Source: Burkholderiales bacterium
Lineage (GTDB): Bacteria; Pseudomonadota; Gammaproteobacteria; Burkholderiales; Casimicrobiaceae
Assembly: GCA_905339295.1 (NCBI GenBank)
Contig: CAJPFI010000006.1
Location: 124,001 to 188,000, forward strand
Reading direction: 5' to 3'
DNA length: 64,000 nt
The position numbers and the translations under genes are program-made. The notes under the pieces were generated by a model. That model searched no databases. It saw only the letters and a list, made by a program, of their open reading frames with translations, and was not told where the DNA came from. Shown here piece by piece: positions 1 through 64,000 of the stretch. The first letter of the stretch is position 1. Each line of letters opens with the position of its first letter.

Positions 1-3000
1 TACGTCGACCGGCAGCAGAAGATCCGCTTCGCGAACTGGCCGTTCGCCGACTGGATCGGCGTGCCGTCCGACGACCTGCTCGGTCACGGCCTGCGCGACG
101 TGCTGCCGGCCGAGTCGATGGGCGAGATGAGCGCGGCGCTCGAGCGGGCGTTCACCGGCGCGAAGGTGAGCTACGAGCGGCGCGAGAAGAAGTCGACGGG
201 CGAGCCGCGCTGGGTTCGCGTGACGCTGTTCCCGGACCGCGAGGTGAGCGGGCGCATCGGCGGCGCGTTCGTCGTGCTGAACGACATCGAGGACGACGTC
301 CGCGTCCGCGAGGCGCTCAAGAGCCAGCAGGCGCAGCTCCGGCTGTTCGCCGACAACATCCCGGGACCGATCGCCTACCTCGACCGCACGCTGCGCTACA
401 CGCTGGTCAACCAGGCGTTCGCGAACCTGGCGTGCCGCCCGCAGGAGGAGATCTACGGCCGCACGCCCGCCGAGATCCTTCCCCCGGACGTCGCGGGGTT
501 CCTGCGGCCGGTGCTGAAGCGCGCGCAGGACGGCGAGCATGTCGAGTACGAGCGTATCGGCACGCTTCCGTCGGGCGACAAGCGCTGGATGCACGGGCGC
601 ATCGCCCCCGACCTCGACGCGACCGGCACGGTGCGCGGCCTCTACTGCACCGAGTACGACATCCACGACCTCAAGCTCACCGAGCAGGCGCTCGCGACGC
701 GCGAGCAGCAGCTGCGGCTGTTCACCGACAACATTCCGGAGCCGGTCGTCTACCTCGACGCGGAGCGCCGCTACGTCTTCGTCAACGAGGCGTTCCTGCG
801 CCTCTACGGGCTGAAGCGCGACGAGGTGATCGGCCGCCGCAGCACCGAGGTGCTGGGGATGGAGGCGACCGAGGCGCTCGCGCCGGGCCGCCAGCGCGTG
901 ATGTCGGGCGAGGCGGTCACCTACGAGCGCGAGGTCGTCGACGCGCAGGGGCGCAAGCGCTGGATCCGCGCGCGCTGCGTGCCGGACCTGAACTTCGACG
1001 GCACCGTGAAGGGCGAGTACGTCGCGGGCCACGACATCACCGACCTCAAGCTCGCGCAGGACGCGCTGGCGGCGCGGGAGTCGCAGCTGCGGGCGATCAT
1101 GGACGGCGTGCCCGCGCCGGTCGCCTACATCGACCGCGACGAGCGCTGCCACTACGTCAACCGGGCGTTCGTCCAGTACTTCGGGATCGCGGACGAGGCG
1201 CTCGCGGACCTGAAGCTGCGCGACGTCGTCGGCCACGGCATCTACGAGAGCGCGCAGGCGATGGTGGCGCGCGCGCTGGAGGGCGAGTCGACCGCGTTCG
1301 ACCGCCTGATCGCCGGCGCGAACGGCGTGCGGCGCTGGATGTCGATCCGCGTCGTGCCGGACCCCGGCGCGTCCGGCGAGGTGCACGGCGCGTTCGTGCT
1401 GATGAACGACATCCACGGCCTGAAGCAGACGCAGGAAGCGCTGCGCGCGTCCGAGGCCGAGCTCCGGCTCATCATGGACAACGTGCCGGCGCGCGTGTCG
1501 TACATCGACCGCGACCTCCGGTTCCGCTTCGTCAACGGCCGCAACGAGGCGTGGCTCGGCGAATCGCGCAAGGACCTGAACGGGCGCAAGGTCGAGGACG
1601 TCCTCGGCCCGCAGCGCTTCGCGATGATCGCTCCGCTGTTTGCGCGCGTGCTGAAGGGCGAGACGATCGCCACGGAGATGCTGCTGCCGCAGCACGGGAC
1701 GGCCGATCCGCGCTGGGAGTCGATCCACTATGCTCCGAACCGGGACAGCGACGGGAATGTCGTCGGCATCTACGCGGTGCACGGCGACATCCACGACGAG
1801 AAGCGCAACGAGGAGGCGCTGCGTCGCGTGAACTGGGAGCTGTCGAGCCACATCGGCAACACGCCGCTCGCGGTGCTCGAGTGGGATCGCGACCTGAAGC
1901 TCGTGCGCTGGTCGGAGCAGGCGCGCAACATCTTCGGCTACGAGTCCTCCGAGGTGCTCGGGATGTCGCTCACCGACAACCCGATGCTGCACGACGACGA
2001 GGCGGCGACGATGGTCGACATCGTCGGCAAGCTGATGACCGGTCTCGAGCCGCGCGCGACCGGGCTGTCGCGCAACCGCCGCAAGGACGGCGGGACGATC
2101 TGGTGCGAGTGGTACCACTCGGCGCTGCTCGGCGAGGACGGGCAGATCCTGTCGATCCTGTCGTTCGTGCAGGACGTCTCCGGACGGATCCGCGCCGAGG
2201 AGCGCCTGCAGCACATGGCGACGCGCGATGCGCTGACCGGCCTGCCGAACCGGCTGCTGCTGCACGAGCGCCTGTCGCAGGCGATCGCGCAGGCGCGCCG
2301 CGCCGCGCGGCGCGTCGGCGTGCTGTTCATCGACCTCGACCGGTTCAAGAACGTCAACGACACGCTGGGCCACCGGATCGGCGACGAGCTCCTGAAGCAC
2401 GTGTCCCAGGCGCTCGGCGGGACGCTGCGCGAGACCGACCTGCTCGCGCGGCTGGGCGGCGACGAGTTCATGGTGATCGTCGAGGACTTCGACGATCCGC
2501 AGGTGCTCGGCCGCATCGCGCAGAAGCTGCTCGACGCGATCGCGCAGCCGTTCCGCGTCGAGGACCACGACATCTACGTGACGTCGTCGATCGGCATCGC
2601 GGTGTACCCGGACGACTCGGACGATCCGGACGAGCTGCTGAAGCATGCCGACGTGGCGATGTACCGGTCGAAGGAGCTCGGACGCAACACCTACCAGTTC
2701 CTCGACGCGAACCTGGCCCAGCGACGGCTGAAGCAGCACTCGCTCGAGACGGCGCTGCGCGCGGCGCTGAAGGAGGGCTCGCTCGAGCTGCACTACCAGC
2801 CGGTCGTGCGCATCTCCGACCGGGCGGTCATCGGGGCCGAGGCGCTGCTGCGCTGGATCGACCCGGAGCACGGGGAGGTCCCGCCGCAGGTGTTCGTCTC
2901 GCTCGCCGAGGAGGCCGGCCTGATCCACTCGCTCGGCGAATGGGTGCTTCGCACGGCCGCGGACCAGTTGGCCGAGTGGCGCCGCGCCGGGCTTCCGCTC

Positions 3001-3504
3001 AACGTGTCCGTCAACCTGTCCGCGCGCCAGTTCTACCGCGAGGACCTCGCGCAGCGCATCGTCGAGATCGTGCGCACCGCGGGCTGCGAGCCGGAATGGC
3101 TCGAGCTCGAGGTGACCGAGACCTCGCTGCTGCACGACCTCGACGCGATCCGCCGCGTGCTCCACCAGCTTCGCGAGCACGGGTTCAAGGTCGCGATCGA
3201 CGACTTCGGCACCGGGTATTCGTCGCTCACGCACCTCAAGCACTTCCCGATCGACACGCTCAAGATCGACATCTCGTTCATCACCGACCTCGAGACCGAC
3301 CCGGGCGACGCGGCGATCACCGAGGCGATCATCGGGCTCGCGCGCGGCCTCGGGCTCAGGGTCGTCGCGGAAGGTGTCGGCACGCGCGAGCAGCTCGAAT
3401 TCCTCGACGCGCGCGGCTGCCACAGCTTCCAGGGCTTCCTGGTGAGCAAGCCGCTGTCCGCCTCGCGCTTCGCCGAGTTCCTGCGGACGCGCACGGCGCA
3501 GTGA
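1..3504 (+). CDS. Multi-PAS diguanylate cyclase/phosphodiesterase (GGDEF-EAL), 5' truncated by window edge
   Basis: The reading frame is open from base 1, so the start lies upstream; 1167 residues are visible. Successive PAS domains begin near residues 1 (partial), 111, 237, 362, 487 and 613, each with a D-N-[IV]-P type entry and a closing D-I-x-D/H-L-K linker. The GGDEF domain starts near 736; the GGDEF signature is at 819-823 and an RETD I-site sits exactly five residues before it. The EAL domain has EAL at 947-949, LEVTE, DDFGTGYSS and KID motifs. Both catalytic signatures look intact, so it could make and break cyclic-di-GMP, with the I-site giving product inhibition of the cyclase. It is probably a sensor integrating several signals; no membrane segment is visible in the part shown. 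Confidence 0.93.
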   Translation, partial: YVDRQQKIRFANWPFADWIGVPSDDLLGHGLRDVLPAESMGEMSAALERAFTGAKVSYERREKKSTGEPRWVRVTLFPDREVSGRIGGAFVVLNDIEDDVRVREALKSQQAQLRLFADNIPGPIAYLDRTLRYTLVNQAFANLACRPQEEIYGRTPAEILPPDVAGFLRPVLKRAQDGEHVEYERIGTLPSGDKRWMHGRIAPDLDATGTVRGLYCTEYDIHDLKLTEQALATREQQLRLFTDNIPEPVVYLDAERRYVFVNEAFLRLYGLKRDEVIGRRSTEVLGMEATEALAPGRQRVMSGEAVTYEREVVDAQGRKRWIRARCVPDLNFDGTVKGEYVAGHDITDLKLAQDALAARESQLRAIMDGVPAPVAYIDRDERCHYVNRAFVQYFGIADEALADLKLRDVVGHGIYESAQAMVARALEGESTAFDRLIAGANGVRRWMSIRVVPDPGASGEVHGAFVLMNDIHGLKQTQEALRASEAELRLIMDNVPARVSYIDRDLRFRFVNGRNEAWLGESRKDLNGRKVEDVLGPQRFAMIAPLFARVLKGETIATEMLLPQHGTADPRWESIHYAPNRDSDGNVVGIYAVHGDIHDEKRNEEALRRVNWELSSHIGNTPLAVLEWDRDLKLVRWSEQARNIFGYESSEVLGMSLTDNPMLHDDEAATMVDIVGKLMTGLEPRATGLSRNRRKDGGTIWCEWYHSALLGEDGQILSILSFVQDVSGRIRAEERLQHMATRDALTGLPNRLLLHERLSQAIAQARRAARRVGVLFIDLDRFKNVNDTLGHRIGDELLKHVSQALGGTLRETDLLARLGGDEFMVIVEDFDDPQVLGRIAQKLLDAIAQPFRVEDHDIYVTSSIGIAVYPDDSDDPDELLKHADVAMYRSKELGRNTYQFLDANLAQRRLKQHSLETALRAALKEGSLELHYQPVVRISDRAVIGAEALLRWIDPEHGEVPPQVFVSLAEEAGLIHSLGEWVLRTAADQLAEWRRAGLPLNVSVNLSARQFYREDLAQRIVEIVRTAGCEPEWLELEVTETSLLHDLDAIRRVLHQLREHGFKVAIDDFGTGYSSLTHLKHFPIDTLKIDISFITDLETDPGDAAITEAIIGLARGLGLRVVAEGVGTREQLEFLDARGCHSFQGFLVSKPLSASRFAEFLRTRTAQ

Positions 3505-3566
3505 CGGCGCGTCGCGATTCGGAACTCCGGGGGCGCGGCCGCGGAGGCGCTGCCGACGGCGGCGGG

Positions 3567-4370
3567 TCAGTCCAGCGTCGCGAGCCAGTCCGCGATCGCG
3601 CGCGCCGCGCGCTCCCAGCCGGGCTCCAGCATCAGCATGTGCGCGAGGCCCGGCACGACGACCGCGTCGACGCCATGGTGGCGCGCGGTCGCGCGCACGT
3701 CCGCGGGCGTCGAGATGCGGTCGCCCTCGGCGCCCAGCACCATCAGCCTCGTGCCGTTGCGCTCCGGCCGCATCCAGTGCATGCGCATCGACATGTCGAG
3801 GATCGCGCGCGGGGACTCGACCGCGATGTGGCGCGCCGCCTCGTCGAGCGTCGCCGCGTCGACGCGGTCGCTGAAGTAGAACGGCCGCAGCGCCTCGAGC
3901 ACGTCGCCGGTCATGCGCATCGGGTCGAGGCCGATCATGTGTGCGAAGTAGTCGTGGCGCTCCATCGCGAGTCGCGCGGCGACCGGAACGAGCCCGGTCG
4001 GCGGGATCGGCGCGAGCAGCGCGGCGCCGCGCAGCGGGCGCGTGGCGAGCAGCCGCTCGACGATCGCCGCGCCCATCGAGTGGCCGATCAGGACCGGCGC
4101 CTCCCTGAGCGTCCCGGCGACGCGCTCGACGTCGGCGGCGTAGTCGTCGAGGCCGGCCGCGAACAGCGTCTCGCCGCCGCCGCTGCCGCCGTGCCCGCGC
4201 AGCGACAGCGCGTGCGCGGGCCAGCCCTTGCCCGCGAACCACGGCAGGAAGTTCGGCGTCCAGCACCAGCCGTCGACGTAGCCGCCGTGCACGAACAGGA
4301 GCGGCGGGCGGCCGCTGCGCGACGACGGCCGCCGCGACCAGGTCTCGAGGTGCGATTCGAGCGGGAGCAC
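3567..4370 (-). CDS. Alpha/beta hydrolase
   Basis: 267 residues with a GTG start. The alpha/beta hydrolase fold is shown by an oxyanion-loop HGG near residue 28, the nucleophile elbow GHSMG near residue 95, and a C-terminal GLAH that supplies the catalytic His, with a D of GAEGD as probable acid. There is no signal peptide, so it is probably cytoplasmic. Substrate cannot be told; esterase or lipase-like activity is the family expectation. It diverges from the uracil-DNA glycosylase gene with only 27 bases between starts, so the two promoters must overlap. Confidence 0.85.
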   Translation of the reverse strand: MLPLESHLETWSRRPSSRSGRPPLLFVHGGYVDGWCWTPNFLPWFAGKGWPAHALSLRGHGGSGGGETLFAAGLDDYAADVERVAGTLREAPVLIGHSMGAAIVERLLATRPLRGAALLAPIPPTGLVPVAARLAMERHDYFAHMIGLDPMRMTGDVLEALRPFYFSDRVDAATLDEAARHIAVESPRAILDMSMRMHWMRPERNGTRLMVLGAEGDRISTPADVRATARHHGVDAVVVPGLAHMLMLEPGWERAARAIADWLATLD

Positions 4371-4397
4371 GGGTTGATGTTAGGCTAGCGGCGCTCG

Positions 4398-5093
4398 ATG
4401 CGCGCCGCGACAAAACCGTTCATTCTGCCAGAAGCGGGCCCCGCGCCGGATTACGATCCGGACTGCCGGTCGTGCGCCCGGCTCGCGGGATTCCTCGACC
4501 GCGTGCGCACGGCGCATCCGGGGTACTGGTGCCGCCCGGTGCCGCCGTTCGGGCCGCGGGGCGCGCCGCTGCTGCTCGTCGGCCTCGCGCCGGGCATGCA
4601 CGGTGCGAACGCGAGCGGGCGCGCGTTCACCGGCGACCACGCCGGCATCCTGCTCTACGAGACGCTGTTCGACTTCGGCTTCGCGTCGGCGCCCGTGTCG
4701 GTGTCGCGCGACGACGACCTCGCGCTGACCGGCTGCCGCATCTCCAACGCGGTCAAATGCCTTCCGCCCCAGAACCGGCCGCTGCCGGCCGAGGTCGCGG
4801 CGTGCGGCCGCTACCTCGCCGCCGACCTCGCGTCGCTGCCGGACGGCGCGGCGGTCGTCGCCCTCGGCCGCGTGGCGCACGAGGCGGTGCTGCGCGTGCT
4901 GGGCGTGCGGCGGCTCGCCCACCCGTTCGCGCACGGCGCGCGCCACGCGCTGCCCGGCGGGCGCCTCACGATGTTCGACACGTTCCACTGCAGCCGCTAC
5001 AACACCAACACGCGTCGACTGACGCGCGCGATGTTCCGCGCGGTGTTCCGCGACGCGGCCGCGCATCTCGGGCGACCGGCCCCCGCGACATGA
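4398..5093 (+). CDS. Family-5 (UDGb-type) uracil-DNA glycosylase
   Basis: 231 residues. The motif GLAPGMHGAN followed by SGRAFTGDHAG matches the UDGb active-site motif of family-5 uracil-DNA glycosylases, in which the polar catalytic residue of motif A is absent. A C-terminal FHCSRYN-type segment stands where families 4 and 5 carry HPS..N. Cysteines of a DCRSC pair near residue 20 and two further Cys (VKC, AACG) fit the iron-sulfur cluster of this family. It would remove uracil and other deaminated bases from DNA. It lies beside uvrC, which is consistent with a repair neighbourhood. Confidence 0.85.
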   Translation: MRAATKPFILPEAGPAPDYDPDCRSCARLAGFLDRVRTAHPGYWCRPVPPFGPRGAPLLLVGLAPGMHGANASGRAFTGDHAGILLYETLFDFGFASAPVSVSRDDDLALTGCRISNAVKCLPPQNRPLPAEVAACGRYLAADLASLPDGAAVVALGRVAHEAVLRVLGVRRLAHPFAHGARHALPGGRLTMFDTFHCSRYNTNTRRLTRAMFRAVFRDAAAHLGRPAPAT

Positions 5094-5274
5094 TCGACTT
5101 CGGGACGCCTCGAGGTGCCGGTGCCCCCCGTGGAGAGGCGCGCGCACCGGTCGTCGGGCCGACGTCGATCCGCCCCGCCGGGATCGCCTTTCTCCCCGAG
5201 GAAGGGCTCGCGAACCTCCGCGAGGAGGGGTTGCGCGACGTCCGCGGGACGCCGCGCCCGCGGGAGGCGGCCCC

Positions 5275-7131
5275 TTGACGAAGGTCCCGCGGCGACACGC
5301 GCGCACGGTCGAGCCCGATCGCGGCGCATCGGGCCTCGATACGGCCGAGCTCCTCGCGTCCCTTCCGCACCTGCCCGGCGTCTACCGGATGCTCGACGCG
5401 GCAGGCGAGGCGCTCTACGTCGGCAAGGCGCGCGACCTGCGCAAGCGCGTCGCGAACTACTTCCAGAAGACCGGCCACGAGCCGCGGATCGCCGCGATGG
5501 TCGCGCAGGTCGCGCGTGTCGAGACCACGGTGGTCCGCTCGGAAGGCGAGGCGCTGCTGCTCGAGAACAACCTGATCAAGGCGCTCGAGCCGCGCTACAA
5601 CATCCTGTTCCGCGACGACAAGAGCTACCCGTACCTGTGCCTCACCGGGGAGGCGTACCCGCAGTTGCGCTTCCACCGCGGCGCGCTCGACCGGCGCAGC
5701 CGCTACTTCGGCCCGTTCCCGAGCGCCGGCGCCGTGCGCGACGGCATCGCGACGCTGCAGAAGGTATTCATGCTGCGCACCTGCGATCCCTCGGTGTTCG
5801 CGAACCGCTCGCGGCCGTGCATGCTCCACCAGATCCAGCGCTGCACCGCGCCGTGCGTGGGGTTCATCGGCGAGGCCGAGTACCAGGAGGACGTGCAGGC
5901 GGCCGTGCTGTTCCTGCAGGGCAAGACCGACGAGGCGCGCGCGCGGCTGCACGCGCAGATGGAGGAGGCGTCCGCGGCGCTCGCGTTCGAGCGCGCGGCG
6001 CGGATGCGCGACAAGATCGCGCGGCTCGCTCAGCTGCAGTCCCGCCAGTTCGTCGAAAGCGCGACGGCCGGCGACATCGACGTCGTCGCGGCGGTCGAGG
6101 AGGAGGGGATCGCGGCGGTCAACGTCGTGATGATCCGGGGCGGACGTCACGTCGGCGACCGCACGTTCTTCCCGCGCCACGCCGAGGCCGGCTCGCTCGG
6201 CGACGTCGTGCGGGCGTTCCTCGCGCAGCATTACCTCGAGCGCCCGGTGCCGCCGACCATCGTCGCGCCCGGCGTCGAGGACCGCGAGGCGCTCGAGCAG
6301 GTGCTGGGCGAGCAGGCGGGGCGCGGCGTCGAGATCGTCGCGAACCCGGGCGGCGAGCGGCGCGTCTGGCTCGCGATGGCGGGCGAGAACGCGACGCTCG
6401 CGATCCGCCGGCGCCTGGCGCAGAAGGCGACGGCGGAGGAACGGCTCGCGGCGCTCGTCGAGGCGCTCGGACTGCCGGGCAGCGTGCAGCGCATCGAGTG
6501 CTTCGACGTGTCGCACACGATGGGCGAGGCGGCGGTCGCGTCCTGCGTGATCTTCGACCGGCTCGCGATGCGGAACGGCGAGTACCGCCGATTCAACGTG
6601 ACGCCGCCCACCGGCGGCGACGACTACGCGGCGATGCGCGAGGCGCTCGCGCGCCGCTGCGCGCGGATCGTCGCGGGCGAGTATCCCGCGCCGGACCTGC
6701 TCGTCATCGACGGCGGGCGCGGGCAGGTCGCGGTCGCGGCCGAGGTGCTCGCCGAGCAGGGCCTGCACGGCGTGCCGTTGATCGGCATCGCCAAGGGTCC
6801 CGAACGCAAGCCCGGCCTCGAGGAGATCGTGATCCCGGGACGCGAGAAGGCGCTCGTGCTTCCCGCCGACCATCCCGGGCTGCACCTGCTGCAGTCGATC
6901 CGCGACGAGGCGCACCGGTTCGCGATCCAGGGCCACCGCGCGCGGCGCGGCAAGGCGCGCACGACGTCGACGCTCCAGGAGATCGCCGGCGTCGGCGCCG
7001 CGAAGCGCAAGGCGCTGCTCGCGCACTTCGGCGGCGTCAAGGGCGTACAGGCCGCCGGCGTCGAGGACATCGCGCGGGTGCCCGGCATCAGCCGGGCGCT
7101 CGCGCAGCGCATCTACGCCGAGCTCCATTGA
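5275..7131 (+). CDS. uvrC: Excinuclease ABC subunit C
   Basis: 618 residues, a normal length for UvrC. The start chosen is TTG with a GGAGG seven bases upstream; no ATG fits. Domains in order: GIY-YIG nuclease (GVYRM near residue 35, YVGKARDLRKRV), the Cys-containing linker region, a UVR motif near 205-240, the RNase-H-like C-terminal nuclease (FDVSHTMGE, DGGRGQ) and a tandem helix-hairpin-helix tail (IAGVGAAKRK, VPGISRALA). It makes the dual incisions in nucleotide excision repair with UvrB. Clustering of uvrC just before pgsA and a tRNA gene is common in proteobacteria, although here five genes and a remnant have come between uvrC and pgsA. Confidence 0.97.
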   Translation: MTKVPRRHARTVEPDRGASGLDTAELLASLPHLPGVYRMLDAAGEALYVGKARDLRKRVANYFQKTGHEPRIAAMVAQVARVETTVVRSEGEALLLENNLIKALEPRYNILFRDDKSYPYLCLTGEAYPQLRFHRGALDRRSRYFGPFPSAGAVRDGIATLQKVFMLRTCDPSVFANRSRPCMLHQIQRCTAPCVGFIGEAEYQEDVQAAVLFLQGKTDEARARLHAQMEEASAALAFERAARMRDKIARLAQLQSRQFVESATAGDIDVVAAVEEEGIAAVNVVMIRGGRHVGDRTFFPRHAEAGSLGDVVRAFLAQHYLERPVPPTIVAPGVEDREALEQVLGEQAGRGVEIVANPGGERRVWLAMAGENATLAIRRRLAQKATAEERLAALVEALGLPGSVQRIECFDVSHTMGEAAVASCVIFDRLAMRNGEYRRFNVTPPTGGDDYAAMREALARRCARIVAGEYPAPDLLVIDGGRGQVAVAAEVLAEQGLHGVPLIGIAKGPERKPGLEEIVIPGREKALVLPADHPGLHLLQSIRDEAHRFAIQGHRARRGKARTTSTLQEIAGVGAAKRKALLAHFGGVKGVQAAGVEDIARVPGISRALAQRIYAELH

Positions 7132-7153
7132 ACCCGGTGCGCCGGCGGGGCCG

Positions 7154-8266
7154 TCAGCGCGCGTCGCGCGCCTGCGCGAGCAGGCGCTTGATGCGGAACT
7201 CGGCGTGGGCGGGCACGAGCGCCTCGGCGCGCGCGTAGCGGTCGGCGCTCTCGCCGTAACGCCCGCGCCGGAACGCGCACAGGCCGGCCGCGGCGTGCGC
7301 GTTCGCGCCGAAGATCGACGCGTCGTATGCGTACGGCATGCACAGCGCTTCCACGTCGACGCGCGCGAGCGCCTCGAAGATCGGCTGCGCGATTTCCGGG
7401 TTGCCGGATTCCAGGTGCGCGCGCGCGTCGAGCCACGCCAGCGCGTGGTCGTCCGGGAAACGGCGGCGCGCGTCGTCGAGGATCGCGCGCGCGTCGCGAC
7501 CGCGGTCGAGCAGGAACGATGCGAGGTGCAGGAACGGCAGCGAATCGCCGGCGTCGGACCACCCGCGCGCGCATACCGCCGCGATCGCTCGGCGCCACGC
7601 GTCCTCCGCCCCCGCCTCGTCGCCCAGGCCCAGCAGCGCGAGCCCGAGATGGTCGCGGCTGTACGCATGGTCCGGCTCGGCCGCGAGGCGCGCCTCGAGC
7701 AGCGGCCGGTTGCGCCGGTGCTTCGCGGCAAGGTCGCCGTCGTAGCCGAGGTGGTCGAGCGCCGCCGGGCTGTCGGCGATGCGCGCGCGCGTACGCGACT
7801 GCAGCGCGTGCAGCGCGGGCCGGATCGACTCGTGGATGACGCCGCGGAAGCGCAGGTCCGCGCGGCGGCGGAACAGCCGGTGCTCGCGGTAGCGCGTGAA
7901 TCCCGACTGCGGCCGGAACAGGACCGTGCACGCGACGATGCCGGGGTCGGCGAGGAGCGGGCGCAGCGCCGCGCGGTCCCATGCCGCGACGCGTTCGTCC
8001 GCGTCGATGTAGAGGATCCAGTCGCCGCGCGCGGCGTCGAGCGCGGCATTGCGCGCCGCGGCAAAGTCGTCCGTCCAGCGATGCTCGATCAGTCGCGCGC
8101 CGTGCTCGCGGGCGATGTCGCGCGAGCGGTCCGTCGACCCGGTGTCCGCGACGACGATCTCGTCGACGCGACCGGCCAGGGTGTCGAGACAGCCTGCGAG
8201 GAAGCGCTCCTCGTCCCGGACGATGAGCGTCGCGGTGACGCTCGGCTCATCGGGGCGTCGATGCAC
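7154..8266 (-). CDS. Family-2 glycosyltransferase with TPR-like C-terminus
   Basis: 370 residues, GTG start. The GT-A fold begins at once (TATLIVRDEERFL), with the ADTGSTD donor-binding motif near residue 40 and the metal-binding IDADE near 88. The region from about 170 onward is helical with Ala/Leu-rich repeats typical of TPR. Such two-part proteins modify cell-surface glycans or proteins; acceptor unknown. It is the last gene of a minus-strand trio (PqqD-like, small tail-anchored protein, this gene), with 33 bases to the preceding stop, so it may act on the same pathway. Confidence 0.85.
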   Translation of the reverse strand: MHRRPDEPSVTATLIVRDEERFLAGCLDTLAGRVDEIVVADTGSTDRSRDIAREHGARLIEHRWTDDFAAARNAALDAARGDWILYIDADERVAAWDRAALRPLLADPGIVACTVLFRPQSGFTRYREHRLFRRRADLRFRGVIHESIRPALHALQSRTRARIADSPAALDHLGYDGDLAAKHRRNRPLLEARLAAEPDHAYSRDHLGLALLGLGDEAGAEDAWRRAIAAVCARGWSDAGDSLPFLHLASFLLDRGRDARAILDDARRRFPDDHALAWLDARAHLESGNPEIAQPIFEALARVDVEALCMPYAYDASIFGANAHAAAGLCAFRRGRYGESADRYARAEALVPAHAEFRIKRLLAQARDAR

Positions 8267-8299
8267 CGCGAACCCGGACGCCTGCGCGCCCGTGCGGGA

Positions 8300-8596
8300 T
8301 CAATCCTTGCCGGAATCCTTGCGCGCGCGGCGGCGGCGCAGCAGGAACGCGCCGGCGACACCGACCGCGCCCGCCGCGGCCGCGAGCCCGAGGCCCGAGT
8401 CCACGGGAACCGGGGTGGCGCCGAGCGTCTGGTTCTGGGCCTGGGCCTGGGCGACGCCGCCGAGGCTGTTCATCGAGTAGGAGGCGATCACCGGTGCCGT
8501 GTAGATCGCGGTGCCGAGCAGGATCTTGCGCAGCGTCTCGCGCCGCTCCGGCGCGTAGCGCTGAAGCAGCCGTTCGACCTCGGGGCTGGATCCCAT
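8300..8596 (-). CDS. Small membrane-anchored protein with C-terminal LLRRRR sorting-like tail
   Basis: 98 residues. The start is fixed by a perfect Shine-Dalgarno eight bases upstream; a longer in-frame start exists but lacks one. Features in order: charged N-terminus, RRETLRK followed by a hydrophobic stretch (ILLGTAIYTAPVIASYS), a low-complexity AQAQAQNQT section, a short PVPVDSG motif, a hydrophobic Ala/Gly helix, then LLRRRRARKD. The tail has the three-part layout (motif, transmembrane helix, Arg cluster) of PEP-CTERM/IPTL-CTERM type signals, though the motif itself does not match those exactly. The neighbour upstream is a PqqD-like peptide-binding protein. It could be a surface protein or a modified peptide substrate; the function is unknown. 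Confidence 0.7.
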   Translation of the reverse strand: MGSSPEVERLLQRYAPERRETLRKILLGTAIYTAPVIASYSMNSLGGVAQAQAQNQTLGATPVPVDSGLGLAAAAGAVGVAGAFLLRRRRARKDSGKD

Positions 8597-8604
8597 CGTT
8601 TCGA

Positions 8605-8610
8605 CCTCCT
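8605..8610 (-). promoter_or_regulatory. Shine-Dalgarno deciding the start of the small membrane protein
   Basis: On the minus strand this reads AGGAGG, eight bases before the ATG at 8596. It selects that start over an in-frame one farther upstream. Confidence 0.75.
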
Positions 8611-8678
8611 GGTCTGTCGGAAGCAATCGCGGGCCAGTCGCGGCATCGCGCACGAACAGGCGACGAGCCTACACGCAA

Positions 8679-8972
8679 TCAGGTCCGGGCGGAAGCGCCG
8701 GCGTCGACGAGGAGGCCTTCCGTCATCAGTCGCTCGAGGCAGGCGTCGACCTCGGCCACGGGATTCGCGTCGAGGCGGAACGCCGCCGCCAACAGCGCGG
8801 GGAGTTCGTCGACACGTGTTGCGCCGTCGCAACACTCGAGGACGAACGTCGCGGAGCCGTTGAGGACATGCAGCCGGTCGCGGGCGGGATCGTAGACGAC
8901 GAAGCCCTCGGGGACGTCGCGGATCTCGAGGTCGGCGGCCCGGCGCGGCATGAGGTCGGGAGGGATCGGCAT
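8679..8972 (-). CDS. PqqD-like (RRE) peptide-binding protein
   Basis: 97 residues. The pattern of an N-terminal beta hairpin with VYDPARDRLHVLNGSA, followed by two or three helices (DELPALLAAAF, EVDACLERLMTEGLL), matches the PqqD/RiPP-recognition-element fold. In PQQ and other RiPP pathways this domain binds the leader of a precursor peptide and presents it to a modifying enzyme; in HPr-related kinase clusters it occurs without a known radical-SAM partner. No radical SAM protein, cyclase or HprK-like kinase is adjacent here. It lies 82 bases upstream of the small membrane protein, in the same direction, which makes that protein a candidate partner. Confidence 0.78.
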   Translation of the reverse strand: MPIPPDLMPRRAADLEIRDVPEGFVVYDPARDRLHVLNGSATFVLECCDGATRVDELPALLAAAFRLDANPVAEVDACLERLMTEGLLVDAGASART

Positions 8973-9603
8973 CGGAGGCGACGCATGCGCAGCGGTAGCG
9001 CGAATCGTACCGGATTCGCGCGGCCGGCGGGAGCCGCTGGCGCGAGGATCGCTCGGTCGCGGGCCGCCGCCGGTCGCATCGTTGGCGCCTGCGCGCAGCG
9101 CGAGCCCGCGCCCCGCGCCGGATTCGCACCGCGCGCCGCCGCTCGCTGTTCTTCCCGACGCTTCCGAGGCTGTCCGGCGAGCTGCGCGCACGCTCGAGCG
9201 ACGCGGTGCGCCATGTCGCGGACGGTTCGGTCGCGCTGCTGCACCGGGAAAGCAATCACTCCGAGGCGATGTCGACCGCCGAGGACGAGCAGGGGGGCCG
9301 AAGCTCGCCCCCGGCGGACTGTGGATCGCCGACGACACCGGCTGGGCGACGACGGCTCGCGCGCGGAGGCACCTGTCCGAGCCGGGACTCGACGTGGTCG
9401 AGGAACGCTCGGCGTGGAAGGCGTTCCGCCGACGTTGAGCGATCCACGGGTCAGCGTCGTCCCCGTCACGTCCCGCGAGCAGCCGGCGTCGGACAGGTTC
9501 ACGGACCGCCGCGCACGTCAGCGTGCCGCCGACCGCGGGGCGGATAGAATCGGCGCGTGCCGCGCGCTTCCTCCGCGCGGTCACGCGCGTTTCGCCCGCC
9601 ACG
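8973..9603. other. Long intergenic region holding only the methyltransferase remnant
   Basis: About 630 bases between the divergent PqqD-like gene and the DUF454 gene. Apart from the remnant at 9122-9438 I see no supported coding sequence; the longer frames are GC-driven shadows. Promoters for the flanking divergent genes should lie here, but no convincing -35/-10 pair is visible. Confidence 0.4.
9122..9438 (+). pseudogene. Remnant of a class I SAM-dependent methyltransferase, frameshifted
   Basis: Two consecutive frames together read like the C-terminal half of a class I methyltransferase: DGSVALLHRESNHSEAM in frame 2, then PKLAPGGLWIADDTGW in frame 1, ending at the TGA at 9438. In the family this segment is typically LLHIDGxHSYE...LxPGGxxxxDDxxW. 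The frame change falls on a run of six G at about 9294-9299. No SAM-binding glycine loop is found upstream, so the 5' half is missing. It could be a decayed gene, or a partly misassembled one if the G run is a sequencing error. Confidence 0.45.
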
Positions 9604-10035
9604 ATGCCCGAGCCCGACACGCCCGACCTTCCGAGTCTCCACCCGTCGGCGACGGTGCGCTGGCTCCTGGTCGTGGCGGGCGTCGTCGCGACGCTGCTCG
9701 GGATCCTCGGCGCGTTCCTGCCCGTGCTGCCGACGACGCCGTTCCTGCTCGTCGCGGCCGCGTGCTTCGCGCGCGCGTCGCCGAGACTCGACCGGATGCT
9801 CACGCAGTCGAGGACCTTCGGACCGACGATCGTCGAATGGAGGCGTCATCGCAGCATTCCGTGGCGCACGAAGCTGACAGCGATCGCGCTGATGAGCGCG
9901 ACGCTCGCGGTGTCGGTCGCGTTCTTCGTGCGCCCCGCATGGCTGCAGGCGCTGCTGGCCGCGTTCGGGGTCGCGCTGGCGGTCTGGCTGTGGCGCATCC
10001 CGTCGCGGGACCGGCCGTCCCGCGCCACGGAGTAG
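9604..10035 (+). CDS. DUF454 (YbaN) inner-membrane protein
   Basis: 143 residues with two or more membrane helices (WLLVVAGVVATLLGILGAF near 20-40 and two near 100-130). The signature LGAFLPVLPTTPFLLVAAACFARASPRL between the first two helices is characteristic of the YbaN/DUF454 family. Function is unknown in the family. The gene stands alone between the methyltransferase remnant and pgsA, and shares direction with pgsA. Confidence 0.85.
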   Translation: MPEPDTPDLPSLHPSATVRWLLVVAGVVATLLGILGAFLPVLPTTPFLLVAAACFARASPRLDRMLTQSRTFGPTIVEWRRHRSIPWRTKLTAIALMSATLAVSVAFFVRPAWLQALLAAFGVALAVWLWRIPSRDRPSRATE

Positions 10036-10070
10036 AATGCCTCGCGCCGCATGTCCGGCGACGCGTCCGC

Positions 10071-10643
10071 ATGCCGATGAACGTCCCGACCGCGCTCACG
10101 TGGCTGCGGATCCTGCTGATCCCGGTCTTCGTCGGCGTCTATTACCTGCCCGACGCGTGGCTCGCGCCCGCGGGCAAGAACTGGCTCGCGATGGGCATCT
10201 TCGCCGTCGCGGCGCTCACCGACTGGCTCGACGGCTGGCTCGCGCGGAGGCTCGGCCTCATGAGCGCGTTCGGCGCGTTCCTCGATCCGGTCGCCGACAA
10301 GCTGATGGTCGCCGCCGCGCTGATCCTGCTGGTCGCGCTCGGGCGCGCGGACGCGTGGCTCGCGGCGATCATCATCGGTCGCGAGATCGCGATCTCGGCG
10401 CTGCGCGAATGGATGGCCGAGCTCGGCGCCGGCAAGAGCGTCGCGGTGGCGTTCGCCGGCAAACTGAAGACCGCCGCGCAGATGACCGCGATCATCGCGC
10501 TGCTGCTGTACGAGCCGCTGATTCCGGGCGTGTCGACGCCGCTGCTGGGCACCGTCGCGCTGTGGATCGCCGCGATCCTGACGCTCTGGTCGATGGTGCA
10601 TTACATGCGGAAGGCGGCGCCGTACCTGCGCTCGGATCGCTGA
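10071..10643 (+). CDS. pgsA: CDP-diacylglycerol--glycerol-3-phosphate 3-phosphatidyltransferase
   Basis: 190 residues, a normal length for PgsA. It makes phosphatidylglycerol phosphate at the inner membrane, the committed step to phosphatidylglycerol and cardiolipin. The CDP-alcohol phosphotransferase motif D-x2-DG-x2-AR-x8-G-x3-D-x3-D is complete around residues 45-70 (TDWLDGWLARR, GAFLDPVADK), with four or more membrane helices around it. An in-frame ATG two codons later (MNVPTAL) is an equally good start. It sits directly before tRNA-Asn. Confidence 0.95.
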   Translation: MPMNVPTALTWLRILLIPVFVGVYYLPDAWLAPAGKNWLAMGIFAVAALTDWLDGWLARRLGLMSAFGAFLDPVADKLMVAAALILLVALGRADAWLAAIIIGREIAISALREWMAELGAGKSVAVAFAGKLKTAAQMTAIIALLLYEPLIPGVSTPLLGTVALWIAAILTLWSMVHYMRKAAPYLRSDR

Positions 10644-10662
10644 GGGACGGCGGGGGCGTCCG

Positions 10663-10692
10663 TTGCCCGGGCCGCAGGGCCGATGCTATAAT
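10663..10692 (+). promoter_or_regulatory. Sigma-70 promoter of tRNA-Asn
   Basis: TTGCCC at 10663-10668 and a perfect TATAAT at 10687-10692 are separated by 18 bases, with an extended -10 (TGC just before TATAAT). The tRNA begins 20 bases after the -10 box. The strength of the -10 is as expected for a stable RNA gene. Confidence 0.75.
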
Positions 10693-10711
10693 CGAAAGCT
10701 TCGGTTTCCCT

Positions 10712-10787
10712 TCCCCGATAGCTCAGTTGGTAGAGCGACGGACTGTTAATCCGCAGGTCCCAGGTTCGAGCCCTGGTCGGGGAGCCA
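10712..10787 (+). tRNA. tRNA-Asn (GTT)
   Basis: A complete cloverleaf. The acceptor stem TCCCCGA pairs with TCGGGGA, the D-loop is AGCTCAGTTGGTAGAGC, the anticodon loop CTGTTAA carries GTT at 10745-10747, and the T-arm is GGTTCGAGCCC. The CCA end is encoded. An integrase remnant immediately follows on the opposite strand and its frame runs into the tRNA 3' half, as is usual at tRNA integration sites. Confidence 0.97.
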
Positions 10788-11387
10788 AATCAAGCAAGAT
10801 GTTGTGCGTGCTTCCGCGTTCTCCGCGGACCCAGGTGTGCCCAAAAATGTGCCCAGCCTGGTCGCAGCGCTTCGCAGTTGCTCGGGCGCGAAGTGCGCGT
10901 AGCGCTTCACCATCAACGGCGACTTCCACGCGCCGAGCTCCTGCAGTTCCGCGATCGTCGTGCCGGCCATGACGTGCCACGTGGCCCAGACGTGCCGCAG
11001 GTCGTGCCAGCGGAAGTTCTTGATGCCAGCGCGCTTCAAGGCATTGCGCCACGCTCTTGTGTTCACCTGATCGAGGGGTCTGCCCTTGTAGGTGAACACG
11101 CGATCGGGATGCTTGCCCTTCTCCTTGTCGAGCACCGCCATCGCGTCGTCATTCAACGGCACGCCAATCGCCTCGCCGCCATTGGCTTCGTCGGCATGAA
11201 CCCATGCCGTGCGGCGCTTCATATCGACGTCGGGCCATCTCAGTCGGAGCACGTTGGCCTGGCGTAATCCCGTTGCCAGCGCAAAACGCGTGAGCTGTTT
11301 CTGATGCGTTGGCAGCGCGTCTAAGAGCCGAGTTGCCTCCTCCTTGGTAAGCCAGCGTACCCGTCGCTTCGCCTCCGGATAGAGGGT
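10746..11387 (-). pseudogene. Tyrosine recombinase (phage-type integrase), N-terminally truncated copy 1
   Basis: An open frame of about 213 codons after a TGA at 11388-11390, with no start codon before an internal GTG. It contains the catalytic domain of a tyrosine integrase: ATGLRQANVLRLRW (first Arg), WHDLRHVWAT (HxxR), LGAW, and KRYAHF with the nucleophile Tyr. The N-terminal core-binding and arm-binding domains are missing. The last residues (DQGSNLGPAD) are translated from tRNA-Asn itself, so the normal C-terminus may be lost or shifted. It is probably non-functional although the catalytic residues survive. Confidence 0.8.
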
Positions 11388-11859
11388 TCATCTCCGACAA
11401 TGCGCAGTCGGCGAGCCGGAAGTTCGGCGTCAAGAGCGTCTCGCTCGTCGCCGACAAGCCGGCGTAGCGGCGGCGAGCGCATCGCGACCTTGTCCGCCGA
11501 GACCGCACCGCCGCCGCCGTTTCACACGGGCCGCTTTTGCGAGCGCGCGTTGCGGCGAATGGTGATGGCCACAGTCATGAAGACGACGGTTCAGGGCTTT
11601 CTGCCGTGATGTCTGCTTGCCGAGACTGTGTCATTGCTCAATGCGCAACCGCCGCCTGCTTCCCTATCGCAAACGGGCGATCGGCCTGGCCGAAGGAAGA
11701 GTGCCGGAGATTGGTGTTGGGTCGGGGTTGAATTTTCGCTTGTACGGTGCTCCCGCGCGAACCATTGGCGCTCGATCCGGTGCGACAATCGATCGTCGTG
11801 GCGCGGCAACCGGCAGATGCTTCAGCTGTGACTGCAACCTTCATCGAGGCCCCTGCGGA
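11388..11859. other. Non-coding scar between the two integrase remnants
   Basis: About 470 bases of lower-GC, mixed-composition sequence. No frame here gives a recognisable protein and I see no inverted repeats of an insertion sequence. It probably represents eroded mobile-element DNA. Confidence 0.35.
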
Positions 11860-12380
11860 AGCCGTCGAGGTGCCGGCCATGGTGTGCGATCTGGCCCCGA
11901 CGCGCTGCAGATCGTGGCAGCGGAAGTTCTCGATGCCGGCGCGCTTGAGCCCGTTGCGCCATGATCTCCTGTTCAGCAGACCAGGGGGCCTGTCCTTGTA
12001 GGTGAACACGCGCTCGGGGTGCTCGCCTTGCTCCTCGCGCAGCCCTGCCATCGCGTCGTCATTCAACGGCACGCCGATCGCCTCGCTGCCCTTGGCCTCG
12101 TCGGCATGAGCCCATGCCCCTGCGACGCTCCATGTCCAGGGCGCACCGTTGCAGCCCGAGCGCGTCGGCCTGCCGTCATGCCTTGGCGAGGGCAAGGCGT
12201 ACGAGCGATCTCCGATGCGCTGGCAGCGTCCAGGGGCCGACTTGCCTGCTCGTCGTTCAGCCAGCGCACCTGCCGCTTCGCTTCCGGATAGAGCGTCACC
12301 GCCGGAGCTCTCTCGATCCATTGCCACGGAAGCGGCCCCATGCCGTCGGACCGTTGTCGGGGCTTGCCGAGCGGCCGCGT
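11860..12380 (-). pseudogene. Tyrosine recombinase, decayed copy 2
   Basis: Similar to copy 1 but more degraded. Segments WIERAPAVTLYPEAKRQVRW (about 12255-12330) and, in another frame, HADEAKGSEAIGVPLNDDAM, RVFTYKDRP and WRNGLKRAGIENF (about 11915-12110) follow the same order as in copy 1. The HxxR motif has become CHDLQ, losing the catalytic Arg, and the nucleophile-Tyr segment is absent. At least one frameshift lies near 12150. Clearly a dead paralogue of copy 1. Confidence 0.75.
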
Positions 12381-12749
12381 TTCACGCGTCGCTGCAATGC
12401 CCATCGGCATGACCTCCGCGTCCCAAGGGGACGCTTCCGCGTGCGGCGGCGCACGGACGCACGAACCACGGTGGGGTCATAAGCGTACAATGGATCGTCG
12501 GGACGCTCCGGGCAGCTTCGCCATTCGAGCGGCGCAGTCAGCGGTCGCCGCGGCGTTTCGACCACGCCGATATCGCCGGCATTCGGCGGCATCGGTGCAT
12601 ACCGCGCGTCGTGCCTTTCGGACGCGCGTGACGTCGGCGGTCGAGGCCGAAATCGGTCGCCTTCCGGACAATCGTCGATCCCGGACCCGCCTTGGATGGC
12701 GCGAGGCTCGAATCTCCGGCCATTCCGCACATCACGAGCGAGGAAAACC

Positions 12750-13103
12750 GTGCAGATCCAGCTCAATACCGACAAAAATGTAGTCGGCTCCGACGACCTG
12801 GCCGCGAAACTCGAAGGCAAGGTCCGCGCGGCGCTCGGCCGCTTCTCCGACCGGATCACACGCGTCGAGGTACATCTGAAGGACCTCGACGGCGACAGGA
12901 AGAAGGGTGATGACAAGCGCTGCACGATGGAGGCGCGCGTGGCCGGACGCCAGCCGATGTCGGTGACCCACGAAGCGCCCAGCGTGATCCTGGCCATCGA
13001 CGGAGCCTCGGACAAGCTGGCTCGTGCGCTTGACCGGAGTTTCGGAAAGCTCGACGCAGACCGGCGAAGCGGCCCGGCCCAGACGAACGACGGGGCCAGC
13101 TAG
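12750..13103 (+). CDS. Ribosome hibernation factor-like protein (HPF/RaiA family, short form)
   Basis: 117 residues, GTG start with AGGA five bases upstream. The beta-alpha-beta-beta-beta-alpha pattern (VQIQLNTDKN, a helix ending RFSDRITRVEVHLKD, CTMEARVAG, and the terminal helix ASDKLARALDRSFGKL) is that of HPF/RaiA proteins that bind the 30S decoding region and stabilise inactive ribosomes. It lacks the long C-terminal dimerisation domain. The gene is followed by a bacterial eRF1-like protein, which supports a role in translation control under stress. Confidence 0.8.
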   Translation: MQIQLNTDKNVVGSDDLAAKLEGKVRAALGRFSDRITRVEVHLKDLDGDRKKGDDKRCTMEARVAGRQPMSVTHEAPSVILAIDGASDKLARALDRSFGKLDADRRSGPAQTNDGAS

Positions 13104-13319
13104 TTGCACTTCCCGGCAATTTCGCTCGAGGGTACACGTCGAAACGGGAAGGCACTCCGCGTCGCCCCGCCTCGCGTTATCACGCGGTACGGTTGCGGGC
13201 TCCCGCCTTGCCTGACATCCCCTTTCATCCGTTCCTTCATCGTCGCAAGCGTCGGGACAGCACACTGGAGCGGCGCCGCGAGAGCGGCCTTCGGACCTCG
13301 ACCAGGGAGTTGAACAGTC

Positions 13320-14507
13320 ATGCTCGCGCTTCGCGACCTGAAAGAGCTGCTGTCGGCGGGCAGGTCTGGCCCCTGCGTGTCGATCTACCTCCCGACGCAT
13401 CGGCATCACCCCGACAACCAGCAGGACCCGATCCGGTTCCGCAATCTGGTCAGGCAGGCAGCCGACTCGTTGCAGCACGATCGCCCGGCAGCATTGAGCG
13501 CGTCGGTGCTGGCCCGGTTTCATGCGCTGGGCGAAGAGACGGAGTTCTGGAATCACACGACCGACGGGCTGGCCGTGTTCGGTGCTCCTGACCTGTTCCG
13601 CATCGTGCGCCTGCAGCGGTCGGTGCCGGAGCTGGCGATCGTGGCCGGCAGCTTCCACGTCAAGCCGCTGTTGCGCATCGTGCAATCGGCCGATCGATTC
13701 CAGGTGCTTTGCGTCAACCGGCGCGACATCCGGTTGTTCGAGGGCAGCCGCGATGCGCTCGACGAGATCGACCTGGCGGAAGGCGTGCCGCGCACGGCCA
13801 CGGACGTGCTGGGCGACGAGCTGCCCGAGCCGTCGAGCCAGGCGCGCTCGTACGGCACCGGTCCCGCGGCCAGCGGCGCCGGGTCCAATCGCGGCGCCGG
13901 CGGCGCCAAGTCTGGCGGGATGCATCACGGGCATGGATCGAAGCAGGACGTGATCGACCAGCAGACCGAGCGCTTCTTCCGCGCGGTCGATCGGGCGGTC
14001 ACCGAGCACCATTCGCAGCCGTCGGGCTTGCCGCTCATCCTGGCAGCGCTGCCCGAGCATCACGCGCCATTCCGTTCGGTCAGCCACAACGCGCAACTGA
14101 TCGCCCCGGGCCTCGAGGTCAACCCCGAGGCGCTGTCGATCGACGAACTGAGGACGCGCGCGTGGCAGGTGATGGAGCCCGTGTACCTGGAGCGGCTGGC
14201 GGGTCTTGTCGAGCGGTTCGGCGCGGCTCGCACATCGCAGCTCGGCGACGACCGCTTGCCCCAGGTCGCGGCGGCCGCGGCCGCGGGTCGCGTCGGGACG
14301 TTGCTGATCGATGCGCAACGACATGTGCCAGGACGCCTGGATCCGGCCACGGGCTCGACTCGGACCGGCACGCTCGCGCATCCCGAGGTCGATGATATGC
14401 TGGACGACCTGGCGGAACTGGTGCTCGCGAAGGGGGGAGAGATCGTGATCGTGCCCGCCGACCGGATGCCATCGGCCACGGGCCTGGCGGCGATCTATCG
14501 CTATTGA
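13320..14507 (+). CDS. Bacterial eRF1-like (baeRF) family protein
   Basis: 395 residues, cytoplasmic. The opening LRDLKELLSAGRSGPCVSIYLPTHR and the ending PADRMPSATGLAAIYRY are hallmarks of baeRF proteins, which share the fold of archaeal and eukaryotic peptide release factor 1. A Gly/Ala/His-rich linker (about residues 185-210) separates the N-terminal half from the eRF1 domain-2/3-like half. No GGQ motif is seen, so classic peptide release is not shown. A role in rescuing or hibernating ribosomes is suggested by the HPF neighbour; this is inference. Confidence 0.72.
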   Translation: MLALRDLKELLSAGRSGPCVSIYLPTHRHHPDNQQDPIRFRNLVRQAADSLQHDRPAALSASVLARFHALGEETEFWNHTTDGLAVFGAPDLFRIVRLQRSVPELAIVAGSFHVKPLLRIVQSADRFQVLCVNRRDIRLFEGSRDALDEIDLAEGVPRTATDVLGDELPEPSSQARSYGTGPAASGAGSNRGAGGAKSGGMHHGHGSKQDVIDQQTERFFRAVDRAVTEHHSQPSGLPLILAALPEHHAPFRSVSHNAQLIAPGLEVNPEALSIDELRTRAWQVMEPVYLERLAGLVERFGAARTSQLGDDRLPQVAAAAAAGRVGTLLIDAQRHVPGRLDPATGSTRTGTLAHPEVDDMLDDLAELVLAKGGEIVIVPADRMPSATGLAAIYRY

Positions 14508-14610
14508 CACCCGCTTGTCGACGCAAGCGCGGCCACCGTCGCGATCGTCGTCCTGATCGCGACGCAACGGCACGCCGAGCCGGCATCGGCATGGTGCGTC
14601 GTCGCGAATC

Positions 14611-15696
14611 CTAGCGGGCGCTCGTCAACGCGGCGCTCTTGTCGGCAATGCGCTGCAGCAGTCGTCGCCAGGACTTGACGAAGGACTGCGCGCCTTCCTG
14701 TTGCAGCCGGACCGCCAGCGCGTCGACGTCGATGCCGGCTTGCGCGAAGCGCGCGAGCACGGCCTCGGCATCGCCGCCGTCCGCGGCCATCGCCCCCGTG
14801 AACGTCCCCCGTTCGGCGAAGGCATGAAGGGTCTTCTCCGGGAGGGTGTCGATGGTGTCCGGCGCGACCAGCGCCTCGACATACAGCGTGTCGGATGCGT
14901 CGGGATCCTTGGTGCCGGTGCTGGCCCAGAGCAGGCGCTGCGGGCGTGCCCCGGCGGCGGCGAGCTTGCGCCATCGCTTCGATGCCAGCAGCTCCCGGTA
15001 CGCGCGGTAGGTGCGCAGTGCGATCGCGATGCCGAGCCGGTTGCGCAGTTCGGCGGGCACCCTGTCCCTGACCGCCACATCCCAGCGGCTCACGAACAGC
15101 GAGGCGACCGAGCCGACGCGCGGATCGAGCCCGGCTTCGAGTCGGCGCTCGATGCCGCGCAGGAAGGCCCCGGCGGCAGCGAGGTACTGCTCGGGCGAGA
15201 ACAGCAGCGTGACGTTGATCGGCACGCCGGAGAATATCGATTCCTCGATGGCGGGGATGCCCTCCGGCGTGCCCGGGATCTTCACGAACAGGTTCGCGCG
15301 CTCGGCCTGCCGGTGGATGCGGCGGGCGGCCTCGACGCTGCCCGCGGTATCGGTGGCGAGCAACGGCGAGACTTCCATCGAGACCCAGCCGTCGACGTGG
15401 TCGCTGGCGTCGTGCACCGGGCGGAACAGATCGGCGGCGCGGCGAAGGTCCTCGAGCGCCAGTTCGACGAAAAGGGATTCGCCCGACTTGCCCGCGCGCG
15501 CCTTCTCGCGGATGCCCGCGTCGTAGGCATCGCCATCGCCGATCGCGCCATCGAAGATGCTCGGGTTCGAGGTCAGGCCCGTGATCGAGTAGTCCTCGGC
15601 GTAGCGGCGCAGCGTGCCGTCATCGAGCAGCTCGCGGTTGATGTTGTCCAGCCACAGGCTCTGGCCGAGCTCGCGCAATCGTCGCGTCGGTTTCAT
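14611..15696 (-). CDS. tal: Transaldolase
   Basis: 361 residues, matching the longer (about 360-residue) transaldolase group. ITGLTSNPSIF near residue 38 and NLFVKIPGTPEG with the Schiff-base Lys near residue 140 identify it; LWASTGTKDP and a terminal SFVKSW segment agree. It transfers a dihydroxyacetone unit in the non-oxidative pentose phosphate pathway. It lies 43 bases downstream of the G6PDH gene, forming a zwf-tal unit. Confidence 0.95.
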   Translation of the reverse strand: MKPTRRLRELGQSLWLDNINRELLDDGTLRRYAEDYSITGLTSNPSIFDGAIGDGDAYDAGIREKARAGKSGESLFVELALEDLRRAADLFRPVHDASDHVDGWVSMEVSPLLATDTAGSVEAARRIHRQAERANLFVKIPGTPEGIPAIEESIFSGVPINVTLLFSPEQYLAAAGAFLRGIERRLEAGLDPRVGSVASLFVSRWDVAVRDRVPAELRNRLGIAIALRTYRAYRELLASKRWRKLAAAGARPQRLLWASTGTKDPDASDTLYVEALVAPDTIDTLPEKTLHAFAERGTFTGAMAADGGDAEAVLARFAQAGIDVDALAVRLQQEGAQSFVKSWRRLLQRIADKSAALTSAR

Positions 15697-15739
15697 GGGT
15701 GTGCCTGGCGGGTCGTCCGCGGCGTCTGCAACGAGGTTG

Positions 15740-17128
15740 TCAGCATGGCGCCATCTCCTCGGGCTTCGGATCGTGCCAGCCCGCGCCGCCGGCCACGACG
15801 CGCTCAGCGGACGACGGTCCCCAGCTGCCGGGCTCGTACTCCTGCACCGGCGCGGGATTGGCGAGCACGGGCTCGATCACCCGCCATGCCGCCTCCACGC
15901 TGTCGTCACGCGTGAACAGCGTGGGGTCGCCGCGCAGCGCGTCGCGCAGCAGGCGCTCGTACGGCAACGTTTCGCTGCGGGACTCGTGGCGGGCGATCAG
16001 CTCCACCGGCTCGCCGCGCATCTGCTCGCCATGCTGCTTGACGCGCGCGCCTGCCGAGATCGTCACCTCCGGACCGAGGCGGAAGCGGAAGTAGTTCGAG
16101 GTGGCCGGGCCGATCTCGTCGAAGATCGCCAGCGGCGGGCCGTTCAGGTTCACCCTGACTTCCGTGGCGGTGATCGGAAGGCACTTGCCGGCGCGGAGGT
16201 AGAACGGCACGCCGCCCCAGCGCCAGGTGTCGATGTGGAGGCACAGCGCCGCGAAGGTCTCGACCCGGGAATCCGCCGCCACGCCCTTCTCGTCGCGATA
16301 GCCGCGGAACTGGCCGCGCACCACTTGCGAGGGATCCAGCGGCCGCATCGCGCGGAACAGCCGCAGCTTCTCGGCGAGCATGGACTGCGGATCGCGCCCC
16401 GCCGGCGCATCCATCGCCAGCAGCGCGACCACCTGCAGCATGTGGTTCTGCACGACGTCGCGGATCGTGCCGACTTCGTCGTAGAAGGCGCCGCGGCCCT
16501 GCACGCCGAAGCTCTCGGCCATGGTGATCTGCACGTTGTCGACGTAGTGGCGGTTCCAGATCGGCTCGAGGAAGGCGTTGGCGAAACGGAAGTACAGCAG
16601 GTTCTGCACCGCCTCCTTGCCCAGGTAGTGATCGATCCGGAACACCGCCGATTCGCGGAAGACCTCGTGCAGCGTGCGGTTGAGCGCCTGTGCGGAGGCC
16701 AGGTCGCGACCGAACGGCTTCTCGACGATGATGCGAGCGTCGCTGGCGCAACCCGTTCTCGCCAGCCCCTGGACCACGGCGCCCAGCATGCTCGGAGGAA
16801 TCGCCATGTAGTGCAGCGGCCGCGTGGCGGCGCCCAGGGCTCGCCTCAGGCGCTCGTAGGTCGCCGGATCCGCGTAGTCACCGTCGACGTACCGCAGTTG
16901 CGCCGACAGCCTGGCGAACGCCTGCGCGTCGATGCCGCCGTTGTTCTCCAGGCTGTCGCGCGCGCGCTCGCGAAGCTTGTCCAGCGTCCAGCCGGCGCGG
17001 GCCATGCCGATGATCGGCATGGCCAGGTCGCCTGCGCGGATCAATGCCTGCAGCGCCGGGAAGATCTTCCTGTGCGCCAGGTCGCCGGTCGCGCCGAAGA
17101 ACACGAAGGCGTCGGGACCGGGGATCAT
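15740..17128 (-). CDS. zwf: Glucose-6-phosphate 1-dehydrogenase
   Basis: 462 residues. The NADP-binding loop [10 protein letters not shown] is at the N-terminus, and the active-site motif [13 protein letters not shown] is near residue 175. It oxidises glucose-6-phosphate to 6-phosphogluconolactone, supplying NADPH. The ATG at 17128 is preferred over the GTG two codons upstream because of its spacing from an AGGAGGG. It is paired with tal but not with pgl or gnd, so the unit may be an accessory pentose-phosphate module serving stress NADPH supply. Confidence 0.95.
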
Positions 17129-17504
17129 CGTCACGATCCCTCCTCCCCGCGTGCGCCGTCCGCGCGTTTCCGAAACCGCGGCCGCCTTTCCTGACCGTGC
17201 GAGGCCGGCACGAGCGAGCGAACACGGTCGATGCTCGTGTGGACCGGGTGATCCGGCCGTTCGGCGACCGGCGCATCGACCCGGTCGTTGCCGTCGAGTG
17301 CCGTTGTTCCCGGCGAGAGGGCCGGGCCGTCATCGTGGCGAGGCCGCGCCACGACAACGCCGTGCATCCGCGCTCCGGCATCGGTCACTTGACCCCGCAC
17401 GAGTCCGGGCAGCACCATCCGGCCATTATCGACCAACCGTCCGGAGCCGTGTTCGGGGATCGATGGGCGCGACGTTCCGTGCTCGGGACGACCTGGCGAG
17501 ACGG
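17129..17504. other. Intergenic region between zwf and the YihY gene
   Basis: About 375 bases separating two divergent genes. I see no supported gene and no convincing promoter. The only clear signal is the AGGAGGG ribosome-binding site of zwf on the minus strand at about 17138-17144. Confidence 0.4.
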
Positions 17505-18439
17505 ATGAAACCGATGACCCTCAGGGATCTCTGGGGCCTGGTCAGGGCCGCCGCATCGGGGTGGGTCGACGACTACGCGCAGAGCATGGGCGCGGCGCTC
17601 GCCTACTACACGCTGTTCTCGATCGCGCCGCTGCTGCTGATCGTGATCTCGATCGCGGGGCTGGTCTTCGGCGACGACGCCGCGCGCGGAGAGATCTTCG
17701 GTCAGCTGGAGGGCATGCTGGGGCCCCCGGCGCGCTCGCGGTGCAGGGCCTGCTCGAAAGCGTGAGCAGGCCGGCCGAAAGCGTGATCGCCACGGTCCTC
17801 GGCGTCGTCCTTCTGCTGATCGGGGCGACCACGGTTTTCGGCGAGTTGCAGAGTGCTCTGGATCGCATCTGGCGTGCCCCGGGCAGGGAGGCGCGTTCGG
17901 GAGCATGGGGACTGGTGCGGTCGCGATTGCTGTCGTTCGGCATGATTCTCGGCATCGGCTTCCTGCTGATGGTGTCGCTGGTGGCGAGCGCCGCGTTGGC
18001 CGCGCTGCGCAAATGGTGGGATCCGGCGTCCGGCGACTGGACCGCGGTGGCGAGCATCGTCGAGCTCGGCACGAGCTTCGTGCTGGTCACGGTCGTGTTC
18101 GCGATGATCTACAAGATGATGCCGCGCGTGCGCATCGACTGGAAGGATGTCTGGATCGGCGCGGCGGCGACCTCGCTGCTGTTCACCGCCGGCAAGTACC
18201 TGGTCGGCATCTACATCGGGAGCAGCGGGATCGCCTCCGGGTTTGGCGCCGCCGCGTCGCTGGTCGTGGTTCTCGTCTGGGTCTACTACTCGGCCCAGAT
18301 CTTCCTGCTGGGCGCGGAGTTCACCTGGGCGTACGCGCACAGGTTCGGCTCGCGCAAGGACCTCGGCGCCGCGAAGGGTTCCACCGTGCCCGCCGCCACG
18401 ACGCGATCCGCCGAACCCGGCGATGGCGCTGTGCGATGA
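17505..18439 (+). pseudogene. YihY/BrkB-family inner-membrane protein, frameshifted
   Basis: Two frames together make a complete YihY protein of about 310 residues. Frame 1 runs from ATG 17505 (SMGAALAYYTLFSIAPLLLI, IFGQLEGMLG) and ends early at 17765. The family sequence continues in the next frame (GALAVQGLLESVSRPAESVI, LFTAGKYLVG, SAQIFLLGAEFTW) to 18439. The switch lies in GGGGCCCCC at about 17720-17728, so it is either a real one-base indel or a homopolymer sequencing error. Six membrane helices are recognisable. Function of the family is unsettled. Confidence 0.8.
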
Positions 18440-18494
18440 GCGATCGGCACGCCGCGGCGCACCGGAACGGTCCCGCCGGGCGCCCCGCGGCGGC

Positions 18495-18845
18495 CTAGAA
18501 CACCGCCACCTTGTCGGCCCACCGGGTCCACGCGGTCAGTTCGGCCATCGTGCTCCTGTGGCTTCCCTCGATCAGTTCCGACTCGGCGATGCCGCGCGCG
18601 TCCATGCACGTGCCGCACACGCCGATCGGCGCCTTGTTGCGCGCGACGCGGCCGAGCATGACCTGGAGGTTGTAGAAGCCCTCGGGCACCTTCTGGCCGC
18701 CCTTGGCGCACGCGGCGGCGTCACCGATCAGGAACACCTTGACTTCCTCGCCTTCGATCTTCGACAGCGATCCCGCCAGCCGCACGCCGTTGTAGCTGCG
18801 CTCGCTGCCGTAGGGCGCGTCGTTCAGGACGAACAGCGTCTTCAT
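18495..18845 (-). CDS. DsrE/DsrF-like family protein
   Basis: 116 residues. MKTLFVLNDAPYGSERSYNGVRLA and KVFLIGDAAACAKGGQKVP are typical of the DsrE fold; the later GVCGTCMDARG holds a CxxC that could carry sulfane sulfur. Related proteins relay persulfide sulfur in the cytoplasm. A start 21 bases upstream is possible. It is the third gene of a minus-strand unit (desaturase-like, rhodanese, DsrE), so a sulfur-transfer role alongside the rhodanese is likely. Confidence 0.85.
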   Translation of the reverse strand: MKTLFVLNDAPYGSERSYNGVRLAGSLSKIEGEEVKVFLIGDAAACAKGGQKVPEGFYNLQVMLGRVARNKAPIGVCGTCMDARGIAESELIEGSHRSTMAELTAWTRWADKVAVF

Positions 18846-18865
18846 CGTTTCGCTCGCTTTCCGCA

Positions 18866-19303
18866 TCAGGGGGTGTCATCGCGCGCGACGGCGAAGCCTT
18901 CGCGGGTCCACTGCTCCATGCCGCCGCGCACGATGGCGACGTCGACGAAGCGCGCTTCGATCAGCAGTTCGGCCGCCCTCGCCGAGCGCCTGTCGGTGCG
19001 GCACACGATCGCCATGCGACGCCGTTTCGACGCTTCGAGGTCGGGCAGTCTCGCGGACAGGTCGGACTGCGGAATGTTCACGGATGCGGGGACGTGCCCG
19101 AGCGGGCCATGAAATTCGTCGGACCCGCGGACGTCGATCACCAGCGGTTGCTGACCGCGATCGAGCGCGGCGCTCAGCTCGCGTGCATCGATCCAGTGCG
19201 GCCCCGCCCGGCGAACCCGCCGCACCAGCCGCGGGAGGAAGGCGACCACCGCCAGCAGGCCCGACGCCAGCGGCCCGGGCGACGGAATCGGGCGCGAACT
19301 CAT
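18866..19303 (-). CDS. Membrane-anchored rhodanese-like sulfurtransferase
   Basis: 145 residues. A hydrophobic N-terminal segment (about 10-27) is followed by a rhodanese domain: VIDVRGSDEFHGPLGHVPASVNIP, and the active-site Cys in VCRTDRRSA. The start overlaps the stop of the upstream gene by four bases, so translation is coupled. It would accept sulfane sulfur from a donor and pass it on, plausibly to the downstream DsrE protein. Confidence 0.87.
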   Translation of the reverse strand: MSSRPIPSPGPLASGLLAVVAFLPRLVRRVRRAGPHWIDARELSAALDRGQQPLVIDVRGSDEFHGPLGHVPASVNIPQSDLSARLPDLEASKRRRMAIVCRTDRRSARAAELLIEARFVDVAIVRGGMEQWTREGFAVARDDTP

Positions 19304-20145
19304 CGCGCTGCCCCGCGCGACCGCCCGATCGGGTAGGCCCCGGTGTCGGCGCGAAACGGCTGCAGCAGCATCCGGTCGAGCCGCAGCTCACGCGGCGCGC
19401 GGAACTGCTCGATGCCGATCGTCATCGCGTCGTGACCGGCCCGGGGCTGCGCCCGGTAGGTGCCGAAGAGGCGGTCCCACCAAGGTAGGTTGAAGCCGAA
19501 GTTGCGGTTCGTCTCGCGCGGATCGATCGAGTGGTGGACGCGATGCATGTCCGGCGTGACCACGAGCCAGCGCAGGAGCCGGTCGATGCGCGCCGGCATT
19601 CGAACGTTGCCGTGGTTGAACATCGACGTCGCGTTGAGCAGGACCTCGAAGATCAGCGCCGCCAGCGCCGGCGGGCCGAGCGCGAGAATCACGGCAAACT
19701 TGATCAGCATCGACAACACGATCTCGAGGGGATGAAAGCGGGCGCCGGTGGTCACGTCGAAGTCGAGGTCCGCGTGGTGGACGCGGTGCAGGCGCCAGAG
19801 CAGCGGCACCGCATGGAACATCAGGTGCTGCAGGTAGATGGCGACGTCGAGCACCAGCACCGAGAGCACGACGGCCGCGGCGTACGGCAGCGGGAAGATG
19901 TTGAGCACGCCCATGCCGCGTTCGGCGGCGAACCCGGCGACGCCGACCGCCGCCAAGGGGAAGATCGCGCGCACGAGAACGCTGTTGGCGACGACCAGCG
20001 CGAGGTTGTTCGTCCAGCGCACCGGCTTGCGCTCCCGGAGGGCGCGCCGGGGTGCCGCGAGCTCCCACGCGGCCATCGCCGCGAAGATGGCGACGAAGGC
20101 GCCGAGCCGGACCGGCACCTCGTGGCCCAGCAGGAAGGCATCCAC
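19300..20145 (-). CDS. Sterol desaturase/fatty acid hydroxylase family membrane protein
   Basis: 281 residues, GTG start. At least four membrane helices. The di-iron histidine motifs of the family are present: HLMFH, HRVHH, FNHGN and MHRVHH. It would hydroxylate or desaturate a lipid-like substrate; which one cannot be told. It is the first gene of the desaturase-rhodanese-DsrE unit and diverges from the ArsR-rhodanese regulator. This pairing with sulfur-transfer proteins is unusual for a lipid oxygenase. Confidence 0.87.
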   Translation of the reverse strand: MDAFLLGHEVPVRLGAFVAIFAAMAAWELAAPRRALRERKPVRWTNNLALVVANSVLVRAIFPLAAVGVAGFAAERGMGVLNIFPLPYAAAVVLSVLVLDVAIYLQHLMFHAVPLLWRLHRVHHADLDFDVTTGARFHPLEIVLSMLIKFAVILALGPPALAALIFEVLLNATSMFNHGNVRMPARIDRLLRWLVVTPDMHRVHHSIDPRETNRNFGFNLPWWDRLFGTYRAQPRAGHDAMTIGIEQFRAPRELRLDRMLLQPFRADTGAYPIGRSRGAAR

Positions 20146-20170
20146 GATCGGGAGAGGCTCGAAAGGGTCA

Positions 20171-20200
20171 TTGGCCGGGACGCGGACAATGAGCTATACT
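20171..20200 (+). promoter_or_regulatory. Putative sigma-70 promoter of the ArsR-rhodanese gene
   Basis: TTGGCC at 20171-20176 and TATACT at 20195-20200 with 18 bases between, in an AT-rich stretch unusual for this GC-rich window. It is 50 bases before the preferred start at 20250. Confidence 0.5.
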
Positions 20201-20202
20201 GA

Positions 20203-20218
20203 TCAAATGATAAATTGA
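20203..20218. promoter_or_regulatory. Imperfect dyad, possible ArsR-type operator
   Basis: TCAAATGATAAATTGA reads as an imperfect inverted repeat directly downstream of the -10 box and between two divergent genes. ArsR-family repressors commonly bind AT-rich dyads in this position. No experimental or comparative support is available here. Confidence 0.35.
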
Positions 20219-20249
20219 ATACTTGGCGATGATACGCCGATCCCGACCC

Positions 20250-20912
20250 ATGTCAAATCCGAACGTCAAGTCCGAGGTGTTCGAGCAGTTCGCCCGCATC
20301 GGCAAGGCGCTCGGCAGCGCGAAACGCCTGGAGATGCTGGAATTTCTCGCGCAGGCCGAGCGCAGCGTCGAGCCGCTGTCGCGCATGACCGGCCTCTCGG
20401 TCGCCAACGCGTCGCAGCACCTGCAGCAGCTTCGGCACGCAGGGCTGGTGGACGCCCGGAAGGAAGGCCTGCGGGTGTTCTATCGCCTTGCCGGCGACGA
20501 CATCGTGCGGCTGCTCTCGGCGTTGCGCGCGGTCGGGCAGGACCGCCTGGCGGAGGTCGACAGGCTGGTGAGGCTCTATTTCGAGAGCAAGGACAGCCTC
20601 GAGCCGGTGCCTGCCAGCGAGCTGATGCAGCGCGCGAAGAAGGGCCTGGTGACGGTGCTCGACGTGCGCCCGTCGGACGAGTACGCGGCCGGTCACATCC
20701 CCGGTGCGATCAACGTGCCGTTGGCCGAACTGAAGAAGCGCATGCACGAGCTTCCGGGCCGTCAGGAAATCGTCGCGTATTGCCGCGGCCCCTACTGCCT
20801 GCTGGCCTTCGAGGCGGTGGCCGAACTGCGCAGGAAAGGACGCAAGGCGCGCCGGCTGGAGGACGGCTTTCCGGAGTGGAGGAGCGCCGGATTGCCGGTC
20901 GATCGCGCGTGA
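20250..20912 (+). CDS. ArsR-family regulator fused to a rhodanese domain
   Basis: 220 residues from ATG 20250; an ATG 21 bases upstream is possible. Residues 1-95 form a winged helix (AKRLEMLEFLAQAERSVE, LSVANASQHLQQLRHAGLV), and 120-215 a rhodanese domain (VLDVRPSDEYAAGHIPGAINVP) with active-site Cys in YCRGPYC. Such fusions probably sense sulfane sulfur or thiol oxidants through the rhodanese Cys. It diverges from the desaturase-rhodanese-DsrE unit, which it most likely controls. Confidence 0.9.
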   Translation: MSNPNVKSEVFEQFARIGKALGSAKRLEMLEFLAQAERSVEPLSRMTGLSVANASQHLQQLRHAGLVDARKEGLRVFYRLAGDDIVRLLSALRAVGQDRLAEVDRLVRLYFESKDSLEPVPASELMQRAKKGLVTVLDVRPSDEYAAGHIPGAINVPLAELKKRMHELPGRQEIVAYCRGPYCLLAFEAVAELRRKGRKARRLEDGFPEWRSAGLPVDRA

Positions 20913-20927
20913 CCGGGGCGCAGCGGG

Positions 20928-21179
20928 ATCGACTCGCGCTTCGGCGCCGTCGCGTCGCTGGTCGTGCTGCTCGTACGGGTTTGTTGCTCGGCCCGGATCT
21001 TCCTGCTGGGCGCGGAGTTCGCCTGGACGCACGCGCACGGGTTCGGCTCAATCAAGGACCTCGGTGCCTTGAAACGGTTCACCATGCCCTCTGCCGCGAC
21101 CCGAACGGCCGAACCGGGCGAAGGTGCGCCACGCCTACCGATCGAGGTGCCGGCAACATCGGCGCGACGGCCGCCCTGA
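20928..21179 (+). pseudogene. Second, truncated YihY/BrkB C-terminal fragment
   Basis: The frame FGAVASLVVLLVRVCCSARIF, LLGAEFAWTHAHGFG, SIKDLGALKRFTMPSAATRTAEPGEG repeats the last 70 residues of the YihY copy ending at 18439, at DNA level as well. The N-terminal three quarters is missing and no start is present. It is a paralogous stub, so the genes from 18495 to 20912 are bracketed by two related YihY tails. Confidence 0.75.
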
Positions 21180-21776
21180 TGATCCGGGAACGGTGCGAGC
21201 CGGGGTGACCTGGGCGGGCGCGTCGGCTGTCCCGCACAGGCGGAACGCGGCGGCGATCGCCGTGCCGCCCGGGAAGTTCAGGCAGGCGGGTGGCCTTCGG
21301 CAGGCCGCCCCGCCCGGGCGACGGCACGTCGACATGCCGAACGGGCGGTGGCCGACCCGATCCGCCCCTCGGAAGCGATGGCGTTCCGTAGGCGGGCCCC
21401 GAAGTCGTCTCCCGACTGACGCGGCGGCACGCCACCTGCATGCCGGATGGCGAGCGGTGCACTTCGCCGTTGGCGGCCGCACCGGGGAGCACGCTGGTCC
21501 TCAGGCGGCCGGAGCCGTGCGGATCCACCTTGTGTGTTACATCGTTGCGAGGCTGACGCCACGTGCGCGCTCCGGGGCGCCTTGCGTCCCCGCCGCCGCG
21601 GTGCCTGCCGTGCGAATATTCCTAAGCCACTGAGCGATCGGTTTATTGCGTTCAAATTGTAGTACGCGCATAGTCGTCGACTTCGGACAGGCGTCGGTCC
21701 GCCCGGCGAGACTCGCTATCAGGCGGGTCCTGCAGCGTGACGGACGGCCGCCTCGCCGGACTTCGGGGGGCGCACG
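21180..21776. other. Intergenic region with no recognised gene
   Basis: About 600 bases before the secreted-protein gene. All frames look like shadows. An AT-richer patch at about 21614-21675 may hold that gene's promoter, but I cannot pick a -35/-10 pair with confidence. Confidence 0.35.
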
Positions 21777-23216
21777 ATGAATCGCATACGCAAGATCGGT
21801 TTCGGAATCCTGGGGGCATTGTCGCTGGCCGCGATGACCTCGCCCGCTGCCGCGGCGCCCGAGAAGAAGTTCAGCATCTCGATCACGCCCGCCGCCGTGT
21901 CGGTGGGCAATGTCCGGTTCACGATGGCGATCAAGAACGAGACGCCGAACGGCAACTCGAACATCAACTCGATCGCGATTCCGTTGCCGGCGGGCTACAA
22001 CGTCGAGTCCAGCGACTCCGGCACGTCGGCGCCGAGCGCCACGTGGGCGGGCGCGATCGCCGCGCCCGACGGTGCGGACGTGATCACGATCTCGAACATG
22101 TCGCCGCTCAAGCCGTTGCAGGGTTTCACGCTGACGTTCTGGGCGAAGGTCAGCGCGGCGGCGTGCTCGTCGGCGCTGTGGGATTCGGCACAGGCGTGGT
22201 CCGGGTCGAGCTTCTCCGGCAACACGTTCCGCCAGTTGTATCCGCCCGAAGCCGCCGTCAACATCACGACGACGGTGGGCGGCGCGCAGTCGCTGCAGTT
22301 CGACGCGTCGAACCCGACGAGCGCAGCGAAGGGCACGCCGGTCGCGCTGAAGGTCAACCTGTCGAGCAGCTGCGCAGGACCGGCGCCGAACGCCACCGTG
22401 ACGCTCGGCAGCAGCCCGCTGGCGTTCACCGGGGGCTCGTCGCAGGCCTCGAGCGGAGGCGTGGCGACGTTCACGGTGACGTTCAACGCGACCGGAGCGA
22501 CGTCACTGACGGCGACCGCCGCGGGCTTCACGTCCGCGACGCCGGCGTCGCTCACCGTGTTCGACGGGATCCTCGACTGCGCCACGGATACCGATCCTCC
22601 GTTCGACGCGCGGGATCTCCCGGCGCCCGACGGCACGGACGGGTCCTTCGATGCGTCCGCGGGCGGAGCGACCGATTCGGAAGATACCGCGTTCATCGTG
22701 GGCATCCGGGGTCTCGGAGACACGAAAGGCAACACGGACTGCACGCTGCTCAACTATTCGATCGTCAACAACATCCCGGACACGAACACCACGAGCCTCA
22801 CCGATCCGCTCGGGAACATCGTGCCGCCGGGTTTCTACAGCTTCAGCTTCGACAGCGCCGTCCCCAACCCGGTCGTCGCGATCCTGTCGACGTACCGTCC
22901 CGAGTGGGGCGACCCGGTGACCGGATTGCCGACGCGCAAGACGCTGATCTGCGCTGCTTCCGTGTGCACGACGGCACCGACCTATGACGTGGACGGGAAC
23001 GTCGAGTTGCCGTGGAAAGTGGCTTCGTCCTGCCTCAGCACCCTGGTGACGCACGCGTCGATTCCAGCGGGCGAGAGTGGTTGCGTGGCCAGGGAGACCT
23101 GGTGGCCGGTGGCTCTCGCGAGCTGTCCGTCGCCGGCGCCCACCGGGCCCAATGTCCGTTGCCTGCAGCTCACGGCGACGGTGATCGTCGGACACGATCC
23201 GGTGTTCGGCCGCTGA
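21777..23216 (+). CDS. Secreted protein of unknown function with Ig-like repeat region
   Basis: 479 residues. A signal peptide (KIGFGILGALSLAAM, cleavage after SPAAAA) leads into Ser/Thr/Gly-rich beta sequence. Around 180-260 is a bacterial Ig-like pattern (PVALKVNLSSSCAGPAPNATVTL, GGVATFTVTFNATGATSLTATA). Later parts hold several Cys, suggesting disulfides in the periplasm or outside the cell. I do not recognise a family for the whole protein. It is monocistronic and followed directly by a strong terminator. Confidence 0.75.
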   Translation: MNRIRKIGFGILGALSLAAMTSPAAAAPEKKFSISITPAAVSVGNVRFTMAIKNETPNGNSNINSIAIPLPAGYNVESSDSGTSAPSATWAGAIAAPDGADVITISNMSPLKPLQGFTLTFWAKVSAAACSSALWDSAQAWSGSSFSGNTFRQLYPPEAAVNITTTVGGAQSLQFDASNPTSAAKGTPVALKVNLSSSCAGPAPNATVTLGSSPLAFTGGSSQASSGGVATFTVTFNATGATSLTATAAGFTSATPASLTVFDGILDCATDTDPPFDARDLPAPDGTDGSFDASAGGATDSEDTAFIVGIRGLGDTKGNTDCTLLNYSIVNNIPDTNTTSLTDPLGNIVPPGFYSFSFDSAVPNPVVAILSTYRPEWGDPVTGLPTRKTLICAASVCTTAPTYDVDGNVELPWKVASSCLSTLVTHASIPAGESGCVARETWWPVALASCPSPAPTGPNVRCLQLTATVIVGHDPVFGR

Positions 23217-23238
23217 TCCCCACGCGGCAGTCAGGACG

Positions 23239-23270
23239 AAAGGCGGCCTCCGGGCCGCCTTTCCTTTTTC
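23239..23270 (+). terminator. Rho-independent terminator
   Basis: A perfect 10-bp stem AAAGGCGGCC/GGCCGCCTTT around a TCCG loop is followed by CCTTTTT. It is 23 bases after the stop of the secreted protein and lies before the convergent cyclase gene. Confidence 0.9.
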
Positions 23271-23310
23271 CCCGCGCGACGACGCGAATCCAGGACGGGC
23301 GCCCCGATGG

Positions 23311-26300
23311 TTACGGGGTCGCCGGCACCGGCGGCAGCGCGCGCACCTTCAGCGCCGCGAGGATCGACCGGCTCTCCTCCACCATTTCCTCCGGCGGTTC
23401 GACGCCTTCGAGACGGTCGAGCGCGGTCAGCGCGTTCAGCGTGAGCGCGATCTCGAACCGGTCGTTGCGCTCGCGGGCGATCTCGAGGCTGGCCTCGGCG
23501 GCCTCGCGGGCGCCGAACGGGTCGCCCTGCAGCAGCATCGCGTAGCCGCGCACGCGGTGCAGGTGCGGCTTCAGCCGCTCGATCGCGTCCGCCGACTCGG
23601 TTCGGCCGAGGATGTCGTCCGCGAGGGCCAGCGCACCGTCGGCATCGCCCTTCAGCAGGCGGCACTCGGCGACGCGCGCGTCGACGTCATGCACCTCGGA
23701 TTCCGCGCCGACCTCGGTCAGCAGCCGCCGGGCCTCGTCGAACCGCGCGAGCGCCTCGTCGATGCGGTTGGCCCGCAGCGACACGCGGCCCAGCATCCAG
23801 TGGCACGCGCCCTGGAAGTAGCGGTACTCGGAGGATTTCCATACCGGCAGCGTCTTCTGCAGCGTCGACTCGGCTTCCGCGTGCTCCCCGCGGTCGGTCA
23901 GGATCTCGGCGATGTTCATGCTGGACGTCGCGGCATTGACGATGTTGCCCACCTTCAGCGACTCGTCGCGGCCGCGCTCGTAATAGGACATCGCGTCGTC
24001 CCAGCGACCCTCCCAGTAGCAGACGCCGCCGACGTTCGAGAGGATGATCGCCTGCCGCACCCGGTTCCCGGAGCGGCGGAACGCGTCGAGCGACTTGAGC
24101 ATCGTCGCCTCCGCGCCGTCCCTTCCGAGGGCACCCTGCGCCCAGCCCATCACGAAGTAAGCGTTCCCGAGCTGCTCGGGGTCGTCCACGTCGTTCGCCT
24201 CGCGTGCGGCCCGCTCGGCCCACTTGATCGCTTCGGCCGAGCGGCCCTGAGCCTGCAGCACCGTCGCGTACCACGCGCTCGTGCTGGCGGTCAGCCGCGC
24301 GACATCGATCCCCTGCTGCCCGTCGATCGCCTCGCGGGCGCGCTCCGTCCAGCGCAGCGCCTCCGGATAGTTGCCGAGCTTCTCCTCGATCCAGGACTGC
24401 TTGAGCAGCAGTCCGGCTTCCGCGAGCCTGTTGCCGGCGACCCCCCGGCGCGCCTCCGCATATGCGTCCGACGCCTTCCGGTATTCGCCCGCGCGGTACC
24501 AGGCGTCGGCGAGCGCTTCCTGCAGCGAGGCCACGTCCGAAGGCGCGAGATCCGGCACGTTGCGCGCGGCCTCCAGCGCGCGCGCATAGAGTCCCGCGGC
24601 CTCGACATAGGCGTATACGTCCTCGGCGCGCTTCGCGGCGACCGTTGCGTAGCGCCGCGCGGGCTCGTGGTCGCCCGCAACGAAGTAGTGGAGCGACAGG
24701 ATGCCCGCGACGTCGTCGGGATCGTCGGCCTCCGCCTCGACGTGCGCGGCGACCGCCGCGTGCAGTCGGCGGCGCTGTCTGAACGGGAGGCCCTCGTACG
24801 CGGTGTCGCGGAGCAGCGATTGGCGGAAGCGCAGATAGCCGTCGCCGTCGTCGTCGAACAGGTCGGCGAGCCGTGTCCACGTCTCGTCGCGCGGCGGCGG
24901 GCCCTCCTCGGGATCGTCGAACCACGCGAGCATGCGCGGATGGAACGCGAGGCCGAAGACGGCTGCCCGTCGCACCGCCGCGCGATCTTCCGGCGGGAGG
25001 GCGTCGATGCGCGCCATTGCCGCCGCCTCCGCGGAATCCGGCAGGGCGGCGACGCCGCCGGAATCGGACGCCGAGCGCAGGAGGTCGCGCAGGAACTGCG
25101 GATTGCCGCCGGATCGTTGCGCCACGACCTCGACGACGTGCGAGGGCAGCGGATGCTCCTTCGTCGCGATCTGCGCAAGTCGCAGCGCGTCGGCTTGCGC
25201 GAGCGGCTGCAACGCTATGCGCGCGACCCCCGTCGATTCCGGGGCCACGAAACCGGAGGTGACCCGGCGGCGCGCGATGCCGAACAGCCACTTCCGCTCC
25301 GGTAACTGGCCAACCAGGTAACCGAGCAGCTCGACGGACGCCTCGTCCATGTGGTGCGCGTCGTCGATCTCGACGATCGCGGGTCCCGGCATCGCGGCGG
25401 CCAGGAAAGCCCCGACCGATTCGTGCAGCTTCGCGCGGCGGTTCTCCTCGGCCAGCATCTCGACCTCCGGCGACGGCGGGATGTCGAGGTCGAGCGCGGC
25501 GCCGACGAGCGCGAGCCAGGGGACGAGGTCGGGCGCGCGCGCCGCGAACTCGTCGCGCAGCCGTCCCTCGACGACGGCGGTCTCCTCGTCGCGGCCGACC
25601 CCGAGCACTTCGCGCAGCAGCTCGCGCCACACCGCGAAGGGTGTGGACGCCGTGTAGGCCTCGCAGGCCGCGTGGAGCTTCCGGTAGCCCATCGCGGCGT
25701 CGCGCATCGCCTCGAGCAGCCGCGTCTTCCCGATGCCGGAGTCGCCGACGATCTCGACCATCTGTCCCGCGCCCGTGCGCACGCCGGAGAGGGCCTTGCG
25801 CACGATGCCGAGCTCCGCGTTGCGTCCCGTCAGCGGCAGACGCTGGTCGGCGGCGCTCCGCGCGCGCGAGCCCTTCGCGCGCCCGACCGCCCAGGCCTTC
25901 ACGAGGTCCGTCTTGCCCTTGACGGCGAACGGGTCGAGCGCGGCGGCCTCGAACAGCGTGTTCGAGCGGTCGAGCACCTCCGCAGTCGCGAGGATCGTGT
26001 TCGGCGCGGCGTTCGCCATCACGCGCGCGGCGAGGTTCACGACGTCGCCCATCACCGTGTAGGTGCGACGGTAGGATGCCCCGATCTCGCCGGCGAACAC
26101 TGCGCCGCGATGCACGCCGATCCGCACGGGCAACGGGAGGTCGGCGTCGAGGATGCGGCGCACCGCGAGCAGCATGTGTTCCTCGTCATCGCCCGTCACC
26201 CTGGGCGCGCCCGCGGCGAGGATCAGCTTGCCGCCGTTCGCGTCGACGTCCGAGCCGAGCAGCGCGACGTCGTTCGCCTCGGTCGCCGCCTCGACCGCAC

Positions 26301-27183
26301 ACACCAGCCGGTGCAGCGCGTCCGCCGTCGCGCGCGCGCCTTGCTCCTCGATCATCGCGTCGACGCCTTCGAAGCGGAGGAACGCGACGGTGACCGGCCG
26401 GTGCTCGGACGAGCCGCCGCCGCCTGTCACGTGCGCGCGGATCGCCGGCGCGAGGCAGCGCGCGAGCGTTTCCGCCGCAAGCGGCGGCCGCGGTGCGCGC
26501 ACGTACGCCTCCGGCGATCCGGGTAGCTGCGCGAGAAGGATGCCCGGCGCCTTCTCGCTGCCGAGCTGCCCTGGCGCAAGCGACGCCGCGGTCTCCGGAC
26601 TCACGAGGATCTCGCCGGCAGACGCTTCGGTTTCCATCGCGACGAGCCGGGTCCATCCGGGGCCGGTCGGCAGGAGCTCGACGTGGGAGTCTCCGACGGC
26701 GAAGAAATGGAAGCGCCCCGAGTGCACGCCTTGCGACATCTGCAGCGTGACCTCGACGCCGGGCAGCGCGATGCGGCCGACGGCCGCCAGGTCGTCGCGC
26801 ATCCTGAGCGTCGCCTGGCAGGCGCGGACGAGGTGATGCTCGCCTTCGAACCACAGGAGCAGCGCGTCGCCGCCGAACTTGAGGAGGCTGCCGCCGGCAT
26901 CGTAGGCCACGCCCAGGATCGACTGGAAGCTGCGGCCGATGATTTCGGTGATCTGCTCGGCGCCTTCGCGGCCTTTCGACGCCAGCGCCTCGGACAGCTT
27001 CGTGAACCCCGAGACGTCGGCGAACGCGGCGGTGCCTTCGGCGGTCCAGTCGCGCGCCGCCGACGGATCGGCGAGCCGGTGCTGCAGGACGCGCGGCACG
27101 TGGAGCACCAGCCGCGCGGCGCCGGGCTCGGTGGCGTACGTTTGGTCGGATGGCGCGGCGTCGAGCACGCGCTCGGGATTCAT
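23311..27183 (-). CDS. Soluble-adenylyl-cyclase-like protein: two cyclase domains, AAA NTPase, TPR
   Basis: 1290 residues from ATG 27183. Cyclase domain 1 (about 45-220) has AFADVSGFTKL and LLKFGGDALLLWF, so both metal-binding Asp are present. Domain 2 (about 265-450) has lost the first metal site (FLRFEG) but keeps RIGVHRG, YTVMGDVVNLAARVM, which supplies transition-state residues. An NTPase domain follows with Walker A GDSGIGKTR near 500 and a helicase-like EIDDAHHMD box. From about 800 to the end are TPR-type repeats. This is the order of mammalian soluble adenylyl cyclase. One active site formed between domains 1 and 2 is the likely arrangement; ATP versus GTP specificity is not certain. 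Confidence 0.88.
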   Translation of the reverse strand: MNPERVLDAAPSDQTYATEPGAARLVLHVPRVLQHRLADPSAARDWTAEGTAAFADVSGFTKLSEALASKGREGAEQITEIIGRSFQSILGVAYDAGGSLLKFGGDALLLWFEGEHHLVRACQATLRMRDDLAAVGRIALPGVEVTLQMSQGVHSGRFHFFAVGDSHVELLPTGPGWTRLVAMETEASAGEILVSPETAASLAPGQLGSEKAPGILLAQLPGSPEAYVRAPRPPLAAETLARCLAPAIRAHVTGGGGSSEHRPVTVAFLRFEGVDAMIEEQGARATADALHRLVCAVEAATEANDVALLGSDVDANGGKLILAAGAPRVTGDDEEHMLLAVRRILDADLPLPVRIGVHRGAVFAGEIGASYRRTYTVMGDVVNLAARVMANAAPNTILATAEVLDRSNTLFEAAALDPFAVKGKTDLVKAWAVGRAKGSRARSAADQRLPLTGRNAELGIVRKALSGVRTGAGQMVEIVGDSGIGKTRLLEAMRDAAMGYRKLHAACEAYTASTPFAVWRELLREVLGVGRDEETAVVEGRLRDEFAARAPDLVPWLALVGAALDLDIPPSPEVEMLAEENRRAKLHESVGAFLAAAMPGPAIVEIDDAHHMDEASVELLGYLVGQLPERKWLFGIARRRVTSGFVAPESTGVARIALQPLAQADALRLAQIATKEHPLPSHVVEVVAQRSGGNPQFLRDLLRSASDSGGVAALPDSAEAAAMARIDALPPEDRAAVRRAAVFGLAFHPRMLAWFDDPEEGPPPRDETWTRLADLFDDDGDGYLRFRQSLLRDTAYEGLPFRQRRRLHAAVAAHVEAEADDPDDVAGILSLHYFVAGDHEPARRYATVAAKRAEDVYAYVEAAGLYARALEAARNVPDLAPSDVASLQEALADAWYRAGEYRKASDAYAEARRGVAGNRLAEAGLLLKQSWIEEKLGNYPEALRWTERAREAIDGQQGIDVARLTASTSAWYATVLQAQGRSAEAIKWAERAAREANDVDDPEQLGNAYFVMGWAQGALGRDGAEATMLKSLDAFRRSGNRVRQAIILSNVGGVCYWEGRWDDAMSYYERGRDESLKVGNIVNAATSSMNIAEILTDRGEHAEAESTLQKTLPVWKSSEYRYFQGACHWMLGRVSLRANRIDEALARFDEARRLLTEVGAESEVHDVDARVAECRLLKGDADGALALADDILGRTESADAIERLKPHLHRVRGYAMLLQGDPFGAREAAEASLEIARERNDRFEIALTLNALTALDRLEGVEPPEEMVEESRSILAALKVRALPPVPATP

Positions 27184-27292
27184 CAGGGATCGGACCTGGG
27201 ATGGCGGGGAACGATGATAATCCCGTCGGGCGCGGGGCGACGGCGGTCGACGAGCGCCGCTCGCCCGCGCGGCTCGTCCGCCGAGCACGGAT

Positions 27293-28030
27293 CTACCGCG
27301 CCTGCGCCCGGTCTCCGGGGCCTTTCCGGGCGACGTAGACGGTGTTCGCGGCGTCCCGGTCCTGCAGCGGATTGTGGAACGTGACGACGTGCGCGCTCGC
27401 CGCGTCGAAGGCGTCGGCGAGGGCGGTGCGGAATGCCTCGTCGGGAGGGTCGTTGGACCAGAGGGCGAACACGCCACCGGGGAGCAGGTGCGCCGCCAGG
27501 CGCCGCAGCCCCGCCGGCGCGTAGAAAGCGCGATGCGATGGATGGAGGACATGCCCCGGCGAATGATCGATGTCCACGAGGATGGCGTGGAAGCGCCGTG
27601 GCGGGTCGCCGGCGTCGATGCCCGCAGCGTCCACCCGCGCGAAGAAATCGCCTTCGACCAGCCTGCAGCGCGGATCGCCGGCGATCGTCGATCCCAGGGG
27701 AACCAGCCCGGCACGGTGCCATGCGATGACCTCGGGCAACGCTTCCACGACCAGCAGCGATTGCACCTGCGCGTGCTCGAGCACCGCGGCGGCCGTGTAA
27801 CCCAGGCCCAGGCCGCCCACGACGATGTCGAGCGGCTCGTCACCGAGGCCGCGCAGGCCGAGATCGGCGAGCGCGATCTCTCCCGCGGTGAAGAGGCTGG
27901 ACATCAGGAACTCGTCGCCGAGCTTGACCTCGAAGACTTCGACGTCCAGCGAAAGCTCCCGGCGTCGCCGCAGGCTCAGCTCGCCGATCGGCGTCATGGA
28001 AAAGGCCAGCTCCTCGAAGTCCACGTTCAT
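27293..28030 (-). CDS. Spermidine-synthase-like methyltransferase-fold protein
   Basis: 245 residues from ATG 28030; the frame is open for 12 more codons upstream. A Rossmann fold is shown by [19 protein letters not shown] (SAM or decarboxy-SAM loop), [12 protein letters not shown] and [10 protein letters not shown]. It resembles the spermidine/spermine synthase superfamily but no neighbours of polyamine synthesis are present, so methyltransferase or aminopropyltransferase activity are both open. It is transcribed toward the cyclase gene with about 110 bases between them. Confidence 0.75.
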
Positions 28031-28225
28031 CGGCATCCTTGCGAGGTCGACCGGCGCGGGAGGCATCGCCCGTACCGCGTCCGCCGCGCCTGCGTCGTCG
28101 GTCTGGGCGCGGTCGGGCGGCGTGCTTGCGGCCGCCGGCCCGACGCCGCGATTGCGCCCCGCGCGGGGACGTCCGGGCCGCCCGCTGCCGCCCGGCGCCT
28201 ATAATGCCCCGAGGAGGCTCGCCGC

Positions 28226-29611
28226 ATGAGACTCGCTCGGCTGCTTTCGATGTCCGCGTGGGTGCCGCTCGCCTGGCTGGCCGTGGCGGGAGCCGCGGAT
28301 CCGGTCCGCGGGATCAGCGTGATCCCGATCGTCGGGCCGATCGGCCCCGCGACCGCCGACTTCGTCCAGCGCGCCATCGAGCGAGCCGAGCGCGACGGCG
28401 TCGAGCTCGTGGTGCTGCAGATGGACACGCCCGGCGGGCTCGACACGTCGATGCGCGACATCATCAAGACCGTCCTCTCCGCGAGCGTGCCGGTGGCGAC
28501 CTTTGTCGCGCCCGGCGGCGCGCGCGCCGCCAGCGCGGGCACCTACATCCTGTACGCGTCGCCGGTCGCCGCGATGGCGCCGGGCACCAACCTGGGCGCG
28601 GCGACGCCGGTCGCGATCGGCGGTCCCGACGCCATGCCGTCGCCCGGCGGCCCGGCGCCGGTCTCCCCCGGCAAGGGCAAGGAGGCGGACCAGGGCGCGA
28701 CGCCGTCGAAAGGCGGCAAGTCGGACGACGCGATGACGCGCAAGCAGGTGCACGACGCCGCGGCGTACATCCGCGGCCTCGCGCAGATGCACGGCCGCAA
28801 CGCCGAGTGGGCCGAGCGCGCGGTCCGGGAAGCGGTGAGCCTGTCGGCGCAGGACGCGCTCGCGCAGGGCGTCATCGACCTCATCGCCACCGATGTCGCG
28901 GACCTGGCGCGCAAGCTCGACGGCCGCAAGGTGAAGACGGCCGCGGGCGAGCGCGTCCTGGCCACCGCCGGCGCGACGGTCGGCGTGGCCGCCCCCGACT
29001 GGCGCACCCGGTTCCTCGCGATCATCACGCATCCCTCGATCGCGCTGATCCTGCTGACGGTCGGCTTCTACGGCATCGTCTTCGAGGTCATGAACCCCGG
29101 CGCGGTGCTGCCGGGCGTGGTCGGCGCGATCTCGATCCTGATCGGCATGTACGCGCTGCAGCTGCTGCCGACCAACTACGCCGGGCTGGCGCTGATCCTG
29201 CTGGGACTGGCGTTCATCGTGGCGGAGGCGTTCGTGCCGTCGTTCGGGTCGCTGGGGATCGGCGGCGTCATCGCGTTCGCCGTGGGCGCGATGATGCTGA
29301 TCGAGACCGACGTTCCCGGCTTCGGCGTGCCCGGATCGCTGATCGCGACGCTGGCGGTCACGAGCGGCCTGTTCGTGTTCGCGGTCGCGGCCGCCGCGGT
29401 GAAGTCGCGCCAGCGGCCGGTGACCACCGGCCGCGAGCAGATGATCGGGAGCCTCGGTGTCGTGATCGACGACGCGGACGGCGAAGGCTGGGTCCGGGTG
29501 CACAGCGAGCTGTGGCGCGCGCGATCCGCGCAGCCGCTGGCGAGCGGCCAGACGGTGCAGGTGACCGGCAAGGACGGACTGGTGCTGACCGTCGTCCCGA
29601 CCCACGAGTAA
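28226..29611 (+). CDS. NfeD-family membrane serine protease
   Basis: 461 residues. A signal peptide precedes a ClpP-class protease domain: [14 protein letters not shown], the nucleophile Ser in RAASAGTYI, and a Lys in [13 protein letters not shown] as general base. An insert rich in Gly/Pro/Lys occurs near 140-165. A membrane region (about 260-385) and a C-terminal OB-fold NfeD domain follow. It faces the periplasm. It lies 35 bases upstream of a slipin gene, the classical NfeD-slipin pairing. Confidence 0.93.
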
Positions 29612-29646
29612 GCCCAGGATCGTCGCGATCCGGAAGGAGACTGGCC

Positions 29647-30405
29647 ATGGTCGCATTTGCGCAACTCGGCGTCGTCATCGTCATCCTGCTGGTGCTGGTG
29701 GGGACATCGATTCGCGTGCTGCGCGAATACGAGCGGGGCGTGGTCTTCATGCTGGGACGCTTCTGGAAGGTGAAGGGGCCGGGCCTGGTCATCCTGATCC
29801 CGGTCGTGCAGCAGATGGTGCGCGTGGACCTGCGCACGGTCGTGCTCGATGTGCCGCCGCAGGACGTCATCACCCGCGACAACGTCTCGGTCAAGGTGAA
29901 CGCGGTCATCTACCTGCGGGTGGTCGATCCGGAGAAGGCCATCATCCAGGTCGTTCGCTACCTGGATGCGACCAGCCAGCTCGCGCAGACGACGCTGCGG
30001 GCCGTCCTCGGCAAGCACGAGCTCGACCAGCTGCTCGCCGAGCGCGAGAAGCTGAACATGGACATCCAGCGCGTCCTCGACGTCCAGACCGACGCCTGGG
30101 GCATCAAGGTCTCGAACGTCGAGATCAAGCACGTCGACCTGAACGAGACGATGATCCGCGCGATCGCGCGCCAGGCGGAGGCCGAGCGCGAGCGCCGCGC
30201 CAAGATCATCCATGCCGAAGGCGAGCTGCAGGCCTCCGAGAAGCTGCTGCAGGCCGCGCAGATGCTGGCACAGGCGCCGCAGGCGATGCAGCTGCGCTAC
30301 CTCCAGACGCTGGGCAACATCGCCGGCGACAAGAGCACGACGATCGTGTTCCCGCTGCCGATGGACCTCCTCAGCGCGCTCAGGGGAGGCGCGAAGGGAG
30401 ACTAG
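29647..30405 (+). CDS. Slipin (stomatin/prohibitin-like SPFH protein)
   Basis: 252 residues with an AAGGAG seven bases before the start. One N-terminal membrane segment is followed by an SPFH domain ([34 protein letters not shown]) and a coiled coil ([21 protein letters not shown]). It forms membrane scaffolds. In the archaeal pair, the NfeD protease cleaves near the slipin C-terminus; the hydrophobic end here ([15 protein letters not shown]) is the matching segment. Confidence 0.95.
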
Positions 30406-30510
30406 CCCGCGGCAAGGGCGAGGCGGGCGGCCCGTCCGGACCCGCCCTCGCGCCGCGCCGCAATGCCGGGCGCTCGCGCGGCCGCGATCGGTTCGCTTAC
30501 CATTGCGGCG

Positions 30511-31740
30511 ATGAGGGTCCTCGTCGTCGGCGCAGGCTTTGCCGGCTGCTGCGCGGCGCTGCTGCTGCGCGAGTCGCTCGGCGCCGACGTGATCGTCCTC
30601 GAGCGCGCGCACGTGCCCGGCGGCATGCTGCGAACGCTCCACACCGCCGACGGCGTGCCCTACGAGTACGGTCCTCGCGTCGTGAGCGTGTTCCGCGGCA
30701 CGCCCGACGTCCTGCCGTTCCTGCGCCGATACCTGGACCTGCAGGAACGCCGCATCTACCAGGGCACGCGCCTGCGCCCCGGCTATCCGGTCATTCCGTT
30801 CCCGGTGGATATCGAGAGCCTGCGCGCGCTTCCCTGCGGCGCGCAGGTCGAGCGCGAGCTCGCCGCGATACGCGAGCGGGGCGCGCCGCCCGGCGAGCGC
30901 GACCTGCGCGACTACCTGGAGACGTCGGTCGGACCGACGCTGACCGAGCTCGCCTTCGAGGGATTCAACCGGAAGTTCTGGGGCCGCCGGCTCGAGGACA
31001 TGCCGGCCGAGTGGGGCAAGCTGCGCAGGCTCGAGCGCATCGCGCGGACGGGCCGGTACCGGCTGCCGAGCGAGGCGGCGCACTACTACCCGGCGGGCGG
31101 CTTCAATGGGCTGTTCGACCGGATGCTCGCCGGCGTCGACGTCCGCTACGGCGTCACGGTGCGGCGCATCGAGTCGGATGGCCGGCGCGCGAGCGTCGCG
31201 ACCGACGCGGGCGCGTTCGCCGCGGACCTCGTGGTCAGCACCGCGCCGATCGACGCGCAGCTCGACCATCGCCACGGCGCGCTCGAGTGGCGCGGTTACC
31301 GCGTCGAGGTCGACGTGGTCGGGCGCGACGCGGAACCTCCGCTGGGGACCGCGCCCGACGGCGTCCCCTTCGCGTGGCTGTACACGCCGTGGGCGGACAC
31401 GCCGGTGTGCCGGACGACGGACTTCGGCGTGATCCACCACGGCCCGCGCGCGGCCGACCGCCCCGGCCCGACGGTGCTGCTGCGCGAGATCGTCGACGAC
31501 TCGGTGGCCATGTACCCGGTGTGGTGGGAGGACGCGAAGTTCCTGCGGTATCTCGACGACGCCGTCCGGCTCGCGAACGTCATTCCGCTCGGGCGCCTCG
31601 GCCTGTACAAGTACACGACGATGGACAGCACCTATGCGATGGTCCGGCGCCTCGCGGATTCGCTCGGCGAGTACCTGTCGGCCGCACCCGCGCGCCGCGT
31701 GGAACTCCTGCGCGGCGTGCGCGGGGACTGGGGAAACTGA
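30511..31740 (+). CDS. UDP-galactopyranose mutase-like flavoprotein
   Basis: 409 residues. An FAD-binding Rossmann loop VVGAGFAGCCAALLL is at the N-terminus. Later segments YYPAGGFNGLFDRML, VVSTAPIDAQL and YKYTTMDSTYAMV follow the pattern of UDP-galactopyranose mutase and related FAD-dependent sugar isomerases/protoporphyrinogen-oxidase-like proteins. It probably works on a nucleotide sugar or a bound lipid-linked sugar. The two convergent genes downstream are glycan-related, which supports a surface-polysaccharide role. Confidence 0.8.
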   Translation: MRVLVVGAGFAGCCAALLLRESLGADVIVLERAHVPGGMLRTLHTADGVPYEYGPRVVSVFRGTPDVLPFLRRYLDLQERRIYQGTRLRPGYPVIPFPVDIESLRALPCGAQVERELAAIRERGAPPGERDLRDYLETSVGPTLTELAFEGFNRKFWGRRLEDMPAEWGKLRRLERIARTGRYRLPSEAAHYYPAGGFNGLFDRMLAGVDVRYGVTVRRIESDGRRASVATDAGAFAADLVVSTAPIDAQLDHRHGALEWRGYRVEVDVVGRDAEPPLGTAPDGVPFAWLYTPWADTPVCRTTDFGVIHHGPRAADRPGPTVLLREIVDDSVAMYPVWWEDAKFLRYLDDAVRLANVIPLGRLGLYKYTTMDSTYAMVRRLADSLGEYLSAAPARRVELLRGVRGDWGN

Positions 31741-31759
31741 ACGCGCGGGCCGCGCCCGC

Positions 31760-32959
31760 TCATGCGAGCTCCCGCTCGACGGCGCGCATCAGCTCGCGCG
31801 GCGTCGACACCGCGACGACGCGCGCGCCGGAGAAGCGGTCGAACCAGCGGTCGTAGGCGCCGCACGCGACCTCCCATCCGCGCTTCGCGTAGACGACGTT
31901 GACCCCGCCGAACCAGCTCGCGAGGTACGAGCTGCCGCCCAGCACCGACACGAATCGCTCGCAGCCCGCGTAGAGCCGGAGCTGCAGCTCGTTGTGGCCG
32001 AGCTCGGGGTGGCGCTCGCGAAGCTGCTGGATCGTCAGGACGTCGGGGTACGCCTCCGTCACCGCCTCGATGTCGCCGTTCTCGCGGATCGCCTGGTGGT
32101 CGTTGACGATGTCCGCGGACCGCGGCCGGTTGTAGACGACCTGGAAGCGCTCGCGGAGCTTCCCGATCAGCGCCAGCAGCAGGTCGTTCGGCAGGAAGTT
32201 CGCGGGCGAGCGGTGCCACAGGTAATGCTCGTCGGTCGCCTTGTTGCACACGACGCAGGTGGGCCGCCCGAAGCGGAAGCGGGCGTCGGCGTACACGTCG
32301 CGATAGGGCGGAGCCGCCCAGCGGCTCGTGTCGAGCACGTCGGGAAACGCCGCGCGGTCGTAGCGCAGGGCGCCCGGCACGCCGACCGGATACTCGGTGA
32401 TCGGCACGTAGCGGCGCGCGACCGGCTGCTCCTCGTGGCGCGGCGAGAACCAGTAGAGGCAGCGCGTGTCCTGCGTCGACACGGTGAACTCGAGACGACC
32501 CTGGCGGTGCAGCCAGTACGCGTACGGGACGACGGCGAGCAGCTCGAACGCGAACTCGCCGAAGTACCGGGTGCCGCGCGCGAGCACCTCGCGGCATGCC
32601 GATCCCGTTTCGTGCGCGAGGTGCGTCGCGAGCGCGAAGTCCTTCGCCGAGTAGCATGCGATCGCGCCGATCTCGCCATCGCGCACGCGCCGCAGCAGGC
32701 CGGGCGCGCGGAGCAGGGCGCCCGCGCGCGCGCCGCGCGTGCGCCACGACGCGCACGCGAGCGCCATCCGGTCGTGCGTCGATGCCGGGACGGTGATCCA
32801 GTCGCGCAGCGCCGCCGGAAGGCCACGCAGGAAGTCGCCGGGCGCGCGCAGCGGATCGGGCAGATCGACCGTCACCCGGTCGCCTTCCGCGATCCCCGGC
32901 AGGGCGGCGTCGCAGCGCCGCGACGGATCGGCGAAGCGCTCGAGCGTCGCGACCTTCAC
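31760..32959 (-). CDS. Putative glycan-biosynthesis protein, glycosyltransferase-like
   Basis: 399 residues, GTG start overlapping the stop of the upstream glycosyltransferase. No signal peptide. The C-terminal half (PNDLLLALIGKLRERFQVVYNRPR, RFVSVLGGSSYLASWFGGVNVVY) has the layout of a nucleotide-sugar-binding GT-B-like domain, with a GGSS loop. I do not recognise a family. Its coupling to a glycosyltransferase makes sugar transfer or sugar modification likely. Confidence 0.6.
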   Translation of the reverse strand: MKVATLERFADPSRRCDAALPGIAEGDRVTVDLPDPLRAPGDFLRGLPAALRDWITVPASTHDRMALACASWRTRGARAGALLRAPGLLRRVRDGEIGAIACYSAKDFALATHLAHETGSACREVLARGTRYFGEFAFELLAVVPYAYWLHRQGRLEFTVSTQDTRCLYWFSPRHEEQPVARRYVPITEYPVGVPGALRYDRAAFPDVLDTSRWAAPPYRDVYADARFRFGRPTCVVCNKATDEHYLWHRSPANFLPNDLLLALIGKLRERFQVVYNRPRSADIVNDHQAIRENGDIEAVTEAYPDVLTIQQLRERHPELGHNELQLRLYAGCERFVSVLGGSSYLASWFGGVNVVYAKRGWEVACGAYDRWFDRFSGARVVAVSTPRELMRAVERELA

Positions 32960-34419
32960 GCCCGTTCCTGCACCGGAACGCGCGCGGCCGCCGGAGGCGC
33001 GGGCTCGACCGCGAGCCGCAACCCGGCCGCGAGAATCGTCGCCTTGCGCGCGCCGGCGAGCCTGCGCACGGCATCGCGAGCGACCTCGGCCAGGCCCGCG
33101 AAACGGCTCGGGGCGACGCCCGGCCCGTCCGGAGGATGCACGATCCGGCGCGCGACGCTGCGTGCGAGCGCCCGCGGATCCGGGCTCGTGGTGAAGTGGA
33201 CCAGCCTGCGGCTGCCCGCCGGCGCGCGTGCGCGCTCACGGTGGGGTCGCGCGAAGTAGCACTCTCGCGCGCGCTCGATGGCCGCGACGAGCGCATCGAT
33301 CGACGCATCGAACGAGTAGCCCGCCCGCTCGCGCACTGCGCGCTTGCTGCGCTCGCGCGTCCGCACCTCGTCGTCCAGCCGGCCGCGCAGCGCGTCGTAG
33401 CCGTCGAGGTCGACGTTGACGCCGAGCCGCACGAGCTCGTCGTAGCGGTGCCAGCCGGGCCGCACGTCGCCGATGACGGGCAGGCCGGCGGCGAGACAGG
33501 TCGCGACCTTGCTCGGGATCGCCGCGCGATCGTCGAGCGCCTCCCATGGCAACGGCCGGCCGACGTACGACCAGCCCGCGTCGTAGCGCGAGAACTCGCG
33601 CACCCAGGCCGACTTCGCCCGGCGGACGTCCTCCCAGGCGGCGCCGGGGGCCTGCAGCGAAGGATGCAGGTGGATGTGGCGGCGGAGCAGCGCCGCTTCC
33701 CGGCCGGCGACGGCGAGCGGCAGGTCGCGCGCGATCGTCCGGGTCACGTCGTCGTGGGCGTTCCCGTAGACGTGCACGTGGATGCCGCGCCGGGCGGCGG
33801 CGAGATAATCGATGCCGAACGGGCGCCCGATGCACACCGTGTGGATCTCGCCGTCGCGCTCGGACAGCCGCTCCGAGAAGTCGTCGTTCATGAACTCGAG
33901 CTTCGGCCGGTCGCCGTCGAGGTGGTCGACCACGCCGCAGTCGTCGAACGCGTCGACCCCGCACCCGCCTTCGCGCACGGGGCTTCGCCAGTAGCGCTCC
34001 TTCGCGCGATTGCAGAAGAGGTGGCCGTCGATCGAGCGCACGACGTCGGGCGCGAGATTCTGGACGTCGAATCCCCAGTGCCTCAGGATCGGCGCGTCGA
34101 ACGCGCCGCGACGCCGCTCGTCGACGAGCGCGCGCAGCAGCGTCCAGACGCCGTGCTCGACGCCGGGCGCGGGGGCGCCCCACAGGCGCGGGTGATAGAC
34201 CTGGTACAGGCTGTAGACCGCGTCGATCGCCTCGTCGCGGAGCGTCCGTGCGGCGTCCGCGAGCGCGACCGGCGTCACGCAACCGTCGAGCGACGGATAC
34301 GGGCCCTGGTCCCACGCCATGCTGCGCGACCACAGTCCCCAGAGGCGGTGCCCGCGCTCATGGAGGCTGCGGATGCGCTCCGGGTTCCACGACAGCGCGC
34401 CGACGATGAGCAGTCTCAC
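32956..34419 (-). CDS. GT-B-type glycosyltransferase
   Basis: 487 residues, taken to start at GTG 34419 (VRLLIVGALSWNPERIR). The C-terminal half carries the GT4-like donor-site pattern PSKVATCLAAGLPVIGDVRPGWHRYDELVRLG. A further 90 residues of basic helix-forming sequence follow. The specific donor and acceptor are unknown. Translationally coupled to the downstream glycan gene, and preceded by a 156-bp gap after the adenylation-carrier gene. Confidence 0.75.
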   Translation of the reverse strand: MRLLIVGALSWNPERIRSLHERGHRLWGLWSRSMAWDQGPYPSLDGCVTPVALADAARTLRDEAIDAVYSLYQVYHPRLWGAPAPGVEHGVWTLLRALVDERRRGAFDAPILRHWGFDVQNLAPDVVRSIDGHLFCNRAKERYWRSPVREGGCGVDAFDDCGVVDHLDGDRPKLEFMNDDFSERLSERDGEIHTVCIGRPFGIDYLAAARRGIHVHVYGNAHDDVTRTIARDLPLAVAGREAALLRRHIHLHPSLQAPGAAWEDVRRAKSAWVREFSRYDAGWSYVGRPLPWEALDDRAAIPSKVATCLAAGLPVIGDVRPGWHRYDELVRLGVNVDLDGYDALRGRLDDEVRTRERSKRAVRERAGYSFDASIDALVAAIERARECYFARPHRERARAPAGSRRLVHFTTSPDPRALARSVARRIVHPPDGPGVAPSRFAGLAEVARDAVRRLAGARKATILAAGLRLAVEPAPPAAARVPVQERA

Positions 34420-34575
34420 TGGGCGGCGGGAAGTCGGCTGCGTTCGTTTCTCGGGCGAGCGACGGCGCCCGGGGAAGCGTTGCATCGCCGGCCGCCACGT
34501 GGCCGCCAGGCGGTCCCGGCCGGCGTGCCGCCCCCCCCCGACGGATCGAGGCCAGTCCGCGGCGCAGTCCAGGAG

Positions 34576-36387
34576 TCAGCCGGCGGCAAGTGCACGAGCC
34601 CGCTCGATCGCGCGCGCCATCGCCGCCGGCGTGGCGGCGTCCTCGAGCAGCGCGCGCAAGGGCAGCGCGACGCCGAACACGGCCTCGACCTCGCGCAGGA
34701 GATGCGCCGCGGCCATCGAGTCGCCCCCCTGCAGGAAGAAATCGTCGTCTCGACCGACGTCGCCGCGGCGCAGGACGGCGGACCAGAGTCCGGCGAGCGC
34801 GGCTTCGAGCGCACTGGCCGCGGGGACGCGCGAGTCCCCATCTGCGCCGTCGCGCGCCTCGGCGTCGATGCCGACGTGCGCCGCGAGCTCGCGCCTGCGA
34901 AGCTTGCCCGCGTCGGTGCGCGGCAGCGATTCGACGATCACCACGCGGCGCGGCACCTGCCCGGGCGCGAGCCGCTCGCGCGCATGCGCGAGGATCTCCG
35001 CTTCGCCGATCGACGCGCCCGCGTCGAGCACGGCGGCCACGACCAGGTCCTCGCCGAGGACCGGGTGCGGAATCCCGAATGCCGCGGCCTCGCGGACGCC
35101 GGGCAGCGATTCGAGCGCGCGGTCGACCTCGGCGGGCGAGACCTTCTCGCCGCCGCGATTGATCGACTCGGCCAGCCGCCCGGTCACGAACACGTACCCG
35201 TCCTCGTCGACACGCCCCTCGTCGCCGGTGCGCAGCCAGTCGCCGGCGAACGACCGCGCCGTGAGCTCCGGATCGTCGAGGTAGCCGTCGAACACGAGCG
35301 GTCCGCGCACGACGAGCTCGCCCGTCTCGCCCGCCGCGCACAGGCGGCCGAGCGCATCCATCGCGCGGACGTCGCCCCCGAGGGGGACGCCGACCGAGCC
35401 GCGCTTGCGCGGCCGCGGCGGCATCGGATCGTGCGCGATCCCGCAGGCCTCGGTCGAGCCGAGCGCCTGCAGGACGGGTGCGCGGAACAGCCGCTCGAGC
35501 CGTGCCGCCTCGTCGGCGTCGAGCCGTCCCGCCGTCGTGCGCAGGAACCGGAAGCGGCTCGCGGCGACCTCGCCGGGAAAATCGGCGGCGCGACGCAGGA
35601 TGGCGCGGTGGATCGAGAACGGCGCGCCGAGATTCGTCGGCCGGTACGCCTCGATCGCGTGGAAGACGCCGTCGATGTCCGATTCTTCGAGGCAGACGAA
35701 CGACGCGCCGGAGATCGCGGGAATCAGGATCGACGCGCGCAGTCCGCCCGCGAAATGGAACGGAGCGAGCGCGTATCCCACGTCGTCGGGGACGAGCGAG
35801 AGCCACGCGATCATCGCGCCGGCGAACGCGAGCATCTGGCGGTGGCCGAGTGGCGCGAGCTTGGGCTTGCCCGTCGTGCCCGAGGTCACGAGCACGTAGG
35901 CATGTCCGGGGTGCGCGAGCGCCTCGATGCGATCGGTGCGATCCGCGTCGAGCTCGAGCGCGAAGCCGCCGGGCGCCGCAGCGCCGTCGGCCACGATGCG
36001 CATCGCGGGGACGCCGACGCGTGCCGCGGCGACGCGCAGCGGATGGCCGGGGTCCGCCGGCGCGAGGACGGCCTTCGCCCGCAGGCGGCGAAGCAGCGCG
36101 GCGTACGCGTCGGGCGCGAGCGAGCCGGACAGCGGCGCGAACGTGCACGACGACGGCAGCGTGGCGCACGCCATCGCCATCAGCGCGCGCGACGGGTCGA
36201 AGCCCGCGACGACGTCGCCCGGCACGACGCGCCACTCGCGCAGGCGCTCGCGCACGCGGCGAATGTGCTCGCCCAGCACGCCGTAGGTCACGGGCGCATC
36301 GCCGGGCCGATGGAGGAACGGCGCGTCGGGACGCGCCGAGGCGACGGCCTCCAGCCGTCCGGCGATCGAGTCGGGTTGCGATTCCAT
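34576..36387 (-). CDS. Stand-alone adenylation domain with C-terminal carrier protein domain
   Basis: 603 residues. The adenylate-forming motifs are in order: LVTSGTTGKPKL (A3) near 170, LGSTEACG (A5), WLRTGDEG (A7), VTGRLAESINRGGEKVSP (A8) and RTDAGKLRRREL (A10). Residues 520-600 form a carrier domain with the phosphopantetheine Ser in GGDSMAA. It would activate an acid as adenylate and load it onto its own carrier. It is next to sugar-transfer genes, which suggests acylation of a glycan; this is inference. Confidence 0.88.
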   Translation of the reverse strand: MESQPDSIAGRLEAVASARPDAPFLHRPGDAPVTYGVLGEHIRRVRERLREWRVVPGDVVAGFDPSRALMAMACATLPSSCTFAPLSGSLAPDAYAALLRRLRAKAVLAPADPGHPLRVAAARVGVPAMRIVADGAAAPGGFALELDADRTDRIEALAHPGHAYVLVTSGTTGKPKLAPLGHRQMLAFAGAMIAWLSLVPDDVGYALAPFHFAGGLRASILIPAISGASFVCLEESDIDGVFHAIEAYRPTNLGAPFSIHRAILRRAADFPGEVAASRFRFLRTTAGRLDADEAARLERLFRAPVLQALGSTEACGIAHDPMPPRPRKRGSVGVPLGGDVRAMDALGRLCAAGETGELVVRGPLVFDGYLDDPELTARSFAGDWLRTGDEGRVDEDGYVFVTGRLAESINRGGEKVSPAEVDRALESLPGVREAAAFGIPHPVLGEDLVVAAVLDAGASIGEAEILAHARERLAPGQVPRRVVIVESLPRTDAGKLRRRELAAHVGIDAEARDGADGDSRVPAASALEAALAGLWSAVLRRGDVGRDDDFFLQGGDSMAAAHLLREVEAVFGVALPLRALLEDAATPAAMARAIERARALAAG

Positions 36388-36689
36388 GGCGCGCGGTCGT
36401 CGAGGACGCGATTGTTGCACGTGCGCTCCCGCGAAGCGGCCGGGGAGCCGAGGTGAGGGGCGCCATCGTCGCAACGCGCGGGGACGCCGCCGGGGTTCGC
36501 ACCCCGGGGCGCGGCGGCGGAGCCCGCCGCGTGCGCGGTCGCTCCGACGCTCCCCGAGCCGTCGCGACCGGCGATCGCCATCGACCCCGGCCGGCGCGCG
36601 GTCAACCTCGCCTACGCGGACACCGAGGGGCGGCCGCGCGCGGAGGCGCGGGCGACGAGTGCGCGGCGCGCGCGGCGCTCCGGTCCGGA
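36388..36689. other. Intergenic region before the AraC gene
   Basis: About 300 bases of very GC-rich sequence between two minus-strand genes. I find no supported coding sequence, terminator or promoter. One plus frame (AIDPGRRAVNLAYADTEG) is protein-like but lacks a start and is not called. Confidence 0.35.
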
Positions 36690-37727
36690 TCAGCCTCGGC
36701 CGGCGATCGCCGCGCGGCCCTTGCGACGGAAGGTTTCCGACGGCAGCTCGCCGAACATGCGCTTGTAGTCGGTGACGAAATGGCCGAGGTGCCAGAACCC
36801 CCACCCGGCGGCGATGTCCTGCACCGAGGCCGCCGGCGGCGAGGGGTTCCTCAGGTCGCGGCGCACGCCGTTCAGGCGCATCGCGCGCAGGAACTGCACG
36901 GGGTTGGTGCCCAGCACCTCCTGGAAACTGTACTGGAGCGTGCGCCGGCTGACGCCGAGCTCGCGGCACAGGTCGGCGACGGTGATCGGCTCGGCGATGC
37001 GCGAACGCATGAACGACTTCGCCGCGTCGACCACCTGCCGGCGTCCCGCGCAGGCCGCGGCCGGCGCGGTGCCGTCGTCCGCGACCACGTTGACGATCGC
37101 GCCGAGCATCGACTGCTCGAGGATCCGCTGCGTCGGTCGAAACTGCAGCGCCGTCGGGTTCACCTCGAGCGACTGCAGCACCGACAGCAGCAGCCGGCGG
37201 AACTCGGACAGCCGCGCGGCCCCCGGCTTGAACACGCCCTTGCCCGCGAAGGCGTCCGCGAGGTCGCGATGCTCGACCTGGCGCGCGTGCGCCTCGAGGG
37301 CGACCTCGTCGACGACGAGGCCGAGGATCTCGAAGCCGCGCGGCGTGTAGAAGTCGAGCTCGTCCTGCGAGCCCAGCGTCACCAGCGCGTCGGCGTCGAC
37401 AGCCTCGCCCCGGAACCTTGCCGTTCCGTCCATCCTGACCGGCACACCGATGGCGCGCGATCCCTTCCATGGCGCGCCGGCCTCGTGGACCGCCTGGCTG
37501 GTCGTCTCGTGGAAGAGCTGCACGCCGGAGAAGCGCACTTCGTGCAGACCGCCGACGAATCGGCCCGGCGTCATCTGCTCGTAGACCTGGTCCCACTCGC
37601 GCAGGCTCGCGGCCTGCTCCTCGATGTACGAGCTGGACGCGCGCGTGACCGACCAGGGCGCGACGTCGCCTTCGCTCGCAGCGCGCGCGCGCGATTCGAC
37701 CGCCGCCATGGCCGCTGCGACGACCAT
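36690..37727 (-). CDS. AraC-family transcriptional regulator
   Basis: 345 residues from ATG 37727. The C-terminal 100 residues hold two helix-turn-helix motifs (ITVADLCRELGVSRRTLQYSFQ, SVQDIAAGWGFWHLGHFVTDYKRMFG). The N-terminal 200 residues form an effector-binding domain of the EutR/FeaR-like type (RTTLQYSF, GFWHLGHF context). It diverges from the 15-gene unit that begins with DUF1329 and includes the amine dehydrogenase operon, so it is the best candidate regulator for that unit, possibly responding to an amine. Confidence 0.88.
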   Translation of the reverse strand: MVVAAAMAAVESRARAASEGDVAPWSVTRASSSYIEEQAASLREWDQVYEQMTPGRFVGGLHEVRFSGVQLFHETTSQAVHEAGAPWKGSRAIGVPVRMDGTARFRGEAVDADALVTLGSQDELDFYTPRGFEILGLVVDEVALEAHARQVEHRDLADAFAGKGVFKPGAARLSEFRRLLLSVLQSLEVNPTALQFRPTQRILEQSMLGAIVNVVADDGTAPAAACAGRRQVVDAAKSFMRSRIAEPITVADLCRELGVSRRTLQYSFQEVLGTNPVQFLRAMRLNGVRRDLRNPSPPAASVQDIAAGWGFWHLGHFVTDYKRMFGELPSETFRRKGRAAIAGRG

Positions 37728-38122
37728 CAACCGCTCGCCGGGTCGTGCATGCCGGACTCCTCCTGAAGGTCGCGCGGCAGGTGGCCTGACCGCTTGCCGG
37801 CGGTCGTGACGCCGCCTCGGGACGCGAAACGTACGGTCGCGCCAACCGCCTCGGGATTCCTTGATGTGGCTCAAAAACCCGGGGCGCGGATTGCCGATTT
37901 GGGATAACGCCCGCGCGGCGGCACGGCAACAATCCGCGGCATGCGCACAACTCGGAATTCGGGTCGGCGCGCGTTCGCGCATCCGATCGCGGCGAACGCG
38001 CAGGTTGTCTTGCATCGCAACAAACCGGATTGCCGTTCGCGGCGTCGCTGCCATTGTCGAGGCGACCGCCGGGCGGACGTCCGCATCGAAGCATCGGATC
38101 GAGCCGCGGGAGGGGAGAAGGG
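37728..38122. other. Divergent promoter region of the AraC gene and the amine-dehydrogenase unit
   Basis: About 395 bases with an AT-richer core at 37850-38040. AraC-type sites and promoters for both directions should be here. I cannot assign a -35/-10 or a sigma-54 box with confidence. The AGGGGAG ribosome-binding site before 38123 is clear. Confidence 0.4.
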
Positions 38123-39505
38123 ATGAATCGCACATACGCATCGATCGCGCGCGCCGGCTGGCTCGCACTCGGCCTGACGGTCGTGCTGGCGCCCGGAGCG
38201 CGGGCCGCGGTCAGCGAGCAGGAAGCTGCGCAACTGGGCAGGAGCCTGACGCCGGTCGGGGCCGAGAAGGCGGCCAACAAGGACGGCTCGATCCCCGAAT
38301 GGACGGGCGGGGTGGCCAGCGCTCCCGCCGGCTGGAAGGTGGGCCAGAGGCGCGTCGACCCGTTCGCCGCCGACCGGCCGCTCTACTCGATCGACGCCTC
38401 GAACGTCGACCGGTACAGGGACAAGCTCTCCGAAGGCCAGGTCGCGCTGGTGCGACAGATCAAGGGCTACCGGATGGACGTGTACCCGACGCGGCGAAGC
38501 TGCGGCTTCCCCGACGTCGTGTACGAGCGCACGAAGGTCAACGCGCGCGAGGCGAAGCTCGCGGCCAACGGCTGGGGGCTCGAGAAGGGCATCGGCGCGG
38601 CGGTGCTGTTCCCGATCCCGAAGACCGGCGCCGAGGCGGTGTGGAACCACAAGGTCCGCTACATGGGCGAAGGACGCATCGAGCACTACGCGACGATCTT
38701 CTCGTCCAAGACCGGCGACTTCACGCCGCTCGTGCAGGACCAGTGGACCTGGGTGCCGTTCCATTCGCCGAAGAACAAGGGCGTCGAGGACGTCGGCGGC
38801 GTCGAGATGAAGCTGCTGAACGCCGTCGTCTCGCCGGCCGCCCGCGCGGGCGAGCTGATCCTCGCCCACTGGTCGTTCAACGAGGCCTCCGACGCGTGGC
38901 TCTACTTCCCGGGCCAGCGCCGCACGCGCCGCGCGCCGACCTTCGCCTACGACAACCCGGTGCCGGGCTACGAGAATCTCGAGACGGTCGATGCCTACCC
39001 GATGTATGCCGGCGCGATGGACCGCTACGACTGGAAGCTCGTCGGCAAGCAGGAGCTGATCATCCCGTACAACAGCTTCAAGCTGATCGACAAGAGCCGC
39101 AAGTACAAGGACGTCTACCTGGGCGACTTCGTCAACCGCGACCTCGTGCGGTACGAGCTGCATCGCGTCTGGAAGGTCGAGGCGACGGTCAGGCAGGGCA
39201 TGCGCCACCAGATCGCGAAGCGCGTCTTCTACCTCGACGAGGACAGCTGGGCGCTGATGGTCGCCGACAACTACGACGCGCAGGGGAAGCTCTGGCGCGT
39301 GCAGGAATCGAGCATCTACCCGGCGCCCGAGCTGCCGGCCTGCGTGGGCCAGGAATTCGTCTCGTACGACCTCGCCGTGGGCCGCTACATCGCCGAGAAC
39401 GCGACGCAGGAGCGGCCCGAGACCGACTGGCTCGCGGGGCGCGAGGGCCGCATCGATCCGAAGAAGTTCAATCCCGACGAATTGCGCCGGGTGGGCGATC
39501 GCTGA
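38123..39505 (+). CDS. DUF1329 periplasmic/outer-membrane-associated protein
   Basis: 460 residues. A signal peptide (LALGLTVVLAPGARA) leads into the DUF1329 sequence, with the typical opening SEQEAAQLGRSLTPVGAEKAANKDGSIPEWTGG and ending DFVNRDLVRYELHRVWKVEA, ERPETDWLAGREGR. It has an LolA/LolB-like beta fold in relatives. The family is constantly found beside DUF1302 and RND genes in clusters for hydrophobic compounds and appears to shuttle them across the periplasm. First gene of the long unit. Confidence 0.9.
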   Translation: MNRTYASIARAGWLALGLTVVLAPGARAAVSEQEAAQLGRSLTPVGAEKAANKDGSIPEWTGGVASAPAGWKVGQRRVDPFAADRPLYSIDASNVDRYRDKLSEGQVALVRQIKGYRMDVYPTRRSCGFPDVVYERTKVNAREAKLAANGWGLEKGIGAAVLFPIPKTGAEAVWNHKVRYMGEGRIEHYATIFSSKTGDFTPLVQDQWTWVPFHSPKNKGVEDVGGVEMKLLNAVVSPAARAGELILAHWSFNEASDAWLYFPGQRRTRRAPTFAYDNPVPGYENLETVDAYPMYAGAMDRYDWKLVGKQELIIPYNSFKLIDKSRKYKDVYLGDFVNRDLVRYELHRVWKVEATVRQGMRHQIAKRVFYLDEDSWALMVADNYDAQGKLWRVQESSIYPAPELPACVGQEFVSYDLAVGRYIAENATQERPETDWLAGREGRIDPKKFNPDELRRVGDR

Positions 39506-39566
39506 CGCCGTGGGCGCCGCCCGAGGCGGCGCCGCACCGGCGATGAATTCGTCGAGGGGAGGAAAC

Positions 39567-41375
39567 ATGAACGAACGGTCCACACTCGCGCCGCGGTTCG
39601 CCCGGGGCGCGCTCGCGCTGGCGCTCTGCAGCGCCTTCGGTCTCGCCGGCCCCGCGGCCCTCGCGGGCACGTTCGAAACCGAGAACGTCAAGGGCAGCTT
39701 CGACTCGACGATCTCGTACGGCATGCAGTGGCGCATGCAGGGAACGAGCTGCTCGCTCGTCGGCAACGACAACGGCGGATGCGTGCCGACCAGCGGCACG
39801 CTGGGCGAACTCGTCAACGGCCCGGGCAACGGCGCGACGTCCAATCCCGACTTCAACTACCTGCAGTCGGACAACGGCAACCTCAACTACCGGAAACACC
39901 AGCTGATCTCGGCCGCGCTCAAGGGCAACCACGAGGTCGCGCTCAGGTTCAACCAGGGATGGAGCGCCCTCGGGCGCGTCTCGTGGCTCTACGACCCGGC
40001 CGTCGACCGCACCGAGCGGACGCCGCTCACGAGCGACGCGAAGCGCATCGCCGCGCAGGACGTCACGCTCCTCGACCTGTGGGTCGCGAAGGACTTCGAG
40101 GTCGCCGGGATGCCGGGCAAGGTGAAGGTCGGCAACCAGGTGCTGTCGTGGGGCGAGGACATCTTCATCTACGGCGGCATCAACATCATCAACCCGATCG
40201 ACCTCACGCGGGCGCACAAGCCCGGGATGCAGCTGAAGGAGATCTTCCGGCCCGCGCCGATGGTCTCGTTCAACCTCGGCGTCAACAACAACTGGAGCCT
40301 CGAGGGGTTCTGGCAGTTCCGCTGGAACGCGTTCCGGTTCGACCCGGTCGGCACGCCGTTCTCGATCGGCGACGTGATCGGCAACGGCCAGATGTCCGCG
40401 TTCGTTCCCAGTTCGGTGATCGGCGCGCCGACGGGGACGGTCGGTGATCCCGGCACGATCAGCAACGGCGAGATCATTCCCGCCGGCGAGCGGTTCACGC
40501 TCTCCGACCTGCTCGCGGCCGGCACGGTCGTGCCGACGCAGAGGACCAAGTCGCCGCCGAACACCAACCAGTTCGGCCTCGCCGCCCGCTGGAGGCCGGA
40601 CAACTCGAACGCCGAGTGGGGCTTCTACTACATCCACTACAACGACAAGATCCCGTTCGTCGGCTTCGTCAACGATCCGTCGATCCTCGACAACCCGTTC
40701 GGGCTCGGGTACTTCCTGCAGTACGGCAAGAACCGCGACCTGTTCGGCGTGTCGGTGAACGGCAACCTCGGCGACTGGGCGGTGGGCGCCGAGCTGTCGT
40801 ACCGCCCGCGCGACGGCGTCGGCGTCGATCCCACGGTGCCGCTCGACGGCCCGAACTGCGCGTTCTGCGCGCCGGGCACGTACAGCGGCTACATCGACGA
40901 GAAGAAGTGGCAGGCGCACCTGACGGCCATCTACCTGCTCGGGCCGAGCGGCAACCTCGGATGGCTGCTGCGCGCCACCGGCGCCGCCGAGGGGACGCTC
41001 CTGCTCGAGGCGGCCGCCGCCTACTACCCGAACCTCGACCGCTCCGGCAAGGATGCGCTGCTGCTGCCGAACTACGAGATGCCGACGCGGCTGTCGACCG
41101 GCGCGGTGGTCTCGCTCGGTCTCGTCTACCCGCACATCTTCGGCACGGCGGTGAACCTCACGCCGCAGATCGACGCGCTGTACGACATCAGCGGGACGAG
41201 CCCGAACACGATTCCGTTCGTGAAGGGCCGCCTCGCCGTGACGCCGTCGCTCAACTTCGAGTACCTGAACAAGTGGCGCGCGCAGATCGCCTACACGAGC
41301 TTCTCGGGCGGCGGCGGCAACAACCTGATGCGCGACCGCGACTACCTCGCCATCAACGTGTCCTACTCGTTCTGA
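39567..41375 (+). CDS. DUF1302 outer-membrane beta-barrel protein
   Basis: 602 residues. A signal peptide (LALCSAFGLAGPAALA) precedes a DUF1302 barrel: VKGSFDSTISYGMQWRM at the start, GNQVLSWGEDIFIYGGINIINP in the middle and a C-terminal aromatic residue (VSYSF) typical of BAM substrates. GGAGGAA lies upstream of the ATG. It probably forms an outer-membrane channel for a hydrophobic substrate working with the DUF1329 protein and the RND pump. Confidence 0.9.
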   Translation: MNERSTLAPRFARGALALALCSAFGLAGPAALAGTFETENVKGSFDSTISYGMQWRMQGTSCSLVGNDNGGCVPTSGTLGELVNGPGNGATSNPDFNYLQSDNGNLNYRKHQLISAALKGNHEVALRFNQGWSALGRVSWLYDPAVDRTERTPLTSDAKRIAAQDVTLLDLWVAKDFEVAGMPGKVKVGNQVLSWGEDIFIYGGINIINPIDLTRAHKPGMQLKEIFRPAPMVSFNLGVNNNWSLEGFWQFRWNAFRFDPVGTPFSIGDVIGNGQMSAFVPSSVIGAPTGTVGDPGTISNGEIIPAGERFTLSDLLAAGTVVPTQRTKSPPNTNQFGLAARWRPDNSNAEWGFYYIHYNDKIPFVGFVNDPSILDNPFGLGYFLQYGKNRDLFGVSVNGNLGDWAVGAELSYRPRDGVGVDPTVPLDGPNCAFCAPGTYSGYIDEKKWQAHLTAIYLLGPSGNLGWLLRATGAAEGTLLLEAAAAYYPNLDRSGKDALLLPNYEMPTRLSTGAVVSLGLVYPHIFGTAVNLTPQIDALYDISGTSPNTIPFVKGRLAVTPSLNFEYLNKWRAQIAYTSFSGGGGNNLMRDRDYLAINVSYSF

Positions 41376-41438
41376 CGCCGGCCGGGCGCCGGAGGCCGCC
41401 TTCGCGGGCGTCCGCCGGCGCCGCGGCGCCCCGCACCG

Positions 41439-43799
41439 ATGCTCGCCCGCCTCGTCGCGCGCCTGGAAGGCGCTTTCTTCGCGCACCGCGCGGCGACGCT
41501 CGCGGCGCTCGCGCTCGTCACGGTCGTGATGGGCGTGTTCGCCGCGCAGCTCCGGATGACGTCCGGATTCGACAAGCAGTTGCCGCAGGCGCACGAGTAC
41601 GTCAAGACGTTCCACCAGTACCGCGACCAGGTCTTCGGCGCCAACCGGATCATCGTCGTCGTCCACGCGACGGCCGGCGACGTCTGGAACGCGCCGGCGC
41701 TGCGCAAGCTCGCCGACGTCACGCACTCCGTGATGTTCCTGCCCGGCGTCGACCGGCGCACGGTCAGCTCGCTGTGGACGCCGACGACGCGGGTGCTCGA
41801 GATCACCGAGGAGGGCTTCAAGTCCGAGGACGTGATCGCCGGCGACATCACGCCGGACGGGCTCACGCCGGACAAGATCGCGCGCATCCGCAACAACGCG
41901 ATCGTCGGCGGCTACATCGGCCAGCTCGTCGCCAGCGACAACTCCGGCGCGATGGTGGTCGCCGACCTGCTCGACAGCGACCCGGTCACGGGCAAGCCGC
42001 TCGACTACCTCGACCTCGCCCGCCGCCTCGAGCAGGAAGTGCGGCAGAAGCACGAGTCGCCGGGGATCGAGATCCAGATCATCGGCTTCGCCAAGCAGAT
42101 CGGCGACATCGCCGACGGCGCGACGAGCGTCGCCCGCTTCTTCCTGCTGGCCTTCGTGCTCACCGCGCTGTCGGTCTACGTCTACTCGCGGTCGTGGGCG
42201 CTGACGCTGCTGACGCTGCTGTGCTCGCTCGTGTCCGTGGTCTGGCAGTTCGGGACGCTGGCGCTGCTGGGCTACGGGCTCGACCCGCTCGCGGTGCTGG
42301 TCCCGTTCCTCGTGTTCGCGATCGGCGTGTCGCACGGGGTGCAGCAGATCAACTACATCTCGAAGGAGGTGTGCGCCGGCGTCGACACGATGACCGCGGC
42401 GCGGCGCAGCTTCACCGGGCTCCTGATCCCGGGAACGATGGCGCTCGTGACCGCGTTCGTGGGCTTCGCCACGCTGACGCTGATCCCGATCCCGATGATC
42501 CGCGAGCTCGGCATCACGGCCGCGATCGGCGTCGCCTACAAGATCGTCACCAACCTGGTGATGCTGCCGGTGGCGGCCTCCTACGTTCGCTTCGACGATC
42601 GCTACGTGGGGCGCGTCAACCGCCTGCGCGAGCGGCGCGGGCACTGGATGGGCCTGCTCGGCCGCGTCGCGGAGCCGCGCAACGCGGCGATCGGGACGGT
42701 CGTGTGCGCGGCGCTGTTCGCCGTCGCCTGGATGCAGAGCCAGGGCCGGCACGTCGGCCACCTGCAGCCGGGGGCGCCGGAGCTGCGCGCCGACTCGCGC
42801 TACAACCTGGACGCGACCCGGATCGTCGAGAAGTTCGATCTCGGCCTCGACGTGCTGTCGGTGGTCGTCGAGACGCCGAAGGACGGCTGCTACGACCACG
42901 CCACGATGGAGTACCTGAACCAGTTCGGCTGGCAGATGGCCAACGTGCCGGGCGTCGTGTCGGTGACCTCGGTGGCGTGGCTCGCGAAGCAGGCGTTCTC
43001 CGGCTTCAACGAAGGCAACCCGAAATGGGCGGCGCTGCCGCGCGACCCGAAGTCGCTCGCCAACGCGATCAGCCTCGCGCCCGAGGGCTCGGGCCTCTAC
43101 AACCCGGGATGCACGGTGCTTCCGACGCACCTCTACCTCGCCGACCACAAGGCCGGGACGATCAAGGCGGTCACCGGCGCCGTCAAGACGTTCCGCACCG
43201 AGAACGTCGACCCGAGGATCAACGTGCGGCTCGCGAGCGGCAACGTCGGCGTCCAGGCCGCCACCAACGAGGTGCTCGAGAGCACCGAGCTGCCGATGAT
43301 GCTGTACGTGTACGCGACCATCGTCGCGCTCGTGCTCGTCACCTACCGCGACTGGCGCGCGATGGTGGCCTGCTGCCTCCCGCTGACGCTCGCCACGCTG
43401 CTCGGCTACTGGTTCATGAAGGCGCTGGAGATCGGGCTCACCGTCGCGACGCTGCCGGTGATGGTGCTCGCCGTCGGCATCGGCGTCGACTACGCGTTCT
43501 ACATCTACAACCGGCTGCAGATCTACCTCGCGCAGGGGGCCGACATCGTGACGGCGTTCAAGCAGGCGCTGCGCGAGACCGGGATCGCGACGATCTTCAC
43601 CGCGCTGACGCTCTCGGTCGGCGTGGCGACCTGGTCGTTCTCGGACCTCAAGTTCCAGGCCGACATGGGCCTGCTGCTGACGTTCATGTTCATGGTCAAC
43701 ATGCTGATGGCGATCACGATGCTGCCGGCGCTTGCGGTGATGCTGGACGTGCTCCTGCCGCGCCGGCGACCCGTGCGCACGCCGCTGCTTTCCCATTGA
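41439..43799 (+). CDS. RND superfamily (MMPL-type) transporter
   Basis: 786 residues with the two-fold RND arrangement: a helix at 20-40, a periplasmic domain, five to six helices at about 215-395 (LTLLTLLCSLVSVVWQF, LVPFLVFAIGVSHGVQQI), a second periplasmic domain, and six helices at about 615-775. GVDYAFYIYNRLQ near 685 is the RND family motif. This group lacks a membrane-fusion-protein neighbour and pairs with DUF1302/DUF1329 proteins, so it may move lipids or hydrophobic molecules between the membranes. Confidence 0.92.
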   Translation: MLARLVARLEGAFFAHRAATLAALALVTVVMGVFAAQLRMTSGFDKQLPQAHEYVKTFHQYRDQVFGANRIIVVVHATAGDVWNAPALRKLADVTHSVMFLPGVDRRTVSSLWTPTTRVLEITEEGFKSEDVIAGDITPDGLTPDKIARIRNNAIVGGYIGQLVASDNSGAMVVADLLDSDPVTGKPLDYLDLARRLEQEVRQKHESPGIEIQIIGFAKQIGDIADGATSVARFFLLAFVLTALSVYVYSRSWALTLLTLLCSLVSVVWQFGTLALLGYGLDPLAVLVPFLVFAIGVSHGVQQINYISKEVCAGVDTMTAARRSFTGLLIPGTMALVTAFVGFATLTLIPIPMIRELGITAAIGVAYKIVTNLVMLPVAASYVRFDDRYVGRVNRLRERRGHWMGLLGRVAEPRNAAIGTVVCAALFAVAWMQSQGRHVGHLQPGAPELRADSRYNLDATRIVEKFDLGLDVLSVVVETPKDGCYDHATMEYLNQFGWQMANVPGVVSVTSVAWLAKQAFSGFNEGNPKWAALPRDPKSLANAISLAPEGSGLYNPGCTVLPTHLYLADHKAGTIKAVTGAVKTFRTENVDPRINVRLASGNVGVQAATNEVLESTELPMMLYVYATIVALVLVTYRDWRAMVACCLPLTLATLLGYWFMKALEIGLTVATLPVMVLAVGIGVDYAFYIYNRLQIYLAQGADIVTAFKQALRETGIATIFTALTLSVGVATWSFSDLKFQADMGLLLTFMFMVNMLMAITMLPALAVMLDVLLPRRRPVRTPLLSH

Positions 43800-43812
43800 C
43801 GGCACGGCCTCC

Positions 43813-44310
43813 ATGCTCGATCGCCTGCTCGCCCTGATGTCGCAGACGCCTTCGGCGCCGCCGGACACCGTCGGCGCCCCGTTCCCCCGCCGGGAGCTCG
43901 CCGTCGTCGCGCTGCTGGTCGAGCTCGCGCAGAGCGACCGCAGTCTCCGAGACGACGAGCTGGCCGCCATCGAGCGCATCGTCCGCAGGCGCTTCGGCCT
44001 CGACGCGGCCGGCGCCGCGCGGCTGATCGGCGCGGCGCGCAGCGAGCTCGACGCGGCACTGGACGACTGGATCTTCGCGACCGCCGTGCGCGAAGGCTTC
44101 GACGCGGACGAGCGCCTCGGGATCGTCGAGCTCCTGTGGGAGGTCGTGTACACCGACGGTTCGCTCAGGCGGCTGGAGGAGTCGCTGATGCGCCGCCTGT
44201 CGTCCCGGCTCGGCATCGGCGCGGCCGAGCGCGAGACCGCGCGAGCCCAGGCGTTCGCGCGCGTCGGGCTGTCGCGCGGGAATGCCGCGGACGCCGGGGA
44301 ATCCGAATGA
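43813..44310 (+). CDS. TerB-like (tellurite-resistance fold) protein
   Basis: 165 residues, all alpha. ELAVVALLVELAQSDRSLRDDELAAIERIVRRRF and ELLWEVVYTDGSLRRLEESLMRRLSSRLGI are the two halves of a TerB-like repeat with acidic D/S loops. The fold is known from TerB and DjlA; here it may serve as an accessory factor for the transport system. It begins 13 bases after the RND gene and overlaps the YCF48 gene by four bases. Confidence 0.85.
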   Translation: MLDRLLALMSQTPSAPPDTVGAPFPRRELAVVALLVELAQSDRSLRDDELAAIERIVRRRFGLDAAGAARLIGAARSELDAALDDWIFATAVREGFDADERLGIVELLWEVVYTDGSLRRLEESLMRRLSSRLGIGAAERETARAQAFARVGLSRGNAADAGESE

Positions 44311-45290
44311 CGCGCGCGAACCTCCGGATCGCGGTGGCCTGCGCGACGCTTGCCGTGACGCTCGCCGCGCGGGCCGAATCCGCGCCCGCACCCACGCCCC
44401 CCCCGCCGGCCGCGGCGTCGTTCAAGGCGGCGCTCGCGGCGAAGGCGCCGCTCCTCGGCGTCGCGCGCGCGGGGCCGCGATGGGTCGCCGTCGGGGACTT
44501 CGGCGTGGTCGTCCTTTCCGACGACGACGGCAGGACGTGGCGGCAGGCGGCCTCGGTCGCGACCCGGTCGATGCTGACGGCGGTGACCTTCGTCGACGCG
44601 CGGACGGGCTTCGCGGTCGGACACGGCGGCGTCGTGATGCAGACCGCTGACGGCGGCGAGACCTGGACGCGGAATCACGCGGCGGGCGCCGACGTCGTGC
44701 TGCTGTCGGTCTGGTTCGAGAACGCGGACCACGGCATCGCCGTCGGCGCGTTCGGGTTCGCGATGGCGACGACCGACGGGGGCCGGACGTGGAAGACGTT
44801 CGCCGTCGGCGAGGGCGACGACCACGATCGCCATCTCAACGCGGTCTTCGCGCTCCCCGCCGGGCCGCTGTTCATCGCCGCCGAGGCCGGCACGCTGTTC
44901 CGCTCGACCGATGCCGGCCGAACCTGGGCCGTGGTGCGGCTGCCGTACAACGGTTCGGTGTGGGGCGGCATGGCGCTCTCCGGCGGCGGTGCGCTCGTGT
45001 TCGGGATGCGCGGCCACGCGCTTCGCTCGACCGACCAGGGTCGCACGTGGGCCGACGTGCCCACCGGCACCGACCAGTCGTGGAGCGGCGGGCTCGAGCT
45101 CGCCGACGGCACGATCGTGCTGGTCGGCCTCGGCGGCGCCGTCGCGACGAGCGCCGACGGCGGACGCAGCTTCAACACGATGATCCGGCCGGACCGCCAG
45201 GCGCTGTCCGCGGTCGGCGCGGGTGCGCCGGGGCAGCTCGTCGTCGTCGGTCTCGCCGGCGCCGCGCTCCACAGGCTTCCCGCCCCGTGA
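44307..45290 (+). CDS. YCF48-like beta-propeller protein
   Basis: 327 residues, signal peptide (IAVACATLAVTLAARA) followed by a Pro-rich linker. Six or seven repeats of the YCF48/BNR type occur, each with an S/T-x-D-G-G/x-R/T-W motif (SDDDGRTW, TADGGETW, TTDGGRTW, STDAGRTW, STDQGRTW). It is a periplasmic propeller of the photosystem-II-stability-factor family, which in proteobacteria accompanies RND transporters of this type. ATGA overlap with the TerB gene shows coupling. Confidence 0.9.
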   Translation: MTRANLRIAVACATLAVTLAARAESAPAPTPPPPAAASFKAALAAKAPLLGVARAGPRWVAVGDFGVVVLSDDDGRTWRQAASVATRSMLTAVTFVDARTGFAVGHGGVVMQTADGGETWTRNHAAGADVVLLSVWFENADHGIAVGAFGFAMATTDGGRTWKTFAVGEGDDHDRHLNAVFALPAGPLFIAAEAGTLFRSTDAGRTWAVVRLPYNGSVWGGMALSGGGALVFGMRGHALRSTDQGRTWADVPTGTDQSWSGGLELADGTIVLVGLGGAVATSADGGRSFNTMIRPDRQALSAVGAGAPGQLVVVGLAGAALHRLPAP

Positions 45291-45363
45291 AGTCCCCCGC
45301 ACCCACCCGCATCCCGCGACGTTCCGATCCCGCCCGCCACCATCCGCCACTGGGAGATTCGAC

Positions 45364-46866
45364 ATGGACATGAAGACCCGCCAGCTCGTCGGCACCGCCG
45401 CCAGCACGTTTCTCGCCGCGCCGAAGAAGATGCTGATCGGCGCCGACTGGGTCGATGCCGCCGACGGCGCCCGGCTCGACGTGCACGATCCCGCCACCGG
45501 CGACGTGTTCGCGCACGTGCCCGCGGGCGGCGCCGCCGACATCGACCGCGCGGTGCGCGCGGCCCGCGCGGCGTTCGAGGACGGACCGTGGCCCGCAACC
45601 TCGCCGTCCGGGCGCGAGCGCCTGCTGCTCGCGCTCGCCGACCGGGTCGAGGCCAACGCGCAGGAGCTCGCCGAGATCGAGTCGCTGGACAACGGCAAGT
45701 CGGTGATGCTCGCGCGCCACGTCGACATGGCGATGGCGGTCGACTTCCTGCGTTACATGGCGGGCTGGGCGACCAAGATCGAGGGCACGACGCACGACGT
45801 GTCGGTGCCGTTCATGCCGCAGGCGAAATTCTTCGCGTGGACGCGCCGCGAGCCGGTCGGCGTCGTCGGCGCGATCATCCCGTGGAACTTCCCGCTGCTG
45901 ATGGCGGCGTGGAAGATCGGGCCGGCGCTCGCGACCGGTTGCACGGTGGTGCTGAAGCCGGCCGAGGAGACGCCGCTCACCGCGCTGCGGCTGGGCGAGC
46001 TGATCCTCGAGGCCGGCATTCCCCCGGGCGTCGTCAACATCGTCACCGGCCTCGGCGAGACCGCCGGCGCGGCGCTCGCCGCGCATCCGGGCGTCAACAA
46101 GATCGCGTTCACCGGTTCCACCGCCGTCGGCAAGCTCGTGCAGCGGGCGGCGCTCGAGAACATGACCCGCGTGTCGCTCGAGCTCGGCGGGAAGTCGCCG
46201 GTCATCGTGCTCGACGATGCCGATCCCGCGCAGGCGGCCGCGGGCGCGGCGCAGGCGATCTTCTTCAACCAGGGACAGGTCTGCACGGCCGGCTCGCGGC
46301 TGTACGTGCAGAAGAAGCTGTTCGACCGCGTCGTCGCCGAACTGTCGGCGATCGCGGGAAAGATGAAGCTCGGTCCCGGGCTCGACCCGGCGAGCGAGCT
46401 CGGGCCGCTGGTGTCGGAGGTGCAGATGAACCGCGTCTGCGGCTACATCGACGGCGGCGTCGGGCAGGGCGCGAAGGTCGCCACCGGCGGCGGCCGCGCC
46501 GGCGGCAAGGGCTACTTCGTGAAGCCCACGGTGCTCGTCGATGCGCGGCAGGACATGCGCGTCGTGCAGGAGGAGATCTTCGGGCCGGTGGTCGTCGCGC
46601 TGCCCTACGACGACGTCGACGACGCGGTGCGGCTCGCCAACGACACGCCCTACGGGCTCGGCGCGTCGATCTGGTCCAACGACCTCGCGCGCGTGCACCG
46701 GATGATCCCGCGCATCAAGGCCGGCACCGTGTGGGTGAACTGCCACAGCATGCTCGACGCGAGCCTGCCGTTCGGCGGCTACAAGCAGTCGGGCATCGGG
46801 CGCGAGATGGGCCGCGCCGCGATCGACCTGTTCACCGAGACCAAGGCAGTGATGATGGCGGTGTGA
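45364..46866 (+). CDS. Aldehyde dehydrogenase, probably phenylacetaldehyde-type
   Basis: 500 residues, no signal peptide. The nucleophile Cys is in FNQGQVCTAGSR, the general-base Glu in LELGGKSP, and the NAD-binding motif FTGSTAVGK is present. The overall resemblance is to FeaB/phenylacetaldehyde dehydrogenases. Its position 25 bases before the amine dehydrogenase alpha gene indicates it oxidises the aldehyde that the dehydrogenase releases. The aldehyde has to reach the cytoplasm first. Specificity is inferred from context. Confidence 0.9.
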   Translation: MDMKTRQLVGTAASTFLAAPKKMLIGADWVDAADGARLDVHDPATGDVFAHVPAGGAADIDRAVRAARAAFEDGPWPATSPSGRERLLLALADRVEANAQELAEIESLDNGKSVMLARHVDMAMAVDFLRYMAGWATKIEGTTHDVSVPFMPQAKFFAWTRREPVGVVGAIIPWNFPLLMAAWKIGPALATGCTVVLKPAEETPLTALRLGELILEAGIPPGVVNIVTGLGETAGAALAAHPGVNKIAFTGSTAVGKLVQRAALENMTRVSLELGGKSPVIVLDDADPAQAAAGAAQAIFFNQGQVCTAGSRLYVQKKLFDRVVAELSAIAGKMKLGPGLDPASELGPLVSEVQMNRVCGYIDGGVGQGAKVATGGGRAGGKGYFVKPTVLVDARQDMRVVQEEIFGPVVVALPYDDVDDAVRLANDTPYGLGASIWSNDLARVHRMIPRIKAGTVWVNCHSMLDASLPFGGYKQSGIGREMGRAAIDLFTETKAVMMAV

Positions 46867-46891
46867 GCCGCCGGGACACGGGAGACGCCGG

Positions 46892-48454
46892 ATGCGACAC
46901 GACTGGGTATCGCCGATCGTCGTCGGCCTCGCGCTCGCCGCCGCGAGCGGCGTCGCCGGGGCCTTCGGCCAGGACTCGCTCGTCATGGACAAGTGCGGGA
47001 CCTGCCACGTGCCGGCCGCCGACGGCCGGATCCCGCGCGTCGAGGACATGCGGACGACGCCGGAGGAGTGGACGGTCATCGTCGACCGGATGCGCCGGCT
47101 GCACGGGATGAAGCTCAAGGACGGCGAGATGGACCGCCTGCTGAAGGAGCTCTCGGCCACGCAGCTCCTTAAGCCCGACGAGCAGGCGCAGGTCGCGTAC
47201 CTCTCGCTGTGGCACAACTCGCAGCAGGTGGAGACGCCGACGGGACCGGAGCAGGAGAAGGTGTACGCGACCTGCGTGCGCTGCCATGCCGCCGGCAAGA
47301 TCCACTCGTACCGGATGACGCCCGAGGCCTGGGCGAAGCTCCGCGACTTCCACCTGTACATCTCGCCCACCGTCGTCTTCACGATGCGCGAGATGCGCTG
47401 GATCCCCGAGGCCGACGCCGCATTCGCGTACTACGCGCGGAATCTGCCCTACGGCGGCGCCTGGTCGGCACCGGCGGCGAAGCTCGCGGGCCGTTGGGCG
47501 ATCTTCGGCTACGCCCCGGGCCGCGGACACTACCGCGGGGAGGCGACGATCGCGGACGCCGGCAACGCGGAGCTCGAGCTCTCCGGCCGCGTCGCCCATG
47601 CGGACGGCACGTCCGAGTCGTTCGCGGGCGACGGCACGCTCTACGGAGGCTACGCGCTGCGCACGAGGACGTCGAACAACGGCTTCGCCGCCCGGGGCGC
47701 CTTCATCGCGTCCTCCGACGAGATCGAAGGCGAGTGGCACCTGCCCGCCCCGGACTTCCGCACGTCGCGCTCGCGGTGGCTGCGGATCGGAGATCAGCCG
47801 AAGGTCGCGCGGATCGTCCCGGGATTCCTGCTCGCCGGCGAGAAGGCCGTTCTCACGGTCGAGGGCGTCAACCTTCCCGACGCGAAGGCATCCGACATCG
47901 CGTTCGCCGGCGGCGCCGTCAAGGTGCTCTCGGCGCGGCGCGTGTCGCCGGGAGCCATCGAGCTCACCGTCGTCAGCGGCGCCGGAACGCTTCGCACGGC
48001 AAGCGTCTCGGTCAAGGGGCTCGACGCGGGGACCGTGACGCTCGCGCCGCGCATCGACCGCATCGCGATCACGCCGGAGGTCGGGCGCGCGCGCATGTCG
48101 GGCGGTACGCACTACCCGGCCGAGGGCGTGCAGTTCGAGGCGATCGCCTACGCGAAGACCGGCAGCGGCAAGGGCGCGACATCCGTGGCGCTGGGCCCGG
48201 TGCCGGCGACGTTCCGCCTCGCCGAGCAGAAGACGCGACCGGACGACGACGACATGACCTGGCTCGGCATGATCAGGGCCGAGGGCACCTATCTGCCGAC
48301 CGTCGACTACGCGCCGAATCCGAAGCGCACCTACACGGGCGAGAACAGCGGGCTCGTCAAGGTCCTCGCCCGCTACAAGCGAGGCGGGCGCACGTACGAC
48401 GCGCAGGCGGAGCTCGTCGTCACGGTGCCCGACTACATCGCGAGGATCCGGTGA
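46892..48454 (+). CDS. qhnA: Quinohemoprotein amine dehydrogenase alpha subunit (diheme)
   Basis: 520 residues with a signal peptide (about 1-24). Two covalent heme-c motifs: CGTCH at 35-39 and CVRCH at 128-132. The rest is the Ig-like and beta domains of QHNDH alpha. It carries electrons from the CTQ cofactor of the gamma subunit to periplasmic acceptors. The protein acts in the periplasm with QhnB and QhnC. First gene of the amine dehydrogenase set, 25 bases after the aldehyde dehydrogenase. Confidence 0.95.
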   Translation: MRHDWVSPIVVGLALAAASGVAGAFGQDSLVMDKCGTCHVPAADGRIPRVEDMRTTPEEWTVIVDRMRRLHGMKLKDGEMDRLLKELSATQLLKPDEQAQVAYLSLWHNSQQVETPTGPEQEKVYATCVRCHAAGKIHSYRMTPEAWAKLRDFHLYISPTVVFTMREMRWIPEADAAFAYYARNLPYGGAWSAPAAKLAGRWAIFGYAPGRGHYRGEATIADAGNAELELSGRVAHADGTSESFAGDGTLYGGYALRTRTSNNGFAARGAFIASSDEIEGEWHLPAPDFRTSRSRWLRIGDQPKVARIVPGFLLAGEKAVLTVEGVNLPDAKASDIAFAGGAVKVLSARRVSPGAIELTVVSGAGTLRTASVSVKGLDAGTVTLAPRIDRIAITPEVGRARMSGGTHYPAEGVQFEAIAYAKTGSGKGATSVALGPVPATFRLAEQKTRPDDDDMTWLGMIRAEGTYLPTVDYAPNPKRTYTGENSGLVKVLARYKRGGRTYDAQAELVVTVPDYIARIR

Positions 48455-49863
48455 CGCAGGCCTACGCGTGGGCGGACCACCGGATCTTCGCGCGCGAGGA
48501 TGCGGACGGCGGCGCGCTGCTCTTCGGCGCCGACCAGGCGAGCCTGTTCGCGATCGACCGCGCGACGCGCGAGGTCATCGACCGGTGGCGCACGCGTGCG
48601 CCGATCGTCCTCGACGACGTTCCGTCCGACGACCGCGAGGTGCTGGACGCGCTCGCGGACGCGCAGCTTCTCGTCCCGGCCGCCTGGCTGCGCAGGGCCC
48701 GGTGCGCGCCGATCGACCCCGCGACGATCCCGCTGGCCACGCTCGTGCTCGAGGCCGCGCAGGCGTGCAATCTGCGCTGCACCTATTGCTACGCGGGCGG
48801 CGGCGCCTACGGCGGCGAGGCGCGCGTGATGCGCCCGGAGCTCGCCGCGCGTGCGGCGCGCCACCTGGTCGAGTCGTCGGGTGACCGGGAATCCGTCACG
48901 CTAGTGCTGTTCGGCGGCGAACCCCTCCTGAACCTCCCGGCGCTGAGGGCCGCGGTGCTCGCGGGCGAGTCGGCCGCGGCGGCCCGGGGCAAGCGGCTCG
49001 TCGTCTCGATCACGACCAACGGCACGCGCTTCTCCCCGGAAGCGCTCGATTTCCTCGCCGACCACCGGATCGGCGTGTCGGTGAGCATCGACGGACCGCC
49101 GGATCTGCACGACGCGAACCGCCGGTACGCGGGCCGCAGCGGCGGCGGGACCTACGCGGACGTCGTCGACGGCGTCGCGCGCCTGCGCGAACGCACCGGC
49201 AGGCCGCCCGCCGCGCGCGTGACGCTCGAGCCGTCCCAGTGGTCGCGGATTCCCGAAGTGTTCGAGCACGTGCGCTCGCTGGGCTTCCTCGAGGTCGGCA
49301 TCGCGCCGACGAGCCCGGTGTCGGCGGCGCTCCTGCCCACGCCGGACGAGGAAGAGGCACTGCTCGAGGGCTTCGCGCGCATCGCGCACCGCTTCGTCGA
49401 CGAGGCCGCGAGCGGGCGCGTGCTGCCGTTCTCCAATCTCCTCGACCTGCTCGCCAGGCTGCACCTGGGCCAGGTCAAGGGCGAGCCTTGCGGCGCGGGC
49501 CTGGGCTATCTCGCGATGGACGCCGAGGGCGCGTTCTTCCTGTGCCACCGGTTCGCCGGCAACGGAAAGTTCCGCGTCGGCGACCTCGACGCCGGGGTCG
49601 ACCACGCGAAGGTGCGCGCCTGCCTCGACGAGCAGGCCGCGCCGCGCGAGGACGCATGCTCGTCCTGCTGGGCACGCAGCCTGTGCGCAGGCGGCTGCCA
49701 CTACGAGAACCACCAGCGCGAGTCGGTGCTCGGCCTGCCGCAGGGCGGTTCCTGCGATTTCATCCGGCGCTGGATCGAGCTTGGCATCCGCGTGTACGCG
49801 AGCCTGCGCGACGACCCCGGCCATCCGGTGCTCGCGTTCCTCGGCCGGCGGGCCGAAAGCTGA
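48451..49863 (+). CDS. qhnD: Radical SAM maturase of QHNDH gamma subunit
   Basis: 470 residues, GTG start overlapping the qhnA stop by four bases. The [4Fe-4S] SAM motif CNLRCTYC places Cys at 106, 110 and 113. The C-terminal SPASM domain has Cys-rich GEPCGAGLGYLAMD and EDACSSCWARSLCAGGCHY stretches for two auxiliary clusters. QhnD forms the three Cys-to-Asp/Glu thioether crosslinks in QhnC. It is cytoplasmic and its substrate gene follows at once. Confidence 0.95.
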   Translation: MTQAYAWADHRIFAREDADGGALLFGADQASLFAIDRATREVIDRWRTRAPIVLDDVPSDDREVLDALADAQLLVPAAWLRRARCAPIDPATIPLATLVLEAAQACNLRCTYCYAGGGAYGGEARVMRPELAARAARHLVESSGDRESVTLVLFGGEPLLNLPALRAAVLAGESAAAARGKRLVVSITTNGTRFSPEALDFLADHRIGVSVSIDGPPDLHDANRRYAGRSGGGTYADVVDGVARLRERTGRPPAARVTLEPSQWSRIPEVFEHVRSLGFLEVGIAPTSPVSAALLPTPDEEEALLEGFARIAHRFVDEAASGRVLPFSNLLDLLARLHLGQVKGEPCGAGLGYLAMDAEGAFFLCHRFAGNGKFRVGDLDAGVDHAKVRACLDEQAAPREDACSSCWARSLCAGGCHYENHQRESVLGLPQGGSCDFIRRWIELGIRVYASLRDDPGHPVLAFLGRRAES

Positions 49864-49885
49864 AACCCGATCCACGGAGCAGGCG

Positions 49886-50209
49886 ATGAAAAAGAAGCCG
49901 ATCGAGGCACTGAACGAGAAGGCGAAGGCGATCGAGCGGCTCGCCGAGGGCGAGCAGGCGACCGCGGAGGCGCTCTCGCAGCGCCGGATGCCGCAGGGCT
50001 GCACGACGATCTTCGACACCGGGTGGGAGACCAACCCGCGGCCGACCTACCCGGTCGGCAACTGCCAGGCGTCGGCGCGCGATTTCCACGGCTGCGTGGG
50101 CGACTGCTGGTGGCCGGCGCAGATGCCCGACGGGCTCACCAACCATCGCGATTTCGACGTGCAGTGCCCGAACGTCGCGCGTGACTGGCGCAACCTCAAG
50201 TATGACTAG
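49886..50209 (+). CDS. qhnC: QHNDH gamma subunit, CTQ-bearing peptide
   Basis: 107 residues. An N-terminal leader of about 32 residues (no Sec signal) precedes the mature part. The crosslink pairs known from the family are all present with the right spacing: C39-E48 (9 apart), C60-D66 (6), C74-D82 (8), and the CTQ-forming pair C70-W76 (6). The spacing between the first and second pair is one residue shorter than in the Pseudomonas putida protein as I recall it. C94 is additional. It needs QhnD, a tryptophan hydroxylase, the ABC exporter and the leader protease to mature. Confidence 0.95.
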   Translation: MKKKPIEALNEKAKAIERLAEGEQATAEALSQRRMPQGCTTIFDTGWETNPRPTYPVGNCQASARDFHGCVGDCWWPAQMPDGLTNHRDFDVQCPNVARDWRNLKYD

Positions 50210-50213
50210 GAGG
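50208..50213 (+). promoter_or_regulatory. Shine-Dalgarno of qhnB overlapping the qhnC stop codon
   Basis: AGGAGG at 50208-50213 shares two bases with the TAG of qhnC and stands six bases before the qhnB ATG. Such an overlap favours coupled translation of the gamma and beta subunits. Confidence 0.7.
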
Positions 50214-50219
50214 CCTCCG

Positions 50220-51230
50220 ATGCGCTGGGTACCCCTGATCCTCGCAACGATGGCGGCCCTCGCGCTCGGCCTCGCGCCGCGCGCGGAGGCGGGCGATCGC
50301 TACTACTACATGGGCTACGGCGTCGTGCAGGTGATCGACGGCGACACCGACACGATCGTCGCCGACATCCCGGTCAAGGGCGCGGTGCGCAACGTCGACC
50401 TGAGCGCCGACCGCAGGTTCCTCTACGTGACGACCAACCGTCACCTCGTCCACAAGGTCGACCTCGCGCACAACCGCGTCGTGTCGACCGCGGACGTGAA
50501 GACCGACGGCTGGGACCGGGTGATGTTCGGCTTCGTGCTCGCTCCCGACGGAAGGACGGCGTACGGCGCGTTCATGTCGCGGCGGGCGGACAAGGGCGAG
50601 GTGTTCATCGGCAAGCCCGTCGTCGCGCAATTCGAGCTCGACACCGGCAGGATCGTGCGCAGCGTCGAGGTGCCGTGGGGCGTCGCGCATCTGGTCAGCG
50701 TCCGCGACGGCAGCTCGATCTACGCGTTCGGGCAGGACCTCTACACGATCGACACGACCGGTCCCGAGCTCAGGATCGCCGCGACGCAGCCGATCCTCGA
50801 CAAGGGGATGAACATGCTGCCGTTCTGGGACTACACGTTCGACAACGGCGGCATCGCGAGCATGAACTACTACACGGCAACGTCGATGGGCCTGATGATC
50901 GTCGACCAGAAGACCGGCGTCATCGACGACCTCGTGCTGAAGGGCGATCCCGCGATGGCGTACTCGGTGGTGCTCGCCCCGGACCGTAAGCGGGCCTGGG
51001 CGGTGATGGACGATCTCACCGAGATCGACCTCGCCAGCAGGTCGTACCTGCGGTCGGTGCCGATCGCCGAGGGGACCTGCTACGGCGTCAACGTCTCGTC
51101 CGACGGCAGGAAGGTCTACGTGGCCGGCGGCGGATCGACGCTGACCGTCTACGACGCGAAGACGCTGAAGCCGCTCAAGGTGCTGCAGATGGCCTCCGAC
51201 GGCATGGACCTGCGCCGGGTCACCTTCTGA
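50220..51230 (+). CDS. qhnB: Quinohemoprotein amine dehydrogenase beta subunit
   Basis: 336 residues. Signal peptide LATMAALALGLAPRAEA, then a seven-bladed propeller with repeated D-x-D-T-x-x-V-x-D-I-P and D-x-K-T-x-x-x-x-L patterns, ending KVLQMASDGMDLRR. It forms the periplasmic platform for the gamma subunit. No covalent heme. Separated from qhnC by ten bases. Confidence 0.95.
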   Translation: MRWVPLILATMAALALGLAPRAEAGDRYYYMGYGVVQVIDGDTDTIVADIPVKGAVRNVDLSADRRFLYVTTNRHLVHKVDLAHNRVVSTADVKTDGWDRVMFGFVLAPDGRTAYGAFMSRRADKGEVFIGKPVVAQFELDTGRIVRSVEVPWGVAHLVSVRDGSSIYAFGQDLYTIDTTGPELRIAATQPILDKGMNMLPFWDYTFDNGGIASMNYYTATSMGLMIVDQKTGVIDDLVLKGDPAMAYSVVLAPDRKRAWAVMDDLTEIDLASRSYLRSVPIAEGTCYGVNVSSDGRKVYVAGGGSTLTVYDAKTLKPLKVLQMASDGMDLRRVTF

Positions 51231-51320
51231 CCGCGGGGATGCCGTGAACGGCGCGCGATCGGCGACGCGAGGCACGGGCCGCCGCGACGATGGCGCGAAG
51301 GGAGGCGCTTGGAATACGCA

Positions 51321-52148
51321 ATGCGCCTGACGAGTCCGGCGGACGCCCCGCGGGATCCCCGCGACGCGTGCCCGCCGTCCTGGCGGGACATGCTGCCCGA
51401 CGGCCCCGCGGTCGCGCTGTACTTCGGATCGGAGTTCTGCGAGGACCGCCTTCCCGACCTCGACGAGGCGAGCGCGTTCTGCGCGGTCGCGCGCGACCGC
51501 GGCTGGGAGCCGACGCTGCTCACGCCGCTCGTGTCGCCCGAGGGCCTGCGCGCCGTGGACCAGCTGGCAGGGGCGCTCGGGGCGGCGGGGTTCCGCCCCG
51601 CGGTCGTGTTCAACGACTGGGGCGTGCTGGGGCTGTTGCGCGAGCGTCACGCCGCGCTGCCGCGCCGGGCCGGGCGGCTCGTCAACCGGTCGCTGCGCGA
51701 CCCGCGCGCCTACCGGGACGCGCCCGGGGGCACCGCCACGCACGACGTCTCGCGACACGCGCGGATGCGCGGCATGCTGCGCCGCCTCGGCGTCGCGGCG
51801 CTCGAGACCGACGCCGACCTCGAGGGAGGCTACCTGGGCGAAGGGCGCGGCAGCGACGGCACCGGACTCAGCCGCGCGCTGCACCTTCCGTACACCTACG
51901 CTGCGTCGGGGCGCGGCTGTCCGCTCAAGGCCGCGCTGTACGGCGACGAGGGCGGCTTCGCCAAGGCGTTCGCGGATCGCTGCCCGGCACCGTGCCGCGG
52001 CAAGCCGCTGCCCGTCCATCGTCCCGACTCCGCGCTCCCGCACTGGCGCGGTGGCAACACGATCTTCTACGAGCTGCCGCACGAGGCGGCACGCTCGTGG
52101 CTCGTGCACGCCGACCGGGTCGTCGTCCACGGGAGCGCGTCGCCTTGA
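51321..52148 (+). CDS. UbiV-like U32-family iron-sulfur protein in the QHNDH operon
   Basis: 275 residues from ATG 51321; a TTG 12 bases upstream is an alternative. FGSEFCED near 40, VVFNDWGVLGLL near 100 and a Cys set at C40, C200, C221 and C225 (last two CxxxC) resemble UbiV, whose [4Fe-4S] cluster uses an N-terminal Cys plus three C-terminal ones. UbiV works with UbiU in oxygen-independent hydroxylation of a ubiquinone intermediate. Here it lies 90 bases after qhnB and its stop overlaps the start of a UbiU-like gene. A role in hydroxylating the QhnC tryptophan is inferred from context, not shown. Confidence 0.75.
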   Translation: MRLTSPADAPRDPRDACPPSWRDMLPDGPAVALYFGSEFCEDRLPDLDEASAFCAVARDRGWEPTLLTPLVSPEGLRAVDQLAGALGAAGFRPAVVFNDWGVLGLLRERHAALPRRAGRLVNRSLRDPRAYRDAPGGTATHDVSRHARMRGMLRRLGVAALETDADLEGGYLGEGRGSDGTGLSRALHLPYTYAASGRGCPLKAALYGDEGGFAKAFADRCPAPCRGKPLPVHRPDSALPHWRGGNTIFYELPHEAARSWLVHADRVVVHGSASP

Positions 52149-53251
52149 ACATCCTCGCGCCGCTCGCCCGCTCGGACGAGGTCGCGCCGCTGTGCGACGC
52201 CGGCGCGCACGAGTTCTACTTCGGACTCAACCCGCCGGGCTGGGAGGAGGCGTTCGGCCAGGCGTCGGTGCACCGGCGCAGCGTTCGATCCGCGGGCGTT
52301 CCGGGACTGGACGACCTGCGCCGGATCGTGCGTCGAGCCGGCGGCAGGCCGGTCTTCGCGACGCTCAACGCGCCGTCCTATCCGGCGGGCGCGGTGCCGC
52401 GGCTCGTCGAGTTCGGACGCACGCTGGTCGAGGACGAGGGCGTCGCCGCGCTCATCGTCGCCGAGCTCGAGCTCCTGCTGGCGCTCGCCGACGCGGGGCT
52501 CGCCCCGCGCGTGCACGTGTCGAGCCTCGCCACCTGCCGCAATCCGGGCGCGGCGGCGTTCTACCGCGACCTCGGCGTCGCGCGCGTGATCCTTCCGCGC
52601 CACATGACGCTCGCCGAGATCGACGAGACCGCGATCCCCGGGCTCGAGTGGGAAGTCTTCGCGCTCAACGACGGATGCGCGTTCGAGGAGGGCACCTGCT
52701 CGACCACGCACGCCTTCCGCCCCTACTGCATCGACGATCGCGTCGGCCGCGCGCCGGGCCGCCTGGACGAGCGCTACGCGTTCTGGAAATGGACGCTCGA
52801 CAACTGCGGCTCGCAGACCAGCCGCGGCTACACGCTCGGTCCCTGCGGGCTGTGCGCGCTGCCGCGCCTCGCGCGCGCCGGCGTCGCCAGCCTGAAGGTC
52901 GTGGGCCGCGAAGCCCCGCTGGAGCGCAAGGTGGCGTCGGTGCGGCTCGCGTCGATCGCGCTCGGCCTCGCGGCGCGCGGCGCGACGCGCGAGGACATTC
53001 GCGACGCCGTCGTCGGCGAGCGCGGCGCGCCGGAGCTCTGCGAGGGTGCGCATCTCTGCTACTACCCGGACGCCTGGACCGCGGAGCCGGTCCAAGGAGC
53101 GCAACCGGCGGCCGCGCCGGTGCGTGACGCTCGCGCATCGGGCGCGCCGCGCGCCGGATGCGCGCCGCCCGCAGGCCCGCCCGCCGACCGGGTCGACGCG
53201 CGTCCGGTCGCCGTGGTCCGGCGCACCGCGACGCAGGGGGGATCGTGCTGA
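52145..53251 (+). CDS. UbiU-like U32 peptidase-family iron-sulfur protein in the QHNDH operon
   Basis: 368 residues, TTG start overlapping the upstream stop. The U32 layout is visible: N-terminal barrel strands (NILAPLARSDEV, EFYFGLNPPGW), VHVSSLATCRNPGA near 131, then C178-x6-C185, C195, C221 and C234-x2-C237 followed by LKVVGREA, which corresponds to the family LKIEGR. Known UbiU uses four Cys for a [4Fe-4S] cluster with a similar C-x6-C pair. The last 50 residues are Ala/Pro/Arg-rich and dispensable-looking. Its partner is the UbiV-like protein. The substrate is inferred to be the amine-dehydrogenase precursor rather than a ubiquinone intermediate. Confidence 0.8.
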   Translation: MNILAPLARSDEVAPLCDAGAHEFYFGLNPPGWEEAFGQASVHRRSVRSAGVPGLDDLRRIVRRAGGRPVFATLNAPSYPAGAVPRLVEFGRTLVEDEGVAALIVAELELLLALADAGLAPRVHVSSLATCRNPGAAAFYRDLGVARVILPRHMTLAEIDETAIPGLEWEVFALNDGCAFEEGTCSTTHAFRPYCIDDRVGRAPGRLDERYAFWKWTLDNCGSQTSRGYTLGPCGLCALPRLARAGVASLKVVGREAPLERKVASVRLASIALGLAARGATREDIRDAVVGERGAPELCEGAHLCYYPDAWTAEPVQGAQPAAAPVRDARASGAPRAGCAPPAGPPADRVDARPVAVVRRTATQGGSC

Positions 53252-54996
53252 CGTCGGTTCGCCGCTACGCGCATCACCTGTCCGGTCGCCGCCGGGCGCT
53301 GGCCGGCGTGTTCGTGCTCGGTCTGTGCGGCGCGACGGTCAGTCTGTCGACACCGCTTCTGGGCATGGCGTTCGTCGACGCGGTCGCGACTCGCGCCGAC
53401 TTCGGGGCGATCCCGATGATCGCCGCGGCGCTGGTGGCGCTCGCCGTCGTCGATCTCGTGCTCGCGGCGATCGCGGCACGCGTCCATGCGCGGCTGTCGG
53501 CCGACCTGCTCGCCGACCTGCGCATGTCGCTGTTCGCGCGCTGCGTCGACGGACCGCTCGAAGCGATCGAGCCGTTCCGCCACGGCGACCTGCTCACCCG
53601 GTTCGGCGGCGACGTTCCGCGCATCCAGGCGCTGCTGGTCGACGGGCTGATCGGCGGCGTGCACAACGCGCTGTTCCTGGTCGTGGCGGCCGCGATCACG
53701 TTCAGCCTGTCGCCGACGCTGGCGCTGTGGAGCTTCGCCGGCCTCGCGCTCGCGCTCGTCGCCGCGGCCGCGTTCCGCCGCGCGGTCGAGGACGGGACGC
53801 GCCGCGTGCGCGACGCGATGGCCGACCTGTCGCACTTCCTGTCCGAGCGCCTCGCCGCGCTCCGCGCGATCCGCCTGCATCGTGCCGCGGACGAGGAGTC
53901 CGCGCGACTCGCGGCCGCGCAGGCGGCGCTGAAGCGCGAGGTCGTCGCGTTCCAGCTCGTCGATTCGCTGTCCGCCGGCGTGCCGGGCCTCGCCCTCACG
54001 CTCGCACTCGCATGGATCTACCTCGCCGGCGGCGCGCTGCTCCAGGCGGGAACGATCACGCTGGGCACGTTCGTCGCGTTCGTCCTCTACCAGGGTCGCC
54101 TGTTCGCACCGGCGCAGGGGCTGCTCGGGCTGGTCCGTCACCTGCAGGAGGCGCGCGTGAGCCTCTCCCGCGTGGCCGAGGTCCTCGGCCCCGTCGATGC
54201 CGGCGCGTCGACGCCGGCCGCGCCGGCGCCCGCCGGGGAGCGGCGCGGCGCGATCGCGTTGCGCGGGGTCACGTTCGCCTACGCCGGAAAGCCGCCGGTG
54301 TTCCGTGGCGTGGACCTCGACATCGCGCCGGGCGAACGGGTGGCGCTGTTCGGCGCGTCGGGCGCGGGCAAGTCGACGCTCGTCCAGCTGGTGTTCGGCC
54401 TGCGCGTGCCGGGCGAGGGCTCGGTGCGCGTCGGCGGGCGGCCGGCGCACGGGGCCGGGCGCGCCCCGCGCGGCGACGACCTCGGCTACGCGGGCGCCGA
54501 GCCGTTCCTGCTGCACGCGACGGTCGAGGAGAACCTGCGCTACGGCCATCCGGCGGCGCGGCGCGCGGACGTCCTGCGCGCCGCCGCGCTGGCGGACGCC
54601 GACGCGTTCATCGCCGCGTTGCCCGAGGGCTACGCGACGGTGATCGGCGGACGCGGGCTCGCGCTCTCCGACGGCCAGCGGCAACGCCTCGGGCTCGCGC
54701 GGCTGTTCCTGCGCGACCCGGGGATCCTCGTGCTCGACGAGGCGTTCTCGGCCCTCGACCTCGACACCGAGATGCGCGTGCGGCGCAACCTGTGGCGGGC
54801 GTTTCCGGATCGCACCGCGCTCGTCATCTCGCACCGCCCGGCGGGCCTCGCGGACGTCGACCGCATCCTGATGCTGCGCGACGGCCGGTTCGTCACGGTG
54901 GCGCCCGGCGAGCTCGCCTCGCCGGTCGCGCCGACCGGCGACGGGCGCATGCGCGCCGCGCCGGCCGCCGTCGCGGTGGCCGCGCAGATGCGCTGA
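53245..54996 (+). CDS. qhnF: ABC exporter, QhnF-like
   Basis: 583 residues, GTG start overlapping the U32 stop by seven bases. Residues 1-320 hold a six-helix ABC transporter domain; the ATPase follows with Walker A GASGAGKST near 372, signature LSDGQRQR near 472 and Walker B ILVLDEAFS. It is a half-transporter that dimerises. In the QHNDH system QhnF exports the crosslinked QhnC peptide to the periplasm; position between the maturation genes and the protease gene agrees with that. The name rests on this context. Confidence 0.87.
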   Translation: MLTSVRRYAHHLSGRRRALAGVFVLGLCGATVSLSTPLLGMAFVDAVATRADFGAIPMIAAALVALAVVDLVLAAIAARVHARLSADLLADLRMSLFARCVDGPLEAIEPFRHGDLLTRFGGDVPRIQALLVDGLIGGVHNALFLVVAAAITFSLSPTLALWSFAGLALALVAAAAFRRAVEDGTRRVRDAMADLSHFLSERLAALRAIRLHRAADEESARLAAAQAALKREVVAFQLVDSLSAGVPGLALTLALAWIYLAGGALLQAGTITLGTFVAFVLYQGRLFAPAQGLLGLVRHLQEARVSLSRVAEVLGPVDAGASTPAAPAPAGERRGAIALRGVTFAYAGKPPVFRGVDLDIAPGERVALFGASGAGKSTLVQLVFGLRVPGEGSVRVGGRPAHGAGRAPRGDDLGYAGAEPFLLHATVEENLRYGHPAARRADVLRAAALADADAFIAALPEGYATVIGGRGLALSDGQRQRLGLARLFLRDPGILVLDEAFSALDLDTEMRVRRNLWRAFPDRTALVISHRPAGLADVDRILMLRDGRFVTVAPGELASPVAPTGDGRMRAAPAAVAVAAQMR

Positions 54997-55001
54997 ACGC
55001 G

Positions 55002-55631
55002 ATGCGCATCGGCATCGTCGACACCGGCGTCAACCCGTGGCATTCGCACGTGCGGGGCGAGGTCGACGGCTGCCGCATTCACGTCGCGCAGGACGGCTCG
55101 CTCGCCGAGGACCGCGACTTCCGCGATCCGGCGGGCCACGGCACGGCCGTCGCCGGCGTGATCCGGGAAGCGCTTCCCGACGCCAGCCTCTACGCGGTCC
55201 GCGTCTTCGACGGCGCCGACGCGACATTCCCGTCGCTGGTCGCGCGCGGCATCCTGCGCGCCGCCGCGGAAGGCTGCGACTTCGTGAACCTGAGCCTGTG
55301 CGTTCCGCCCGGGCCCGGGGCGCACGTGCTCGCCGGCGCCTGCGCCGCCGCGATCGAGGCGGGCTGCGTGATCGTCGCGTCGGCGCGGCCCGGGGAAACG
55401 GGATGGCTGCCCGCGTCGCTGCCGGGCGTCTACGCGGTGTCGGCCGACGACTCGCTCGACCCGGACGACGTGCGCGAGCGCGGTCCGTTTCGCCTCGCGG
55501 CGTCGGGTCGGCCCCGCGCGCTCGGCGGCGTGCCGCGCGAGCGCAACTTCCTCGGCCCGTCGTTCGCCTGTGCGCGGGCCCTCGTCCATCTCGCGAGGCG
55601 ACGGCGTGCGGCCGTCATCCGGTCCGCGTGA
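55002..55631 (+). CDS. qhnE: Subtilisin-like leader peptidase, QhnE-like
   Basis: 209 residues, no signal peptide. The catalytic triad of subtilases is complete: D7 (GIVDTGVN), H46 (GHGTAVAG) and S187 (GPSFACARA). It is much smaller than secreted subtilases, as expected for QhnE, which removes the QhnC leader. It starts six bases after the ABC gene. Its 3' end overlaps the convergent fusion gene by 17 bases. Identity rests on the triad, size and operon context. Confidence 0.88.
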   Translation: MRIGIVDTGVNPWHSHVRGEVDGCRIHVAQDGSLAEDRDFRDPAGHGTAVAGVIREALPDASLYAVRVFDGADATFPSLVARGILRAAAEGCDFVNLSLCVPPGPGAHVLAGACAAAIEAGCVIVASARPGETGWLPASLPGVYAVSADDSLDPDDVRERGPFRLAASGRPRALGGVPRERNFLGPSFACARALVHLARRRRAAVIRSA

Positions 55632-57630
55632 AGTCCGGCCGGCGCCGGTCGCCGAACGCGGCGATGCCTTCCCGGGCGGCCGCCGTGCAGGCGCTCGCGC
55701 CGAACGCGCGGTAACCGACCTCGAGCGCGTCCCCGAGCGTCGGCGCCGCGGCGGCTGCGCGGATCGCGCCTTCCATCAGCGCGATCGCCGTCGCGCTCAG
55801 CGCCAATCCGTTCTCGGCGGCCGGCGCGATCGCGTCGATCGGCGGGATCGCGACCGCGCCGCCGGCGACGGCGCGCGGGCGGCCCGAGAGCGCATGCACC
55901 TGCGCTACCGCCGCGGCGACGAGCGCATGCGGATCGTCGGCGAGCGCGTCGACGATGCCGAGCTCGTGCGCGCGGACCGCCGTGAGCTTCTCGGCCCGGC
56001 GCAGCATCCCGTGGAAGACCGCGCCCGCGGCGGGCCAGCGCCGATACGGGACGACCATCGCGCCGATCCCGGGAAGGATGCCGAGCGTGATCTCGGGAAA
56101 CTGCATCCATGCGTCGCGCATCGCGACGAGCGAATGGCAGCGCATCGCGAGCTCGAAGCCGCCGCCCAGCGCGATGCCGTTCAGCGCCGCGACGACCGGC
56201 TTGTCCATCGCGTCGAGGTGGACGAGCAGGCGCGAGCAGTCGCGCGCGTACTGGGCCGACGCCTCCGCATCGCCCAGAAGCGACGGGAAGCGGCCGATGT
56301 CGGCGCCGGCGCAGAACGCCTTCGTGCCGTAGCCGGTGATCACGAATCCGCGCACCGCGCCGTCGCGCTCGTGGCGCCGGACGACGTCGAGGATCTCGTC
56401 GGTCATCTCGTCGTGCAGCGCGTTGAGCGCCTCCGGGCGGCGCAGCGTGACGACCTTCACGCCGTCGACGTCGTCGACGAGGACGTGGCGCAGGAAGCGC
56501 TGGTAGTCGGGCAGCGGGCGCGTCGGCATCGGCATGCCCGGGCGGTCGTGCGCGAAGCGCGCGAGGATGCGCGCGGACTCCTCCGCGCCCAGGTCGCGCA
56601 TCAGCTCGAGCGGCCCGCGCCTGAAGCCGAGCGCGATCCGGCAGCCGAGGTCGAGGTCCGCCGGCTCCCCGATCGCGCGGTCGAGGATGTCGGCCGCCTG
56701 CGAGAGCAGCACGCCGAGCAGCCGGTCGCGGATCGCCGCGGCGGTCGCGGGAGCGACGTCGACGCGCCCGCCCGGCGCGACGGTCAGCCACCGGTCGACC
56801 GAGCGGAACACCGGGGCCGGCCGGTAGTGCTCGCCCTCCTCGTCGGCCTGCAGCGTGTTGGTCTCGACGATGATCGGGTTGCCGCGCGCGAGGTTGAGCA
56901 CGTAGAACGGCCCGGCATGCACGAACTCTCCCGCGACGCCGTCGACCTCGGTCGCGCTCGCGCGGTCGAGCAGGAGCGCGGCCTCGTTGCACCAGTTGTC
57001 GAAGACGCGGTCGAGCATGAAGCACGTCGCGTCCGCGGTCACGATCGGCAGCTTGCCGGTGGCGCAGAAGACGCGGCGCAGGTGGTCGACGAGCCCGGGC
57101 GCGGCGAGCGGCCAGTCGATCACCTCGACCGCGGGATTGCGCCACGCCGGCGCGAAGAAGTGCGTTACCGTGGCGCGCGCCGGGTGGCGCATCCCGGCGA
57201 AGATGCGCGAGGCGGGGAGCGAGCTCGTGTTCGACGTGACGATCGCGTCGGAGGCGACGCGCGCCTCGACCTCGGCGAAGATCCGGCGCTTGAGCGCGAG
57301 GTTCTCGGTCGCGGCCTCGATCACCCAGTCGCAGTCCGCGATCGCGTCGTAGTCGAGGCTGCCGCGGAGATCGCGCGTCACGGCGGCGGCCTCCTCGGCG
57401 CCCACCTTGCCGCGGGCGACCGCCTTGCGCGCATAGTCGCCGAAGCGCGCGAGCGCGGCGTCGAGCGGGGCCTGCGCGACGTCGACGAGCGTCAGCGAGA
57501 GGCCGGGGAGCGCGCTCTTCAGGTAATAGCCGATGTCGGGGCCGATCGAGCCCGCGCCGACGATCGCGACGCGGCGGGGCAGCGGGCGGGACGGGGCGGC
57601 GAGCAGGGGATTCGCGTGGCGGGCGTTCAA
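55615..57630 (-). CDS. 3-hydroxyacyl-CoA dehydrogenase/enoyl-CoA hydratase fusion
   Basis: 671 residues, TTG start. The N-terminal half is a 3-hydroxyacyl-CoA dehydrogenase (RVAIVGAGSIGPDIGYYL, EAATENLALKRRIFAE, SNTSSLPAS) to about residue 385. The rest is an enoyl-CoA hydratase/isomerase (VKVVTLRRPEALNALHDEM, FCAGADIG, NGIALGGGFELAMRC). This order is the reverse of FadB/FadJ. It would act in beta-oxidation of some acyl-CoA; chain type is unknown. It runs convergently into qhnE with a 17-bp overlap and follows NnrS in the same direction. Confidence 0.9.
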   Translation of the reverse strand: MNARHANPLLAAPSRPLPRRVAIVGAGSIGPDIGYYLKSALPGLSLTLVDVAQAPLDAALARFGDYARKAVARGKVGAEEAAAVTRDLRGSLDYDAIADCDWVIEAATENLALKRRIFAEVEARVASDAIVTSNTSSLPASRIFAGMRHPARATVTHFFAPAWRNPAVEVIDWPLAAPGLVDHLRRVFCATGKLPIVTADATCFMLDRVFDNWCNEAALLLDRASATEVDGVAGEFVHAGPFYVLNLARGNPIIVETNTLQADEEGEHYRPAPVFRSVDRWLTVAPGGRVDVAPATAAAIRDRLLGVLLSQAADILDRAIGEPADLDLGCRIALGFRRGPLELMRDLGAEESARILARFAHDRPGMPMPTRPLPDYQRFLRHVLVDDVDGVKVVTLRRPEALNALHDEMTDEILDVVRRHERDGAVRGFVITGYGTKAFCAGADIGRFPSLLGDAEASAQYARDCSRLLVHLDAMDKPVVAALNGIALGGGFELAMRCHSLVAMRDAWMQFPEITLGILPGIGAMVVPYRRWPAAGAVFHGMLRRAEKLTAVRAHELGIVDALADDPHALVAAAVAQVHALSGRPRAVAGGAVAIPPIDAIAPAAENGLALSATAIALMEGAIRAAAAAPTLGDALEVGYRAFGASACTAAAREGIAAFGDRRRPDFTRTG

Positions 57631-57663
57631 GGCGACCTCGGGGAGAAGGGGGGCGGGACGGGG

Positions 57664-58866
57664 TCAGCGCGGACTGGCATCGGATCCCGGCCGCGTGTCG
57701 GCGGTGAGCGGGCTCGCGACCGCGCGCGGAAGGCTGGGCGTCACGAGGATCGAACCGTAGCAGACGAGATAGAGCGCGAACGCCGCGATCCACGCGAGGC
57801 CCGCGGCGGCGACCCACGCCTCGCCCCCGTTCGCGATCGCGGCGCCGGTCCGGATCAGCGCGGCGGCCTGGACGAGGAGGAACGCCGCGACCATCGCGCG
57901 CGGAATCGCGAGCGGCCGGCCCGTGTGCCGCAGCGCGACACGCGTCATGAGCCCGATCATGACCGATCCGAGCGCGCCGGCCGTGAACGCGTGCAGCCAC
58001 GCGCGCTCTGCGCCGGGGAGGCCGAGCTCGCCCAGCGCCCGCAGCAGGAACGCGGCGACCAGCCACGCGTAACCGGCGTGCATCGTCCACAGGAGCGGCA
58101 CGTCGAGGACCTTCCAACCCCGCCAGCGGCCCAGGCGCACGGCGTGGAGGATGAACGCGGCGAAGGCCGCCACCGCGCGCCAGGACGCCGGCGCGCCGGC
58201 GAGGTCGACCGCCGCGAGCACGACGATCGCCCCGATCGAGGCGACCTCGAGCGGGCGCACGAACGGCGCCTGCGCGCCGCGGCCGGTCGCGCGCAGGTGA
58301 TTGCCGGTGAACACCGGCGTGAACACGCCGCCGGCCAGCGCGAACAGCAGCACGATCGAGTACAGCGCGGCGCGCAGCCCCGTCTGCACCTCGCCTGCGC
58401 CGAACAGCGCCTCGCCCGCGAACATCCCGGCGATCACGACGAGCAGCAGGAGCCAGGTGCGGTCGGCGATGCGCATGAGCTGCCGCGCGAGCATCGCGCC
58501 GAGCACGACCCAGAGCGCGCACGCGGTGGCGACGCCGAGCCATGCCGGCAGCGCATCGCGGAACCAGAAGCCCGCGCGCGCGACGGCCCACAGCGCCACG
58601 AGGCCGGCGAGCGGCGCGCCGCGGATCTCGGGCGTGCCCGCCCAGCCGGGCAGCGCGGTCAGCGCGATCGCGCAGACGATCGCGGAGGCGAACCCGAACA
58701 GCATCTCGTGGCCGTGCCACAGCGGGGCGTCCGGCGCCGCCGCGACGCCCGCGCGCACGGCGAGCCACGCGGCCATCAGCGCGATCCCGTAGGCGACGCC
58801 GAGCACGCAGAGCGGACGGAACGGGCTTGCCCAGAGGGAAGCGAACGGCAGCGTCGGCGGGGCCAT
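57664..58866 (-). CDS. NnrS family membrane protein
   Basis: 400 residues with about twelve membrane helices. HGHEMLFGFASAIVCAIALTALPGW near 50 and GGVFTPVFTGNHL near 190 are NnrS signatures with conserved His for heme/metal. NnrS is linked to nitric-oxide stress and denitrification. Start ATG 58866 is taken; an ATG 63 bases upstream would add a Pro-rich stretch. It is followed after 33 bases by the dehydrogenase/hydratase fusion gene. Confidence 0.88.
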   Translation of the reverse strand: MAPPTLPFASLWASPFRPLCVLGVAYGIALMAAWLAVRAGVAAAPDAPLWHGHEMLFGFASAIVCAIALTALPGWAGTPEIRGAPLAGLVALWAVARAGFWFRDALPAWLGVATACALWVVLGAMLARQLMRIADRTWLLLLVVIAGMFAGEALFGAGEVQTGLRAALYSIVLLFALAGGVFTPVFTGNHLRATGRGAQAPFVRPLEVASIGAIVVLAAVDLAGAPASWRAVAAFAAFILHAVRLGRWRGWKVLDVPLLWTMHAGYAWLVAAFLLRALGELGLPGAERAWLHAFTAGALGSVMIGLMTRVALRHTGRPLAIPRAMVAAFLLVQAAALIRTGAAIANGGEAWVAAAGLAWIAAFALYLVCYGSILVTPSLPRAVASPLTADTRPGSDASPR

Positions 58867-58914
58867 CGGCGTTGGCGTGGGGAGGGATCGCGGCGGGGCG
58901 GGGGCGGCGGCCGG

Positions 58915-58941
58915 TTGACACGCGGGCATCGAATGTATACC
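58915..58941 (+). promoter_or_regulatory. Putative promoter of the GntR-thiolase-ligase-HyuA unit
   Basis: A perfect TTGACA at 58915-58920 and TATACC at 58936-58941; the spacing of 15 bases is short. It lies about 115 bases before the GntR start and overlaps the dyad at 58935-58961. Confidence 0.5.
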
Positions 58942-58961
58942 GTACCCGCAATACGGAATAC
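58935..58961. promoter_or_regulatory. Inverted repeat, probable GntR operator
   Basis: GTATACCGTA and TACGGAATAC form a 10-bp inverted repeat with one mismatch around a 7-base spacer. It overlaps the -10 box, so binding would block transcription. The neighbouring GntR/FCD regulator is the natural ligand, and GTAT/ATAC half-sites suit that family. Confidence 0.6.
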
Positions 58962-59055
58962 ATGCAATCGTCTCCCCGGCGCCACCCCACGATTCGCCTC
59001 CGCGCTCCCGCGCCGACCCCGCCACCCGATTCCGCCACCGACGCCCGCCGACCCG

Positions 59056-59775
59056 ATGGTCCCCGCGCTCAAACCCGTCGACCGGCCCGCCGGCCTCGGC
59101 GACCAGGTGTACCGCACGCTGCGCGAGTACCTCGGCAGCCACGTGATCGTGCCCGGCCAGCGCCTGCAGGAGGCGCCGCTCGCGATCCAGCTGGGCGTCT
59201 CGAGAACGCCGGTGCGCGAGGCGCTGGCGCGGCTCGAGAGCGAGGGCCTGATCTCGGCCGACGGCCGCAGCTTCACCGTGCCGGTGCTCTCCGACGCCGA
59301 CGTGGACGAGATCTACGAGCTGCGCGGCATGCTCGAGCCTGCGGCCCTCGCGCAGGTCGCCGCGTCGGGCGCCGACGCCGAGGCGCTCGCCGGCATCGCC
59401 GCCGCGCTGAAGGATGCCGAGGCCGCGGAGCGCGCGAGCGATGCCGAGGCGTTCATCGAAGCGAACGCGCGCTTCCACGCGGCGTGGCACGCGCTCGTCG
59501 CGAACCGCCGGCTGCTGCGCGCGATCGACCTGTGCGCCGGGCATGTCCGCTTCCTGCGCGTGCTGACGCTGAACCGCGCCGCGGCGCGCAAGGCCGCGCT
59601 GGCCGGCATGAGGGGCATCCTCGCGGTGTTGCGCAAGCGCGACGCGGAACGTGCGATCCCCGTGATGCGCGAGCACCTGCGCACCGCCCGCCATCACCTT
59701 CGCCTCGTCCTCGACGACATCGAGCGCGAGGCCGCCGGCCGCCGCGAGGCCGCGGCCGGCGCGCGTCCCCGCTAG
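59056..59775 (+). CDS. GntR-family regulator with FCD domain
   Basis: 239 residues. The N-terminal winged helix has QVYRTLREYL, LAIQLGVSRTPVREALARLESEGLI. The C-terminal FCD domain is all-helical with the metal-binding D/H set (DADVDEIYELRGMLEP, ARFHAAWHAL, MREHLRTARHH). It is likely an acid- or CoA-ester-responsive repressor of its own operon (thiolase, ligase, HyuA). It also diverges from NnrS. Confidence 0.92.
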   Translation: MVPALKPVDRPAGLGDQVYRTLREYLGSHVIVPGQRLQEAPLAIQLGVSRTPVREALARLESEGLISADGRSFTVPVLSDADVDEIYELRGMLEPAALAQVAASGADAEALAGIAAALKDAEAAERASDAEAFIEANARFHAAWHALVANRRLLRAIDLCAGHVRFLRVLTLNRAAARKAALAGMRGILAVLRKRDAERAIPVMREHLRTARHHLRLVLDDIEREAAGRREAAAGARPR

Positions 59776-59795
59776 CCCGGCCGCGGACCCGAACC

Positions 59796-61004
59796 ATGCC
59801 GATCCGAGCCGAGATCCCCTACGGCGCGTACTGGTCGACGCCGTTCGCGCGCTGGCAGGGGAGCTTCGCGCACCTGCACAGCATCGAGTTCGCCGCGCAC
59901 GTCGCGAAACGCGAGCTCGCGCGCCGCGGCATCCCCCCCGAGCGGATCGACGGCGGCGTGCTCGGTTTGTCGGTCCCGCAGAAGCACGCGTTCTACGGAT
60001 TGCCGTGGCTCGCCGGCATGGCGGGCGCGGCGACGATCGCCGGCCCGACGATCATGCAGGCCTGCGCCACCGGCGTGCGCGTGCTGCTCGCGAGCGCGCT
60101 GGAGGTCGAGAGCGGCCTCGCCGAGGTCGCGATCGGCGTGACCTGCGACCGCACGTCGAACGGCCCGCACCTGTACTACCCGAATCCGAAGGGACCTGGC
60201 GGCACCGGCGCGCACGAGGACTGGGTGCTCGGGAACTTCGACTGCGACCCCCTCGGGCCGCATGCGATGGTCGACACGGCCGAGAACGTCGCGCGCGCGC
60301 ACGGTCTGTCGACGGCCGAGCAGCACGCGGTCGTGCTCCGGCGCGAGGAGCAGTACCGGATGGCGCTGGCGGACGACTCGGCGTTCCTTCGTCGCTTCAT
60401 GACGCTTCCGTTCGACGTTCCCGCTTCGAGCTTCGCGAAGTCGCAGGGCACGCTCGCCGGCGACGAAGGGGTCGGCGCGTCGACCGCCGAGGGCCTCGCG
60501 CGCCTGAAGCCGGTCAGGCCGGGCGGCACCGTGACGTTCGGCGGACAGACGCATCCGGCCGACGGCAACGCGGCGATCGTCGTCGCGACGCCGGAACGGG
60601 CGGCCGAGCTCTCGTCGCAGCCGGCGATCGCCGTGCGGCTGCTCGGCTTCGGCCAGGCGCGAGCGCCGCTCGCCCGCATGCCCGAGGCCACGGTTCCGGC
60701 GGCGCGGCAGGCGCTCGAGCGCGCAGGCCTCGCGATCGGACAGATCGACGCGATCAAGACGCACAACCCGTTCGCGCTGAACGACCTCGTCTTCGCGCGG
60801 GAGACCGGCGTCGACTGGGAGAGCATGAACAACTACGGTTCGTCGCTCGTGTGGGGACACCCGCAGGCGCCGATGGGCACGCGATCGGTGATCGAGCTGA
60901 TCGAGGAACTGGCATTGCGCGGCGGAGGCCGCGGACTGTTCGCCGGCTGCGCGGCCGGCGACTCCGCGATGGCGCTCGCGATCGAGGTCGGCGATAGACG
61001 CTAG
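59796..61004 (+). CDS. Thiolase-like protein (lipid-transfer/SCP-x type)
   Basis: 402 residues. The nucleophile Cys is in MQACATGVRVL near residue 89, His in VWGHPQAPMGTR, and a second Cys in FAGCAAGDSAM close to the end, giving the three-part thiolase active site. The family includes non-decarboxylating thiolases of ketoacyl-CoA breakdown. The substrate cannot be read from sequence; with the downstream CoA ligase and HyuA, cleavage of a 3-oxoacyl-CoA is likely. Confidence 0.85.
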   Translation: MPIRAEIPYGAYWSTPFARWQGSFAHLHSIEFAAHVAKRELARRGIPPERIDGGVLGLSVPQKHAFYGLPWLAGMAGAATIAGPTIMQACATGVRVLLASALEVESGLAEVAIGVTCDRTSNGPHLYYPNPKGPGGTGAHEDWVLGNFDCDPLGPHAMVDTAENVARAHGLSTAEQHAVVLRREEQYRMALADDSAFLRRFMTLPFDVPASSFAKSQGTLAGDEGVGASTAEGLARLKPVRPGGTVTFGGQTHPADGNAAIVVATPERAAELSSQPAIAVRLLGFGQARAPLARMPEATVPAARQALERAGLAIGQIDAIKTHNPFALNDLVFARETGVDWESMNNYGSSLVWGHPQAPMGTRSVIELIEELALRGGGRGLFAGCAAGDSAMALAIEVGDRR

Positions 61005-61086
61005 GGTGGCGGACGTCGCCGCGAGAGCGACGCCGCGCCGCGATCGGCTTCCCGGCGCAACGTGCGCCGGGGCCGAGGGAGGGTGC

Positions 61087-62616
61087 ATGGATCTGTCCGA
61101 ATGGATCGAGCGACAGGCCGCGTTCGCGCCGGCGAAGACCGCGCTCGTCTGCGCGGGCGTCGCGTCGAGCTACGCCGAGTTCGCGCGCGCCATCGACCGC
61201 GTCGCGCGCGCGCTCGCGGCTTGCGGCGTCGGCCCTGGCGAGCGCGTCGCGCACCTGGGCTACAACGGTGGCGAGCAGCTCGCGCTGCTGTTCGCCTGCG
61301 CGCGCCTGGGCGCGATGTTCGTGCCGCTCTCCTGGCGGCTCGCGCCGCCCGAGCATCGCGCGATGCTGGCCGACTGCGGCCCGCGCGTGCTGGTCGCCTC
61401 CGACCCGTTCGTCGAGCCCGTCGCGCCGGTCGCCGAGGCGACCGGGATCCCGGTTCGCGTGACGCTCGGCGCCGCGCGCGACGGCTGGACGCCGTGGGAC
61501 GCATTCGTCGCGTCGGCGCCGGAGGGGCCGCGTCGCGCGGCCGGCGGCGGCGCGTCGCGGGTCCTGCTCTGCTACACGTCCGGATCGACCGGCCAGCCGA
61601 AGGGCGTGGTGCTGACGCAGGACGCGCTGTTCCACAACGCCGTCAACAGCGCGCACATGCACGACCTCACCAGCCGCGACGTCGTGCTGACGACGCTGCC
61701 GCTGTTCCACGTCGGCGGGCTCAACATCCAGACGCTTCCCGCGCTCCATGCCGGGGCGACCGTCGTGCTGCATCCGCGCTTCGACCCGTCGCAGGCGATC
61801 GACGCGATCGAGCGCCATGGCGTCACGCTCACCGTGCTCGTGCCCGCGCAGCTCGAGCTGATCGCGCGCGACCCGCGATGGCGCGACGCGGACCTCTCGC
61901 GCCTGCGCGCGATCACGACCGGCTCGACGATCGTCGGCGAGGGCTTCGTGCGCCGCGACCTGCAGCGCGGCGTTCCGCTGCTGCAGGTGTACGGCGCCAC
62001 CGAGACCTGCCCGATCGCGGCGTACCAGCGCATCGACGACGCGGCGCGCCATCCGGGCTCGGTCGGCAAGGCCGCGCTGCACTGCGAGCTGCGTCTCGTC
62101 GACGACGACGGGCGGGATGTCCCCGCCGGCACGCCCGGCGAAATCCTGGTCCGCGGCCCGAACGTGATGGACGGCTACTGGAACCAGCCGCGCGAGACGG
62201 CCGCGGCGCTCGACGGCGGCTGGTACCACACCGGTGACGTCGCGCATGCCGACGCCGACGGCTGGCTCCACGTCGACGGCCGGCGCCGCGACGTGATCAT
62301 CTCCGGCGGCGAGAACATCTATCCGGCCGAGGTCGAGAACGCGCTCGGCGACTGTCCCGACATCGCCGAGGTCGCCGTGGTCGGCCGGCCCGACGAGCGC
62401 TGGGGCGAGGCCGTGGTCGCCGTCGTCGTCCCCGCGCGCGGCGCTTCGCTCACGCGCGATGCGGTGTGCGCGCTGCTCGACGGGCGCGTCGCGCGCTACA
62501 AGCATCCGCGCGACGTCGTGTTCGCGGCGAGCCTCCCGCGCACGGCGCTCGGCAAGGTGAAGCGCGACGAACTGAAGCGCATGGCGCGCGGCGAGCCGGT
62601 CGCCGGTCCGGCCTGA
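61087..62616 (+). CDS. AMP-dependent acyl-CoA synthetase/ligase
   Basis: 509 residues. Motifs of the adenylate-forming family: CYTSGSTGQPKG near 160, YGATETCPIAAY near 302, WYHTGDVAHAD, GRRRDVIISGGENIYPAEVE and RTALGKVKRDEL at the end. No carrier domain. It would make an acyl-CoA from an organic acid. Position between thiolase and HyuA suggests activation of a keto acid produced by a HyuA-type carboxylase. Confidence 0.92.
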   Translation: MDLSEWIERQAAFAPAKTALVCAGVASSYAEFARAIDRVARALAACGVGPGERVAHLGYNGGEQLALLFACARLGAMFVPLSWRLAPPEHRAMLADCGPRVLVASDPFVEPVAPVAEATGIPVRVTLGAARDGWTPWDAFVASAPEGPRRAAGGGASRVLLCYTSGSTGQPKGVVLTQDALFHNAVNSAHMHDLTSRDVVLTTLPLFHVGGLNIQTLPALHAGATVVLHPRFDPSQAIDAIERHGVTLTVLVPAQLELIARDPRWRDADLSRLRAITTGSTIVGEGFVRRDLQRGVPLLQVYGATETCPIAAYQRIDDAARHPGSVGKAALHCELRLVDDDGRDVPAGTPGEILVRGPNVMDGYWNQPRETAAALDGGWYHTGDVAHADADGWLHVDGRRRDVIISGGENIYPAEVENALGDCPDIAEVAVVGRPDERWGEAVVAVVVPARGASLTRDAVCALLDGRVARYKHPRDVVFAASLPRTALGKVKRDELKRMARGEPVAGPA

Positions 62617-62632
62617 CCCGAAAGGAACGACG

Positions 62633-64000
62633 ATGGGCGCCAGAATCGGCATCGACGTCGGCGGCACGTTCACCGACTTCATCCTCACTCGCGACGACGC
62701 GCCGCCGATCCTGCACAAGGTGCTGTCGACGCCCGCCGACCCGTCGATCGCCGTGGTCGCCGGGCTCGCGGAGCTGGCGTCGATGGCGGGACCCGCGCGC
62801 GACGCGGGGGCGTTCGTCGCCTCGATCGAGACGATCGTGCACGGGACGACGGTCGCGACCAACGCGACGCTGACCGGCACCGGCGCGAAGTCGGCGCTGC
62901 TGACGACCGCCGGCGTGCGCGACGCCCTCGAGATGCGCCGCGGCATCCGCGAGGAGCAGTACAACAATGAGTACACGAACGTGAGGCCGCTGGTTCCGCG
63001 CTACCTGCGCGCGGGCATCCGGGGCCGCCTCGACCGGTCCGGTCGCGAGATCGAGCCGCTGTCGCTCGCCGACGTCGACGAGGCGATCGCGCGCTTCCGG
63101 CGCGAAGGCGTCGAGGCCGTGTCGGTCTGCTTCATGCACTCGTACGCGAACCCGGCGCACGAGGCGGCCGCGGCCGAGCGCGTTCGCGCGGCGATGCCGG
63201 AGGCGTTCCTCACCGTGTCGTCGACGCTGCTGCCGTCCATCCGCTTCTACGAGCGCGTGTCGACGACCGCGCTCAATTCCTACGTCGGGCCGAAGCTCAA
63301 CCGCTACGTCGAGCGCCTCGTCGCGCGGCTCGCGGAGGCCGGCTTCCGCGGCACGCTGCTGATCATGCAGAGCAACGGCGGCGTGATGGCGCCGGAGGTG
63401 GCGCGGGCGAGCCCGGCGCTCACGCTGCTGTCCGGGCCGGCCGGCGGCCCCGGCGCGGGACTTTTCTACGCGAAGGCGCTGGGGCGGGACCGTGCGATCA
63501 CCACCGACATGGGCGGGACGAGCTTCGAGGCCTCGGTCGCGGTCGGCGCGCCGCTCCTCGTCAACGACGGCGAGGTCGCGCGCCACAAGATCGCGCTGCC
63601 GATGCTCGACATCCACACGATCGGCGCGGGCGGCGGCTCGATCGGCTGGCTCGACCCGGGGGGCATGCTGCGCATGGGTCCGCAGAGCGCGGGTGCCGAC
63701 CCGGGCCCGGCCTGCTACGGCAAGGGCGGCGCGCTGCCGGCCTCCACCGACGCCAACCTCGTGCTGGGCTACCTCGACCCGGACTATTTCGCCGGCGGGC
63801 GGATGCGCCTGTCGGTCGAGGCCGCGCGCGAGGCCATCCGCACGCACATCGCCGAGCCGATGGGGATGTCGGTGGAGGACGCCGCCGCGGGCATGTTCCG
63901 CGTCGTCTGCAACAACATGGCGCAGGGCGTGCGCGAGGTGACGATCAAGCGCGGCTGGGATCCGCGCGAGTTCCCGTTCGTCGCCGCGGGCGGCGCCGGA
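62633..64000 (+). CDS. Hydantoinase/oxoprolinase family subunit A (HyuA-like), 3' truncated by window edge
   Basis: 456 codons are visible from ATG 62633, 16 bases after the ligase, with AAGGAA upstream. GIDVGGTFTDFI (ATP-binding), VHGTTVATNATL, TDMGGTSFE and GAGGGSIGWLDPGG are typical of HyuA/acetone-carboxylase beta/acetophenone-carboxylase subunits. The family uses ATP to activate a carbonyl or amide. In the ketone carboxylases it partners a HyuB subunit, which would lie beyond the window. Confidence 0.92.
   Translation, partial: MGARIGIDVGGTFTDFILTRDDAPPILHKVLSTPADPSIAVVAGLAELASMAGPARDAGAFVASIETIVHGTTVATNATLTGTGAKSALLTTAGVRDALEMRRGIREEQYNNEYTNVRPLVPRYLRAGIRGRLDRSGREIEPLSLADVDEAIARFRREGVEAVSVCFMHSYANPAHEAAAAERVRAAMPEAFLTVSSTLLPSIRFYERVSTTALNSYVGPKLNRYVERLVARLAEAGFRGTLLIMQSNGGVMAPEVARASPALTLLSGPAGGPGAGLFYAKALGRDRAITTDMGGTSFEASVAVGAPLLVNDGEVARHKIALPMLDIHTIGAGGGSIGWLDPGGMLRMGPQSAGADPGPACYGKGGALPASTDANLVLGYLDPDYFAGGRMRLSVEAAREAIRTHIAEPMGMSVEDAAAGMFRVVCNNMAQGVREVTIKRGWDPREFPFVAAGGAG

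Follow-up and report, generated by a model that had tools for sequence, protein, structure and literature searches.

The window (the whole stretch of DNA analyzed, 64,000 nucleotides) carries a QHNDH operon on its plus strand at 46892–55631, in the order qhpA, qhpD, qhpC, qhpB, two U32-type genes, qhpF, and qhpE, with qhpA, D, C, B, F, and E all together. The original prediction called the operon qhn and the missing hydroxylase QhnG; the published names are qhp and, for the known Trp dihydroxylase, QhpG (PMC7876137). QhpA (dihaem alpha subunit of QHNDH; 46892–48454) and QhpC (gamma subunit precursor, the substrate; 49886–50209) score above the curated cut-offs, with 294.8 bits on TIGR03908 (cut-off 274.35) and 120.1 bits on NF037958 (cut-off 50), respectively. 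QhpD (radical SAM thioether maturase; 48451–49863; TIGR03906, E = 3e-98, top of 66 families; 329.5 bits, cut-off 453), QhpB (beta subunit; 50220–51230; TIGR03907, 107.8 bits, cut-off 223.2), and QhpE (subtilisin-like leader protease; 55002–55631; NF049966, E = 1.3e-36; 126 bits, cut-off 165) each match their own model best yet fall under its curated cut-off; these three were assigned by match and gene order, and because of their scores we call the operon divergent. The ABC exporter gene qhpF (53245–54996; PF00664 and PF00005) takes its name from family and position. All of these genes lie on the plus strand, and a scan of the operon for promoters and terminators found none. Just upstream, an aldehyde dehydrogenase gene (45364–46866, plus strand; PF00171, E = 1e-176; the start was our choice) likely provides the next catabolic step. 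An NnrS gene near the operon (57664–59001, minus strand; PF05940, E = 2.4e-79) hints at a nitric oxide or denitrification physiology.

Between qhpB and qhpF lie U32a (51309–52148) and U32b (52145–53251), both on the plus strand and joined through a TTGA overlap of the U32a stop (TGA, 52146–52148) and the U32b start (TTG, 52145–52147). U32b matches PF01136 (Peptidase_U32; E = 2.9e-23), a U32 protein of the UbiU/TrhP/RlhA kind. At E = 0.01, U32a matched no family in Pfam or NCBIfam; compared profile to profile, it aligned with UbiV (hhalign, 82.6%; E = 9.6e-6), which was the nearest of the three profiles compared (UbiV, UbiU, and U32b). The AF2 model of U32a (mean pLDDT 82.4) had as its top PDB match the U32 peptidase 5d88 (probability 1.00; E = 1.9e-5; TM 0.47–0.52), and on profile and predicted fold we identify U32a as a member of the U32 superfamily. 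The U32b model is a TIM barrel with pLDDT below 50 in the C-terminal tail and in most of the C178–C195 loop, so that the cluster site is unreadable from it; its Foldseek matches were mainly general TIM barrels, with 5d88 at rank 2, and are therefore informative on little but the fold. Thus the overlap, the PF01136 match, the UbiV profile, and the fold bear out the earlier description of an overlap-coupled UbiV-like and UbiU-like pair at this place, except that the UbiU-like label holds for U32b only as superfamily kinship, since the protein falls in a clade of its own rather than with UbiU.

Most near homologues of U32a start with MEYxxRL or similar, making TTG at 51309 a likelier start than ATG at 51321. 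The cysteines of U32a described in the original prediction are present, but its numbering, counted from ATG 51321, shifts from C40, C200, C221, and C225 to C44, C204, C225, and C229; all four are invariant (22/22 sequences; spacing x150–167, x18–21, x3). In U32b, C178, C185, C195, C234, C237, C299, and C305 are invariant in 21/21 full-length sequences (one further copy, cut by a contig end in locus L040, was excluded), with spacing x6, x9–13, x38–57, x2, x59–62, x5 overall and C178-x6-C185-x9-C195-x38-C234, C237, C299-x5-C305 in the window. C221, which had been listed alongside C178, C185, C195, C234, and C237, varies among the full-length sequences. Three of the invariant cysteines, C237, C299, and C305, come in addition to four UbiU-type ligands and are perhaps a second metal site. 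Neither protein matched a flavin family in Pfam or NCBIfam.

In an alignment of 8 QhpC sequences (A1), the crosslink residues C39/E48, C60/D66, C70/W76, and C74/D82 (presumably paired in this way) are invariant. W76, encoded at 50111–50113 on the plus strand, aligns with the CTQ tryptophan, and its position is W in 22/22 U32-type and 69/69 other QhpC. The thioether and CTQ sites are likewise kept in the 22 U32-type and 69 other QhpC, the exception being D82 in L040, where QhpC is split over two frames. Since these residues are kept, CTQ formation should still need two hydroxyls on W76, which we infer to be the equivalent of Trp43 of P. putida, from the Trp42–Trp43 pair named in PMC7876137. QhpC also has a fifth cysteine, C94, beyond the four for CTQ and thioethers; it occurs in most of the window clade and in the Schinkia and Acidobacteria types, including the QhpG-bearing L063.

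Distribution of QhpG and the U32 pair

With E = 1e-3 as the threshold, a QhpG query from a canonical operon (P0003; 420 bits on PDB 7ctq) matched nothing in the window genome (98% complete) or in the congener G686, and had a match of at least 180 bits in all 8 of the 8 other qhpC genomes above the cut-off in our first samples. As the whole genome has no QhpG match, the window has none either, as the original prediction had noted for a QhnG-like flavoprotein. Loss of QhpG through poor assembly is unlikely given the completeness of the window genome and the agreement of the congener and 20 more genomes (16 of them MAGs).

The survey of qhpC genomes for mutual exclusion that the original prediction had proposed was run with a QhpC alignment against about 85,000 species genomes. 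It returned at least 283 relatives, of which the best 80, nearest to the window QhpC and hence a non-random set, were kept. Among these best 80 of at least 283 loci, the U32 pair was found in 20, QhpG in 46, neither in the stretch in 14, and both in none. Genome-wide, no QhpG was found in any of the 20 U32-type genomes of these best 80 loci (two matches of about 20 bits only); 16 of the 20 records are titled MAG, and for these the absence is weaker evidence. Eleven of the 14 loci with neither have QhpG elsewhere in the genome (one as an 82-bit fragment). The other three comprise L072, an additional locus in a U32-type genome; L106, whose pair is elsewhere; and L099, a MAG with neither. We also ran the U32b profile against the genomes of 50 of the 60 non-U32 loci (the other 10 are all Pseudomonas), which gave at least 383 bits in three and no more than 112 bits in the others. 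Of these three, the MAG G819 also has QhpG; its U32 pair is on a 7.7-kb contig devoid of qhp genes. Among the 69 genomes searched for both QhpG and the pair, 21 have the U32 pair only, 46 QhpG only, 1 both, and 1 neither (Fisher p = 1.8e-15, kinship ignored). The proposed exclusion was nearly complete in this survey (0/80 loci with both; no QhpG found in 20/20 U32-type genomes), with G819 as an exception.

Quantification of the remaining operon genes in the 20 U32-type loci showed that qhpD is kept in 19, qhpF in 18, qhpE in 15, qhpA in 18, and qhpB in 19; where qhpD, qhpF, or qhpE is missing, the contig ends early, except in L044. QhpG is the sole maturation gene consistently gone from the U32-type loci. 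When 398 genomes of the phylum were searched, with up to 5 candidates scored in each, the qhp-type U32b was found in one, the window genome (464 bits; next best 123), and in none of the 398 was it seen without QhpC. Two weak QhpC matches were not counted as qhpC, namely G715 (23 bits, under the cut-off; its 20 kb contain no qhp gene) and the second match of G833 (24 bits). The viral contigs and plasmids searched contained no relative.

Examination of the neighborhood of 15 loci (59 of 109 neighbor ORFs scanned) revealed mostly AMP-binding enzymes, followed by aldehyde dehydrogenases and two-component proteins; no oxygen-donor gene (chorismate mutase etc.) was among the commonest 25 of 61 families. 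In the deltaproteobacterial U32-type locus L036, a gene of the aldehyde ferredoxin oxidoreductase family (15678–17477; under the NCBIfam cut-off) lies directly 3′ of qhpE, a place where some other loci have an aldehyde dehydrogenase. The acidobacterial genome G775 has a split system, with D-C-U32a-U32b-F-E and A-D-C-B at separate places (L043 and L072).

Phylogeny, hosts, and genomes with both systems

A QhpD tree with 74 rows (a quick tree with long-branch warnings, leaving out 13 Pseudomonas rows and L044, L085, L099, and L106, with QhpD too short) requires 5 changes of the U32 label, of which well-supported branches force at least 3. With genome-level traits on 79 rows, the U32 pair needs 7 changes and QhpG 6. 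A kinship-corrected test with 5 independent pairs found QhpG differing in the opposite direction in 3.5 on average, no difference in 1.5, and the same direction in 0, which by itself does not reach significance (p = 0.125). The 24 rows of qhp-type U32b fall into a single clade (support 100/100) apart from 6 UbiU, 2 TrhP, and 2 further proteins that we took to be RlhA from their length; NCBIfam confirmed the TrhP and two of the UbiU proteins.

By record title, the U32 hosts among the best 80 of at least 283 loci span four phyla and include Burkholderiales, Aromatoleum, Azoarcus, Rhodospirillales, Terasakiella, Geobacter, Geopsychrobacter, Schinkia azotoformans, and Acidobacteria. Several of these groups, relatives of Geobacter included, are anaerobes or denitrifiers. 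The titles of L048 (Nocardioides marinus) and L102 (a Klebsiella pneumoniae MAG) clash with their QhpD, which falls among the Leisingera and Haliea types, and these are probably mislabeled or contaminated assemblies.

We also examined 17 genomes from the genus to which L103 (Aromatoleum buckelii) belongs, a sample of Aromatoleum/Azoarcus that also includes the L110 genome, titled Azoarcus sp. Aa7. QhpC is present in 17, the U32 pair in 16, QhpG in 7, both in 6, and QhpG only in 1. Strict mutual exclusion of the pair and QhpG is ruled out by these 6 of 17 genomes together with G819, indicating that the pair is not always a replacement for QhpG and could have an additional role. In G834 and G838, one operon includes QhpG, and another, diverged U32 pair lies no more than 20 kb away. 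In G839, G840, G845, and G846, QhpG stands by itself, with no qhp genes in the stretches fetched (11.8–20 kb). The QhpG genes at L148–L151 have no qhp neighbor in the sequence fetched, and the qhp operon of the same genomes carries the U32 pair. The likeliest reading of the genomes with both is that they may run parallel aerobic and anaerobic routes, by analogy with E. coli, which has UbiIHF and UbiUV in parallel (PMC10470549).

Predicted role of the U32 pair

We consider it quite likely that U32a and U32b are the two halves of a heterodimeric Fe-S U32 hydroxylase that replaces the flavoprotein QhpG in making CTQ. This reading is supported by the intact QhpC residues, by the missing QhpG match, by a repeated and almost mutually exclusive swap between QhpG and the pair, and by the invariant cysteines in UbiU/UbiV-like spacing; choosing the best 80 of at least 283 loci by likeness to the window QhpC weakens it. 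The replacement of QhnG put forward in the original prediction is thereby supported for 21 of the 22 U32 genomes tested in the 80-locus survey, which have no QhpG, but does not extend to the 6 of 17 Aromatoleum/Azoarcus genomes with both. The heterodimer, its clusters, the hydroxylation of Trp, and the oxygen donor are all predicted features of the pair, and its O2 independence we infer from family and distribution. In our view the pair represents a new subfamily of paired U32 proteins, predicted to act on a protein, rather than UbiU/UbiV proper.

In the proposed pathway, QhpD would first form three thioether bridges in QhpC. A complex of U32a and U32b, with one [4Fe-4S] cluster per half and perhaps an additional metal site in U32b, would then place two hydroxyls on W76 with no O2, the oxygen donor probably being prephenate, as reported for other U32 hydroxylases. 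QhpE would next cut the leader and QhpF export the product, and oxidation to the quinone would come last, in the periplasm. With somewhat less assurance, though still as the probable account, we propose the wider statement that a paired U32 Fe-S enzyme dihydroxylates a protein Trp without oxygen, probably from prephenate; no U32 hydroxylase before it would have acted on a protein, and it would be an anoxic route to a protein-derived quinone, found in at least 4 phyla by record title and running parallel with the flavoenzyme in some denitrifiers.

A variant of this explanation, whose probability overlaps with that of the explanation itself, is that the pair is an O2-independent backup to QhpG, used according to oxygen supply in facultative anaerobes, the U32-only hosts having lost QhpG. 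We consider it possible but doubtful: the Aromatoleum/Azoarcus genomes with both types and the E. coli parallel (UbiIHF and UbiUV; PMC10470549) favor it, whereas in the 21 of 22 U32 genomes with no QhpG the pair would be the sole system. More improbable is that genomes without QhpG rely on another, unlinked oxygenase to hydroxylate the Trp and that the pair serves another step of QHNDH maturation (QhpD cluster repair, closure of the Cys–Trp bond, or a real peptidase step). The retention of QhpG beside the pair in 6 of 17 Aromatoleum/Azoarcus genomes is consistent with another step, as is the naming of U32 proteins as peptidases. However, QhpG alone among the qhp maturation genes consistently vanishes with the pair, and the conserved cysteines resemble ligands of Fe-S U32 hydroxylases. 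A peptidase step is further countered by the retention of the leader protease gene qhpE in 15 of 20 U32 loci (of the remaining five, four are on contigs ending early and one is L044), and the physiology of Geobacter-type hosts makes an O2-dependent substitute unlikely. That the pair is an ordinary ubiquinone UbiU/UbiV happening to sit in the operon, as the shared superfamily and paired arrangement might suggest, is hardly credible and is ruled out by the separate U32b clade (100/100), by its score of 45.5 bits on the UbiU model (cut-off 440), by the separate UbiU with adjoining UbiV elsewhere in the window genome and G686 (545 and 548 bits on the NCBIfam model; cut-off 440), which makes the operon pair an extra one, and by the way U32b follows qhp through four phyla (record title) and was not seen without QhpC in the 398 genomes.

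Returning to the hydroxylase reading, two QHNDHs reportedly initiate the breakdown of amines without oxygen in A. aromaticum EbN1, to go by the title of Schmitt 2019. How CTQ forms without air thus needs an answer, since QhpG, the only described Trp hydroxylase that we found, is thought to use O2; the U32 pair is a concrete and testable one. No paper joining QHNDH or tryptophylquinone with U32 was found in a search that covered few subscription papers, and Schmitt 2019 may mention the genes. If the proposal is true, the reach of the U32 oxidases, whose substrates described to date are RNA and quinone precursors, would extend to protein modification, and a soluble protein substrate would become available for studying the poorly understood U32 chemistry.

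Comparison with known systems

The closest parallel to the pair is the O2-independent ubiquinone hydroxylase UbiU/UbiV, whose experimentally established Fe-S ligands in E. coli are C169, C176, C193, and C232 in UbiU (C-x6-C-x16-C-x38-C) and C39, C180, C193, and C197 in UbiV (C-xn-C-x12-C-x3-C; PMC6747719). U32a and U32b each have four such Fe-S-type cysteines with similar, not identical, spacing. Both systems are adjacent U32 genes with C-x6-C-xn-C-x38(or more)-C in one protein and C-xn-C-xn-C-x3-C in the other, and in the pair too a U32 fold is predicted and a [4Fe-4S] cluster expected in each. In contrast to UbiU, U32b has three more invariant cysteines and forms a separate clade (of the pair, U32b only was in the tree). 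Whereas the UbiV-like gene comes first here, linked to qhp, with a predicted protein substrate, E. coli ubiUV has the reverse order, adjoins ubiT, and acts on ubiquinone precursors.

TrhP and RlhA, which are single proteins, belong to the same superfamily as U32b, and with 91–95 bits for TrhP, 84–90 for UbiU, and 67–79 for RlhA, U32b appears by sequence score about as close to TrhP/RlhA as to UbiU. They act on RNA, and the usual U32 spacing is C-x6-C-x15-C-x3/4-C (PMC6747719, PMC11574389). Ubiquinone oxygen reportedly comes from prephenate via U32 enzymes, and the RNA-modifying U32 enzymes are prephenate-dependent too (PMC11574389). In the parts of the literature covered, the substrates of U32 hydroxylases are RNA or quinone precursors and none is a protein.

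MauG, LodB, and GoxB also complete Trp-derived quinone cofactors but are haem or flavin enzymes acting on mono-hydroxylated Trp and not U32 proteins (PMC7876137). QhpG shares with the pair the predicted step, i.e., the addition of two hydroxyls to the CTQ Trp of cross-linked QhpC (Nat Commun 2021, PMC7876137; PDB 7ctq), and differs from it in being a single FAD monooxygenase with a proposed mechanism that uses O2 (PMC7876137), whereas the pair belongs to the U32 superfamily.
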